Under the pieces are notes generated by a model. That model was not told where the DNA came from. It saw nothing but the letters and a program-made list of their open reading frames with translations, and made no database searches. Positions 1 to 64,000 of a stretch of 64,000 nt of DNA are shown piece after piece (positions within the stretch are counted from its first letter, which is position 1; the number at the start of each line of letters is the position of its first letter). Both the position numbers and the translations under genes were made by a program. Source of the DNA: Haplosporangium gracile (lineage: Eukaryota > Mortierellomycota > Mortierellomycetes > Mortierellales > Mortierellaceae); the NCBI GenBank assembly GCA_015499985.1, contig JAAAUF010000018.1:47359-111358 (forward strand), read 5' to 3'.

Positions 1-3000
1 TACTACTTCTTTCTATTCACTTGATGTTCTGGGTTTTATTGTTGTGGGCTGCAGCAGCCCACTATTGTAAAGTAGCCAAATGCATTGCTCGACGCATCAG
101 AATGGACGTTGATTGGCCCGTTGAAGCTGTACCTTCCCGTTCATTGGCCGGATTTCCCTATTTTTCTTCATTCCCGTTCAAATCCTTCTTCCGTCAAGGC
201 CTCGATACTCTTCCATCGCTCTTTTGGAACCTATCTCGGCTCTTATTTGATCGACTGACACTGATGATTTGTACCTCACTCTCTACTTTAGATACAACCG
301 AAAGTCTGCTGCAAGTCATCTCGACCAACACAGCCGCGGCTGCCGAGGCTGGATCAACCGGACTGCAATTCAACCAACTTTTCAATCACGTCAACCTTAT
401 CGACGAAGTTACGGTTGCTGCTGGAGAGACCGAATACGTCATACTCGGATTTTTACCGGAACCCAAAGGAAAGAGCAGAAGAGGCACGTCGAACGCCAAT
501 GATGGAGCGAACAACTCGGGCAATGGCAGCGCCTTTGGAGATGGTGTCCAGATCTACGACGATAGCCGGCAACGTGATATCTCGGCTAATGGACTGGCAA
601 ACGGCAGCAATATCGACAATGAAGAGTTTGATTCGAACGGCCAACAGACTGACAGCTTCGATGCCTTTGAGGTGAACGGTCTAGTCTTTTTTTTCGCGTA
701 CAAGATTATTACGATCTCAGCAGGATCCAAAGCTTCAGGCGACGCCATAACGCAACCACACCCAGAATCAGAGTTGTCAGAATCTTCTCACTTCACCCAC
801 GCTATAACCGACCTGACCACAGGTTCCTCTGGAACTGCACCCTCAGCTACTCTTACCGGAGCAGGAAAAACTATGACTGGGAGCATGCTGGAACCCGGGA
901 ACAGTTCTTCAGTTGGACCCAGTACGGCACCTCACAAGGCTGACTATCAACACACGGTCAAATTTCGCTCGACGGTGTGCCGATCGGTCCTCTACTCCGA
1001 CATTGGCGAAACTGGCATTAACTTTGAAGACTGCGTCGCCAATCAGGCGTACGTCAAGGACTTTACCATCTGGAACAGGAGTGAGATTCCGCTCTATTGG
1101 CAGCTCAACACGGTCGACGTTAGCAGTGCGTGCCGAGAGAACTGGCTTCGCTTTGTCGACTACGAGGATTCGTATGGTGGAACTGGCGCAGAGGATGCAG
1201 CGGAACATGTCGAGGAGCAAGGTCAACACTCTAAAGCAGTCCAGTCCAAACCTATTCCCAGTTATGGCTACCGACGCATCCGCGTTATTTTCCGACCCAA
1301 GGGGAACGGTGACTTTCTGTTCGACCTTTTGCTCGAGAACCTGAACGATGCGAGCAACATTGAGGAGGTCACTATTCATGCAGCAGTGAGGGCAGTCTCG
1401 AGAGGAGAGGACACCCTGACAATATCATCAGGCAGTACAATGGATTTCGGTGATTGCTGCGCGGGTGTCTGGACACGACTTCCGCTTACGTTTACCAACA
1501 CAGGATTGACACCGACGGAAATCCATTTGAAGGTCGAAGGCGCAGAGGTGGTGTTTGATATCCAAACCGAGGCCGCGACTGAGGTCTCTGATCCTTCAAC
1601 GGATCTGTCAAAAGAGGGCAAGTTTCTTCTGGATCCCGATATACAGCCCAGCTGGTATGAGAGCTCCCGTCGGTCAGAGTCCTCAGCCAACACCGACCAT
1701 CCGGATCACAGCAGCGTGGGCGGTCAAGTTGGTCGGAGTCGCCTTCGAGACTGGATGGAGGATGGGCCTCAATCACCTAATGCCCTCGGGTTCACGTCGT
1801 CTGCCCCCAGCGTGGCCGATTCAGCAGGAACAAAATTGGATCGTGTAGGACGCGAGCAAGGCTTGCTGGTCGAGTCTGGACCATCTTCCCCAGTCCTTTC
1901 CGATGGTTTTTTCCCCGAAAGCGTCCACCTCATCAACCCTACCGTCGCCAGCTATCTTGCAGGTCAAGATCTTGCACGCCCGCTGAACGAAGGGACCGAG
2001 GATGACGGCGAATCAGAGGCGGATATGACAAGTGTTCAGGACTCCTTGACAGCAGGCAATATGGTGAGCCACAGGAAGCGGCACAGCTTGCGGTCTATTT
2101 CCTTCTCTGGAGCTCAACGGGAGAAAGAGCTGATCCAAGCCCAGATGCATGCACCAAAGTCGCCTGTTCGAGGCAACCAATCAACGACTCGGATTGAGGA
2201 GCTGTTTGTCAAGCCAGGCAAGGAGAGGACCGTTATTGTCTCTTACCGCCCTGCTCGTGATACGTCCATTGAGGATTTTCAGGCAGGAAAGCTTTTGCGA
2301 AAGTCCTTCCGCATCATTGTCGCCTACGCTCCATGGGGCGGTCTCACCTCGACCGTGCCCTTTTCCGAGAACAGCCAGAGAGACCGCAAGATTGTGCAGT
2401 GCAAGGCTCGCGCATGTACATCGTTCGTGACCTTTGAGCCCAAGTCCTTGGACTTTGGAGACACAGACGTTGGGGCCCTCAAGTCGCTGCCGATCAAGCT
2501 GATGAACCAGTCAGAGATCCCCGCCGTTGTTCAGCTGGATTTCCAGAGTAAAGTTCTCAACTGCTCGCCATCGGGCGCCATCACTCTGCCACCCAAATCA
2601 AGCACGGAGCTCAAGCTCGACATTTACCCGCGCAAAGTCAACCCGGATTACAGGAAGCAGCTTACACTGTTCAATTTTACGAATCGGGCGAATGACCAGA
2701 TTATCGAAGTTCGATCTACCAACATCGACAAGAATCGGGTCACCTTCCACTCGCTGTTCTACAGAGTTCTTTATCCAGGCGGGACCAACTTTTTGGATTT
2801 CGGCAACGTCGTCGTCGGAGGCATCAGCCTGCGGACCATCACTATCTCGAACTTCACCAAGAACTGGCTGACTCTGGAAGTGACAACGAGTCTTTGCGGG
2901 GAGCTATCCGTGTATGAGCGTGCTCGAGAGCATCGAGATTACTTGAACTTGAATAAGGTCAGCGGGCTGCTCTCAAACGATCAAGATATCCAACCCACTT

Positions 3001-6000
3001 TTCAAGCCGGCGTTCACAGCGTTGCGCATTCTCCAATGACGAGATCTGGTAAGGCCAGTGCCCTTTAACTTTGAACATGAGAGGATGATGAATCCGAGAG
3101 CACTGTAACTTACATTGCAGTTTTGAATTCCCACAACAATTAGGTGGATTATCAACTGTGGGGTCAGGAAGGGCTGTTCTTAACGATGGTTCAAAGCCGT
3201 CTCTGTTCAAGAGACGACAAGAACAACGTGAACAACACTCCAATGCGACGTCAGAGTCAGGAACTCCCGCAGCAATCGGAGGAGGTGCTCTTGCTTCGTC
3301 TCTCGCTTTAAAGGCAAAGGCGATCCTTTTCCATGGAGATGTGTCCCAAGGTGCCAGTAGCTCCTCTGCTGGTTTTCTGGATCTAGCTACCAACAAACCG
3401 CGTGAGGTGAAAAAGATTACCAGACGTATCCCTACCATGAAGGAGCTGTTGGAGCCTACCACAAAGCCCAAGAGCAAGTCAACGGCTGACAGGTCCGGCA
3501 AGACTACTGGACCAGGCCAGGCGGACACGTCATCTCGGTCTCCTCGGTCGAATGCCACATCTCAACAGAGCTCTGGTGTAGCCATTGCAGACTCTTCCAA
3601 ACGAGCGGACGCGATTACCACCTCTTCCTCCCAGCGGCAACAGGATCCAAAGACATTGCAGAGCGAAGGCACGCAGCAGGCGGGTACAGATAGCAAGCAA
3701 CAGGAGCACTCCTTGTTGAGCGAGAGGACGCTGGAGAGCGTTTTGGCAGCGATGGATGCCAATTCGACAACAGGAGGATCCATGCTGTTTTATAAGCCCG
3801 CTGATGAGGAGCGATACGTCAAAGAGAAGATGAAGTTGACGAGAGAACTCCAGAACGCCATTGCCAGTGGAGAATTAGCGCCCATTTCTGTGGTGAGCGT
3901 GCCTCCAGAAACAGAACACCAGCTCGTTGTCCTGTTCACGCCCTCTTCAACCTTCCGTGACCATATCAAGGGTATCCCGAAGAACCAGGACGCTCGCATC
4001 TACCTGAGACTTGTGGACTTTGACCAGGAGACCGTTGCGAACAACCCTCAGTTCAGGCCACTATTGGACGGAGATCTAAGCCAGATTCCTCTGCGTGAGA
4101 TCATGGTCCGATCGTCGCTTGTCAGGAGCATCATGGACTTGGGCCAGAACAATATCAACTTTGGCAACATGGACAAGGGCGAGAAGCGGACCAAAACAAT
4201 CGTCATCCAGAACCGTAGCAAGGAGCCTTTACTCTACCACATCCGCAAATCTGGATCCATCGCGTCAGGTGATATTGTTCTCGGCAACGGCAAGAGCGGC
4301 GTCGTCCGAGGCTACAGCAAGAAGGAGGTTGACTTTATCTTTGAGCCGTCACTGTCGGGACTGTACCACGAGAGGCTGGTGATCGAGAATATTCAAGATC
4401 CCGAGAGCAGCCGCGTGCTGAGTGTCAAGGCCAATATCCGGAAGCCTAAGCACTTTTCGATCGACTGTCCAGAGGTCGACTTTGGAACCTGTTCTGTCGA
4501 TTACAAGACGGAATCCAAGCGTATCACGGTGACAAACTCGACCAAGCAGACCAGGACCTTTGAGGTTCGTGTCGACCCCCACGAGATGATGCCGCTCGCT
4601 ACTGGAACGCACCTCGGTGGCGAAATTGAATTTACTCTCGAAGATGACCCCGCTGGCCAGGCTGTTGTCACCAAGGAGATGGAAGACGAGATTGAGATCC
4701 TGGAACAAAAACTCAAGATTGCCAAGCGAAAGGGTCGCGATGACAAGGTCAAGAAAGTCACTGCTCGATTGAGTCTTCTCCGGAAAGGCGGTGTCGAGGA
4801 TAAACTGGAATCGCCCAAACCAGCAGGTAAAGAAAAGCAAGCAAATGGACATGTTAAATATTAATATTGTACGCGTACGGAATCTAACATGTTTGCTATT
4901 TTGTCAACAACAATTTTTAATGCTAGATGATGTAACACCTACTCAGGAGAAGATATTGGAGTTTGCCAAACCAGACCAGCTCAGTTCGCCACTTGTAGAC
5001 TCTGTCACTAAGGGTACAGCTTCGACCACCCCAACCTCAGCGACCCCTACCACGACACCCACGGTCAAGGACACGTCAAAGTTTAAACGCACGGATCATT
5101 CGATTGTGTTTACACTGGAGGGAGGAAAGACCAAGTCCGTCTCGGCTTATTTCACAGCGTTACGTGACCCAGTCTTTGCCTCCAATGGCATCGCCGATAA
5201 GGAACGCACCCGGCTACAAGGAAAGATCTACGTTCACGAGCACAAAAACAGGGATATTTGTCGTGAAGTGATGTTCATTGCTACAGTCGAGCCCCAGTCT
5301 GCACCTGAGGGAAATGCTGTTGTAGATCCGCGAACGCCGATCTCGCCTGGACCAGTCGCGGACGACAATACTGCTAAGAAGGCGTCCAAGAAAGCAGCCG
5401 CTGCCAAGGAGGTGAAAGCGGAAGAGAACGTTGTCAAAAAGGCAGTAAGCTCCGCTGATGTCGAAGGTGAAGCATCCATCCAGGAGCCAGAGCCCCCAGT
5501 TGAACACCTAGTGTTATCGCCGTCAGAGTTTGACGGAGGTAAGGTCGAGCTTGACCAGAAGAGCACCTTCTATTTCAAGTTATCCAACACCTCCGAGCGT
5601 CCTTTGCCATACCGCATCGATCTTTCTACCGGTGCCCGTGGCGGTGTCTCGCGATTTGTGCTGGAGGAGTATGAACTAGCTGGGTCCTTGGGGCCGAAGG
5701 AGGCGAAGCGGATCATGTTTGGCTACCTGACACACGAACTTGGACGACTTCGGGACTCGCTTCGGGTGATCAACCTTGTCACGCAGACGTCGCACGACTT
5801 TGTTTTCACTTGCTATTCTCACCGAGTGCAATATCTGGCCTTCCCTTCCCTGGACGAATCCATGAAGCTGGACCTTGGTCACTGCTATGTCGACACCGGG
5901 CGCAAGTACTCTCAAGTGACACCGCTCCTAGTCGAGAACATCACGGATGATGATGTCTACATTGCGTGTGCTTCCAACTTGGCCCAGCAAGTGGGGATTT

Positions 6001-9000
6001 ACCTTGACGAGCAGGCGGAGAAGGGTCAAGTCACCCGGACGCTCCTGAAAAAGCGGAGCATGCTCACTGTTTGGGTCGCCGTCCAACCCAACCTGCTTGG
6101 AGGTATTGCTGGAGGAAACTCGAGCCGCCGGGCGGCCACCTCCTCTAGTGGTCTCAGCTCGACCTCACAGGACCGAGACAGCGAGTGCCGTACGTTGGTC
6201 GGAGGCATCAAGTTTTCTGTATCTATCCCAGATGCGTCTGCTTTTGAGGATACCGAGGAGACCCTTTCTCAGGTCCTGTCCCAGACAGTCAAGTTTACCT
6301 CTGTCATTGGTCGCTCTATCCTCTCGGTCTCGGACACACTCCTCAACCTTGGGTGGACGCCAGAAGTGGGCCGACCTGTGTACGGGTCATTCACGCTCCA
6401 GAACATGTCCAGTCGTCTGCCGCTGGATTTTCAGATCGAGTCGCTCTCTGGCAACATCATTTTGGATCGGACAGGCGGAATCTTGGATGGCTGGGAGGTC
6501 GACACTAGGAGGCCTGGAACGCACGACCATTTGGACAGAGATCAACCCAAGGACGGCGAGGACGACGATGACGACAACGACCCATCTGAGGTTGCCCCAA
6601 CTGATCGTTCACGTCTCTGGATCAGTTTCCGTTTTACCGCGTCGACTCCCGACCTTTTTACCGATACGATTCTGGTGACCAACAAGAACAATTGCTCTCA
6701 AAAGATTCACATCAAGGTTCGCCTTTTTGTCGATCCTGGTCGACTGTCAACGATTTTACACGGCCCAGGCTACACTTGTCCCATGTCGGTGGATGAGTCG
6801 CAGGATGATCTGGAGGCCAAACCCGGCGTTCCTCGAGAGGGCCTTACTCTTCCTAACCTTTCGTGGGAGGATGTCTATGTCAGTGTTGCTAATGATGGGG
6901 ATGCTGGCGGACAGGAGAGCCGGGCTTTGGTCGCACTTCAACCCCAACTTGGTCAGAAGGATGCTAGGGTTGATGATCGTTGGGTTGAACTACTGAATGG
7001 TGGCGACGAAGCGATGGAGCTTGTACCTCTTTGCGACATCACTGCGGACACTATTTGGGAGTATGGAAGCCCGCCATCGTCACTGGAACCCCTATCCGAA
7101 GCTGTCACCAAGGCAATCGACGGATTTGACGTTTGTGGTTCTATCATCCGGCTTGCCCCTGGTCAAAAAGTTCGCCTGGCCATCTCTTGTCCTGCACCAG
7201 AATTGTCTGCCAACGATACCCAGCAGCTCCAGTCAGGAGAGAATGTCGCTTTGGCGGGCACTCTGATGGTTGTGGATCGTATCAGGGATCAGGTCATGAA
7301 GGTGCTGGGGTTGTCGTCCTCGTTCGGTGTTTCCTACGCCGAGGTGGTGCCATTGTCGACAGATCTCGGGAAAATCGGTTACTACAACTCCTGGAACCCG
7401 GTCAAGATCAACTTTGAGGTCAAGAATTCCAGCGAGATCCCCCTCTTTTATGAGATTGTCCTTCAGGATTACATGGATCTTGCCCCTATTCGCTCGACGA
7501 CGACAGAGGGGGAAGGCGTCCGTCCTCACTCGCCTGTCATTGGAACTAAGAGGAGAATCCGCTCACATGGCACGGATTCAATCGAGGTCCTTTTGGATTC
7601 CAGGAGAATTGAGAATTTTGAAATCGGGCGCCGTATCTTCCCCATCCGGATCCTCAACCTCTACAATCCTCTGAATGAGCCTGTGTTCAACGTGAGCGCC
7701 GTTCTGACAGAGTTCGAACTTGGATTTGACCGACTCACAGACGGCACTCTGGTACTGCCCCCATTGACCCATCCTTTACCGTCATCTGCTCTTCCCTGCG
7801 ATGCCTGGTTCTCGATTACGAACAAGTCACTGGAGGACGTCAAGTTTGAGATCGGAGCGACCCTCTCGCCAGACGTTACTGACTATGTGCATCTGGACGT
7901 CCTATCTCGCTTCTCGAATTCACCACTCCGTGGTAGTATTACCCTCAGCTCACGCGGATCGATCGGCGTACGTATCCTTGCCTTCCCGAAGGAGGGCTCT
8001 CGTTTGCCAAGCGATACTGCAGCCCTCTGCACCCCTGATGGGTTGACATTTGGTAACCTTTGGGTCTCCACAAAGCCCATGACTGCCGAGGAGGAGACGA
8101 CGACCAAGAGGTTTGCTCAGAACATTCCTATCCGCGGCGCTTTGGTGGAAGGATCCATGTTTTCGCTCTCGACTCAAAGGATCGTTTTCAGGAGTTTGAT
8201 GGAGTCTTCCGACTATGAAGATGACAGCGACGATGAACAACTCTCTGTTCCCGACTCTGCGGCTCTTTCTTCATCCAAGGATGTATCAGACGACGGCATG
8301 GGATCAGACGTGCAGAAAGCGATCATCACTGTGTCAAACTTGTCGATAACCTTCCCACTCGAGTTCCAGATGACGTTGGAGGGCCCTATGGAGTACCCAG
8401 CGGCCGAGATCATTAGGGTAACACCTCTGGACAACAACAACTGCGGTATCGTTGAGGCGGGCCAGCAGCTTAAGCTGGTGGTGGAGCTCATTGATCCTCA
8501 CTTGATTATCTCGGAGGACATCAAACTGTACATCCGGAACCTGAACTCCAAGCTCGGTCAGCAGCAACGTGTCTTGATCAGCCTCGTGTCTGACAATCGG
8601 GAGCATCGAAAGCCTACTAAGAAGCAGGCCACCGAGGACGAACGGATCGACCCCCACCACCACCAAAACAAGTTAGAGGAACCCGCCGTGGCAAACCTGA
8701 CTGGCGGCTCACCCAATCTAACCCAGCCCTCAGGCGCGACTGAAGCGGACGCGAGCGCGCTGCAACCTGTCATATTGCTACGAGGATGTAAGCGTATCGA
8801 CTCTGGTGATGCATCTGGCGGTCGGTATGAACTAGATCTTGGACAACAAGACATGGGATCAGCGAACGTGCTTCGCAAACTGGTCTTAGAGAACCCTGGA
8901 TATGATAGAGTTTCGTACAGGATCAAGACGATTTCTGCATTGGATAAAAACTGGATCAAGATTAGCCGACCGGATGGAACGCTTGAGCCACCTTCGGAGG

Positions 9001-11322
9001 ACCAGCTGTCGGCCGGATCGTCCTCTGTCCACACGATCACACTAGGATTTGTCACCAATGTCCGGAACGTCTTTTCCACGTATTTACTAATCGAGAACGT
9101 AGACAACCCCGGTGACACTAAGACGATTCGAGTGACGATGGAGGTGGTTGCACGTCAGAACCTTCGGCGGGTGACTAAGGGCAACGAAGCGAACAACAGA
9201 GTCTTTGACGTGTTTGTGAACGGAATCGACCAGAAGAACTCGTCGACGATCGACATGAAAAATCTCTTTTATGGGTCCGAGTACACCGCCAGGAGCATGG
9301 TTGTTTACAACCGAGAAAGTGTCCCCATGGAGTTTACCGTAAGTTTTGACACTCTTTCTCGATTTCTGATATCACTTCTTTGGCGATTCATGTAGTAACG
9401 CATTTTTATATTGATTGTTTCAATACTAGTTCAAATCAAACTTGTCACCTTCGGATACGACCGAGATATTGTTCTCGACATCACGAACGTCTGCAAAATT
9501 GTTCAAGACGTTGACTGTTCCCTCGGAAAACCATGTCCGCGTCTACCTTCGCTTCTTTCCTCGCCCGTCGGTAGCCATTCAGGCGGCAATTGACAACGGA
9601 GAGAGCCGGGACCCAGATGAGATGGAGCTCAAGACCGTTGAGATTTACATCAACTGCCGACTTGTTAAAGATTACCAGCAGGTCGTTCTCCTCACTGCAG
9701 AGTGCTACATGCCTGCAGTTCGCGTCGACTGGCAAGACTCCGTTTCATTCGTTGGTAAGGCTAACCGCCAATGGGAGGTAAAGAATACTGTTTTCTCAAG
9801 TTATTCGTTGCGATCGCTTGTGACTAACCGACATTCAATATTGGCATTGTATAGGGCGTTTCTCCCGCGAGTCGTCTGGATCGGCCGAGAATATAGATGA
9901 ATGGAAGATCTCTTTCAAGGAGGATTACCGAATCCTGGGTATCTCCAACTTGCTCCAAATCCCTCTCGAATACGAGATTGTGAACGATACGATGTATTTC
10001 AACCTTGAGTATCCAGAGCCGGACAAGGTGGTCGACGGGTTGGACAAGCACGAGATCCGCGTCGTCCCGAACGCTAAAGCTCTCCTCCGAAACGCAGAGA
10101 ACTTTAGAAGGGTAAGTTGTCTGTTTCAAATGCTCCTACTCTACCTTTTTAAGGGATTTCCCATTTCAGAGTTATTAATACATCACCGTTTTTAATATTG
10201 TAGGAGAAATACGTTCAGGAAAACATCACTATTTACAATCGCAACCGCCCTCTGGAGAACTATTGGATTCCGCTTCGACTCAGTTTTGGAAACGTCTCGA
10301 ACTTCCAGCTGTCTTCTGGGTACAAGAGCTCGTATGCCTTCGGTATGATTGAGCAACACGTGGTCAACTTTCTCAGCAACTTTAACTCGCATGCAGTCCT
10401 CGTCAACATGGGCAGCAGCTGTTTCCCTGGAGCAGTCTCGACAACGGGTGCAGGCAATGGATTGGTTTCGGGCACAAGCAGCAGTTTCAGTCTGGCATCT
10501 ATTGGACTCGGATCTGACCGTAGTTCCAGTCCAGGATCGACTCAATCGTCTCCTTTGTTGTTGAGCAGTGGCCTGACGACACTTATTTCGCCGCCAAACT
10601 CTGGTCCTGTTGCTGGCATGCTGGGTTTGGGAAGGAGCACGTCGCCTCTGGCAGCAACTACTTCAGGTTTTCACCAACCTTCACACCATCCCCATTACCA
10701 GAGCGCAGAGGCACAGGAAACGCAGCGCAAGTTGATCGATCTCGAGTTCCAGTACCACTATGTGGTCGATCAATTGGTCTACTACAGTACGATCAAGACG
10801 GGAGAAAACTTTTTCCAGTTGGCTAGTCTGTTGTTTTGCAGTCTGCTGGGCAACCGAATTTTCCAGATTTGGTCGCCAGCATATCTCAAGGATCCCCGCG
10901 CAACATCAACGGCGGCCACGAGCGGTAGCTCGGGATCAGGATCAGGATCAGGAGCCGGCAATAGTATGGCTATTCCTGGGGCCCAGTCGGGATCGGGTGG
11001 AAACGGAAGAGGTGGCGGGCCGGAGAACGAGGAGCATGGTGACAGAATGCCTTATCAGACTGGAGCGAATGGGTTTACTATGCAGAGCCATAGCGGGAAC
11101 TACCACCACCAGCACAATGTACAACAGCAACAGCATCAACTGCCTCACCCCTTGTACCGCACACAAGGGGATGATGGCAACGAGGAGACGTCGCTTCGAG
11201 TGTGGCCGCAGTCATTGAGGAAGTGGGTAGAGGCATTGGATTACTTTGTCTCGTTCTTCCCGTACCACGCACGACAGTTGGAAACGCTCAAGGCCTTGCA
11301 CCATAGCCTCATCTCGACGTAG
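1..11322 (+). CDS. Giant ASH/MSP (hydin-like) Ig-fold repeat protein, 5' partial
   Basis: This is the 3' part of a very large spliced gene. Exons that keep one frame are about 292-3048, 3144-4826, 4927-9338, 9430-9754, 9855-10111 and 10204-11322, with stop TAG at 11320, giving about 3,517 residues. The frame stays open upstream of 292, but a TTTAG acceptor at 287-291 and non-conserved-looking sequence suggest bases 1-291 are partly intronic; no true start is visible. At least eight repeats carry the hallmark of ASH (ASPM-SPD-2-Hydin) or MSP-like beta-sandwich domains, an LDFG-like strand followed by a polar 'xNxSxxPL' strand. Examples are LDFGDTDVG, FLDFGNVVVGG, INFGNMDKGE and VDFGTCSVD. A charged coiled coil (EMEDEIEILEQKLKIAKR) lies near 4678-4735, and long Ser/Asp-rich linkers separate repeats. 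The family is usually tied to cilia, centrosomes or the cytoskeleton. The exact subfamily is not assigned, and a role here is unknown. Confidence 0.8.
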
Positions 11323-11495
11323 TAGTAAGATGTTAAGATTGAAAAAGAGGAGAGTAATGTACTTTTAGCAAACAAGAATTAAACCGTCCAGTGTGTGGAA
11401 AAGACGAGACTCTACTACATGCATGCTGAATGAAGTTTGTACAAACTTTAATGAAATATCGAGAAAAAATATATGGATTTAATTGAAGCGACGCC

Positions 11496-13381
11496 CTATC
11501 GACGGTGGTGGTTGGATTGAACGATGCTTTCAGCGAGGGCAAGGACAGTTCCAGCGCCCGAGGTAGCCAACCCCAAAGTGTGGGGCACATAACGGAATAT
11601 ATCCGAGATGTACTTGCACCCACTCCACATCTTTGCCCCCGCAGGCAATGCAGTTCCGAGAAGAGATTTGAAGCCCACCGAGTGGCCCAAAAAGTATGTC
11701 AGAGCAAACTTGAAGACAAAGTAGGATAGGCCAGAGGTTGTGTGCTTCGAGAGAAGGCCCGTTAGAGATTGTTTGTTTGATGAGGAGGAGAGGGAGGTGT
11801 CGACGTTGAAGACTTGGCTGAGTAGGGTTGGGAGGAGGAAGAATGTGCCGTAGTAAGAGAAGAAGGGTTGCAGGAAATTGGGCCAGTTTGTGAGGAAGCC
11901 TAGGCATGATCCTCCCGATGTGTTCTAATGCAGGATATAAATGTAGTGTTGATGTTAGTTTTTTTTTGCGCTTACCCGTTGTTTGCTAGAGATGACTGAA
12001 GGAAGGGAGAAAGGATTATTTTTACCTCGAGGTAAGCGTAGGCCTGAGAGAAGAAGACGGTCAACTCCAACATCAGCGTCAACCAGACAAACCCGCGACT
12101 TGTCGAGCCCAGCTATTAACATATCATAGAAATTTAAACAGGATGTAAGCTGACTATGCCAAACAGGTATCTACGAGGATGTAAACAAAGGGGAACCATT
12201 TCTCAAGAGCACACTTACGTCCTGAAGCCATTTCCATGGCTTGGGGGTGTGCTGACAGAAATTGTCAACAACATAGTTCTTGAACGCATAGATGGCCTGC
12301 GTGTCCCAACCGTGGCCGTGGCCGTGGCCGTGGCGGTGTCGGTGATGCTTGCGGTGGCGATGGTGGCTTCCTTCTTCTTCGTCGTCCTCGTCGTCATCGT
12401 GATGAAGACGGCGACTGCGAAGCAGGTGAGAGGAAGAGTGCTCGCCCTGGTGTTGATGATGAGAGGAGGAGTGTCCGCTGTCGTGACGTGAGAAGGACGA
12501 ATGATCCTTTGATCCACGTCTTCCTTCACTGTTCAAGGAAGTCGAGTTGTAATTGCTGCTACCCCTTCTACCACTGCCACCAGAAGGAGCGGCAGTAGTC
12601 GTAGTAACAGTACTCTTACCATGCGAAGAATTACCAGTGGTAAACTTAGCATGCAATGTCTCCTCTAACTGTTTTGCCAAATCCTTGGCTTCATGAAATT
12701 CCCCCTGCATGTGCTCCATAAACCCACGGACTTGTTGTTCTTCCAGCCCTTCGTCCTCAGTGTGTGAGAGGGAATGTGAGCCGCGGCGGGCGCCGCCAGA
12801 GGAGGAGGAGGAGGAGCGGGATTCTTTGGTGACGACAGTACTGGTGGTCTTTTTGCGCGGGGACAAACGTCCTGATGTGGAGGCCGAGTTGTCTTTGGTG
12901 GTGTAGGTTGTGGTCGTGGTCGTGGTTGTAGTACCATCGGGGCTGTCTTCGCGGATTAGGACTCGGAGGGATGGGTCGTTTGAGGTTGCAATGTGGGCCC
13001 TTTTTGATTAGTTGTAGGAGAATATAAACAAGAAAATAATATGCGGGTAAGTTATTTTCTAGCACATGAACGTAGGCTATTTCTTTCGATCTGCTTCTTT
13101 TTCTTTATGCCTTGTTGTTGCATCGTTTTTCTGAAGGATGGACTTACTTGATGCGTTCGACGATGTCTTCGCGAACGCCGTCTTCCGAGAGACCCAAGCT
13201 TGAGGCAAGTTCTATGCGAACATTCCAATAAAAAAGAAATGGGGTTGGTTTTTTGTGTTTGGTAAGAAAGCTACATAATGGTTGGATCGTGGGAAAGTAT
13301 AGTGAGAGAGAGTGAGAAAAGAATGGGAGGGCTACCTTTGAGATCGGCCTTGCGGCGTCGTGAGAGAGGTACAACAGACAT
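11496..13381 (-). CDS. SAP-like N-terminus, multi-pass membrane protein
   Basis: Five exons on the minus strand join in frame: 13381-13336, 13211-13148, 12999-12219, 12112-12026 and 11924-11496, giving 468 residues. The start ATG (13379-13381) opens MSVVPLSRRRKADLK, which splices to ELASSLGLSEDGVREDIVERIK. Together these resemble a SAP helix-extension-helix motif at residues 9-40. Residues about 55-270 are Ser/Thr/His-rich and low complexity, including a GHGHGHGH run at about 12309-12332. The C-terminal 190 residues hold three or four hydrophobic segments (FVWLTLMLELTVFFSQAYAYL, FFSYYGTFFLLPTLLSQVF, YFVFKFALTYFLGHSVGF). The pairing of a putative DNA-binding motif with a membrane domain recalls nuclear-envelope proteins, but I do not recognise the family. 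It is convergent with the ASH gene, 173 bases apart. Confidence 0.75.
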
Positions 13382-13824
13382 AAAGTGCTGAAAGAGCGGT
13401 GAGGTAAAGACAGTGAAGATGGAAAGATGGGCGAAGAAAAGTGAAGAAAAGTGAAGAAAAGTGAAGAAAAGTGAAGAAAAGTGAAGAAAGTGAAGAAAGT
13501 GAAGAAAGTGAAAAAAAAAAGAAATGACCTTGTCGCGAAAGGAAGGACGAGCGATAAATTTTTTTTAGTCTTGTCGCGTCCAATTTGCAATGTTTCAGCG
13601 CGAGATCCAAAAATGACAGAGCTGGAAGGAAAAAACAAGAGTGCTGACTTTGGGGCAAGTGAGAATTCCCCTCACAAACAACCCTGAAGAGGGTTGCTTT
13701 CTTGTTCTTTCTTTCCTGTCACCTGGGAGTTTCGTCATAATGTGTTGATGAATAAAAGTGTACAGTTTATTTACAAGTGTATATATGAATCAATGACTTT
13801 CTCTACTTCGATGATGCTCCCAAC
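13382..13824. other. Intergenic: leader/promoter of SAP-like gene and 3' flank of deacetylase
   Basis: No gene was seen. The segment holds the GAAGAAAAGT array and, on the minus strand just past the deacetylase stop, an AT-rich stretch with AATAAA-type sequence near 13750-13772 that may serve as that gene's polyadenylation region. Confidence 0.5.
13433..13511. repeat. 10-bp then 9-bp tandem repeat (GAAGAAAAGT)n
   Basis: Five copies of GAAGAAAAGT are followed by three shortened GAAGAAAGT copies and an A-rich run. The array lies about 50 bases upstream of the minus-strand SAP-like gene's start, so it probably falls in its promoter or leader, where it reads as a pyrimidine-rich tract. Confidence 0.85.
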
Positions 13825-14895
13825 TTAAGGTGTGCAGGCGACGGGCGGATTGGCAGCAGGGGCCTGGAAGGTCTGGTACCAGTTCCTGGGATCAGTGTCA
13901 CCGAGGCACTCGGCAACAGTGACGAGCTTGTAACCAAGGCTCTTGACATAGGTAATCGACCAAGGGGTCAACTGGGTCACAGTGCGCTCATAGGTATCGT
14001 GCATCAATTGCATATGGTTGGCGCCCTTGGGGTGGGCGTTGACAACATTGGTGACATTAGCTTGTTCCAAACGAGCGAGCTCGTCGTCTGAAAGCTTGTG
14101 GGGGTTGTTGTTGTCGTCGATATCGGCATCTCCGGTGGCAATGTCCCAGGTGGCAATGACGTAGCCCAAGCCGGTCAACGTCGTCTGAACCTTGACATCG
14201 TTGGCGCTTCCGGGGGCAAAAGTGCCATCGCCATATGGGGGGCGCATGTAGCGGGGGACGACTCCAATGAGCTCGAGGAGGGCCTGTTCGACACGACGCA
14301 TCTGGGTGGTAATCTGGGCGGGAGTTTGGGTGGTCAATGCGACGTGGGACCAAGTGTGAGAGGCAATCTGATGGCCAGAGTTGTAGGCGCGACGAATGGC
14401 CGCACGGACGGCAGGGTCGTAGATGCATCCGTTGTTGTTTCCGTTGACAAAGAAGGTAGCCTTGACCTGCTCGCGGTCCAGAATATCGAGGAGTTGGTTG
14501 GTGTAGGTTGAGGGACCGTCATCGTAGGAGATGGAGTAAGTTCCAGGGACAACACAGTTGGTGTAGACACGGCCGGCGGTGGTGGCAGGGGCGGGTGCTG
14601 GGCCTGCCAGGGTGTAGTAGGGCAAGAGGGTTCCGTTGACCATGGTGCCATTGTGCAATGGTGGAGGGGCTGGTGTAGGGGAGGGGGTGGGAGCACCGGA
14701 GGATCTTGCTGGGGCGGTGGTGATGGTAGGAGGCGCGTTTCCTCCGGTGGCGTTACTCGAGATACCGTTGGCATTGTTGTGGCTGCGAATTCCAAAATAG
14801 ACACCAACGGCGACACCGGCCATGACGACGAGGGAGATGACGCTGATGAGGACCTTGTTCTTGGACTGCATTTCCTTCTTTTTTTCGAGAGACAT
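13825..14895 (-). CDS. Chitin/polysaccharide deacetylase (CE4), type II membrane anchor
   Basis: This intronless 356-residue protein removes N-acetyl groups from chitin or a related polysaccharide, as is known for CE4 family enzymes acting at the cell wall. Residues 14-36 form one hydrophobic segment behind a Lys-rich N-terminus (EKKKEMQSKNK), typical of a signal anchor. A Pro/Thr/Ala linker follows to about residue 105. The NodB-type domain then shows all expected motifs: YDDGP with catalytic and metal-binding Asp125/Asp126, the metal-binding His180 and His184 in SHTWSH, RPPYGDG at 218-224, ATWDIATGD, and a late HP..A..M..MHD segment carrying the second His region. Motifs are intact, so the enzyme is probably active. 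Chitin versus another glycan as substrate cannot be decided here. Confidence 0.93.
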   Translation of the reverse strand: MSLEKKKEMQSKNKVLISVISLVVMAGVAVGVYFGIRSHNNANGISSNATGGNAPPTITTAPARSSGAPTPSPTPAPPPLHNGTMVNGTLLPYYTLAGPAPAPATTAGRVYTNCVVPGTYSISYDDGPSTYTNQLLDILDREQVKATFFVNGNNNGCIYDPAVRAAIRRAYNSGHQIASHTWSHVALTTQTPAQITTQMRRVEQALLELIGVVPRYMRPPYGDGTFAPGSANDVKVQTTLTGLGYVIATWDIATGDADIDDNNNPHKLSDDELARLEQANVTNVVNAHPKGANHMQLMHDTYERTVTQLTPWSITYVKSLGYKLVTVAECLGDTDPRNWYQTFQAPAANPPVACTP

Positions 14896-17151
14896 AGTTG
14901 TTATGATGTGACTAAAGGCTGGATGATTAGGCGGTGGCTGTTGTGGCTGCTATGTGTTTATTGATGTAGTTGTTGTAGATAATGAGAAGAACTGGAGCTG
15001 CTGTTTGATGTTTGTTGCTGGGTATCGATGCTTGCTTGTGTAGCTTGACGAAGGGAAAAAAATACCGAGGGGGCATGCAATTTGATATTTATATAAGTGT
15101 CAAAACGGCGAAGAATGTTTACCGAGAGTTTTTTTTTTTTGTTGAGCGATGGTGGCCACTAAGGTCTGAGAAAACAGCAGCATTCTTTCTTACTGTGATC
15201 CAGGTCCTCTTCCTTCTCCCAGTTTTGACGGCGATGGACGCGCAGCTTTATTTTTAGAGAGGGGCAGAAGACAAGGGGATTGGGGGATTGAAGGAAAAGG
15301 GTACGAGTGAATAAAGAAGAAATCTATTCTGGCGGCTATGTGGCACGGCCTTTGCGTGGCACTGTTAGCGGAGGGAATGTGCGACAGACTGCGACAAGGT
15401 AGATGAGAGAAATAGTTAGCCAGGGACGACCAAGGAGGGATAGGGGGCATTCTAGAATGTCCAGTGCGGGGCGTGTTTCTTGACGAAGTTTTACAACGGC
15501 GAAGTCAAGAGTTGAGAGAGAGAGGGTCGAGTGACTGATGTGTACAGTGTGCATGTGCGTGGCTGGTTGTGTTTTTGTCGTCGCTTTTTTGCTCTTTTGG
15601 GCTGTGAGGGGTGTTTATCACGTTTTAGCATCCCATGCTCATCTACTTTAATCTCATTTGCTGAACGCATAAGGCAGGAGAAGGGCATAATTACCAGGGT
15701 GGGCAAAACTAACCTGGTTGCTTTGCAGCGAAAGAAGTGCAGGTAAATTTGACAAGTACATCCTCCGTTTTCTAGGTAAATTTTGCGCAGCTTTTGACTG
15801 GCGTTCAAAGGAAAAAAAAATGAAGTCCAGACATGAGATTCGGACAGTTCGGCGAGTTTTTTTTTGTCAAACCAAGGGCTATATTGGCGCACACTAATTT
15901 CCAAAGGCTTTTTGCTCTCTTGTGTATGTGTACGCTCACGCGTACAATAAAAAAAAGGTCGATCGCAATGGTAAACGACAAGAGTTATGCACATGCTGTA
16001 CCTGCACCTTTCTCCATTTTCCATGTTGCAAAAAGAATTTGCTTTGTTTGAGTTTTGGCTTTTTTCTGGTGTAAACGAGCGTGAGAGGAACCGTGGATAA
16101 GAAGACACCGTCAAAAGGATAGCTCGTAAGACTTTGTGAGGCCTTTTCAGGGTACCTAAAAGCCATCCTTGTGGGTTTCCACCCCTTTCAAAGTAGGGTG
16201 AGCCAACTTTTCCCTGCTTCTCGTTGAGATCTTTGTAAACAGAGAGAATTCATTTCACCGCTTGAGACAAAAAAATTGGCGCTCACTTTAACGCAAATTC
16301 TTTTTGCATGGACGCTGTACACGTAGACCTAAGCTTTGTCCCTTCACCGACTCGAAACTAGAGTGTTCCGTGAAGGGCAGCGAAGCAGGCCATTTCTCGT
16401 TTAGAGTACCGGGTGGAGTGAGCGTTGACCTTTGTCGTCGGACTAGACAATGCAAGAAAAAGGAGATCGTGCTTGGTGACGAGAGAGAAGTACGGTTCAC
16501 CGCTTCTTCTCTTTTCTCTCCTCTCTCGCCATGTCTTTCTCTTATTACTCGTTCGATTCCCCCCTGTTTTCAATCTCCCTCCCACCTTTGCTTGCTTGAC
16601 GTTGTTTGTCATCAGCAGAACGAGAGAAATCTAAATGTGTGGCCATGAGGACGTTACTGTTCATTGCACTCTTTCTCTCCTCTCTCTCACACACACTCTT
16701 GACGCGACTGCACATATGGTCTAATGAACAAAAGACCTTGAATTGGTCTAGCATGTTCCTGTCTTTTATTTTCTACTGATAGTAGCAACTCCGTGTTTTT
16801 TTCATTGTCCGGCCTGGCCGTTTGATTTGTATGATAAATACGAAATGGATCGACAACGACAATCATTTGTTGTTGCCAGAGAGAGTGATCTGCAAACTCC
16901 TTAAAGTTGTCTGATCAGTTTTTATTAGGGGCTGCTGGTGCTTATTTGTCTTGGAATAATCAAGAGTTGATCAAACTAGCGTGACGGGGGGCCATGAAGA
17001 CAACCAACTGATGGTTGCCATCCAGGCACCCCGTGTATGTGAAGCGATCGCAGACAAAAATGCTTAATTCTTTGTTAATTCTTTAATTGAGTTAGTTCTG
17101 CGTTGTACTACTCACATAATAGAGGTAAGAAGGATCGCGTGGCATTTCGTC

Positions 17152-17195
17152 TGAAACGTCATAAACGACATAATGATGTCGTCTATGACGTTTCA
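17152..17195. repeat. Near-perfect 20-bp inverted repeat with 4-base loop
   Basis: The left arm 17152-17171 (TGAAACGTCATAAACGACAT) pairs with the right arm 17176-17195 at 19 of 20 positions around an AATG loop. Each arm ends in TGACGT/ACGTCA-like sequence, the half-site core of bZIP (CREB/ATF) factors. It could be a paired regulatory site, a small hairpin or a mobile-element relic. Confidence 0.85.
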
Positions 17196-17215
17196 AATAC
17201 ACGACAATAGCTAAT

Positions 17216-17287
17216 CCCCGATCTCGATTACGACCTCGATTATGACCTCGACTACGACCTCGGCTACGAACTCAGCTACGACCTCGA
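17216..17287 (+). repeat. Degenerate 12-bp tandem repeat (GACCTCGAYTAY)n
   Basis: About six units of a 12-base motif read Asp-Leu-Asp-Tyr in one frame (DLDYDLDYDLDYDLGYELSYDLE). Differences among the first units fall mostly at third codon positions (GAT/GAC, TAT/TAC). No ATG precedes it in that frame after the TAG at about 17210, so no gene is called. Confidence 0.75.
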
Positions 17288-17702
17288 GGGAGCCAGGTGG
17301 GTGCATGTGGTAACTAAGGGACATGTAACCATCCTCTAACGGCAACTGGACATTCCTGCCCGTTGGTCTGGCTCTGACGCGCGAGTCCCTTCTTCGTTCC
17401 CATTGGCAATTGCGATAGGCCATTCACCATGGACGTTCCACTTTCTTCTCTCCGTGCAAATTTTAATTTTCTTCCCCACTTTTTTTTTTGATCCTTACAA
17501 GCTACTGACACCCCCCGTCTCTTCTCCTTCTCCTTCTCCTTCTCCTCCTTCCTCCTTCTCCTTCCTCTCGTCCTCTCTTCCCCTCGTCACCCTTTGCTAT
17601 CGCTTACTTCTCCACTCTTTCACACTCTCAAGCACATATACGCACTCTTCCTCTAATTCGTTCTCTATCTTTCTTATCTCCAACACTTACACCCTCAAGA
17701 GA

Positions 17703-17753
17703 ATGCGTCGCCGCATGGTCCCGACTCCTAATTCAACTTCACCTTCCACCTAA
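17703..17753 (+). other. Upstream ORF (16 codons) in leader of WD40 gene
   Basis: ATG at 17703 opens MRRRMVPTPNSTSPST and stops at TAA 17751. It ends 66 bases before the main ATG at 17820. If the transcript starts in the CT-rich tract upstream, this uORF would be met first by scanning ribosomes and could lower translation of the main frame. The transcription start is not known. Confidence 0.4.
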
Positions 17754-17819
17754 TTCATCCTTTCTTTACCCTTTCTCACTGTCTGAATACATAACCACTG
17801 CATCACATCCAAGCCCGCC

Positions 17820-20800
17820 ATGCTGAGAAAGACAGGGAGATCCATCACCTCCAATCATCCAAACATCGCCTCTAATAATGGCCCCTCAGGATCCCTCCCA
17901 AGCAGCCCTGCCATGCGTCGTCGTCGGAAAGAGTCCGAATGCATGGTAACGAATCAAAGCAGTTTTTTTGCTTCTCAACATTAAACACGTTTAAAGTCAT
18001 GTGGCGAGCAACAATAGCTAATCTCGTGAATCGCCCTTTTTTTCCCTCTAATACTCCCACAGCTCAAGTTAGAGCGAGTCCTGGGCTTGACATCAAACAA
18101 GCCCATGATCCTATCCGTTAACTCGACCTATGATCTTGTTGCCTATGCGGCTGGTTGTGTCGTCGTCCTCTACAACCACAAGCTCGACAAACAAGTCGGC
18201 CTGCTCTGCAGTGCGACGCTCAACAAAGCGCCCTCTTCCTCTTCGGGAGACGGATTAATGTCCGCGTCAGGACCAGGATCGTACCATTCTGGAATGCATG
18301 GCCCGGGAGGAAGCGGAATAGGTTCGTCGAGAGGCATTGCATCCCTTGGCAGTTCACCGAGGGCCATGGCGGGGACTCAATGGATGAACAATCCCATGGC
18401 AAGCGCCAATATCAACCCGCTGGCGGGTCTGGCGCCCATGTCCCTTGCCGAGTCATCATCCAGCTTCGGTGCTTCAAATCCAAGTAGCAACAAGAATGTG
18501 AAACCTAAACCCATCTCTTGTCTCTCTTTTTCCCCAGACGGCCAGTTTCTGGCTATTGGCGAGGTACAGCTCGCTCACCACTCCTTGTACTTGCATCTAT
18601 TTCTATGTTGGTACTCATTTTTTGTGTTTGGCGACAAGGGCTATCGTTTTTAACTGGGAAGTATTCTTCTACCTTGTTCATGTTTAGTCGGGACATCAAC
18701 CGAGGATTCTTATCTGGGAAGTGGCATCCCAGTCGCTCGTGGGGGAACTGCAAGGCCACAAGTTCGGAGTACAGGCTGTTCAGTTTTCTCCCAGCTCAAA
18801 GTTTGTCGTGTCCTTGGGCTTCCAGGTACATAAATTTTTGATTTTTTTCTTTTTCTCGGGATGACTGACAATGCGAAGAATGAATGCTTAAATGTTAAAG
18901 TAGAGGTAAAAATGAAGTCATCCTACAAGTGTTGAAGAAAGAGATTCAACAACGCGCTCATATAAACTACATGCTCAATTGCATATCTTGTTTTCTTTAT
19001 TTAGCACGATGGGTACATTCACGTCTGGAACTGGAGGACGAACACACAGATCGCGAGCAATAAGGTGACCAGCAAGGTCAATGCTCTTGCATTTTCAGCA
19101 GATGGATCTTACTTTGTCACTGCTGGGCTGAGGCATATCAAGTTCTGGTATCTGAATGTTGGCGCCAACAAGCGAGCAGGATCCGTAAGTTTTATTTGCT
19201 GGATTATGCGGAAGAAGGGGGGTTTTTTTATCAAACCAGTGATCAATCAGCTACTGATCAATTCTCTTCCTTTGATCATAGTCGAGCACACGCGTTTTAG
19301 ATGGTCGGTCAGGAATACTGGGTGAACTTCGGGACAGCAGCTATGTCGATGTTGTCTGCAGTCAGGATGGGCGATTCACATATGCAATCACCTCCAACGG
19401 CATTCTCTGTCTGTTCTCAGAAGGACGAATCATGGAAAAGTGGATCGACCTGCACGTCCGAGGAGCATACTCTATCAACCTAGAGGAGAGATGCGTCATC
19501 TGCGCGTGCACGGATGGCTTCATTAGGTAACATAATTGTTATTAACGAAATGTCTTTACTTTGGTTTTGAATCTTGCAACTTGAAAGGTCTGCTAATCAA
19601 CCTCGACCTCTCATCCTACAGACTGTTTGAGCTGGAGACCCTGCAATATATTGTCACACTTCCCAAGCCTTCTCCAGTCGGCACGTTTGGAATAGCGACA
19701 CATCAGGAACCTCAAGAAGAGCAAGCGCAGCATGAGGTCATCGCGGATGTTCTAGCCTCTCAGTTTGACGTCTCTTCCTCCAGCCTTATTTGCATTTATT
19801 CAGACCGCTCAATCATTGTCTGGAACCTCGCCGACCACAAAAATGCCGTTATTTCTACCAGTCACCACTTTCACTCGGACTGTGTCTGGGGTGTTGAGGT
19901 AAATGTTGTTCATTTATAAGACCCAGTCAAGGAAACGCTGTTATTGTCTTGGTCAAGAGAGACTTAAAATCGGTGTAAAACTTCCATTTAGATAATGCCT
20001 GAGCTAGCTACTGGCGAACAGGGAGGAAACTTGTTTCCTCCAGAGACATTTGCTACTTACTCTGCGGATGGATCGATTCTTTTCTGGAACTTGAACGACA
20101 ACATCTCAATACTTCCACCTCCGTCTGATACAAATCGGCTCTCAACAAGCGACACTGCCAATCCACCGCACACCCACAAAGAGATCATCCGCGTATTGTA
20201 TGCGGATGAAAACTGTAGGTCGTGGATCCAGCCTCCCGAGACGCAGGACGCAATGGACCCAGGTTACAACACTGTTCCTTTGGAGTGCGGAGTGCGCACG
20301 GTCAAGATTAGCCCCGACGGCAAGTTTCTGGCATCTGGAGACAAAGGGGGGAACTTCAGGTAAGCTTTCAAATAAGTTCGTGAGAGAGCATCCATTTATA
20401 TATTTCCGGTTGTACTAATGCGCTGCGTTCCCGATCCCCATAGAGTGCACTCATTATCAACGCTCGAAAAACTCACATATCAGGAGGCACACGACACAGA
20501 GATTTTGGCGATCGACTTTACGGACTCGGAGGCGCAGGTTTCGCCTCTATTGGTCGCAACCGCTGGACGGGATCGACTCTTACACGTTTTCGATGTCCAA
20601 AACGATTATGCGCTTGTTCAGACCCTCGACGACCACTCTTCTTCAATCACCTGCATCAAGTTTGCTGCGGACGGGTCGCGGATGATGAGTTGTGGAGCCG
20701 ATAAGAGTATCATTTTCCGGAATTGTCAAAAGGTAAATGACAAGCGCCCAAATGCAGCTGTGCAAAAGCTTTGAAAAACTGTCCCCAGTATTAAATATTG

Positions 20801-23800
20801 AACTTCTTTTTCCAAATTTTGCGTCACTTTTAGAACGATGATGGGATGACGTTCCAGCCATATCATCAGGCGCCAGGACGGGCATCGTTCTACGACATGG
20901 CACTGCATGGACCCAGTCAAACAATGTCAGTGGTCTCGGGCGATCGACGGTTCAGCGTTTATGCTCTGGAGTCTGGAAAGTCCATTCACACCTTTAAGGC
21001 CGAGACGAAGGGCAATGATCTGACAGCAGGCATGGCGGAGGCTTGCAGTATGACCCATCTCAGTGTGGATCCCTCTGGCACCATCGCAGCAGCTTCAGGA
21101 AGCGACAAGTCTGTTCGTATCTACGACTTGCTTCATGGAACATGTTTGGCCCACATGATTGCCCATTCTGAACTGGTGACGAGCGTCAAGTTTACAAATG
21201 GACTTAACAGGGTCATATCCACCAGTGCTGATGGATGTGTGCTAGTCTGGCGGCTTTCAAAGGACATCGTGCGGCGGATACAAACCAGGATTCTGGAGAA
21301 CGTCACCTTGCCGTCCTACCTCCAAGCGAAGGCTGCTGAAAAGCTGTCGATCCCGAGTTCAAGTTCGACATTGGGAGCGAGTTCGAGACCACTGAAGATA
21401 AAAAAGTCGACGGATCGACTGGCATATGCAAGTGATTATTCCAATGCCTCCCGCCGAAACTCGACAACGTCTTTGATGAGCGACGATTTCGATCTCCGTT
21501 CGGATGTTCAGTCTGATGATTTGAATCCTTCCCAGTTACAGCAGCAGCGGTTAAGAAACCTGTCAAAGGACTCACGACTGGAAGACATGCCGCAGGACTT
21601 CACTCCAGTTTCTGTCACGAAGCCAACGTCCGCGAGAACGGCAGGAACACGGACAAGGACATTAACGGCATCCAGTATGAAAACACCTTTGACTCGATCC
21701 CGCCAAAACTCGGCTTCTCAGCCTGTCACACCGAAGTCTAACCTGTCTTCGAATCGCTCAACTGTTTTGCCCGAGCTTCCTCCTTGGAACAAGAACATTG
21801 TCAAGGAGAAGGTGGTTAACCTACCTTCGGCCCTTTCTTCACAAAAGCCAGCAGGATCAACGTCGCCTCGTGAGCGTGTCACAAAGTCCATCGTCAAAGG
21901 CAAGTGGCTTCCTACGCCTACAAACCCACGACCACGAGCAATCTCCTTGGGGGTTCCCAACGAAAAGAGTCTCATCTCCTCAGACCCCAACGCACAGGAG
22001 ACTGCAGAGCAGCAGGAGCGACATGCCCTGAGCGACCATACACCTCGTGGTCATGCCGTTACCACCAACGATGCCAGCGCGGATGATGACGAGCTGAGCG
22101 ACGAGACAGAGCCGGGATTCGATGACGGGCTTAGATTTGTACCTTCGGGTCTTTGCTTAAGTCCGGTCAAGGATGTCCCAGATTCTGATACTCGTCTCAA
22201 AGCAGAGCCCGAAAGAACATCGAGTGATTCAGTAACCTTTCCTACATCTCATACTACCGACAGTATCGACTCGTCTGGAGAACCTGTACACGCGGCTGCA
22301 GCTGGAGTTGAGACCGAGGACGAACTTGTTGAGCAAGAGGCTGGAGGCTCGGAAGAACGAGACGGAGATGACGAGGAAGCAGATGATGACGAAAGTGCTA
22401 TCGACTCGGCTAGTGACCATGATGGGCTTTCACCACTACAATCCAGATTTAGAAGTCCAGGCATGGACATCAGTGGACCTCTCGAAGTGGCGGGCAGCTT
22501 TGAGGAAGGCGAGCGTCTTAGATCTCCCAGAAGTGGTCTCCACAGCGCGCCCGCTCCGCCTTTGAGTCGTCGGGCAAGTCTAAAGCCTGCTGAACCAGGC
22601 CGACGGAGTCTGAGCGCCAAATTCTTGACGGCGCATGCTGCAGCAATCATGCTCGGACTCACCCGGAGTTCGATGCAGGAGCGCGACGGCAATACTGGCG
22701 CTGAAGGCTTACAGGAAGGCGCTCTCCTCGAACTTTCCTCGACCGATACGACACCAACTTTGGAGGAAGACAAAAAGATGGTCCTGGCAGGTACTGAGCG
22801 TTTTGAAGCAGTATCAGCAGACGCAGCCTTGGGGCCAACGAGTTCATCTGACAGCGATCCGACCGAGGCTAATATGACTGCAAGTCGCGAGCACCAGCCA
22901 CTTTCATTCGAGGAACGCTTGAACCCGGTCTCGCTCAACTCGCTCACCAAAGTCGTCATGAGGCGAAGAGCGCGAAGTTCAGCCATCGCTCCGTCTGGTA
23001 CTCTATCGCCCACGCAACCTCACATCCAGGGCGATGCTGTCGCTGAAGAACATTCAGTATCCACCAAGTCTCAGGGTATCAGGCCGAGGGGATCAGGATC
23101 AGTGGATCTGTCCAAGGAAGTCGAACGGACAAGAAAACGACTTCAAGAACTGGGCTACCTGAGCAGCCCCACTTCCACAACCACCACTAAGTTCCACGGG
23201 CCGTCGTCTTTGAGCTCTGTTTTGGCAACCATATCCGCCGACAAGACTGAAGGTGAGCAGAGTCCAGTTGATCAAGGCGAACGTTCCGACACGAAGCCTT
23301 TGCCAGGTAGAATGGACGTTGAAGCGCGTCCAATGTCGCCCCCTCCTCCTCCTCTACAGCTATCCCCCGCAAAGGGTATCCTGATTTCGCCTGCTCATGT
23401 CATCAGTCCTGCTATCAGACGCAAGACAAGTCATAGCGGTTTAATCGTGGCACCGCTGCCTTTCCTTGGCCAAACTGACGGTCAAGCCCGTGCACAAGCG
23501 TCGCTGGATATGGCACTCGCAGGAATCGCTCAAAGCGATCGAGCGCCTCCTCTCTCAAATCATCATGAATCGATCAAGTCCAAGAAAGTGACGACAAGGA
23601 GAAAGGACGATAGTGGCGGAGAGGACGATGCATCGCTGAGGGACGCGTTTGCGCGGATCTCGTTCCTGATCTCACACAAGGCCAAGTCGGCGATGATTCG
23701 TTTGAATGCTGGAGATGATGAAGGCGCAGAGCATTTGGCGGAGACGCAAGCTTGGATGAAGGAGACACGCGATGGGTTGTTGAAACTGGTTGGTGAGGCT

Positions 23801-23860
23801 CAGGGTCACGTCTGGATACTTGAGCAGGCGTCTGCTGCGAGCAACGAGGGCGATGAATAA
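17820..23860 (+). CDS. WDR62/MABP1-like WD40 scaffold protein
   Basis: Nine exons join in frame: 17820-17945, 18063-18563, 18688-18825, 19005-19184, 19282-19526, 19622-19898, 19992-20359, 20444-20732 and 20834-23860, giving 1,716 residues. The start follows a CT-rich leader. From residue 43 the sequence matches the animal MABP1/WDR62 pattern: LERVLGLT, then VAYAAGCVVVLYN, then ISCLSFSPDGQFLAIGE, GHKFGVQAVQFSP, SYFVTAGLRHIKFWYL, and VHSLSTLEKLTYQEAHDTEILAIDF. WD40 repeats, probably two propellers, run to about residue 848. An Ala/Gly/Ser insert follows the first strand (about 83-155). The 870-residue tail is Ser/Glu-rich and disordered-looking, ending in a short helical segment (about 1645-1716). 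The animal proteins scaffold JNK signalling and spindle poles. Whether that role holds in this fungus is inference. Confidence 0.9.
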
Positions 23861-24078
23861 ATTTCTCCTGCTGGCGCCAATTAATTATTCATTGCGGCGC
23901 ACAAATGTGTTTTTATTATTTTACGGTGTGGATGGGAACGAGAGTGCGAGTAAAAAAAAGAAAACCAGTATCTAAACGTTCAAAGCCTTCAATGGTAGGG
24001 CAGTCCAATGGCGCACACAAATACGAATTTGCTCAAAAGAACTTCTTCTTTATCCCTCTTCATTCTTTCCACCCCTTC

Positions 24079-25388
24079 ATGTCCATCACCACACACGCAA
24101 CCAACCGTATCTCCATCTTTGATATCCCTCTAATTATCGACCTCATCTGCGAGAACCTCACAAAAGTCGACTTCTTCTCCTGCCTCCAAGTCTCTCGCCA
24201 CTGGTTCGCCTTCTTCCAATCTTGAGTTCTTCGCCGTGTCGACTTCGTCAACCTCAAGAAGCACCAAACATGGGCTATTCTTGATAGCGCCGCCTGGATC
24301 CACTCCCTTACCATTGACATATCTGATGCTGTCTGGTTCCTGAGCAACCCTACTTCGCCCTGCACCAACATCCACGAGCTCCGTTGTGTCGATTATGACT
24401 ACCACCTCAAGCGGTTGGAAGACTACAACATCCAACATATCCTTCGATTGTGGGCCACACCAACAACGCGCTTCTTTTGATTGAGACCAACCCCAAGCTC
24501 CATACCTTGACCGTCAATCATAAAGAGTAGGGGTACAGAGACGATCGCTTTACAGAATCGGTCTTCAAATCCTTGGCGGCGCACAAGTCTCTCACCAAGA
24601 TCCATATCAGCATCCCAGCCCTCATCTCAGACGTTCAATTCAACCTCTATAACAAGCTTCCCGTTGGTCTTCGAGACTTTGAGTTCAGCTACGGGACCGC
24701 ATGAGCCGAATGGGGTTATGACGATGACTTTAGGGTCCGCATGCCCAAGCTCACGACAACTTTACTCCCGGCCCTAGATCGATTCTGTCCCCGGGGATCT
24801 CGGCAACGAGTGCCTTTGCATTTTAAAGACGATGAGGCATATATTTCGCCTTTCGCCCTCTACAGCAACTCTGACACCTATTACGACGAGTATGAGGAGG
24901 ACTACTACATCAACGATCCACTGAATTACCATATGATCCACTATCATGACCTTGAAGCGACCACTCTCATCCAAAGGTTTCCTCGGCTTCGGGATCTTGC
25001 TCTGCGTGACCACATGGGGAATCTTAAGGACTTGGCTACCTCTTGCCCTGATCTAGAGACGATCTACCTTCCCACCAAGGATATAGTTGTACAAGATATC
25101 AACAACACCGAGACGGCAACAGCAACGGATCCACTGTCAACAGGATATCATTTCGCCAAGTTAAAGGAGTTCAGGATCGAGGGAGAGTGGTCATCATCAA
25201 CCCATCAAGCGATTGCAGAGTTGATTTTTCGGCCGACAGTTATTCTGGAACTTGCTTGATTCGATCGCGGCGATTGGCAGGCAACTACGGACACCGCGAG
25301 CCCATTTCATATCAATACCGCGACCAGTTGGACACGCTACGCTCAGCTCAAGGAGTCACTGGCATCTAGAGGAAGATCATTTTGTATA
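24079..25388 (+). pseudogene. Decayed F-box/LRR gene
   Basis: An ATG at 24079 opens an F-box-like N-terminus (ISIFDIPLIIDLICENLTKV) that closely parallels the intact gene at 25800 (LAIFEIPHVLNLICIRLTTN). The frame is interrupted by TGA at 24223. It continues as VDFVNLKKHQTWAILDSA, matching VDLKKETTWDILDHA in the intact paralogue, then needs a frameshift near 24440 into SIVGHTNNALLLIETNPK. TAG at 24528, TGA at 24702 and TGA at 25257 interrupt the new frame. Residual homology-like sequence (WTRYAQLKESLASRG) reaches about 25388. With four in-frame stops and at least one frameshift this cannot encode the full protein. Introns could hide one lesion but not all. Confidence 0.8.
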
Positions 25389-25673
25389 TAGTCGTGAGTT
25401 TGAGGTGTTGTGTAGTGGGATGGTCGCTGAGAGTCGTGTGCGGTGGAAGAGTAGGAAGGCTACTCGAGGCAGGCTCTAGATTGTCTTTCTTTTCTTTTTG
25501 TTTTTTTACTTCAGTTCTCCGATACACCAATAAAAGATCAAAATTACGTTGTTTAGGAGGAGCCGAGCCGCAGCAACGCCAACGCCATTAAGTTAGGGTT
25601 GAGCACGAATTGACATCAAATGGGGGCGGAGTGGGCGCTTTCATGAATGTCGAATGAACGCCACCACTACAGA

Positions 25674-25683
25674 CCATAAAAGG
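25674..25683 (+). promoter_or_regulatory. CArG-like / TATA-like element before F-box gene
   Basis: CCATAAAAGG fits CC(A/T)6GG, the MADS-box (SRF/Mcm1-type) consensus, and also contains a TATA-like ATAAAA. It lies 117 bases upstream of the ATG at 25800. A plain TATA role is the simpler reading. Confidence 0.35.
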
Positions 25684-25799
25684 GGAGCTGTAAACTCTTG
25701 TCCTTCTCATCCCTCACTTCTTCTTTTCGTTCTTCTTCTTTATCTATCTCTCTCAACAACAAACACGCACCCCTTTCCTCTCTTCCCTCCAGAAAATTC

Positions 25800-27392
25800 A
25801 TGCACTCACGCCTGGCAATCTTTGAAATCCCTCATGTACTCAACCTAATCTGCATCCGCCTCACCACCAACGACCTCATCTCCTGCACCCAAGTCTCATC
25901 TCTCTGGCATGGCATCTTTCGATCACACCTCCTTCAACATATCCGATTCGTAGATTTGAAGAAAGAAACTACATGGGACATCCTCGATCATGCCAACAGG
26001 ATTAAGTTCCTTAAGATTGATATTGCTGATGGAGGCTGGTTCTTGACCGATAGCAGGCCAACAGCAACAGCGACTACAACAACAGCGAAAGAGACAACGC
26101 CGCCATATATCAATCTTAAAGAGCTCCACTGTGTCAATTTCGGATACTTTGAGGAACCGACAAGACCAACCGACGAGCGATATGGCGATTGGGTCTATCC
26201 GGATGCAACTCCTACTGTCGAGAAGAACAGAATCAAACCTCACGCCTCTTCGGGGGTCAATCATACAATCTCCAATATTGTGGCTCTCACTGGATACCTT
26301 TTGCGCCTACGAGAATCCCGACTGACAGGATACTACGCGGCTGTTAACGAGGAAGAACGACAACTGATCCCGATCTTCCTCCGGCAGTCATCTTCAACCC
26401 TGGAGGTCATTTCAATCGACTCCAGCAACAATTTATCCAATTTTGACACCGACCCCTTCACGACTGCAGCATGGAACTTTTGGAACAACTATCCTCGTCT
26501 CCGAGAATATGCATTCGTGCCCAAAAACTATTATCGGCACATTGCGTCCGACCACAACACTATCGACATCCCAGTCGAGTTGCTCTCACGACCGACAGTT
26601 ACCTGCCGGAAATTGCAGAAGATGAAGATCGGGATCACGGACTACAGCGGACATGAGGAATGCTATCGGTATTCGCGTGCCGCCCAGAGTCAGGGCAGCT
26701 ACGAGCATCAGGAACACTTTTTAGGGTCGGTTCGTCCATTGCTCCGGTGCCTCCGGTCTTGTAAACAGCTCCGTCAAGACAGCATCTTGATCGGGTGGGA
26801 TCTTTGCATGGCTATTTGCAGGTTGAGCTTGGATGAGGCGCTTCTTCGCATCAATAGACCGTCAACAACGACATCGGACATTCATTCTACAGGACTCTCT
26901 CACGACAATACCAGTAGCGTCAGCAGCAGCAGCAGCAGCAGCAATGGGACAGAGGCAACACCGCTACAACCGGAGGACCTGGAGATCACTAGGCAAGACT
27001 TGAAACGGTTAGGCCTCGATTGGCGTTGGCATTCTGGCGAGGAGAAGCAGCAGTGCGCAGAGACGCTTGCAAAGATGGAAATATCGCAGCGCGCCAAAGA
27101 TGACACTTATGACATAAATGCAGGGACAGCATGGGCACGCAGCTACAGACGCGTCGGTTGCAACTGGAAGGACTGGAGAAGTCTCGCAGGGCTTTATAGT
27201 TGTGCTCCCCCGAGATATAGCCTGAATGATGAGGAGCGTGTTCATGACTGCGACCATGTATACTGTTATAACGATGTACCCAATGGTCAGGATGTCGGTT
27301 TAGACAGGTTTTTGTCAGGCCATGATGTCAAAGTCGAACGGGGTCATCGTCGGCGGTCCTTACTCCGGCGTAGGAGAAAGCAAATAAAATAG
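25800..27392 (+). CDS. F-box-like protein with C-terminal basic tail
   Basis: This intronless 530-residue protein starts at ATG 25800. The frame is open upstream, but with no ATG and low-complexity leader sequence. The N-terminus (LAIFEIPHVLNLICIRLTTNDLISCTQVSSLWHGIFRSHLLQHI) has the shape of an F-box: a Leu/Ile-rich helix, the 'CTQVSSLWH' segment and a helix before LRR-like sequence. F-box proteins present substrates to SCF ubiquitin ligases through Skp1. The middle shows irregular Leu-rich segments (LKELHCVN, LRLRESRLTGY, LEVISIDSS). A Ser run, SSSSSSSSNG, sits at about 26916-26946. The tail is Arg/Lys-rich (GHRRRSLLRRRRKQIK). A decayed paralogue lies upstream, and a copy of the tail lies at 31905-32009. 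Confidence 0.75.
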   Translation: MHSRLAIFEIPHVLNLICIRLTTNDLISCTQVSSLWHGIFRSHLLQHIRFVDLKKETTWDILDHANRIKFLKIDIADGGWFLTDSRPTATATTTTAKETTPPYINLKELHCVNFGYFEEPTRPTDERYGDWVYPDATPTVEKNRIKPHASSGVNHTISNIVALTGYLLRLRESRLTGYYAAVNEEERQLIPIFLRQSSSTLEVISIDSSNNLSNFDTDPFTTAAWNFWNNYPRLREYAFVPKNYYRHIASDHNTIDIPVELLSRPTVTCRKLQKMKIGITDYSGHEECYRYSRAAQSQGSYEHQEHFLGSVRPLLRCLRSCKQLRQDSILIGWDLCMAICRLSLDEALLRINRPSTTTSDIHSTGLSHDNTSSVSSSSSSSNGTEATPLQPEDLEITRQDLKRLGLDWRWHSGEEKQQCAETLAKMEISQRAKDDTYDINAGTAWARSYRRVGCNWKDWRSLAGLYSCAPPRYSLNDEERVHDCDHVYCYNDVPNGQDVGLDRFLSGHDVKVERGHRRRSLLRRRRKQIK

Positions 27393-27968
27393 CGTTGGCG
27401 CCAAGCACTTTTTGTTTTTCTATATTTTCATTAATGTTCTGGCAAGTGTGTCTGTGTATTGCCTCTGATTGTTGTGTTGCTTTAAAAGTACCCGCGCCAT
27501 GCGTGTGTGTTCCTTGTCTTGTGAAGTGTTCATGCAAGGTGGTTGAATGCGCCCAGACGAGCGTCACTCAGGGAAATTGCTTATTTTTTGCTCTCCCTAA
27601 TTTGCGTCAGATATATCAAGGAGCACACACAAACACACGCGCAACCCATCTTTTTTAGGAAAGGACCTGTGAATGGCCTACATCGCACGCAGTTCATACT
27701 GTGGACGGATGGAGCAGCGGTCGGAGAATACTTGTCAAAAGCGCGGCGATATGAAAGAGTGCGAGGGAGTCCAATTGACATCACAGCGCTGTCAACTCTA
27801 AATCATTTTTGGTTGCTTGGCAATCACTCCCTCGACTTTACATGGATGGGACACTATATCAATTTTCTCTCTTGGCCCGCTTGGCGGCGTCTGACCTGAT
27901 GTGACTAAGGTTTACTTCTGCCAAGCTGACAAAACCTTACTCCCCTTCTCCCTCTCACTTTCTAAGCG

Positions 27969-27984
27969 TTGCGGAAATCCGCAA
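27969..27984. promoter_or_regulatory. Palindrome with CGG-N4-CCG before small-protein gene 1
   Basis: TTGCGGAAATCCGCAA consists of 7-bp arms around AA and contains CGG-AAAT-CCG, the spacing type bound by some dimeric Zn2Cys6 regulators. It lies 28 bases upstream of the TATA box and is repeated exactly in the duplicate promoter at 32564-32579. Confidence 0.45.
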
Positions 27985-28011
27985 TCATGAAGAGACAAAG
28001 GGACAGACGAG

Positions 28012-28019
28012 TATATAAA
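28012..28019 (+). promoter_or_regulatory. TATA box of small-protein gene 1
   Basis: TATATAAA lies 134 bases before the ATG. The stretch between holds no other ATG, as expected of an efficiently translated leader. Confidence 0.7.
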
Positions 28020-28152
28020 GCCATACTCAATTCCACTTTTCCCCTCATCACTCAAACACATCCACAAAACAACAAAAGCAACCTGCTTCAAGCATACTCA
28101 AGCAATCCCCAGCCCCTCTCGATAACTCAAGAAACACACTCTCAAGCCAAAC

Positions 28153-28341
28153 ATGTCTCTCTTCAAGCGCTCCAACAAGAACAAGACTGCCTCTGCTGCC
28201 TCCACCCCTGCTCAGACCCCCCGTGCCTCGATGCAGACCATCCGAGATGCCACCGGTACCAAGATGGCCCCTGAGGAGGCCCTCTACAAGATCTCGCACA
28301 ACATGATGTCCAACGCCTCAACCGGCCCCTTCATCCGCTAA
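28153..28341 (+). CDS. Small basic/TP-rich protein, family member 1 (62 aa)
   Basis: An intronless 62-codon gene starting MSLFKRSNKNK. The layout shared by the family is a basic N-terminus, a Ser/Thr/Ala stretch with STPAQTPRASMQ, a segment PEEALYKISHNMM that could form an amphipathic helix, and a short hydrophobic end closing with Arg (GPFIR). No signal peptide or membrane span is visible. The TP..TPR sites could be targets of proline-directed kinases. The gene has a TATA box, an ATG-free leader and AATAAA downstream, so it looks like a compact transcribed unit. The protein differs from member 4 at one residue (Ala instead of Thr after KM). I recognise no domain and no function. A longer frame overlapping the leader in another phase is a shadow. 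Confidence 0.8.
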   Translation: MSLFKRSNKNKTASAASTPAQTPRASMQTIRDATGTKMAPEEALYKISHNMMSNASTGPFIR

Positions 28342-28343
28342 GG

Positions 28344-28370
28344 GCCGATCCGCCTTACTTCTCGATCGGC
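28344..28370 (+). other. Hairpin just after the stop codon of gene 1
   Basis: GCCGATC (28344-28350) pairs with GATCGGC (28364-28370) around a 13-base pyrimidine-rich loop, beginning two bases after the TAA. The duplicate gene has a different stem in the same place. Confidence 0.5.
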
Positions 28371-28430
28371 ACATCAACAAGTTGACACCATCAATGCCCT
28401 TACTCTCTTGTAATAACAACTCTATTGTAC

Positions 28431-28436
28431 AATAAA
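28431..28436 (+). terminator. Polyadenylation signal of small-protein gene 1
   Basis: AATAAA lies 90 bases after the stop, directly behind TTGTAC. The same TTGTACAATAAA occurs in copy 2, and TTGTACAGCAATAAA in member 3. Confidence 0.7.
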
Positions 28437-28440
28437 TCGC

Positions 28441-29182
28441 CTTCATTTTCGTCATACAACAAGAAAAATTTTAACACGGAAAAAAAAGAAAAATTGGTAA
28501 AGTTCGAAGGCTTCTGTTTTTATCCCTCCCTCTTTTGAATGACACACACTTTCTCGCGTCCACATTTTTTCTTCTTGATTAGTCGCATTACTTATACATC
28601 CTCCATCCATACACGCCTTCTTCGTCGCTTCTGCCTTAGGCGACAAAAATGTCGGCGACAAAGAATCTAAACTAACGCTTACATTTTTTTTGCTCGGCGA
28701 CTACCATTTCCACAAGGAAGACACACCTCTCCATGGAATAATTGACTGGTCCTTTTGCGACGTCCGTTTCTTTCTAAACCAGATAACAATAAGTCTATTT
28801 TCTGACTTGTTGGCTCAGAGTCCCTCTTTCATGTGTGGGGGCCATGGTTGCCGCATTTGTTAACGATTGCGGCAGAACTCGTTTAAGCATAGGATAATGC
28901 ATAACCTTTTCTGTGCCTACCCAGAACCTATGCTCGTGGTCAGTAACAGCCCGTGCCTTGACCGAAGTCTTGGGGCATTGGAGCAAAAATTTGTTGCAAT
29001 CAGAAAATTCATCCGCAGTTTGCGCCCTAGCAAGTTGAGTCCCAACCCTCTCCACCAAATGAAATCCTTCTCTACTTTCTTTGATTGGCGATAGCCTTCT
29101 GTACTTTGTTTTTTTCGATTGATGGATGGTGATTACGCCTAGTTATCATTTACCATGCGGTCGAGAACCTAACTTGGAGATG
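28441..29182. other. Intergenic between small-protein genes 1 and 2
   Basis: AT-rich sequence. A minus-strand open frame of 87 codons (29058-28795) begins MVERVGTQLARAQTADEF and lacks any recognisable motif, promoter or start context. It may be a remnant or chance, and no gene is called. Confidence 0.4.
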
Positions 29183-29188
29183 TATAAA
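29183..29188 (+). promoter_or_regulatory. TATA box of small-protein gene 2
   Basis: TATAAA lies 176 bases before the ATG at 29365. The leader contains no ATG and ends in a CT-rich microsatellite. Confidence 0.65.
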
Positions 29189-29286
29189 GGTGCGAGAATA
29201 TCGAAAGAGAACACTAACTCGGCATCCAAAAAAAAACTTTGGCAACCAACTCACCAAACTGAAATTATCTCATTCTCTACTTGTCA

Positions 29287-29353
29287 CAGGACTCTGCCTC
29301 TCTCTCTCTCTCGCTCGCTCTTTTTCTCTTTCTCTTTCTCTTTCTCTCTCTCA
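29287..29353 (+). repeat. Pyrimidine microsatellite (CT)n / (TTTCTC)n in leader
   Basis: Runs of CTCTCTCTC, GCTCGCTC and TTTCTCTTTCTC lie immediately upstream of small-protein gene 2, probably transcribed as its 5' leader. Confidence 0.8.
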
Positions 29354-29364
29354 CACACAATACC

Positions 29365-29568
29365 ATGCTCCTTTTCAAGCGATTCAACAAGAACAAATCA
29401 GAGTCTGGCGCCTCCACTCCAAGCCAGACTCCATCACAAACCCCACGTACGTCGATCCAGGCTCTCCGCGATGCCGGTATCCAATCGAACCCCGACGCCG
29501 ACAAAGTTCTCCGTAAGGTCACAAGGGCCGCAATGACTAGCGCAGCCCTTCCTATGTCCGTCCGTTAA
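29365..29568 (+). CDS. Small basic/TP-rich protein, family member 2 (67 aa)
   Basis: The most divergent of the four clear paralogues. It starts MLLFKRFNKNKSESGASTP, has a tripled TP-type stretch (TPSQTPSQTPRTSIQALRDAG), a helical-looking segment (DADKVLRKVTRAAM) and ends SVR. The conserved skeleton with member 1 is LFKR-NKNK, AST, QTPR-S-Q and the terminal Arg. It is intronless. Its AATAAA is at 29642, and the TATA box is at 29183. Divergence outside that skeleton, with the skeleton kept, argues for selection on the protein. Function is unknown. Confidence 0.72.
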   Translation: MLLFKRFNKNKSESGASTPSQTPSQTPRTSIQALRDAGIQSNPDADKVLRKVTRAAMTSAALPMSVR

Positions 29569-29603
29569 AAATACACCCCCTCCGCGCCTGTCATCTCTTT
29601 CAC

Positions 29604-30176
29604 TCAGTACAGTGTTATTGTTTTTTTGTATGTTATTGGCAAATAAACTGTGAAAAAGAAGCTATTTGGGACATGTGAATTTATACGTTTTAGAAGTCTG
29701 ATCAACATCCCATCTCCTGGCCATTCCTTATCAGTTCCCGAAAATGCATACACGACCGTCACAGAGATACGCTTGGTTCCATCGGTATCAAAGGCGGCCC
29801 CGACCTCTGCATGTCCACAGGGCGCGGCACCCATGGCAGCGAAGGTCTTCCTCGTAATGGGACAGTTCTGACCAGTGGTCTCGGCCTTGGACAGGTCGAT
29901 ATCACAGGCAATCTCTGGCTTGAAACGGTTGTCCAGGGCTGTGGTGACGGTGACTAGCTTTAGCTTGTTGGTCGCGCACGCTGCTTTGAGGCTCTCACTA
30001 ATGCACTTGGACTCGATCCTGGGGTTGATGGAGATGTATCCGGGGTGGGAGATTGGGGGTGTGAAGACAAAGACCTCTGCCTTGATGTGTTGGCTCATGG
30101 TGGACAATATTGAGCGAAGACGATCATGATGAGGCAGGTTCAGCGGGTGTTCAGGTCGATTTGTGTTGCTTTCCAT
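29604..30176 (-). CDS. Hypothetical protein, no recognised domain
   Basis: An open frame of 190 codons starting at 30176. A second ATG at 30098 sits in a better context (GTCCACCATGA) and would give 164 residues (MSQHIKAEVFVFTPP), so the first 26 codons may be leader. The body has balanced, protein-like composition (ISINPRIESKCISES, KLVTVTTALDNRFKPEI, AAPCGHAEVGAAFD) with five Cys residues and no membrane span. The last 25 residues (NSFFFTVYLPITYKKTITLY region) overlap the 3' flank of the opposite-strand small-protein gene and are AT-rich, so the true end could be a missed splice site. Function is unknown. Confidence 0.5.
   Translation of the reverse strand: MESNTNRPEHPLNLPHHDRLRSILSTMSQHIKAEVFVFTPPISHPGYISINPRIESKCISESLKAACATNKLKLVTVTTALDNRFKPEIACDIDLSKAETTGQNCPITRKTFAAMGAAPCGHAEVGAAFDTDGTKRISVTVVYAFSGTDKEWPGDGMLIRLLKRINSHVPNSFFFTVYLPITYKKTITLY
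29642..29647 (+). terminator. Polyadenylation signal of small-protein gene 2
   Basis: AATAAA lies 73 bases after the stop. It lies inside or close to the 3' end of the convergent minus-strand gene at 29604, so the two transcripts would overlap. Confidence 0.55.
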
Positions 30177-31269
30177 TTATTGAATGTGCGTTTTACTCAC
30201 GTGAGATGTGCTTACTTGGAGAATTGGGTACGTTGAATGAGTGGGCGATGGAAAGCATAGCTTCTTTTTATCTTGTAGAGCGAATAGATGAATAAACCAG
30301 TGTACGTCAACACGCCTCTTCTTTCTCAGGCCTGTAAAGAGTGACACCATGTAACAGCACATTCATGTTTTTTTTTTATCCAATGGTGCGCATACCACAT
30401 AGGTCCTATCCCCGTCTTTTCATGCACCTTGTATTTTCCTTTCTGACAATAAAGTTATCATATTTACAGGTGAACATATCTTCTCCATGGACAGATCCAT
30501 CTTATTGGCGGTTCATTCTCCTTTCAATTATCAAAGACACTCCTTGGGTGTATTGTGTGTAGGACAACAAAGGGGAGCGGAAGACGGTAGTCGTTACATG
30601 TCCCTCGTTTTGTTTGCAAGAACCACTTCAGGGTCAACACCAAAAAATGCGCCAATGACTTTCTCAGGAGGCATTCCAATGTCCATTGCGTGGATAGGCC
30701 GTGCGCGGTCTTCCACACGCATAACTTGCACGCCTCCCCTCCTTTAAAGCCCTCATTCCCATTTTGATCCTTTTTTTCCTTGTATAGGGTTCCATCCTGT
30801 TACTTTTTCTTCTCGCTCCCACATTACCAGGAGGTAACTACAAAATCTATTAATGGTGCATTAGCATATATCATTCCTTTAAGAGTAAAAGAAAAGGACC
30901 ATGTTTGGTTGGCGGCTAGTCATTGCGAGCTCTCTCCCTTTTCTATTTTTCGTAGGCCGATTTTTATGTTTATATCTCTGACCTCGTAGGAGATGCCATT
31001 CTTTGTTGTCATGAAAGAAGTCCAGCTTTTCCAGTTTATTGACTCCGTACAATACTATTGATGACGGGACCTAACATGATGGCAGTTACTGCGGCGGACT
31101 AAAAAGTGGCAGTCGGCACTTGGGGCACTGATCTGTCTGAGATTCATTTGCGACATTTACGGTTCATCAGCGCCTGAGACCATTCTCAGATCAATTGTTC
31201 AATTGATAAATATCTCCGCCCGCAGTTGGGCTGACAAGCCGTAGTAACTTTCTTTTAGACGAAACAGCA
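30177..31269. other. Intergenic between hypothetical gene and small-protein gene 3
   Basis: No firm gene. On the minus strand, 30722-30594 encodes a 42-codon frame (MRVEDRARPIHAMD..., ending NKTRDM) with coherent, non-repetitive composition, below the usual gene-length cutoff. It has no visible promoter or relative in the window and is recorded only as a candidate. Confidence 0.35.
30196..30205. promoter_or_regulatory. CTCACGTGAG palindrome (E-box)
   Basis: A perfect 10-base palindrome with core CACGTG, the bHLH-type site, lies 20 bases upstream of the first ATG of the minus-strand gene 29604-30176. It could be a promoter element of that gene. Confidence 0.35.
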
Positions 31270-31277
31270 TATAAATA
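31270..31277 (+). promoter_or_regulatory. TATA box of small-protein gene 3
   Basis: TATAAATA lies 109 bases before the ATG at 31386. The leader after the expected start is ATG-free. Confidence 0.65.
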
Positions 31278-31385
31278 TGAGAGCCACTGCCCTTGCTTTC
31301 CCTACTATCACCAATCAATCAAACAACACTAATTCAAGACCATCAACAAGACACCTACGTACACTCATACACACACAAGCCAAAG

Positions 31386-31571
31386 ATGTCTCTCTTCAAG
31401 CGATCCAACAAGAACAAGTCCACCTCCGCTGCCTCTACTCCAGCTCAGACCCCTCGCGCATCCATGCAAAGCTCAAGATCCTCGAATATCAAGTTGACCC
31501 CAGAACAGGCCATCTACGAGATCGCTCACAACAAGCTGACGTTTGCCGCCGCCGGAGTGTGTGTCCGTTAA
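31386..31571 (+). CDS. Small basic/TP-rich protein, family member 3 (61 aa)
   Basis: It starts MSLFKRSNKNKSTSAASTP and keeps AQTPRASMQ. It then has SSRSSNIKLTPEQAIYEIAHNKL, where PEQAIYEIAHN aligns with PEEALYKISHN of members 1 and 4, and it ends VCVR. It is intronless, with a TATA box at 31270 and AATAAA at 31660. A 5-bp hairpin (31561-31565 with 31574-31578) spans the stop codon. Flanking DNA is not part of the 1.1-kb duplication, so this copy arose in an older event. No function can be assigned. Confidence 0.78.
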   Translation: MSLFKRSNKNKSTSAASTPAQTPRASMQSSRSSNIKLTPEQAIYEIAHNKLTFAAAGVCVR

Positions 31572-31659
31572 AAGACACGCATAGTAGAGACATCTTATCA
31601 CCCTCATTGTTCTCAGCCATATATACCCGGCATTGCATTTCATCCTCATCTTGTACAGC

Positions 31660-31665
31660 AATAAA
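31660..31665 (+). terminator. Polyadenylation signal of small-protein gene 3
   Basis: AATAAA lies 88 bases after the stop, behind TTGTACAGC. Confidence 0.6.
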
Positions 31666-31904
31666 CGCATCTAGATCATTATCGTTCACAGTATGTCTCC
31701 ATTTATGTTTATGTTCATTGTCGCTTCACACGCGCTGTCACAAAGGGAAAACAGGCAAAAATGAAAAAAATACTGAATTTCGATATTGCTCTTGTTTTTT
31801 GTGCCACTTGACACACTCTTCCCTCCCTTTGCCCTCCTGTTCCGCTTTAACCGAGCGTTCATTGGCAGTGACGATGTGCCCTGCCTCTATAAACTACTCT
31901 ATCT

Positions 31905-32009
31905 GCGGATGACATTTTGAACAGAGTCATGTCAGGTCATGATGTCAAAGTTGCACGAGGGCATCGTCGACGGTCATTGCTTCCTTACAGGATAAAACAA
32001 ATAAACTAG
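31905..32009 (+). pseudogene. Orphan 3' end of the F-box gene
   Basis: The frame reads MSGHDVKVARGHRRRSLLPY then RIKQIN and TAG at 32007, against LSGHDVKVERGHRRRSLLRR in the intact F-box gene ending at 27392. Nothing upstream resembles the rest of that gene, so this is a fragment carried by the segmental duplication. Its frame and stop survive, but it has no start of its own. Confidence 0.8.
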
Positions 32010-32563
32010 GGTGTGTGCCAAGGATTCTCATTCGTTCATGAATGTTCTGGCAAGTGTGTATATCGGTGTTACTCTGATTGTTTTGTTGCCCTAAAATGTA
32101 TCTGTGCCACGAGTGTATATTTTGCCTTATAGGGTAATCATGCAATGTGGATGCATCCAGACAAGAGTCACACAGAGCAATTGCTTCTTTTTTGTTTTTG
32201 TTGTTTACATTAATTTGCACCAAGGAATCAATATGTCAAGGAGCACACACATACACAAGCACAACACGTCTTTTTTAGGAAAGGATTGATAGATGATGCA
32301 TTTCATACTGCGGAATGGAGCAGCGTCGGAGAATACTTGTCAAAAGCTGCGGCGACATGGAACAAAATGTGTGTTTATGCGCTCAATTGACATCACTGCA
32401 ATGCCAACCTTAAATCTTTTTTATTTTTGTTGCTTGGCGATAACAGCACTTCCCTCGATTGTACATGGATGGGAGACACCCGCTCTTGCTTGGCGGCGTC
32501 TGATGCGACTAAGGTTTACTTCTGCCAAGCTGTACTCCCCTTCTCCCTCTCACTTTCTAAGCG

Positions 32564-32579
32564 TTGCGGAAATCCGCAA
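32564..32579. promoter_or_regulatory. Palindrome with CGG-N4-CCG before small-protein gene 4
   Basis: Identical to the element at 27969-27984, at the same distance from the TATA box. Confidence 0.45.
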
Positions 32580-32606
32580 TCATGAAGAGACAAAGGGACA
32601 GACGAG

Positions 32607-32614
32607 TATATAAA
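32607..32614 (+). promoter_or_regulatory. TATA box of small-protein gene 4
   Basis: TATATAAA at the same spacing as in copy 1. The leader is identical to copy 1. Confidence 0.7.
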
Positions 32615-32747
32615 GCCATACTCAATTCCACTTTTCCCCTCATCACTCAAACACATCCACAAAACAACAAAAGCAACCTGCTTCAAGCATACTCAAGCAA
32701 TCCCCAGCCCCTCTCGATAACTCAAGAAACACACTCTCAAGCCAAAC

Positions 32748-32936
32748 ATGTCTCTCTTCAAGCGCTCCAACAAGAACAAGACTGCCTCTGCTGCCTCCAC
32801 CCCTGCTCAGACCCCTCGTGCCTCGATGCAGACCATCCGAGATGCCACCGGTACCAAGATGACCCCTGAGGAGGCCCTCTACAAGATCTCGCACAACATG
32901 ATGTCCAACGCCTCAACCGGCCCCTTCATCCGCTAA
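32748..32936 (+). CDS. Small basic/TP-rich protein, family member 4 (62 aa)
   Basis: It encodes the same 62-residue protein as member 1 except for one Ala-to-Thr change (KMTPEEALY), plus one silent change in the TPR codons. The Thr variant matches the LTPEQ of member 3, so it is probably ancestral. Promoter and leader are identical to copy 1, while the 3' UTR has diverged. This pattern suggests recent duplication or gene conversion limited to the promoter and coding part. AATAAA lies at 33027. Function is unknown. Confidence 0.8.
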   Translation: MSLFKRSNKNKTASAASTPAQTPRASMQTIRDATGTKMTPEEALYKISHNMMSNASTGPFIR

Positions 32937-32962
32937 TGATCGACCTCCCTTCCTTGGATCAT
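32936..32962 (+). other. Hairpin just after the stop codon of gene 4
   Basis: ATGATC (32936-32941) pairs with GATCAT (32957-32962) around a 15-base pyrimidine-rich loop. The position matches the hairpin of gene 1, but the outer stem bases differ on both sides. Confidence 0.45.
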
Positions 32963-33026
32963 CAGTCCATCTGTTGACACAAGCAATACCCTCGCTCCCC
33001 CTTGTAATACCAGCTCTCATTTGTAC

Positions 33027-33032
33027 AATAAA
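33027..33032 (+). terminator. Polyadenylation signal of small-protein gene 4
   Basis: AATAAA directly follows TTGTAC, as in copy 1. A 13-base A run follows at about 33046-33058. Confidence 0.65.
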
Positions 33033-33202
33033 ATTTCTTGTTCTTAAAAAAAAAAAAATTCTATATGTTAACAATGTAAAAAGGAGGGCGACTTTGAGAA
33101 GACCCCAGGCACTGGATACTGGGCCTAAAGCCGTTTTATTCATTTTATACACCTATATTTTGCATTCTAGTCAAATAGGTATAGAGGGTTGTGAGTAGAG
33201 GA

Positions 33203-33799
33203 CTATGGAATACCATGATAGTGCTTGAAACAATTTCGGTGTGCAAAAAGACAAAAGGGCACTTTGCAGTAGGTACAGCTCCAGGGGGTTGGAGTCTTGA
33301 CTTTGAAGTTCTCGTCCTTCAACTTGGTGGTCTTGTAGCGACAAAGGATACAGCTTGGGCGACTCTGGCCCGTCTGCTCCGCGTGTGGGTAGTACATACT
33401 CTTGTGGAGGAGTCGAATGGCGGGCAGCTCAGGCATGTTAATGGGTAACATACTCAATGCTGTTGGACGCTTCATAATCATCTTGCTTCTGGTGATGCTA
33501 ACGAGTCGTCTTGGGGTTCTGGGAGTAGTTTATGTTGTCTTCGAACGCCAGAGTCCAGGTCAATTCAATACGAAATCTCGGTGAGAGAGGGTACCTCCTT
33601 GTGCTTTGTAGATCCTGTATGCGTTGACAACGGTGGTATCCAAAATCCAGAAAAAGAGTGACATCCAAGTCCTGAAAACAGTCAACTGGGTGTTGTAGTA
33701 TGATCTGTATTGGTCGCTCAAGTCGACCCCGTTTATCTTGTACATGGGTTGTGGCGCCGGGCGTCTTGCACCGAGTCTCCAGCTGTCCACCGCACTCAT
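33203..33799 (-). pseudogene. piggyBac-type transposase remnant (C-terminal part)
   Basis: On the minus strand, 33799-33560 reads YKINGVDLSDQYRSYYNTQ, then FRTWMSLFFWILDTTVVNAY and RIYKAQGG. This is the piggyBac (DDE_Tnp_1_7) signature GVDxSDQxxxYY followed by the FW.LD...VNAY helix. The frame breaks near 33571-33575, where one base appears missing after SHRDF, and continues as RIELTWTLAFEDN in another frame. A second break near 33498 leads to 33481-33203, which ends with a Cys-rich zinc-binding tail (CILC, then CTYC, then FCLFAHRNCFKHYH), typical of piggyBac C-termini. With two frameshifts and no visible N-terminal catalytic region the element is dead. Faint continuation toward 34300 is not supported. 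Confidence 0.78.
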
Positions 33800-33800
33800 T

Positions 33801-35491
33801 TAGTTTTTTTTTTGGTAAGCTGGTTATGTCCATTCCTAATATTAGATCCATAAAGAAGGATTACAGGCATTAGCAACCGCTTTTCCTTACTGGAATAAAG
33901 CAAACTTTGGTTGTTTGTTGAATGTACGTACTAATGTAGCCCCTGCTGCTTGTTGATTCGATTCGTTGCTGGTCTGTTCTGAGGTTGAATCAGTGTCTTG
34001 AGACACGAGGGACACTGCTGACTGAAGATTCCGCTGATCGACGGCACAAACGCAAGAAAGAGAAGGGTCAGGGTCCATATGCTTGTTGAATCGACATCCT
34101 GAAGTTGACGTTTTCAGTAGCAGTATACCAGCGCTTAAGGACAGGTGCGAAACAATAGCCAAAGGTGCGAGTGGTGGATGACAAGACGTGAGAACGACCA
34201 ACTCTTTGAAGCGGTCACGGTGCTTAAGTCCCCTTAAATAGCCTCTGTCTATTAAATAGAGGTAAAATTGGAATCCCAGCAGATTCCAAAACAGGGGAAG
34301 GTGTAAACATACCATAGAATCCAATCACGCACTGTTCAGTTCGATCAGGACAAAACATCGACACAGCAAAATATCTTTGAAATAATCCAGCAGAGTATTC
34401 TTCGCGATTAGTGCACTCCTAATACACAAATCGGTTCGTTTCCGTGCAACGATACTGTCGTGTGAAATTTTTCAAATCATCGCTTAGGGCTCATGAAAGC
34501 GCGTCGGATGAGGAGGAGGGAGGGTGAGGTCGTCGACGGAAGCCGCGTGTGCATCGTGCTCTTTGTCGTTTGGATCAGTTGTAGAGAAAAGCTTGTAAAA
34601 CTTGGTGTGGGAATAGTACTGGAAGTAGTGCAAGATGCCGAGGATTGCTGAAACACTTGGAACCTTGGTCATGCTGAGGACGATCAGGGCGATGGCGATG
34701 GCGGGTAATTGAATAGCATAGCAAAAGATGTTGTGAGTAAGGAAGAGTGAGTTGGGTGTGTGAGTGAACTTGATGAGGAAATGAAAAAAGAAGATGTCGG
34801 GATAATGAAGCAAATGGAATGGATATGTTTTTTTGGCAAAGGACGGTGTGTTGCTGACATCCTTTCTTTACCTACTTCATCCTGTTGACCAGGATACCGT
34901 CATGAAAATTTGATTGAGTAAAAAAATGAACAGGCTATTTTACTAGTTCTTCAAAGAAATGAAGAAGGAGAATGCTGAAGATTATGCTTTGACTGTTTTA
35001 ATAGAGCACTTTAGGATTTCTTTTTTGATCTACGGCTCCCGCTCGGCGACTTTATCGACGCTTGCGAGCTGTGGGTCCCCTCCCTTGTTGCTCTTTCCGC
35101 AAAACGCGCGATCGTGCCTTTCCACATTGGCAACAACAATGTCAACGATAGTGGCGTAAAAAAGGGAAAATTCATTGATACATTCTTGGAAATGAGACAT
35201 CCTGGTATGGAGAGGTGCCGATGACTGATCAGTGGCTAATACAGTTAAAGTTGGACCAAGACAAAGACATCTTATCATGTTGTCGGTTGCGCAATGGCTC
35301 CATGTATCGAATCTTTGCTTTTTCTTCTTTTTGTATGTATGACTGCGATGCATCAAATTTTGATCATGAAGGTAAATAAGAGGCATGATTGTTTTTAGCA
35401 GAATCCAAAAATATATTGGAGGGTTTGGCTCTCAAGCAAGCTAGGTCGTTACTCATTCCAATGAAAGCCCGCCCGCTACCACCACCACCAA
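33801..35491. other. Gene-poor stretch with one weak minus-strand frame
   Basis: A minus-strand frame 34813-34484 (109 codons) includes IAIALIVLSMTKV, which resembles IALVVLSIIKV in the candidate at 35492-35889, and ends in a Pro/His-rich tail. It may be a diverged or decayed relative, but its start and introns cannot be fixed. No other gene is supported. Confidence 0.35.
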
Positions 35492-35889
35492 CTAACTATC
35501 ATAGTATCCATTGTCGGTAAAGTAAGTACGATCAGGGCAAATTGCCGAGAGTGCAAAAGTGCCGCGGAAGGGTTCGTTGATATATCGCCTGAGGTCGGGG
35601 CAGGTCCATTGGATGTAGCAACCTCTACTTCTGGAGCAACGGTACTGCGTGACTACACTGTAGGACTTTCCATCGTCTGGGGTGTATTGAAGCATGTCGA
35701 CGGCTGGCGGAGGAGGAGGAGGGACAAGGACACTGGCGGGAGTAAAGGGGGGTATGCCCTGCTGTTGAGTAGCTCGCCGGTTTCAGAGTAGTGGTTCTAG
35801 AAACCGCTCTGTCCATAGTAAAGTAGAAGAGCCTGTCGTTGAGTGGCGCTGTCGGCACTCTGAGGACCTTTATTATGCTGAGAACGACT
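35492..35889 (-). CDS. Candidate small Cys-containing protein, 5' end unresolved
   Basis: The stop is at 35494-35492. The last exon (from about 35761) reads PPFTPASVLVPPPPPPAVD, then MLQYTPDDGKSYSVV, YRCSRSRGCYIQWTCPDLRR and AICPDRTYFTDNGYYDS. It has four Cys residues and protein-like composition. A 43-base GT-AG intron at 35804-35762 would join it in frame to LTATIALVVLSIIKVLRVP and the following FYFTMDRA, which could be part of a signal peptide. Upstream of 35889 a CAG acceptor ends a pyrimidine-rich stretch, but no start exon in phase was found. This could be a small secreted protein or a broken gene. Confidence 0.3.
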
Positions 35890-36118
35890 AAAGCAATGGT
35901 AGCTGTGAGCTTGAACTGTATTTAAAGGTAAAGAAAAAAGATAGAGTGAGGAGTGCGCTGTGAGTGTTTGATGCAGTTGAAAAAAAAGGAATCAGAGCAG
36001 ACAAGAGCAAAGGCAAGGAACAGACCAGATTTGTAGGCGTTGTTATACCTTTGTTGAGAGAGAAAGGCGCAGAGAGGATAAGGAAGTAGGGAGACAGATA
36101 TTTGTTTCGACTGTTCAC

Positions 36119-36889
36119 AAACAGTTCTTCGATCCATTGGGAGCTTCACAACATTTGAAGTCTTAAGATATTGACTTTTTTATGAAGGATACAGCTCCTT
36201 CTTTAGATCTTCGACCATGGTTGGTTTGCCTGCCTGTCTGTCTGTCTGTCTATCTGCCTATCTGTCTGCGTGATTCAAAGGCATTTTATCCTTCTTGTTC
36301 AACCCTTCTATTCGAGACTCAGCCCGGGAGAAACATGTACGTGGAGGAATGGACCCTTATTGGTGTCTGCGCACCCACCTTCTTTCGCTCCCCCCTATTC
36401 TCCCATTTTACAGTCCTCTTGATCACCTAGAATTGCCAAGACAAAAGGAGCAACGCCATCACGTCCAAAACCAAACCACTGTGTCACCGTGCCCTGCACT
36501 AAACCGAACGTCATTTTCTTTCGCCACGCGAGGTCAAATGAGCCCAAGTCTCTCTACTCTCTTGTGCTTTCTCTGTCTTCGGTCCTCTTACAAATGCTTG
36601 ATTGAAAATTATCAAGCAGCATCATCATTGAGGGCCTTGGCGCAGTACGACAAAGGACCCTTGATATCATCATACTTGAACACAACCCCTCACTCAGGTC
36701 GCACAAAAACACAAAGCACACACACATAGTTGAACATGCCAAGATCCCCTCTCTTTCATTCTTTCGCTTCACTAACCCAATAATCAAACGTGTTTAAATA
36801 CCAGGCCTGTTCACCCTCAAAAAAGGGGGAACACAACGAATAAGCAACAACAAATTCTTGCTCCTTTGCAATAACTTAAATCATCTACA
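36119..36889. other. Intergenic before small protein at 36890
   Basis: It contains a (CTGT)n-type microsatellite at about 36233-36270 and a TATA-like TTTAAATA near 36794-36801. No gene is supported. Confidence 0.4.
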
Positions 36890-37096
36890 ATGTCGCTCAA
36901 AAACGAAACCAAGAGACACTCCAAGAACTATACAACCTCAGCCCCGGTGTCACCGACCATCTCTCGCACCACCTCCTATGGTAGTCTACAGCCCGTCCTG
37001 ACTCTTCAAGCTGACAGGCTCGAGAAGGCATTGCAGCGACTGATCCAAGAAGAGTTACGGCAGTCCTGCCAAGTAGGACCATCGTGTCCATTCTGA
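36890..37096 (+). CDS. Small basic/Ser-Thr-rich protein (68 aa), possible distant family member
   Basis: ATG at 36890 follows an A-rich, ATG-poor leader. The protein begins MSLKNETKRHSKNYTTSAP, continues with VSPTISRTTSYGS, then a helical stretch QADRLEKALQRLIQEELRQS, and ends SCPF. The plan (MSL-K start, basic N-terminus, SP/TS-rich centre, C-terminal helix) parallels the four paralogues at 28153-32936, but residue identity is low and the terminal Arg is missing. Common ancestry is therefore only a suggestion. TATA-like TTTAAATA lies about 90 bases upstream and AATAAA is at 37293. Confidence 0.5.
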   Translation: MSLKNETKRHSKNYTTSAPVSPTISRTTSYGSLQPVLTLQADRLEKALQRLIQEELRQSCQVGPSCPF

Positions 37097-38205
37097 GCTT
37101 GTCGACTTTCTGCTTCCCCCAGCACCATCTTTACCTCTTACACACACACATGGCACTCGAATTATATTACATACCACCATCCGCCAATTTACACTCCAAA
37201 ACGACCAACAAACGCGTCGTCACCACAAACCCTTACCGCACACTATAGTCCACATATCCTTTTCCTCTTACTTTCCCCTCGGAAGTGCAAAGAATAAACT
37301 TCTCATGGTACCATCACAAAATGGCTTGAATGATGTGGCGTAAGGCGTGCAGGTCATAAATGTCTTATCTTGTTTTGTTTTGTTTTGTTTTGTTTTTCTA
37401 TCTGTCGCGTCGGTCCATTTGTCCGTCTGTTTCTCCGTCCGTCGATCCATGGTTCATATTTGCATCCCAAAGTTGCATCCACGATCGAAAGAAAACAAAC
37501 AGAGGAATAACAACAGCCCTTTTTACTTCTCTGTTAGTACATGCAAGAAATTTAAGAAAGAGATGGAGGAAGGGAGTGTTAACAAAGTGTCCACAGGGGA
37601 GGATGAGGAGCGAAAGGGTCAAAACACGGACTACAAAGGTTGTGTTTTATTTTATGTTTCAAGAACGATAATTGCTCACTGCGCTTCTGTAACTTAAGAC
37701 TGTAGAGTATAAGGTGAAAGTTCATCCTTGGTTTCTGGAAATGGTGCACCCCTTTAGAAAAAAAAATAAAGCATGGCAAGGTCAAGAGAGAATACACGCG
37801 AGAGAGAGTGAGAGAGGGAACGGGACAAATCAGTGAGCGAGAGAGAATGGTAAAAAGGCGAAAAAGGGGAAGAACTAAAATGAACAAAAGGCCAAAACGG
37901 CGAAGTATTTATTTTTTTTTGGATTGGTGTAAGCGTAGTTTTCGTTGTGCGTTTTTCTGTGTGACATTGCCATCAAGTGTGTGTCGTGTGAGAGAGAGTG
38001 AAAGAAAGAAAGAGAATCTCAAAGTTTGAGGGTGAGTAGCTCCTTTTCTCTAATCGTTATTTTTTCATTCAGCTTTCTCTTTACCCTTTCGACAATGAAA
38101 ATGGCGGAACGTGTTTTTCGTGAAGAAAAAGAAAAAAGAATAATGAAAAAAGAAAAAGTATTTCTTCAATGGTGAGAGCCTTTTTTTTTCTTTCCGTTCA
38201 TTAAT

Positions 38206-38240
38206 TCATTTATTCATTCATTCATTCATTCATTCATTGA
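38206..38240. repeat. (ATTC)n microsatellite
   Basis: Six or more tandem ATTC units, preceded by two imperfect ones. A candidate polymorphic marker. Confidence 0.85.
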
Positions 38241-39393
38241 TTTTTGTCATATGGAAGAAAAAAATTAGAATATGAAAAATTGTAAACGAGACGTTGTCAA
38301 GAGGCAAAAGGGCAAATGGAACTGAATTATTGACAGGGGTAAAAGGATAATGCTCGAGCGAGCCCTTTACAAGAAAAACCTTGAGGCAGATTAAGTGGAT
38401 AGTGAGGGAAGGGGGATGGGTAAGGTGAAGTGAAGGCGGGAGAGAAATTGGGGGCTGGACTGACGACACGGACCCAAGGCGGCAGGCATAACTCGTTGCT
38501 ATTTTGGAATGCACCACACAGATGCATCCATTTGTTCATTGGACAGAGCGAACAACAATTTTCTTGTTTGTTGCTTGCCTCTCTGACTTTCGAGATGCTT
38601 CAGAAGAAAAGAGAGAGAGACATATGTCTGTGTGTATGGGAGAGGTACACTTCTCACGTACTCTCCTGTCCAAAAGGTAAAACAAACCAGAGACACAGAC
38701 AACGCCAAAAAAAAACTAGATTGAAAGTGGCGCGAAGGAAATACGGCATTCAAGGGGACAGAGAGAGCAGGGAGAAGGGATGTATTCTTTTTGTTAATGG
38801 TCCTTGGCATCATCTATTGTGCATGCCTTTTGAAAACTTGTTTCTGCACCGCCCTTACCCCGCCATGTCCCCTGCCCCTACCTCCTCCCCTCCCCCCCCC
38901 AACGGCCCTTGCTCACTTTCTGCCTTTGTCTTTTCTGTCCGATTTGCATGCATCATCTGTTATGTATCTGTGGAGCAGTTTTTTCAATCTCTCCGGCAAG
39001 AAAACGCCAGCAAACAAACAAACAAACAAACGACAAGGATAGGAACTGACAGAAAACTATGATCTCAGGCGATCAGTGGTCATTCGTCAGACTGACCAGC
39101 AGAACAAAGAGACAGAAAATGATGCACGCGCGTCTACCCCCAAGGAGATTAAAAAAGAAAAAAGGAGCAGAGCGCAAGAGAGAAGTGGTCGTCTTTTGTC
39201 TATTCATGATCGATGGCCCCGATCTTTTGGAAGCCTCGGCCACCTGTTCAGCCTAAATTTGCTGTTTGTTGTTCTCTTCCTCTTCTTTCTCGGTCATTCG
39301 GTGAAAGAGGGGTGGATATGAAAAATAAGAAAATCAAAAAGGAAGGAGGGGTGTAGGACGTATGAAGGCCTAGCACTTGGTGGCCAGACCTTT

Positions 39394-39403
39394 NNNNNNN
39401 NNN
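39394..39403. other. Assembly gap, ten N
   Basis: Ten undetermined bases. The true gap size is unknown. Nothing recognisable flanks it. Confidence 0.99.
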
Positions 39404-41865
39404 TTTTGGCCCATCTTCACTCATTATTATCTGTCCCCTCAAATCCTCTTAGGCCCCATCCTTTCCTTTTGGCCTTACCCATGGATCCATGATCTAGACT
39501 TGGCAAAGGGATAGGTTCATGCTACTTGGACTTGGATACCTGATCTCCCAACCAACCAAGGAGAATTTCATTCCAAAAAACAACTTAGATAAACCGAGCC
39601 CTGCAAAACGAGTAATTTGAAAGGACAAGAGACAAGAAAAAGAGGGTGCGTACTGTTGATTGTTGTGTTTATGCGTGGTCCAGGACCCGTACTTTCAAAG
39701 ACAAAGACTTGCCATCGATACGAAAGAGAAAAAGGAGAAAAAACCGAGTCGTGTCCAATTGCAACGGATGACTGTTATGTCAGCCATAGACCATTTACCA
39801 CAAGAATTTTCGTTTGAATAACGAAAGCGGGGGAGGACGGACACAGACATGATTCACTTGAAAAAAAAGTAGCCATGGACATGCGACTTGAGTCTTCCAA
39901 GAACGAGAAAAAAGGGGCATCTTGTTCTTGACATCCTTTGTTCTTCTTATCTATCAGAAAGGAGTACATAAGAGATAGCAGGCTCTCAACTGCCTGTCCA
40001 TACATAGGGTTAACCAACCAGCGGTGACCATGCACCTGACGCCGTTCTTTCCTGCTCGATTGGCTCTCGTTCATCCAGAACGGAGCTCCCTTTTGGCTCG
40101 GTTGCGGTTGCGTTTGTTGCCGACGAATGCTCAAATCCCAACGGGTATCCTATCCAGAAAACTACCTAAAAAATGCCTGTCTGTCTGCCCATGCCAAACA
40201 GCCAGAGAGGGCTCAGTCGTCCTTTCTACACAGTCGAAAGAAAAAAGTTGTCTTTATTGCTAAAAACAATCACGCATCATGTTGTTCTTGCTTGGCATCA
40301 GTCTATGGATCCGAGTGTCCCATCGCAATGAGCAAAATGACCAGATGCGTTGTCGTTGTTTGTCGAACAACAATGTGCAGGAGTGCTGCTGGTGCTGGTG
40401 CTGTTGCAGCGTACATCCGTACACATACCTCTCAAATCGCATGTCCTTTTTTGCTTGCTATGCCATACCACAGGCTGACCAGAACAGACCCCCCAATCGA
40501 CAGATTCATAGCTCATTCGGCGCACACCTTCTCTCCCTTCTCTTACTTTGCAGACGCATATGCTTTTTTCTTTGTCGCTGTTGTTGTCATGCCATTGTGT
40601 TTTCTTTACTGACATTAACATACACTGACGACGGCAATGGTTTGTTGTTGGCTGCAGGTGCAAGGAGATGTTTGCCCGCTTAGGTTTGAATGGGCAATGG
40701 ACGTAGTTTATAGCTGATGAGAGACATTGATCGATCGGTTGAGTGCAAAAGGTAATAATTGGTATGGTCAATACCCATGGTTTAAACCTTCTACATCTCG
40801 GAAAAGTAGGGAGGGAAAAGCCGATATATCAGTCCAGTCAATTGAATAACATTGAATAGCAAGAGGTACCGCTGTCCATGGTACCCTCGAAAGATACGGA
40901 CGGATAAGCATCTCTACCAGTATCCTTTTTTCCTTATTTTCCTCTCTCTTCCACTCTCAGATATAATTGTCGTTCTTATGAATGAATGGCTGGTTGCCTA
41001 ATTCTCACACTCATGTTTTTTTCTTGTCATTAAAGAAAAGATAGGTAGGCAAGAACGAGTGGTGCACTGATTGCATTTGCTTTTTAGAATTGACGAAGAC
41101 AGACGAGACAGCAACAGCAGAAGCAGCAGCAGAAAGAATGATATTGAGTGTACGTGTATGTGTGTGAAAGCAGAGAGAGAGATAGACTAGACCAGGCCCA
41201 TTCGTCGACCCAAAAAAACCACTCCCTTGTTCCTTCGCCCTAAATCGCCCTTCGTCCCTTTTACCCTCTCAATCCTGTCGACTCCTTCGTTCCTTCTAGG
41301 TCGTGGCCTTTTTGGGTCGCACAAACCCAAGAAGGACTGTCCCTCCTCTGACTTATCTTTATTATTTCTCTTTTCCCTCTTTCCTCTTTTCTTTTTCTTT
41401 TCTTTCCAACAATCCTATACTTCGGCCTCTACCCTTTGCCCTTTTCTCACTTTCTTTCCTTCCCTTTGTTTATCTCCCTCACCCTCCTTTCATATCCTCA
41501 TTATCTTACACTCCCACTTTCATCTACTCCTTCCCTCCCTCCCTTAACACATACATACATACATACATACCATAACAACCTCTTTCATACCCATCCATAC
41601 AACCTTCGGTACATATCTCCCTACCATTCCTTCCTTCTTTCCTTTCCTTGTACCCTGAAAACACTTAAAAAGAAGGATATCGACAAAAGACTCCGACAGC
41701 TCCCCTCTCTTGTTCGCCCCCTGCCCCACGCTACCACCACCACTTTAATTCTTCTCTCTAAAAGACTTGGCGACCAACGGGATCGAACATTTTTCACACT
41801 CCACTTGCTCGTCTTTCCATTCCCCTGCATAACTTCTCTTCCTCCTCGATCACACTTGGTTCAAA

Positions 41866-44800
41866 ATGAACACCAGCACACAATACGAGCAGAACAAACG
41901 CGCCCAGAGCCCTATGGCGATGCCCGTTTATGCGGAATCACATATGACTTCGTCCAGTATCCGAGGTCCTCAGAGCTATTACATGCCTACCGATGTGAGT
42001 AGTGTTTTTTTCCATTAAAAAAAAAAAAAAGAAGGGCCAGGGTTTAATAGTAATACAAGAAGTGACAGAATGTAGCAACAAACAAAGAGAGAAAAGATTA
42101 TTTTGTTTTTGGGGGTGTGCGAAATGAAGAGAGCGATTTGCTTTTTACTTTTACCAAGTGAGCAAGTTAAAAAAACGAGCCCTTTTTCTTACCCTGTCCC
42201 TATATATTCTCGCTTATTCAATCCCATCTGACAGCGTGATCCTCCAAAGGGCCAACAGCAATTCCACATCCTGAACTCTGAGCAGCGATCCTACGAACCT
42301 GCACCGCCAACATACCAGTACCACGACTCCAAAGTCGCCGCCGCAGGACATCACGGCCATCAACATCACGCATATCAACAATACGGCAACCCTTACCCAA
42401 GCCCACCCCCCGCCCCTGTCGTCTACATGCCCTCAGGATCCATCCCCACCCCATCGCCCTACCTCTCGCAACAGCAACATCAACAGCAACAACAGCAGTC
42501 ATATCACTCCCAGCAGGTCTACCAGGCTCAGTCGATCGGAGCTGCCTCGGCAGCTGTCATCGCAGGTGGTCAGTCCTCTCCTTACTTCTCACAGCCCATG
42601 AACACACTGACTTCATATCCTCCTCGCACACAGTCTCAACAGAAGAACGCGCCCACACACCTTCCCCCTCCACCCAAAGGAGGCCTGCCCGCGCCCCCTC
42701 CGGGCGACCCAGCCTACCAGCAAACCATCCCCTTCCACCCTGAACACCGCTCCTCGCTGTCGATGCAAGGGTCCCCAATGTCCTCGGCCTCTCCTCTATT
42801 TCCCGCACCTCCTATCCACCGCTACAACTCAAGTCCTGTGCCCGGGTCATTCCAGAGTAGCAGTATGTACTCTGCAGGTCAAAACATCGATACCGCCGAG
42901 TTCAGCCTTCACACGTCCCTTTCCAGCCTTTCCCTGGCCTCGTTCGGACTCCCAGAGCCGCTGCAGCGTGTCTCATCCAATTCATCGGTAAGTTGAACGA
43001 ACGCCTTTTCTTTCTTCCCGTGATTATTACCACACCGTTAGCTTTTGTGCTATCCTTCCCTATAGTCTGAGCCCACCAACAGTGTCGCATGCATTGGTCG
43101 TTCTCCTTTTTTTTTCCCCTCACTCACACGACCAACGTGAATAAATTCCATACCCTTTGTGATTGGCCTGTTTTCTCTTGGCGTTAAGAATCAAGATTTA
43201 CCCTCTCACCAATGCAAACTCTACTCTCTTTCTCTCCCTTTACGTACGTATTAGGCTAACTCGAAGGGTCAACAGGCGCGACCGATAAGTATCATTAGCA
43301 CAAAGGTGGCTACCCCTATGACCAGGACCGTCATGGATCTGAAGACCGCCGAGGCGTTGGCCTCCCTCCCTTTCGAGGACATGCCCCGCTGCTACATTGT
43401 TGCTCCGCCAGTCGTCGCCGGAAGCTCCTCTGGTGCCTACACACCTTTCCGTATTCTGGCCCCCTGTCAAGGACTCGGTATCCGCGATCAGACCAATCAA
43501 ATCCATTTCCCCGATCATCAAGGCTATGCCGTCAACCGTCCCGAGGAGATCATGAAGAAGCACGGCACCGCCCTTCAACATATGGCCAACATGGCCTGGC
43601 TGGTTTCTGGTGCAACCGAGGCGACGATGGGCAAGAATTTGGCCAAGCACGCCGACAAGTTCCTCAAGACCGTCAAGCCCTCGACTCGTGTGCCTGCTCT
43701 TAAGGACACAATCCAGAACGGAACTGCTGTCGACGGCACCAGTGTGCAGATCGAGACTTTTATGATCGACCACCTTCACCTAGAGAGCTATAGCAAGCTA
43801 ATGCAGGACATCACAGGCTCAAGCTCATCGTCAGACTGGTTGTGTGGACTCCAGAGGATAGTGTCTCCAGGAACCGGAAGGAACATGTGGGTCTGCGATG
43901 ATTGCTTCAGGGGCATGCAGACAGGACGGTACATCTGGAATGACGAGCAAGCCAGCCTGGACGATCTAATTGCCTTCCCAGACCGATCTGGCGTAAGGAG
44001 TGAGGCTCATATCCAGAACTCGCTCGCCGTCGATATCTATACCCAGATGATCAAGAAGCAAAGCCGTATGAAGAGCGCTCTTCTTCATCTGTCGCCCGCG
44101 TACTTTGACCACCCTGATCGCAAGGCCACGGCTGTCTTTGCCGCCAGTCAACAGCTTTTCTTCAATCTGACCAAGACCCTGACCGAGGCTCACTTGACGA
44201 TTGTCGAGATCAACGGCAACCAGGTCCGTGAATCAGCCGAGTTGATGGACAAGGATAACATATATCTCCACATCCGCCGCCTCTTTGCCTGCTTTTCGAT
44301 CGAGGTCTTGAAGCTGACGGGTTTCCCCTTCCTCCTCCGTGAGAAGCTGCCCGGGTTTCTCAACCATGCCAAGTGCATCACCTTTGAAGGCGTCCTGATC
44401 GACAATGACAAGGCTGTCGCGAACATGAAAAAGCTGGTCACGGAGAACTCGGACATGGAGGTCCTGTCATTGACCCGTGCCCATATGACAGGGTCTGGTC
44501 TCAAGATCATCTGCAGTGCCCACAAGAACCTCCGCCGATTAAGCCGACTCGACCTGTCGTATAATCGACTAGATGGCGAGGGTGTCAAGGAATTGGCCAA
44601 CCAGGTCTTGCCAACCTCTCTGGATTTCCGCTTCTTGGATCTGAGCGAAAACCCCAACATTGGATCTGCCGGATGCACCACGCTTTTGAAGGCGATCTGG
44701 CCCCCCTCGTCGCACGGAACCCGCCAAAAGAACCTGATCGCTCTCCTGTTGGCTAACACTGGCTTCTGCGACGATTCGGCATTGTTCTTGGCCCAGAATA

Positions 44801-45582
44801 TTGATAAGACCGAGGGTATCGGTGCCCTTCACAACATTAACGTCTCTGGCAACCTGATTACTAAACCTGGTCTTATCGCTTTGATGTCGTGCGCCTACCG
44901 TGCTGGATCCGGCACACCTTTGCGTCGCCTGTTGTTGAGCCAGCAGACTCACACCAACAGTCTCCCCGCAAGCATGGACACCGAGATCTTCCAGATGGTC
45001 GGCAACCACCCCGCCTTGACGCACCTGTCCTTGTCCAAGATCTCGTTCGGCATCGCCGCCGAGATTATCAACATCAACAAGACGCTGACCTCTTTCCAGG
45101 TTGATGATCTTGTATTGACCTCCCCCCAGGACACTAACTATGCGCTGGTCTGCTTCAACAGTCTTTGTCAAGGACTTTCTATCAACCAGACCCTCCAGGA
45201 GCTCAAGATCCGTCTGCCTTGGTCGTTCTGGACATTGGCGTATCAGGGAATGGGCAAGGATCTAGAGGGCCAATGGGAGGCAGCTGCTGCATGGATGGAG
45301 GTTTTGGAGAATAACCTCCGTGGTAACTTGACACTGCGCATGCTCCAGATGCGGGGTGTGACCAACTTTGAGGAGGAGTTGATGTTGGCGGCAGTGGTGA
45401 GCTCTGGTGGATCAATTGCGAGTGGTATTTCTGGAGGACGGATGGCCGAGCTGGCCAAGACGGAGGGTGAGATGAGGATGGTGATGTTGGGTCAGGCAGT
45501 CCGTCGGTTGCTTGAGCGCAACCAGGTAATGCACTATGGACGGAAACATAGCCTAGAGGCCAAGCTTGTCGCCGCCTTCTAG
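41866..45582 (+). CDS. Pro/Gln-rich protein with C-terminal RNI-type LRRs
   Basis: Three exons join in frame: 41866-41994, 42235-42987 and 43255-45582, giving 1,069 residues. ATG 41866 follows a CT-rich leader (TTCAAAATGAAC). Residues 1-294 are disordered-looking, rich in Pro, Gln, Ser and Tyr (QQQHQQQQQQSYHSQQ; LPPPPKGGLPAPPPG). Residues about 295-680 form a compact region I do not recognise (FRILAPCQGLGIRDQ, YAVNRPEEIMKKHG, WVCDDCFRGMQ). From about 690 to 920 there are leucine-rich repeats of the ribonuclease-inhibitor type: LEVLSLTRAHMTGSGLKII-like, LSRLDLSYNRLDGEGVKELA and FRFLDLSENPNIGSAG. Such repeats bind other proteins. The likely role is regulatory or scaffold, without firm evidence. 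Both introns are phase 0. Confidence 0.88.
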
Positions 45583-46061
45583 ACGAAAACATCCTTCTAG
45601 ATAAACTAATAACAACTGCATGTTGATATGTATGAATAAAATAATAAAAAAGGAAATATCTGGACCTGAGAAAGACTCGTTGTGTCTAAGCCACAAATAC
45701 GACTGGCAGACCTGCAGTCGTGCCGCTTTCCTCCTCGCTTGACCTTACTTGACCTCGTCTTGACGCATTCTCTGCTACCATTTTCTACACACTCCTCTTC
45801 TCGATCCTCAGCCATCAACTGTCTTCTCTGCTTTTTTGCTTGACCTGGTTACTGTTGTCGCCCTCTCCTTTCTTCATTACTCTCCACCCCTCGCGTCACC
45901 GACACTACCGCCAGTTACCCTAATCAAGAGGATTTATAGACTTATCAGATTCACACACTCAACAGGGATCAACTCTCTACCCTTACCCTCTCCACTCTTC
46001 GTTCTCGACGACAAGAAGCTTCGACACAACGCAGCACCTTTCCCTCCTCATTCACACATAA
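45583..46061. other. Intergenic / promoter of PPR-like gene
   Basis: AATAAA-type sequences at about 45635-45645 serve the upstream gene. The rest is a CT-rich leader for 46062. Confidence 0.5.
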
Positions 46062-49000
46062 ATGCATTCCATCGTCAGGACGGTCAAGGCGGGAGGCGCG
46101 CCCCTGAGCAAGGCTCTTCACACCTCCGCCGTTACAACTCCCTCTTTCTCACATACAACGGCCGCGTTGCTGCTGTTGCAACCCTCCAAGGCTCTAGCAT
46201 CCCTCTCCTCACGCAACAGCAGTAGGCATGTCACAAAGTTGGCTTCACACTACTTTTCTGCCGCCACCACGGTTACTGACCAGACCAAGTTTACTATGCC
46301 TATGGCTCATAGTACACGAAGCCTTTGGACGCGACGCTGTAAGTCTCGTCAAATTTTACCTGAATTTTTTTTATAGCATTCCAGTTTATAGTCTTTTTTT
46401 GGACAAGGTGCATGAAGTTATGTTCGTACAACACAACTCAGTATATTGACTCTTTTCTTTTTATTGTTTTAGTTTACAACACCAAGTCATATTCAACATC
46501 AACGACAGCAAGATCTTCTTCAGCATCGGCAACGGTTCAGGAACTGGAACAATTGCTGGCCAAAAACGACTACAAGGGCTTTCAGGAGGCTTGCACTTTG
46601 GCCACAACCGGATCTTCCTCAGCGGTAGCAACAACGCTAGTAACCAAGGAGCTATATCACTTCTTGCTCAAGACTTTAGGCGAGAGACCTCAGGCATTCG
46701 CCTCCGTCACAGTCACAGCAAGACAAGAAGGAGCGAAAGAAAGCTTGGTGGACCCATTGAACAGCGCGATCGGGATCTTGACAGACATGAGCCGGGAAGC
46801 CAACGTGCTCGGAAAGACCGAGGTTCAACCCGATCGGGAGACTCTGCGATTAGTCCTTCAAGTTGCCGGCGGTGGATCGGGTGATTGGGAATCTGCAAGG
46901 ATGTTGGTTGAAGCTATTCGTCATGGTCGTTTGCCGGCTGTGTTGTCGTTGGATCAGTGGGAGTTGCCGGATCTTGATATTCCTTTGGACCAGGTTCTTT
47001 GGAAGAGTATGTTTGAGTGTATTCATTCTGCTGCGGCTGGAGCTGGAGCTGGAGCTGGAGTGCAGGGAGAGGTGGATGTGATGAACTTTTTGATGGCGGA
47101 TCAGTTGACCAGATCGCAGGATGTTGAGATGGATGAGGCCCTCTGGAGTTATGTCCTTCAAGTATGTTACCTGTTGTTATATTATGATTGAGGAAGTCGT
47201 TTTTTTCTTGGAGGCTAACCCACGTTTTATTCATATAACCCAACTTGACAGGCGTATGGAAAGGCGGGATCGGCGACAAAGCTGAACAACTTGTTGCCAA
47301 GGCTCCCGACGATTGACAAGACATCTGGAGGCAAGTTGTACTCCAACGTCGCAGAAGCATTGGCCAACTGCGGATTGACAGGACAGGCGACCGAGATCAT
47401 GAACACTCTTTCAAAAACCCTCGACACTCTGCCCTCAATCCGACCCTTTACAGCCTTGGCGCGTCAGCATGCTAAGCGTGGCAACTATGAGGCGATCATT
47501 GCGGACGAAAAACTGTGGGCTACTAAGGGACAGCAGGGTGATTTAATGGAGGAGAACAGAGTAGTACTGTTGGCGGATTTGCACCGATCGAGTTTGGAGG
47601 CGACTGCGGTCGCGTTGGATCGATTGGTTAAGACGATCTCCAGGACGTGCAAGGATCGACAGTCAGATACGCTTCCGGACCAGGTCCTTGTCGGGATGGC
47701 GGCGCCTACTCAGCTTAACCGGTACCAGTACAGCGAGGCGACCTTTCTCTGGGCCCGGAGCCAGGATGCCGTTGCCGCGATTCCCAAAAGCGACCTGACG
47801 GCGGAGGATTATGATCAGCTGATGAAAATCTCGACCCGACTCAACCTGTTGTTGCCCAAGAAATGCTCCCTCCAGGATCATGCCTTGAACCTGTTGGCCG
47901 AGATGAAGCAGCAAGGGCTGAAGCCTTTGAAGAGCACGTATGTGGCGTTGATGGAGACCATAGCGCGGACACGCGAGTATGGTGCGTCTCGTGAGGATGG
48001 GTTGGTTACCCATAGGGTGATGAAGGTCTTCGAGGAGATGACGGCTCAAGCAGGGTATGCTGCCGAGTCGCCCAAGGATTTCTTGCCGCTGTTGGAGTCT
48101 TGTTTTGGAATGTACTCGCATTCACCGTTTGTTGCCGGCCAGTGGATGTATTCGAACCAGCTCTACCCGGCTTCGATGGATGCGCTCAAGACGGTTGAGG
48201 AGATGATGCGCAAGAGTTTGTCGTCAAGCGTTACTGCCACTTCGACCACCCAGGAAGATAACAACAACAACAAGGATTCGGAAGGTGGAGTCAATGTGCA
48301 GCAGTACCATGACCGCGACACGATCGCCAATGTGCTGGCGGGATTGGCTCATGGAGATCAAGTCGAGGAGATCTGGGAGCGATGGGATGACTTGGCGCTC
48401 CAAGGAGTCGAGAGGGATGCGATGTTGTACCAGGCCGTTATTGGCGCCTCACACGGACAGGAGAAGATGGCGCAGTATGTTCTCCGCAACGTCCGGTACG
48501 ACATGCTGCGGGAACAGCCTGCGATCGCGATGACGCCCGAGATCTTTGAGGGATTGTTGAACTGCTGTGTTCGTGTTCAGGATGCCACCTCGGCTAGGAG
48601 TCTGATCTCGCAGTGCACGGCCTCGGGGGAGATTCAAAAGACTGCAGAGTGGTATTCACCTATGGTTAGGACATGTTTGATGGTTGAGGGGATGGAGGAG
48701 GAAGGTGGGTTCTTGTTGGAGGAGATGCGAAGAAACGAGATGGCCATGGATTCTAATGGATCTGGGGCGTTTTTAGAGTTCTTGATGGGGTACTTTGTCA
48801 ACAAGCGGGGGGACTATACCGCGGGTCAGGAGGTGTTTAAGAGCTACCTCAAGTCTGAGCAAGCCAAGGTCGAGAAGCTGGTCGCCGAGTCCAAGGCCCA
48901 AAGGGCTAAGGGTAACAACAAGTACCTTCATAACAAGGCAGGGGTTGTGGAGGTGTCGGAGAAGGAGCTTGTTTGGCGATCCGAGAAATGGTTGAGACCT

Positions 49001-49546
49001 GTGGAGCATTTGGTGGAGAGAGTGGATCTTTCGCCGACGACGGCGTCGATGTTGAACCTGTTGGTGTTGGCGCATATCCGCGAACGGGCTCACATGTTGG
49101 AGTTGGAAAAGAGGTCTGGATTTGGAGCTGGGTCGAAGGATCGGATGCGGGATGCGCAGATTGTCATGCATTACTTGACGGGCGAGACTAAGCCCACGTC
49201 TTTGGCAAAAGCAACGATACCCAATGCCTCCACTGAGTCATCATCATCATCACCTTCACTTCTGTTTAACTCGAGCACCACAGCCACTTCCCCTTCAACC
49301 TTCCAAACCTCCTCTTCCTCCTCGCCCATGGCAGCAGATAAGACAGGCCGCCTGTTGTTCATCAACAAGTACGTCCTGGGAGAATACATCGACACCTGTA
49401 TCCGTGACGGATCTGAAGACCTGTTGAAGGAGGCCGACTGGGCGCTGTACAAGGTCATGCCCCGGGTTATTGGACAGCAGCGGATGGCCAAGGATACGCA
49501 GCGGTTGCGACAGGCTCTTGAGAATGCTCGGAACCGTAGTACGTAG
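46062..49546 (+). CDS. Mitochondrial pentatricopeptide-repeat-like protein
   Basis: Three exons join in frame: 46062-46338, 46473-47161 and 47252-49546, giving 1,086 residues. The N-terminus (MHSIVRTVKAGGAPLSKAL) is basic, hydroxylated and free of acidic residues, a typical mitochondrial presequence. Later sequence consists of paired helices with PPR-like spacing, for example ALNLLAEMKQQGLKPLKSTY then VALMETIARTREYG, and TPEIFEGLLNCCVRVQDATS. PPR proteins bind organellar RNA and act in processing, stability or translation. Repeats are degenerate, and I cannot match it to a named yeast factor. Its 3' end converges with the Zn2Cys6 gene, 197 bases apart, separated by a T-rich tract. Confidence 0.78.
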
Positions 49547-49743
49547 TCTTTTTTTTTTTTTTTTTTAGACTTTTTCTTTTATTTCATTTATTTGTTCATG
49601 AAAATAGACTTTTTTTTATTTGTAAGATTTGATGGTACAAAATATGAAAAGAGGGAACTAAAAATGAGAGTAGAGTACAGAGGGTATTGCTTTTAAAGTA
49701 AGAAAGGTGAGAAAATTAAGTAATGTGATAGGAAGGAGTCGTC

Positions 49744-52700
49744 TTAACGTTCCATATTCTGCATAAGGGCCTCGTCAAAAAACGCAAGGCTCTTGGCAAC
49801 ATCCAAAACCGCGTTGTTATTGTTATTGCTGCTGCTGGCGCCTGCAGAAGGATCAAAGGAAACATAGTTTTCCTGGCGAGAGTGAGCAGGGCTCGGCGTG
49901 TCGTCTGAGAGCGAGGCGGCCTCCATGTCCATATCATCCGACGAGAAAATGGCAGGCGGAGAAGGCGGGTCAGCAGTATCGTCCTCCATCTGGGGCGAGA
50001 CCGACATGGGCACTGCAGTAGCAGCAGCAGGAGCAGGAGTGGGCGTTACTTGCTGTTGTTGGGTTGTAGGCTGGAGAGGGACTGGGGATGTGACTTGTAA
50101 AGAGGATGCAAGAGCAGCCTGCATAAAGTTGAATGCCTGGGCAGTGTTGAACGTGCTACCACCCGACTGCCCGAACAAACTTGCTGTCTGTAACTGAGCA
50201 GGCTGAGGGGTAGTCTGTGCAGGAGCAGGAGCAGGTGAAGCAGGCTGAGTGACAGGAACTGAAGATTTCGCCACTGGTTGCTGCTGCTGCTGCGGTTGCT
50301 GAAGCTGTTGCTGAAGCTGTTGTTGGAACTGCTGGTTCTGTTGTGCCTGCTGTTGAGCCTGTTGCACTTGTTGTTGTTGCTGCTGTTGCAACTGTTGCTG
50401 CAACTGCTGCTGTTGTTGGAGTTGCTGTTGTTGCTGGAGTAGGAGTTGTTGCTGTTGTTGTTGCTGTTGCTGGAAGGTCAGTTGAGGCTGCATATGCTGG
50501 TACTGAAGTAGATGAGACTCGACGTGCTGAACAGGCATCCCAAATCCACTCATCATAGCAGCAACAGTTGCGGAAGCTGAAGTCGTTGCAGTCGTCGCGC
50601 CAATTGAATCCGTCGCGGCACTAGTCGTCACTGCACCAGTGCCAAGTCCACCAAGCTGGGCCAAAGGATCAACAGCAAAAGAATCCAGTCCAGCTCCTGT
50701 GCCATCAACACCAAACATCATCGCATCAATAGGCGCAAGGCGCAAGGACTCTGGCAACTCCAATGGGTTAGCAAAGAACTGCTGCTCTTCCTGTTGAGGA
50801 TCCGTTCCACCAAACGCAATAGCCGCCATTGCAACGGCAGTCGCAATCTGACTCTGCCACATCGAGCTGAGGTTGGTCGAACTCTGGTCCTTACTTTGCT
50901 CGGGAAGAGGCATCGAAAAGTTTCCGTAAGGGTGACGAAGTTGGATAGAGGGTGCTGGTCCGGGTCCATCCTTGGCCAACTTTGCCAACCGAGCTGCCTC
51001 ATAAATGTTTCCGATCGATGTCGACTGCAATTGTGTCAAGTCGAGGAAGGGTGCCACAAAGGTTGAAATGTCGATGAACGACGCAGCCATTTCTGTCGGC
51101 GCCGATGTTGTCTGGCTGGCGAAAACGTCCAGTGCCACTGCAATCAAGGACTCGGCGACAGGGAAAGTCTTGACCAACTCATGAGCGGCCTTGACAGTCT
51201 TGGACAGTCCTGCGCGGGTGGTTTCGCGGTTGCTTGGAGTAGGTTGGATGGCATTGTGGACATGGACAGTTCCTGCGGCCAAGAGACAAGCCATTCCGTA
51301 GTAGCAAGTATCACGCAGCTGACCATGAAGCATCAACGAATCAGCAATATGACAGACGTTCGTTGCAGCTGCTGTACAAATATTGCGGGAAGAAACCAAA
51401 AAGTTGGAATCGATTGCAGCCGAGTTGACAGGTCGGAGATAAGGACGATGCAGCATCGTCAAGGTTGTATAGTAGAACATGTGCATCAGCGCCGTAGGTG
51501 GCGAAGGAGGATGGTTCGAGTTGGGCGACATGGTATAGGGCGTGTACATGAGTTCGTTGGGGAGCGACAAGAACCAGGACGTCAGACTGTTGTGGAGCTG
51601 AGGGAGCTGCGTCCTGGAAATATCCGCCAAGAAGGCGCCGTTGATCTCTGCCTCGATACAATGCATCGTGTTGAGGACATTGCCCATCTGCATAAACAGC
51701 TTGACAGCCCAGAGCAGTCGACAAGAGACGATGCGTTCGGGTTCGTACGGGTACTCGACTGCGTCGTCGCCTCCGATTTCGTTGATCCAGTCGTCTGAAG
51801 GCATCTGAACGTTGTATTCCTTGTCCCGCAGGTTCAGTGGTCGTCCGAGAACACCGCCTCCAAGTCGGTCCGCAATGTAGACCGCCCACCACACTCTCTT
51901 GCGAATCTCTGCCTCCACAGGCTCGTTCACTTGGAAATCCTGACGATGAAGTCCAATATCCTGTTTAAACCATGGGTTATTGATAAGTCAAAAAGAAGTT
52001 AGTTCTGGAAGAGGAGATGAAGAGGAGACAACATAAGTACTTGCATTAAGCTGAAAAACTTACGTGAGCGATACGAGTAGCCATGCCGGTGTAGAGCCAA
52101 CCTCCAGAATAGTTGCCGACAGCATACTGGTGGTGAGACATCAAAAGCAATGCCTGGACGGTGCTGATCCTGGAGACATGGTAGGTCTCGTCCAGAATAA
52201 TCTTGGCGCGGTTGAAGTACTTTGTCGAATCCTGCTTGATAAGCGGATCATCGGAGTACCAGCAGGCGTTACAGAAGATAGCGTTAAGGATCAAGATCTG
52301 GGAGAGGTCGGGTCGCTTTTGGTGTTGTTCCATGAAAGCCCTGCGGATGAACATAGGTGCGAAGGGGTACATGTACCGGAAGTAGAGACCGAGCAAGACA
52401 TCCATCTCTTCTTTTGAGGGCAGCTCCCGCTCGCTTGTCATCTGGAGAGAGTGCGACCACAGATCGCTGTCGTTCAGATGAGCCATTGGCAACGGGTCTA
52501 GTTTTATTGTTGACAGAGTTTTCCCATTGACCAGAAATAGCTTTTTTCGTTAGTGCCAACGTAAAATGTATATGAAGTAGACAGATAACCAGCAGAAGAT
52601 GATACTTACAGACACCCTGGCGGTACCGGGAACTGAGCTGGCAGACATAGAAACCCGAACTACTTCCGTGGAAGCTGCATGAAAGAAAGCAAGGAATAAA

Positions 52701-53828
52701 TTGTTATGTTAAAATGACAAAGGAAGTGAAATAAGGTTGATTATTATCTCAACCAACAGGGCGCCCAAAAAAAGAAAGAGAGGGGAGAGGGGAGAGGGGA
52801 GATACGTACTGCTGACCATGACCATCCAGGCTCATTGTGCTCACAACGGATTTGTAGTCCTCTCCGTTCGTTCCTCCATTCTTACTCACACCACTCGAAG
52901 CCGAAGATGAATATGAGGGCCCGGAGTCCTGTGGAGCAAGTTGCGGAGATGGAGGGTCGCTGTCTCGGTTTGGACGGGAGTCCCGCCGCTTCTGCTTAGA
53001 CTTTGTCGTACCCTGATCCCTCGATGTCCGCTTCTTGTTCATGTTCCCTGACGACGACTGTGACATGTATCCACTGGCGTTGCTGTTGTTGTTGGCGTTG
53101 TTGTTGTTGTGCTGTTGATGGTTGGTCGAGGATGATGAAGGCGAGGAAGAAGAAGTGTGGTCGAGTCTTGATCCTGATCGATACGACGACGAAGCTGGTG
53201 GTGTTGACTTGTTATTACTACTGCTGTTGTTGGAGTTGTTAGTGGAAAAGTCATCCTGATTACGATTATTGCTGTAGTTGTTGTAAGGGTAATTGGCAGG
53301 GGAGGGACTAGGACTCATGCTCGAATAGCTAGTTGCGCTGCTTGCAGACATGCGGCGGTCAGATTGGAACTCGACCGAGGTCCTCCTGTCTGTAAAGTCG
53401 TCGATATCGGAGGACGAGGACCTGTGTCCGTCGTTATGATGATATGAACCTCCATTGCCATTGTGGCGACTATTGCTGCTATTGCTCTTGGACCTGTGTT
53501 GTTGGTGTTGACTGTTGTTGTTGTAGTTGTTATGGCCGTTGTGATGACTATGATGGTGACCCTGGTGGTGCTGGTGGTGATGAGAAGAAGACGAGCTCAT
53601 GAGTCCTTGAGACCCAGAAGAGGACGCGGTTGACTTTGCGTAGAGGGACTGAGGGGAGTTTGTCTTGAGGAAGAGGGTCTCGTCGACGACGCATTCGAGG
53701 TTGTGGGTGACACATCTGGCACAGGCCGGAGTTCCAGTGCAACGCAGCTTCTTGCGGCGACAGTTAGTGCACGCAGTTCCTGCTTTGAGGCGTTTCTGGC
53801 GGGCGGCTTGAGCGAGTTCTGATTCCAT
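49744..53828 (-). CDS. Zn2Cys6 transcription factor with fungal_trans domain and polyQ
   Basis: Four exons join in frame: 53828-52810, 52674-52610, 52497-52064 and 51960-49744, giving 1,244 residues. ATG 53828 (MESELAQAARQKRLKAG) is chosen over the open frame further upstream, which is low complexity. CTNCRRKKLRC then TGTPACARC and VTHNLEC give the Cys spacing C-X2-C-X6-C-X5-C-X2-C-X6-C of a zinc binuclear cluster at residues 20-46. A Ser/Asn/His-rich linker follows. HFHGSSSGFY starts the regulatory half, and YFRYMYPFAPMFIRRAFM with RVWWAVYIADRL mark the fungal-specific transcription factor domain (about 390-640). A glutamine-rich stretch (about 990-1100) and an acidic end could be activation regions. 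It acts in the nucleus on CGG-type sites. Target genes are unknown. Confidence 0.92.
50276..50476 (-). repeat. CAG/CTG trinucleotide-rich polyQ tract
   Basis: Interrupted CAG/CAA codons within the transcription factor encode a mostly Gln stretch of about 65 residues with Leu, Ala and Val interruptions, prone to length variation. Confidence 0.85.
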
Positions 53829-55384
53829 TGTAATTATTACGTTGTTGTTGGTGGGTTGGTTAAAGGGGAGGAGGAAAGGAGGAAAGGAGAAAAGGAGGAG
53901 AGGAGATGAGGGAAGGAGTGGTGCAGAAAGTGGAGAAGGTGAAGGAAGAAGGAAAGAAAGAAGTGAAGTCAACTAACGAGCAAAAAGAGCACGAAAAAAA
54001 TGAGGAGTAGTGAAGGCAGATACAAGTGTGGAGGGAGGAGTGCAGGTGGAACTTTAATGCAACGAGAAGGTACAAAATGTGCTCACACGCCTCAAAAGTA
54101 GCCTTGGCGATGATAATGATTTGTAAAATAACCGAGTTGAAAGGAGTTGAAAGGAGTTGAGAGGAGGAAGGACGGTTCGATGGCAGGAGAAGAAAGAAAG
54201 GACAGAGTATGAAGGTGAAAATGAACGAAGAAAGAGAAGAGAAGAAGATAGGGGACAAGTAAACGAGACAAAATCAACGGATGGAGTAGAGTAGGGGTTG
54301 TTGAAGAAAAAAGAGACAGAGAGAAAGAGAGATCGATGGGGGCGAAAGGAAACGATGAAAGATGGGGATAAGTGGGGTTGTTTGTTTGTTTTGTTTGTGT
54401 TGTTTGAATATTGCTTTGCTTCGCTTATGTTGTTCAGTTGAGCAAACAGCAGCACACGCGTGTCAAACGCTATGTTGGTTGGCAGTGAAGTTGGATATTG
54501 TTTTGGGTGTGCAACGACAACCCCAGGGTGTTTGTGGAGATGAACACAGAAGAAAAGGACAGAGGGAAAAGGGAGGTTTTTTGTGATGAGATGAAAGCAA
54601 GGAAAGCGGGTGGGGTGGAAATATTCACATTTTGATCGCTTGTAAGAAGAAGCAGTGGGGCGAAGAAAGAGGAAGCTGCTACTGCAACAGCAAGAACACA
54701 TGGCACAGTAAGGAAACAAAAGGGTGCAAAACGATGCCCCGTTGGTTGCGAATGGATGCAACAGAGGGGAGGGGAGGAGACACAAGGAGAATACCAACAT
54801 ATCTCTCACAACAAGGGCGTTTTCGATCAACGTTCTCGGTTGTTACATAACAACGACAGCTTAGCACTTGTATTTGTAGGCTTATCCTTATGCTCCAGGC
54901 ATTTGGCCATTTGAGCAAGATTGAAAACAAGCTAGAGATTGATTCGCTCGGTTCGAACATGAGTGAGCCGAGGATGAAATGAATACTTTTGCTATTCTTC
55001 ACATGCACATCGGAAGCCAAGCAACGAAGGAATACAGGGTTATCGATGATCAATTAGAGATCGGTCAATTAGCCTAGAAATATATTTGGATCGCATGGTT
55101 AACATTCTGATCGAGAAAGTTACAAAGCCACAGAAACAAGAAAAGAAACAACACTCTTCAAAAAAAAAGAAAAAAAAAGGGGGGGAGACTGCCTTCTTCA
55201 CCAACCATTAATAACATAGTCAAAGTGCTGAACATTCATTCTCCATTACTTTCTTTGGTCCATCAACGGAGGCACACACACTTGCATTCCTGCTCTTTTT
55301 CCTGCTGCCTGCCCTTTCTCTTCACTCCTCGAAAGCGCACTCCTTACCTCACTTCACCAACACAGACGACAACGACAATAAATA
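53829..55384. other. Divergent promoter region between Zn2Cys6 factor and helicase
   Basis: The 1.56 kb between two divergently transcribed genes holds no supported gene. The side near 53829-54330 is purine-rich on the plus strand, that is a pyrimidine-rich leader for the minus-strand factor. Just before 55385 lies the helicase leader. The open frames here are low complexity. Confidence 0.5.
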
Positions 55385-58354
55385 ATGCCTTCCAGTTCAA
55401 AGAAGGACGGAGCCAAGCGCTCGCACTCCACAACCAACTCAGTCCGCAAGGAGAAGCGTCTCTCCGAGGCACAGGAGCTCAAGCAGCTCGACGACAAGTG
55501 CAAGCACCCTGTAAGCTCACTTGTCATGCTTCTTTTGTTTGTTGTAAATTTTATTCAATATTATACGAACTTGCGCTAACAATTGTCATAACATTCCTTT
55601 ACAAACTCCCAATACTCTCGTCTTGAATTTTTATCCATGCACAACGACAACGACTACGACAACCACCTACAACAATCAAAACAACTCGATTTGACACGGG
55701 AAATACTATACAGATCGCAGGAGCAGACTCAATGCAGCAGTTTGACGAGCTGCCAATATCGCAAAAGACTCTCATGGGTTTGAAGCGTGCCAATTTTATC
55801 AAGATGACCGACATCCAGCGCAAGGCCTTGCCTTTGGGACTCTGCGGCAAGGACATTCTCGGTGCCGCCAAGACTGGAAGCGGAAAGACACTTGCCTTCC
55901 TCGTTCCTGTAAGTGGTTTTCTCCTTGTTTAAATTCATCCGCCACCAACCACCTCTAACCAATCATTAACTTTGTTCTTTCGCATTAATAAAAATAGATG
56001 ATTGAGATGTTGTATCGCCAAAGGTGGGGACCTCAAGATGGACTGGGCGCATTGATTATCTCGCCTACACGCGAGTTGGCGGTGCAGATCTTTGAGGTCC
56101 TCCGCAAGATTGGTCGGGAGCACTCGTTCTCTGCAGGATTGATCATCGGAGGCAAGGATTGGAAGATTGAGCGGGAATTGATCACCAAGATGAACATCCT
56201 GGTCTGCACACCAGGGCGTCTTTTGCAGCACATGGATCAGTCGGCAGGATTTAACTGCGATCTCTTGCAGCTCTTGGTCCTGGATGAGGCTGACAGGATT
56301 CTGGACATGGGATTCAAGAAGAGCATCAACGCCATTGTCGAGAACTTGCCCCCTCAACGTCAGACCATGCTGTTCTCGGCCACACAGACAAAGTCCGTCA
56401 AGGATCTGGCTCGTTTGAGTCTGAAGGACCCCGAGTACGTCGCTGTCCACGAGAAGTCGGAGCATGCTACCCCCAAGAACCTGTCCCAGTACTACATGGT
56501 CGTCCCTCTGCAGCAGAAGCTGGATGTCATGTTTAACTTTATCAAGACCCATTTGACCGCCAAGGGTATCGTCTTCCTCTCAAGTTGTAAACAGGTATGC
56601 ATCACATCGTATTATCCTCTCATCTTGCGCCACGGTTTCTTTTTAAAGTTGTTTTTTCATCGCAAATTCTCAGCCAATATTAACTCCTGTGAATTAGGTC
56701 CGGTTTGTGTTTGAGACGTTCTGTAAGATGCATCCAGGAGTACCATTGTTGCACTTGCACGGAAAGCAGAAACAGCAAAAGAGAGCCGAGACATACGCTA
56801 AATTCGCCGCTCAAAAGGCCGCCTACCTGTTCTGTACGGATATTGCGGCGCGTGGACTGGACTTTGCTGCTGTGAATTGGGTCATTCAGCTGGATTGCCC
56901 CGAGGACCCCGAGACCTATATCCACCGTGTCGGTCGTACAGCTCGTTATGAGGCCAGTGGACAGGCCATGTTGATGTTGTGCCCCAGCGAAGAGGCTGGT
57001 ATGATTCAGGGATTGGAGCGCGCTAAGGTTCCCATCCAGGAGGTCAAGCTGAAGCAAGATGCCAAGGATGTCAAGAAGGAGCCTATCCAGAAGCAGCTGC
57101 AGCGTCTCTGCTTCAACGATCCCGAGGTCAAGTACTTGGGACAGAAGGCGTTCATCTCGTACTTGCGATCGGTCTACTTGCAGAAGGACAAGACCATTTT
57201 TGACGTCAACGCCTTGCCCGCTGAGGAGTTTGCGACGTCCCTTGGTCTTCCCGGAGCACCCAAGATCAAGTTCGTTGAAAAGTCCAAAGCCAAGAACGCG
57301 GTCCGCGGCAGTCAAAAGAAGTCGAGCGATGATGAGGATGAGAGTGCGGACGAGCAGGAGGAGGAGGAGAGGAGCAAGGTCAAGGCTCTGGATGCCAAGA
57401 AGAAGAGTAAGAAGGAGGTCGTTCCCGAAGATGAGGAGGAAACTGAGGCGACGGGATCGAAACAGGTCAAGTCCAAGATCGAGAAGATGTTCAACCGCAA
57501 GAACCAATCGGTCCTGGCCGACCATTATACCAAACTGGTCGATCACGACAACGATAACAAGGCTGCCAAGGCCAGAGCCGGCGATGATAACGACGATGAC
57601 GATATTTTCACTCTCAAGCGTGCTGACCACGATCTGGGTGGAGACGAGATTCCTGAGGACACTGTGTTGCCAACTTCGAAGAGACAGCAAAAGATGTCCA
57701 AGCTAGAGAGGGCCAAGAACCAGGGTCAGGGTAACAAGTTGCTGTTTGACGAGGATGGTCAGGCTCATGAGCTGTATGAGCTGGAGGACGAGGCTTCGTT
57801 TCACGCCAAGGGAGATGCTTTGAGCCAACAGAAGGAGTTCCTGGAGAAGGAGAAGAAGGTCATGGACCGTGCCGATGTCGTCGATAAGAGTACCGCCAAG
57901 GAGAAGTTGCGTGAGAAGAAGGCCAAGCGGAAGCAGCGCGAGCGCGAAGATATGGTACGCTTTCGTTTTTGGCCAGCTGTTTTCATGTTTTATATGTTTC
58001 CGTGGACTCTGTGCTAGACCTAACCGGCTTTTAAATACCTTTTTTCCCGTCTATTGCTAGATGGATGAGGACTCTGAGGATGATGGTGAGATGGTGGTGA
58101 CACTCGGTAATCCAGACGACTCGGATGATCAGGGCGGCGACTACTCTATGGACGAGGATAACTATTCTGGAGACGATAACAGCAATAACGACAACGATGA
58201 TGAAGATGAGGAGGAGACACCCAAGAAGCGTGGATGGTGGCAGGACAAGGCTGACGCAGAAGAGTCCAAGAAGAAGCGCAAGGTTGTCGAGGTCGATGAG
58301 CCCCAAACCCTTGCAGAACAAGAAGCTCTTGCTCTTAAGCTTCTCGGTCTTTAA
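55385..58354 (+). CDS. DBP4: DEAD-box RNA helicase Dbp4/DDX10
   Basis: Five exons, all joined in phase 0: 55385-55510, 55714-55908, 55998-56594, 56698-57954 and 58061-58354, giving 822 residues (yeast Dbp4 is about 770). All helicase motifs are intact: Q motif FDELPIS...TDIQ, Walker A AKTGSGKT (94-101), PTRELA (about 130), DEAD (203-206), SAT (234-236), ARGLDF and HRVGRTAR (382-389). The C-terminal third is Lys/Glu/Asp-rich with coiled-coil character and an acidic block before a basic patch ([10 protein letters not shown]), as in Dbp4/DDX10. This ATP-dependent helicase acts in the nucleolus, releasing U14 snoRNA from pre-rRNA during 18S maturation, as established for the family. The spacing after motif VI ([26 protein letters not shown] segment) supports this subfamily over Has1 or Dbp10. 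Confidence 0.95.
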
Positions 58355-58785
58355 ATGCCTTTTTTTCATTTGGTTTATTCGATTATTTTGTCTTTATTTT
58401 TTCACGCCAACAAGCATATCATCCCTCCCCTATCATCCTGCATTCTACATTCGTTCTATTAAATCATTCTCGCATAGACACCCTTACATTTTCATTTTAT
58501 TTTATGCATGACAAAAAAAGGGAAAGAAAGACGCGAGGGGGCATTGGATGAATGATGTTTGCATTCTTTTTTTTTTTTTATTCCTGAGAAAAAGAAAATG
58601 GGAAGAAAGTCAAGTATCTGCACAAAAATGGTGGTGGTTTCATCTGTCTCATCTCAAAGTCCGTTTCCTGCAAAGAGCAATATTCGCACGCCCCTCCATC
58701 CTGCTCTTTCTGTTCATCCTATTCGTCCTGTTCGTCCTCCTTCCTGCTTTCACCCTCCCTCCCTCCTTCCCTCTCCTCCCTTCAT
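58355..58785. other. Intergenic between convergent genes
   Basis: T- and C-rich 3' flanks of the helicase and of the promethin-like gene. No gene is seen. Confidence 0.5.
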
Positions 58786-59834
58786 TCACAATTGTCTCTC
58801 ATGCGTAACAGGCGCCGCTCTAGCTGCAACAGGAGTATCCTTCCTCTCCCATTCATGAACATCCTCCTGCTCCATCGCCCTCTGCTCCTTCCTCCTCTCC
58901 TCCTGCGCATGTCTCAATCTCTGCTCCTTAAAACTCCTATACACATTGCTCACAAACTGGAACGCAACGTACCCGACAATCAACCAGAAAAACAAAAACA
59001 CCATCAGGATGACGATGAACCCCAATACGAAGAGAAGAATAGCGCCCGCGATACTGAAGACGATGGATTGGATAATGATGACGATCACGGTGGCGGTGCC
59101 CGCCAAGAGGCCGAAGGAGACGCCAGTGATGGAGGCGAAGATTAGGACTGGCACTGCGGAGAGGACTACCAGACAGGAGAGGATGACCTAATTATAGGGG
59201 GTGGGAGATTTTATGCAAAATGATGGGCGCGCGGGCTGTTAATATGTGGAGGAAGAAAGTGGAGAAAAGGAGAGGGAGCACGGCTGTATGTGTGCCTCCG
59301 AGAGATCGATCGATTGATGAGATGGATGGATATTTGCAAAAAAAAAAAAAAAAAAGCAAAGCAAAAATCCGTGCAAACGCCAAATACCAAGCTTCAACAG
59401 CAACCAAGAAACAACAAGAAAAAAAGCCAAAGAAAGAAAGAAAGCAACTAACAAACGAAAAGATTACTTACGGTGGTGAGAGGGTATGCATGAGCATAGG
59501 CCAGGTAAAGATTCCAAGCTCGAACGATGACAATGTTGAGCTTCTCCTGCAACGGACGAGACCGCGACACGGTTTCGAGAATAAATGCCACCACCACCTG
59601 ACGGACATTTAACAGCGATGGCCAGCGGTCTCCTAGATTCTCTTTATTATCTCCTCCACTGCTGTTGTTGGCGTTGTTGGTGTTGTTGGTGTTGATGTTG
59701 TTGGTTTTGGTGTTGTTGGTATTGTTAGTGGAGGCGGTGTTGTAGCCGCCAAGGCCACTGCCGTGACTCTGAAACTCATAACCGTCTGACTGGTTGTGAA
59801 CGGCTGTGCTCCTGGGGTCGACTTGATGTGCCAT
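58786..59834 (-). CDS. Promethin/LDAF1-like lipid-droplet protein
   Basis: Two exons join in phase 0: 59834-59472 and 59187-58786, giving 254 residues. After an Asn/Thr-rich N-terminus (residues 1-65) comes a soluble segment, then YLAYAHAYPLTTVILSCLVV and LSAVPVLIFASITGVSFGLL. This parallels the human LDAF1 (TMEM159) order YLDSHPFLAF...VMSAVPVGFF, the promethin family signature. Two long hydrophobic hairpin-like stretches rich in Gly, Ile and Val follow to about residue 205. The C-terminus is a charged helix (KEQRLRHAQEERRKEQRAME). Promethin proteins join seipin at the endoplasmic reticulum and mark sites of lipid-droplet formation. The match is by pattern only, and another small membrane protein remains possible. 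Confidence 0.68.
59341..59356. repeat. Poly-A tract in intron
   Basis: A run of about 16 A inside the 284-base intron of the promethin-like gene, reading as poly-T in the transcript's sense strand. Confidence 0.8.
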
Positions 59835-60711
59835 TGCTATTTACTGTTGCTGGTGAGTGTATGGGTGATGAGAAGAAGAAGAAGGGGAATGGGGATGGGA
59901 GTAATGAAGGGAGAGGCAAGGGAAAAGGTAAGGATGGAGTTTGGTTGTCGGTCGACTGTGGAAAAAGTGAGAGACAGTCTGTGGTACAAAAGGCCTGTGA
60001 GACAAAAATGCAATTTTTTAGTCCACTTTACGAGTGTGTCAAAAAAAAAAGTGGCCCAACCGTTAGTTAGTTTGCATGCGTCAGTGTGATATCTGTGGCT
60101 CGCTTGTCTCTCTTGGCCACAATTGCTTTGGGTCTTTGCAAACAAAATTCATGCGTCTGGTTGTTTGGGTCCTTTTTCTTTCCTGTTTGTCCTCTTGTGT
60201 GTTCTTTTTGCTTTTGTGTTCATTCGTGCCTCACTCTCTGCTCTCATATCTGTGTTTTTCCACCTTCCCTTGCTTCCTTTTCCCTTCCCATCCGCACTCG
60301 TTTTCATTTTTCCCTCGTGGGTTCCCCACTCAAAACATCGTTTCTGAGGCAAAGCACAACAAGACAGCGCTTGCGATCAAAGTCTCCTTCTCTCCTGTCC
60401 ACACAAAATCAATATTCTCCCTTTTTGCACCCCCAACAAACAGAAAGAACAGAACAGGATGGTGTCATAAGCTAACCGAAGACATAATAAGACATGTTTT
60501 GAATGAATGCAAAGTATGATGTTATTATTAGTAAATGAGTTGTAGAAAGGTGGAAAACCAACAATGTTGTTGTTGCTGTCAAGGGGTATGGATTCTAATG
60601 CTATGTAATTGCACTGTTGAAGTGTCGGTGTTGTAGTTGAAAAAAGAGAAAAAAGTGCTTTGTCGAAACTCGGTTGACAGGCTTGGCTGGACTTGACTCG
60701 AGTCAAAAGAT
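59835..60711. other. Intergenic: promoter of promethin-like gene, 3' flank of F-box gene
   Basis: No gene is supported. Two overlapping open frames near 60076-60519 are T- and C-rich and low complexity. Confidence 0.45.
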
Positions 60712-62607
60712 TTATAGGAAGGGGATGCGCTCATAGGTGGTATAGTTGAAGCAGAGATGTCGAAGGCGAGTCAATGCCGTCACGTTCTCCAGCAGTCGAG
60801 TCTGCTGCTCCGTCTTCCTGCTGCTACTCCTACTGCTACTACCTTCGTCAACGCCAACGACGCTGTTCAATTGAAGATGATGATGATGTGGTGATGATGT
60901 TGCTTCTGTATGAGCTCCTTTGGCCAATCTCCAAACAACCTTGACCTGTTTCTTCTTATCTCCCGCCACCATGCTCATACCGTCATCCTCCTCATCCTCA
61001 GCAGGTTCTGCGGTCAAGGTCGGTGTGGGAGGCGCTGATCTGAACATGCCGTGGAGTCGAAGTATTTCCAGTTCCAAACTCGCCCAAGGCTCCTCCAAGA
61101 ACGCAGCGACCTCCTCCTGGACTGCAAAGGCATTTCTTCCCACGTCCATCCTCATCCCCTCTGCATCTACCGCGGGATTCGCAGCAGGACCCGTAACAGC
61201 GGTAGTTGGTGTGGTCTGGGGAGCAACTCCAATAGGTCCTGTAATTGGAGGATGGTTTGCGATTATTGCAGCTGGGCCTGAAGCTGGTGTTGAAAGAGCA
61301 GCAGTAGTAGTGGTAGTAGATACTCCTGTTGTTGCTCCTGCACCAGCTCCTGGAGGCAGTGCGATGTTGGCAGAGAGACGACCAGCCCAGTCCAGATGGA
61401 GATCCTGCAGATGGGACAAGGAAGTCTTGAGACGTCGTAATGAGTTCATCTCCCTAGTGCGATCGACTATCCTGGTGTTGGTCTCCAAATCCGTTTCGTG
61501 GAAGGTCAACGACAACGACTTGAGGGTGCTCAAGTGGGCCATCAAGGCAGAGGTCAATGTCTGATCCAGGGTTGCTAATTCTGCAGTGAACCCCTCCAGT
61601 CGACGACAGGCATTTGCGATCAGGGCGAGTTCGGGTCCCCGGAGGAAGCTCTGGTTGCGGAAGACAGCGTTGGTCTGGGCTCCTCCTGTGGTGCTGGTGG
61701 TTGTGAACTTGATGTGCGTCAGCTCTGGACAGCACTCTGCAATGTTCTGAGCAAGTCGCACAACCTCGCTGTCCAGTTCCTGAGCTTGTTGTCCTGTCTG
61801 GAGTTGTTGCTGTTGATGTTGTTGATGATGAGGTGGAACAAAAGCAGCAGATGCTCTCGTCTTGGAACCTAGGAGGGACAGTCTCTGCAAACGAGGGCAG
61901 CACCTGACGAGATCAAGGAGCGCAGGACTCTCGGCACATCCAAAGGTCACTTGTAGCTCCGTCAGATGAGGCAGCTCCAGGCCTTCAATGGATGTCACTC
62001 CAGCGACGGTCGACATGGCCAGGTTAGACAGACTACTCGCGTTGTTCCTCAACAGCTTGACAAAGATCCCCTCACCCAGACTGAAGCCCGACATCCTAAT
62101 CTCGTCCAAGTTCTCAAGGCCCATCAGGACTTTGAGTTCCTGCTGCCATTCCTGTTGCTGCTCCAGTGTCTCGATACGTCTCGAGAATGGGCCTCCCCAG
62201 ACCAGACGTTTCAGGTTAGGATTGGAGACCAAGAGGGCGCGAGACCATTCCTGCCCATAGACGGTGGTAAGCTCCGTCAGGTTCTTGCACTGGAAGGGGC
62301 CCTTGAAGGGACCTGTACTGGTAATGATACGGAAGTAAGGTGAGTAGCGACTGAGGATGGAGGGGGGGATGTTGCGCATGCGATAGCCGTCGTAGAGGTA
62401 CCAGAGGGTGGGGAGGAAGGCCTGTCGGAACGCGCGTGAGACAAGGCAGCAGCGAAGGAGCGAGGATGGGTCAAACTCGAGACGGAAGCCCTCGCCTGAC
62501 CAGAGGGGGAGGAATTGACCTATACGGATGAGTATCTCTGGGATGTCGAGAGGACTCTGTCGTTGTGCTGGGGGTAGTAAAGTGGTAGTCGTTGTTATTG
62601 TGTCCAT
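60712..62607 (-). CDS. F-box/LRR protein
   Basis: An intronless 631-residue protein. ATG 62607 (MDTITTTTTLLPPAQRQSP) is preferred because the open frame upstream is T- and C-rich leader sequence. Residues about 15-70 form an F-box: LDIPEILIRIGQFLPL then SSLLRCCLVSRAFRQAFLPTLW, which would dock on Skp1 in an SCF ubiquitin ligase. Leucine-rich segments follow (LTELTTVYGQEW, LKRLVWGGPF, LENLDEIRMSGFSLGEG, LPHLTELQVTFG, CPRLQRLSLLGS, LKSLSLTFHETDL, LQDLHLDWAGRL), likely the substrate-binding surface. Two low-complexity inserts (HHQQHQQQQLQ; Ala/Thr/Pro-rich about 475-540) interrupt the LRR region. It is unrelated in detail to the F-box gene at 25800. The substrate is unknown. Confidence 0.87.
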   Translation of the reverse strand: MDTITTTTTLLPPAQRQSPLDIPEILIRIGQFLPLWSGEGFRLEFDPSSLLRCCLVSRAFRQAFLPTLWYLYDGYRMRNIPPSILSRYSPYFRIITSTGPFKGPFQCKNLTELTTVYGQEWSRALLVSNPNLKRLVWGGPFSRRIETLEQQQEWQQELKVLMGLENLDEIRMSGFSLGEGIFVKLLRNNASSLSNLAMSTVAGVTSIEGLELPHLTELQVTFGCAESPALLDLVRCCPRLQRLSLLGSKTRASAAFVPPHHQQHQQQQLQTGQQAQELDSEVVRLAQNIAECCPELTHIKFTTTSTTGGAQTNAVFRNQSFLRGPELALIANACRRLEGFTAELATLDQTLTSALMAHLSTLKSLSLTFHETDLETNTRIVDRTREMNSLRRLKTSLSHLQDLHLDWAGRLSANIALPPGAGAGATTGVSTTTTTAALSTPASGPAAIIANHPPITGPIGVAPQTTPTTAVTGPAANPAVDAEGMRMDVGRNAFAVQEEVAAFLEEPWASLELEILRLHGMFRSAPPTPTLTAEPAEDEEDDGMSMVAGDKKKQVKVVWRLAKGAHTEATSSPHHHHLQLNSVVGVDEGSSSRSSSRKTEQQTRLLENVTALTRLRHLCFNYTTYERIPFL

Positions 62608-63227
62608 TGTAATATGTGATGACTCTTTTTTTTGTTTTCTTTTTTGTTGATGTAATGAGGGACAGCGAAGAAGGAGAGGGTTGGTAGGATGAGTCGAGGA
62701 GAAGAAGGGAGTGAAGAAGGGAGTGAAGAAGGAAGTAAAGAAGAAAAAAGAAGGAAGGAAAGGGGTGAAAGTGAGAGAGAGAGAGAGAGAGAGCGCCAAG
62801 ATGGTTGTCGTCCAAAGTGAATAAAGAGTCAAAGGAGTTGGGCTAATATGTATTATAGGGAAATGGCATGACAAAGGGCGAATTGCTATAATCATTGGGG
62901 AGTGTCCGTGGACTTTGAATCAAGTATTGTTATTTTTTTCACACTGTGGGAAACAAAAGTAAAAATAACATTCGCAATTACCATGACTCGAAAAGGGAAG
63001 GCGAACACAAAGGGTCAGGAGAGAGCACAGAAGAAGAGTGTGGGGAAGCAACAAACCATGCCCATAACAAGCAACGCGGGCATTGCGCCATTCTGGGGTA
63101 ACAAGGGGCATGCACTACACTCCTTTTTGCAAAAAGGCCCACTTTTCATAGTAAATGTGGGCTTTTTCGTACTGAATTGAAAATATAAAGGGTATTATTC
63201 AGTTTTCTGTGACTATTTTGCTGGGAT
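62608..63227. other. Intergenic with GA-rich repeat and a hairpin
   Basis: GAAGAAGGGAGT-type repeats (about 62699-62760) and a (GA)n run (62774-62794) lie in the F-box gene's leader region. A hairpin sits at 63131-63167. No gene is seen. Confidence 0.5.
63131..63167. other. Hairpin near the 3' end of the transposase gene
   Basis: AAAAAGGCCCAC (63131-63142) pairs with GTGGGCTTTTT (63157-63167) with one bulged G and a 14-base loop. It could mark an element end or a transcript 3' structure. Confidence 0.45.
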
Positions 63228-64000
63228 TTACGGATCACCAAGCACACGAATCACACATCGCGCTGCTTTTCGGTGGCTCGCATTATTGTCCCTAAGCATC
63301 TCGAACACCTTGGTCTTCAAAGTCTCTCCTTCCTTAGACTTAAACGACTCGACAGCATCTCGCTCGATGGAAGAACTCCTCTCTCGCGAGCCGTACCTCT
63401 TGGCGATCTTCTTGCACATCTTCTGCTTGATCTCCTCTGCCAAATCCTGTGCGTCCTTTTGATTCTTGTCAAGGGAAAACTGAATCTTGTCCCCGTCCAT
63501 GACCGAAGCAATCAATCGTACATAACGTCGCCTGGCCTGATTTGCATCCGTGTCCTCCACAGGTGGATACAGTGGTGATCGCTCCTTCAAATGCACCGAT
63601 TCTTGCTCCAGCTTATCAACTTGCGCCTTTGAAAGAACGCCGACTTTGCAAAAACAATGCCTCACCGTCAAGGCCTTGACATGCGACCACGCGTACGGAA
63701 TAAGTGACCATGCATCGCCGTTGGATATCTTTTCCCCAGTAGCATACTCCTTTGTAACTGATTTGTTGCTGAGCATCTCGAGGTAGTGTCGTTTAAATGC
63801 GCTAATTATTCCTGCGTCCAAAGGTTGGGTAACGGATGTCGAATTGGCAGGTAGGCGCTCAACCCGAAGATGCTTCCATATCTCTCCTGCAAGTGGGTCC
63901 TTGCCTCCAGACTTGCCGTGTGCTCCACATGAGTCGATAAGTAGAAGACTCTTGTTGGTGAGGCTCTCGTCGAGCGAATGAAGCCATTGCTTGAAAAGAT
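63228..64000 (-). CDS. DDE_1 (pogo/Tc5-like) transposase, C-terminal part, cut by window
   Basis: The frame enters at the window edge (first full codon at 63998) and stops at 63228, giving 256 residues with no internal stop. It reads WLHSLDESLTNKSLLLIDSC then GAHG, followed by VERLPANSTSVTQPLDAGII and SAFKRHY. These are the hallmarks of the DDE_1 superfamily domain: the second acidic residue in LLLIDSCGAH and the third in TQPLDAGII, before the conserved 'SFKRHY'-like helix. The first catalytic Asp and the DNA-binding domain would lie beyond the window. The tail is Lys/Glu-rich. It could be an active element, a recently dead one or a domesticated gene. The edge prevents a decision. Confidence 0.85.
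   Translation of the reverse strand, partial: LFKQWLHSLDESLTNKSLLLIDSCGAHGKSGGKDPLAGEIWKHLRVERLPANSTSVTQPLDAGIISAFKRHYLEMLSNKSVTKEYATGEKISNGDAWSLIPYAWSHVKALTVRHCFCKVGVLSKAQVDKLEQESVHLKERSPLYPPVEDTDANQARRRYVRLIASVMDGDKIQFSLDKNQKDAQDLAEEIKQKMCKKIAKRYGSRERSSSIERDAVESFKSKEGETLKTKVFEMLRDNNASHRKAARCVIRVLGDP

What the first reader, a model, noticed from the sequence alone, without database searches (positions are those of the whole stretch)
28153..32936. Cluster of four paralogous genes for 61-67-residue basic, TP-rich proteins of unknown function
Seen in sequence: four genes at 28153, 29365, 31386 and 32748 encode proteins sharing M-LFKR-NKNK, an AST...QTPR-S-Q core, a helical-looking segment and a terminal Arg. 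Each has its own TATA box, ATG-free leader and AATAAA. Member 2 has diverged widely but keeps the skeleton, suggesting purifying selection on the protein. No signal peptide, membrane span or known domain is visible. Inference: a lineage-specific small-protein family, perhaps regulated by proline-directed phosphorylation at the TP sites and membrane- or protein-associated through the C-terminal helix.
Basis: partly seen in the sequence, partly recalled or inferred. Interest (0 to 1): 0.8.

Follow-up and report, generated by a model that had tools for sequence, protein, structure and literature searches.

The report
Fungal small proteins with four-residue ladder
A cluster of four tiny genes in a soil fungus belongs to a large protein family with no domain entry, found here only in one family of fungi, whose core carries serines and threonines exactly four residues apart, a spacing that looks like a multi-step phosphorylation switch.

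Summary
Four ORFs (62, 67, 61, 62 aa) lie at the stated places in a contig of Haplosporangium gracile (Mortierellaceae), each with TATA box, ATG-free leader and AATAAA. They are real genes: 10 of 11 family members found in this genome have that promoter layout, against 11 of 2147 ATGs in the window.

The family reaches far beyond the window and matches no Pfam model. Every listed relative that bears a name is from Mortierellaceae; 193 of 313 rows were not shown.

New here: S14, T18, T22 and S26 are nearly invariant and four apart, and all 25 distinct cores of non-standard length, of 98, differ by multiples of four. The block is under protein-level selection. Best reading: a disordered, basic protein with a multisite phosphorylation ladder, perhaps of GSK3 type primed at R-x-S26, plus a short, variable C-terminal helix. 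No phosphorylation or expression was observed; T/S12 is conserved off the ladder, and slippage could explain part of the length pattern.

Members 1 and 4 are near-identical over a 404-nt tract (probable gene conversion). Many two-unit database relatives look like fused gene models.

The parts
28153..28341 (+). Member 1, 62 aa, single ORF
   Evidence: codon adaptation 0.69, above all 5000 background windows
29365..29568 (+). Member 2, 67 aa, diverged; ladder with one extra four-residue unit
   Evidence: unit-level relatives in P0002, P0003, P0036, P0049
31386..31571 (+). Member 3, 61 aa
   Evidence: unit-level relatives in P0028, P0031, P0032
32748..32936 (+). Member 4, 62 aa, 98% identical to member 1
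28012..28017 (+). TATA motif of member 1
29183..29188 (+). TATA motif of member 2
31270..31275 (+). TATA motif of member 3
32607..32612 (+). TATA motif of member 4
28431..28436 (+). AATAAA of member 1
29642..29647 (+). AATAAA of member 2
31660..31665 (+). AATAAA of member 3
33027..33032 (+). AATAAA of member 4
28192..28230 (+). Ladder codons S14-T18-T22-S26 of member 1
29404..29454 (+). Ladder codons S14-T18-T22-T26-S30 of member 2 (five rungs)
31425..31463 (+). Ladder codons S14-T18-T22-S26 of member 3
32787..32825 (+). Ladder codons S14-T18-T22-S26 of member 4
27938..28341 (+). Homogenised tract, copy at member 1 (TATA, leader, coding sequence)
   Evidence: 2 mismatches in 404 nt against 32533-32936; blocks before it 0.46-0.82 and after it 0.40-0.66 identical
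32533..32936 (+). Homogenised tract, copy at member 4

Best explanation
Small intracellular, mostly disordered, basic proteins built round a multisite phosphorylation switch. Shown by sequence: a basic N-terminal arm (M-x-x-F-K ... N-K-N-K-T/S), then S14-x3-T18-P-x2-T22-P-R-x-S26 with S/T at every fourth residue, a nearly invariant Arg31, and a variable tail with one predicted short helix. Inferred: a basophilic kinase phosphorylates S26 (R-x-S-hydrophobic); this primes a GSK3-type kinase, which steps N-terminally through T22, T18 and S14 (more rungs in some paralogues); T18-P and T22-P are also open to CDK or MAPK. Several phosphates beside an arm of charge +2.7 to +5.5 would release it from an acidic partner (membrane, nucleic acid or protein) or make a phospho-docking site, and the variable tail would give each paralogue its own partner. 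Multisite phospho-switch of any kind: about 0.5; GSK3 as the stepping kinase: about 0.3.
For: Profile count over 158 unique units (at least three of them spurious fragments): S14 153/153, T/S18 150/155, T/S22 152/156, S26 154/156, P19 155/155, P23 154/157, R24 149/156, R31 150/156. Anchored count over 98 distinct cores: lengths 11, 15, 19, 23 in 1, 73, 21, 3; rungs S/T in 95-98 of 97-98, extra rungs 24/24 and 3/3 (S at the last rung is required by the pattern used, and the rung before it was limited to S, T, V or A). Inserts in the core region are 4 or 8 residues in 16 of 17, while the linker after R31 takes 1, 2, 3, 4, 6 in 15, 9, 6, 1, 1 units. Ladder block pN/pS 0.20, pN below pS in 54 of 54 pairs (pairs not independent, pair 1-4 left out). 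Net charge +2.7 to +5.5 in residues 1-31 of 7 proteins. Coil apart from one helix in both models. Published precedent: GSK3 substrates often carry three or four adjacent S/T-x-x-x-pS/T motifs phosphorylated at every fourth residue (PMC9284383, passages).
Against: No phosphorylation, expression or kinase data. T/S12 is S/T in 150/152 units although off the ladder, and S17 in 91%, so the region is S/T-rich in general; S14 could be kept as part of a KNK-T-x-S motif. Three of 98 distinct cores break a rung (P0046 second unit, P0049, P0050). TPxQ-type length changes could come from slippage of a 12-nt repeat. S26 has only R at -2, a weak priming consensus. Whether this genome encodes GSK3 was not tested here.
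Confidence: 0.45

Rival explanations
1. The core is a conserved docking motif (TPxxTPRxS bound by one domain), kept for binding rather than for stepwise phosphorylation; the four-residue length changes come from replication slippage of a 12-nt TPxQ repeat.
For: Most four-residue inserts are TPxQ copies; Arg24 and Arg31 are as conserved as the rungs; T/S12 is conserved off the ladder.
Against: Ser-rich inserts in M. alpina paralogues and in L. elongata P0121, and the four-residue deletion in P0043, are not TPxQ copies yet keep the register. The two TPSQ units of member 2 differ at the DNA level, including an AGC/TCA serine pair, so they are not a fresh slippage copy. S/T is kept at the rungs while neighbours vary.
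Confidence: 0.25
2. Only the T-P sites matter: a CDK or MAPK substrate tail; S14 and S26 are kept for other reasons.
For: P19 155/155 and P23 154/157. The heptapeptide TPAQTPR lies in the MCM4 peptide used as antigen in PMC2848000, a paper that describes CDK-linked MCM4 phosphorylation (passages); the paper does not say in the passages seen that these residues are the CDK sites.
Against: S14 153/153 and S26 154/156 are kept as well, and extra rungs include Ser without following Pro (SSVA and SSAA inserts).
Confidence: 0.15
3. Tandem S/T-P-x-x turns with basic arms bind DNA or RNA (the SPXX/TPXX idea, recalled), so the repeat unit is structural.
For: pI 10.0-11.4 in 7 of 7 proteins; TPxx units repeat.
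Against: Rungs S14 and S26 lack the proline in most units, and only one Arg lies inside the core.
Confidence: 0.1
4. Chance or decayed ORFs.
For: Short; no Pfam match above cut-off.
Against: Relatives in ten Mortierellaceae genera, e.g. P0028 of Linnemannia hyalina at E 9.6e-58; purifying selection; promoter layout.
Confidence: 0.01

Closest known systems
GSK3 multisite substrates such as TRARG1
   Same: S/T at every fourth residue with a candidate priming site at the C-terminal end (precedent PMC9284383, passages)
   Different: TRARG1 phosphorylation was shown by experiment, here it is inferred; no sequence relation was found or looked for beyond Pfam and PDB scans
MCM4 N-terminal tail (TPAQTPR)
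   Same: Identical heptapeptide (PMC2848000, passages)
   Different: Large replication helicase subunit; only the heptapeptide is shared, found by a text search
Pfam P33MONOX (PF15302)
   Same: Residues 9-43 of member 3 match weakly
   Different: 13.9 bits against a cut-off of 27, E 0.051, and only 1 of the 4 members; not a relative

Membership tests
Mortierellaceae ladder small-protein family (named here) | M-x-x-F-K, KNK/KNQ arm and S-x3-T-P-x2-T-P-R-x-S core in a 59-74 aa protein | tested here: met
   All four window members; 11 of 11 own-genome members carry a core, one of them cut by a contig end
GSK3 ladder substrates | S/T at every fourth residue over at least three positions | tested here: met
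GSK3 ladder substrates | Phosphorylated priming residue at the C-terminal end | not testable with these tools
   S26 in R-x-S context is only a candidate
GSK3 ladder substrates | Phosphorylation by GSK3 | not testable with these tools
P33MONOX (PF15302) | Score above the curated cut-off | tested here: not met
   13.9 bits against 27
Any Pfam family | Match above cut-off | tested here: not met
   Four members scanned; no match over cut-off
Secreted effector | N-terminal signal peptide | not tested
   No predictor at hand; by eye the N terminus MSLFKRSNKNK has no hydrophobic run
Protein with solved relative | PDB sequence relative | tested here: not met
   Two chance-level matches, best E 0.23

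The most novel reading that the evidence does not exclude
The family is a natural series of phosphorylation counters: across Mortierellaceae, paralogues carry three to six rungs, gained or lost in whole four-residue steps (four and five within H. gracile), read out stepwise by GSK3 after priming at R-x-S. Rung number would set the threshold or delay of a switch, the variable tail would choose the target, and gene conversion would keep the most expressed pair identical.
Probability: 0.15. Interest if true: 0.75.

Novelty: new variant of a known kind. Interest (0 to 1): 0.5.

Why it matters
Mortierellaceae are widespread soil fungi and include oil producers (general knowledge). They carry a multicopy family of tiny proteins with no Pfam model for which the text searches made here found no description. 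If the ladder is phosphorylated, paralogues with three to six rungs are a ready-made set for testing how rung number shapes multisite signalling. The family also warns about annotation of tandem tiny genes: 26 of 171 database relatives hold two units, and 21 of those 26 keep two M..FK starts, as expected if neighbouring genes were joined by false introns; members 3 and 4 of this window are joined that way in P0027.

Tried and rejected
Chance or decayed ORFs: rejected. P33MONOX: rejected. Relatives in IMG/VR: 123 stretches matched a pattern, none confirmed by tblastn. Shared promoter elements: the best 8-mer is in 4 of 10 upstream regions (member 4 left out), no more than in 200 random sets, whose maxima were 3-6; stress-element counts are uneven. 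Amphipathic membrane helix: 3 of 7 proteins beat shuffles at 5%, with the best 14-mer picked first. Whole-gene dN/dS between distant paralogues is no clean argument: 0.11 to 1.32 over the 53 of 55 pairs with a defined dS, three pairs above 1, all with the C197a gene; tails align poorly and codon bias may lower dS. Codon reference: the EF1A frame could not be placed, so only four histone ORFs were used, one with a probably wrong upstream start. Literature: (listings seen) found no description of the family; one search found the heptapeptide only in the MCM4 paper; (listing) showed no Mortierella phosphoproteome by title; PMC7328260 (passages) says nothing of it in what I saw.

The same questions were then asked in accepted form.
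Full report
What is there. The window is part of a 111358-nt contig of Haplosporangium gracile (Mortierellaceae, Mortierellomycota): database protein P0001 from a contig of that length is 100% identical over member 1, the genome handle gives contig C274 (length), and the taxonomy is. Each has a TATA motif 116-182 nt upstream, no ATG between it (+25) and the start, and AATAAA 73-90 nt after the stop.

Are they genes? Six protein queries against the held genome found 11 family members: four in the window, four on contig C338 (one cut by the contig end), one on C182, two on C197 in divergent orientation (CDS list). A twelfth protein named from this species, P0138, was not found there; its best match was 52% identical. 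Ten of the 11 have TATAWA 116-212 nt upstream and an ATG-free leader. Of 2147 ATGs in the window, both strands, 11 have it, which must include the four members, since the criterion was set from the family; of 13 larger ORFs one has it. AATAAA follows within 250 nt in 9 of the 10 members whose 3' side is held.

Family and range. A single-sequence search gave 26 hits. A profile of 21 sequences gave 313 at E<=10, of which 120 were listed, down to E 8.3e-19. A profile of eight members of a second type (MxFFKK, the C197a type) gave 64, all listed. Every listed row that carries an organism name is from Mortierella, Linnemannia, Podila, Entomortierella, Actinomortierella, Lobosporangium, Dissophora, Gamsiella, Lunasporangiospora or Haplosporangium, all placed in Mortierellaceae. 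The 193 unlisted rows and the rows without a name leave the restriction likely, not proved. No Pfam model matches above cut-off; PDB sequences and IMG/VR gave no relative.

The ladder. In 158 unique profile-aligned units (at least three are spurious fragments such as P0044/75-90, P0053/17-51 and P0115/1-15) the core is S14 153/153, T/S18 150/155, P19 155/155, T/S22 152/156, P23 154/157, R24 149/156, S26 154/156; R31 is 150/156, and the N-terminal M1, F4, K5, K9 are equally strict. The four acceptors are exactly four apart. A second count anchored on P-R-x-S used 171 database proteins and the 11 own genes; 170 of the 171 gave a core, the exception being the C-terminal fragment P0171. Dropped: two zero-length artefacts, and pattern matches without the KNK-type anchor, which include the second units of P0002 and P0003. 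That left 207 units and 98 distinct cores of length 11, 15, 19 and 23 (1, 73, 21 and 3), so all 25 non-standard cores differ by multiples of four. Rungs are S/T in 98/98 (required by the pattern), 97/98 (limited by the pattern to S, T, V, A), 95/98 and 96/97; extra rungs in 24/24 and 3/3. Off-rung positions range from 0/98 to 56/98, with one real exception, the residue after KNK (T/S12: 150/152; 74/97, 23/24 and 3/3 at the matching offsets). Three distinct cores break a rung (P0046 second unit, P0049, P0050). In the profile alignment 16 of 17 inserts in columns 9-26 are 4 or 8 long, while the linker after R31 takes inserts of 1, 2, 3, 4 and 6 in 15, 9, 6, 1 and 1 units.

Slippage or selection? 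Most four-residue inserts are TPxQ copies and could be slippage of a 12-nt unit. The Ser-rich inserts in M. alpina paralogues and in L. elongata P0121 and the four-residue deletion in P0043 are not, and keep the register. The two TPSQ units of member 2 differ in DNA, with AGC in one and TCA in the other. I judge by eye at least seven separate length changes; no tree was built.

Selection. Nei-Gojobori dN/dS among window members is 0.28 (1-2), 0.23 (1-3), 0.17 (2-3), 0.27 (2-4), 0.24 (3-4) and 0.31 (1-4, only two differences), with dS about 1 or more in all but the 1-4 pair. Fisher tests give p = 1.6e-4 (1-2), 7.6e-6 (1-3) and 4.9e-6 (2-3). Other pairs run from 0.11 to 1.32; the three above 1 all involve C197a. 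In the ladder block pN/pS is 0.20 and pN is below pS in 54 of 54 pairs, the 1-4 pair left out and pairs with member 2 limited to nine codons; members 1 and 3 differ by 8 synonymous and 0 nonsynonymous changes there. Own paralogues average 66% identity up to Arg31 and 23% after it (ten members, the cut one and the 1-4 pair left out).

Gene conversion. Members 1 and 4 differ at 2 of 404 positions over 27938-28341 (32533-32936); 50-column blocks before it are 0.46-0.82 identical and after it 0.40-0.66. An older duplication of about 1 kb was thus probably homogenised recently across TATA, leader and coding sequence, so the identical leaders are no evidence for function. In one L. elongata genome the 1-like and 4-like units likewise share S13 and T25, where both H. 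gracile copies have Ala (P0002; P0031): a hint of repeated homogenisation, from proteins only.

Cluster age. Database proteins that fuse 3-like with 4-like units (P0028, P0031, P0032) and 1-like with 2-like units (P0002, P0003, P0036, P0049) in Linnemannia and M. hygrophila suggest that this gene order is older than these species. This assumes that the fusions are gene-model errors over neighbours, as P0027 is for members 3 and 4 here.

Expression hints. Codon adaptation to four histone ORFs is 0.69 and 0.67 for members 1 and 4, above all 5000 background windows from 15 window ORFs (maximum 0.631), but 0.32 and 0.40 for members 2 and 3, which is ordinary. No transcript or peptide data were available.

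Structure. AlphaFold predicts coil apart from one helix, 40-51 from the single sequence (mean pLDDT 68) and 40-50 from a 35-sequence alignment (64). Low confidence that does not rise with an alignment fits disorder but does not prove it.

How it may work. Shown: register, basic arm, purifying selection. Inferred: phosphorylation itself, priming at S26, GSK3 as the stepping kinase, charge reversal, partner choice by the tail. The precedent for stepping by four residues is TRARG1 (PMC9284383, passages). The heptapeptide TPAQTPR in MCM4 (PMC2848000, passages) shows only that the sequence occurs in a CDK-linked protein.

Verdict. A real, apparently undescribed family of tiny proteins across Mortierellaceae. 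The four-residue register is the most informative new fact, and phosphoproteomics would test it directly.

Noticed in passing
window 33563-33799 (-): Short ORF resembling the end of a piggyBac-type transposase (Pfam DDE_Tnp_1_7, E 0.011, 15.5 bits, below the cut-off of 22.4); the piggyBac label is recalled.
   Followed up: partly
window 25800-27392 (+): 530-aa ORF next to the cluster with a sub-cut-off F-box-like match (E 0.0018, 18.5 bits against 24.3).
   Followed up: partly
window 29604-30176 (-): 190-aa ORF between members 2 and 3 with no Pfam match up to E 10.
   Followed up: partly
P0138 (BGZ47_002264), contig of 6726 nt: A further H. gracile family member in the protein database that the held assembly did not yield; the C197a protein is listed on a contig of 62983 nt while C197 here has 59618, so the two assemblies may differ.
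   Followed up: partly
L010 (contig C197): Divergent pair of family genes of two types (C197a and C197b); several other Mortierellaceae have two-unit database proteins joining similar types (P0044, P0045, P0048, P0051, P0056), so this may be an old locus.
   Followed up: no
window 27987-28153: The database model P0001 begins with residues encoded from the ATG at 27987, upstream of the TATA motif at 28012, so its start and leader intron look wrong.
   Followed up: partly
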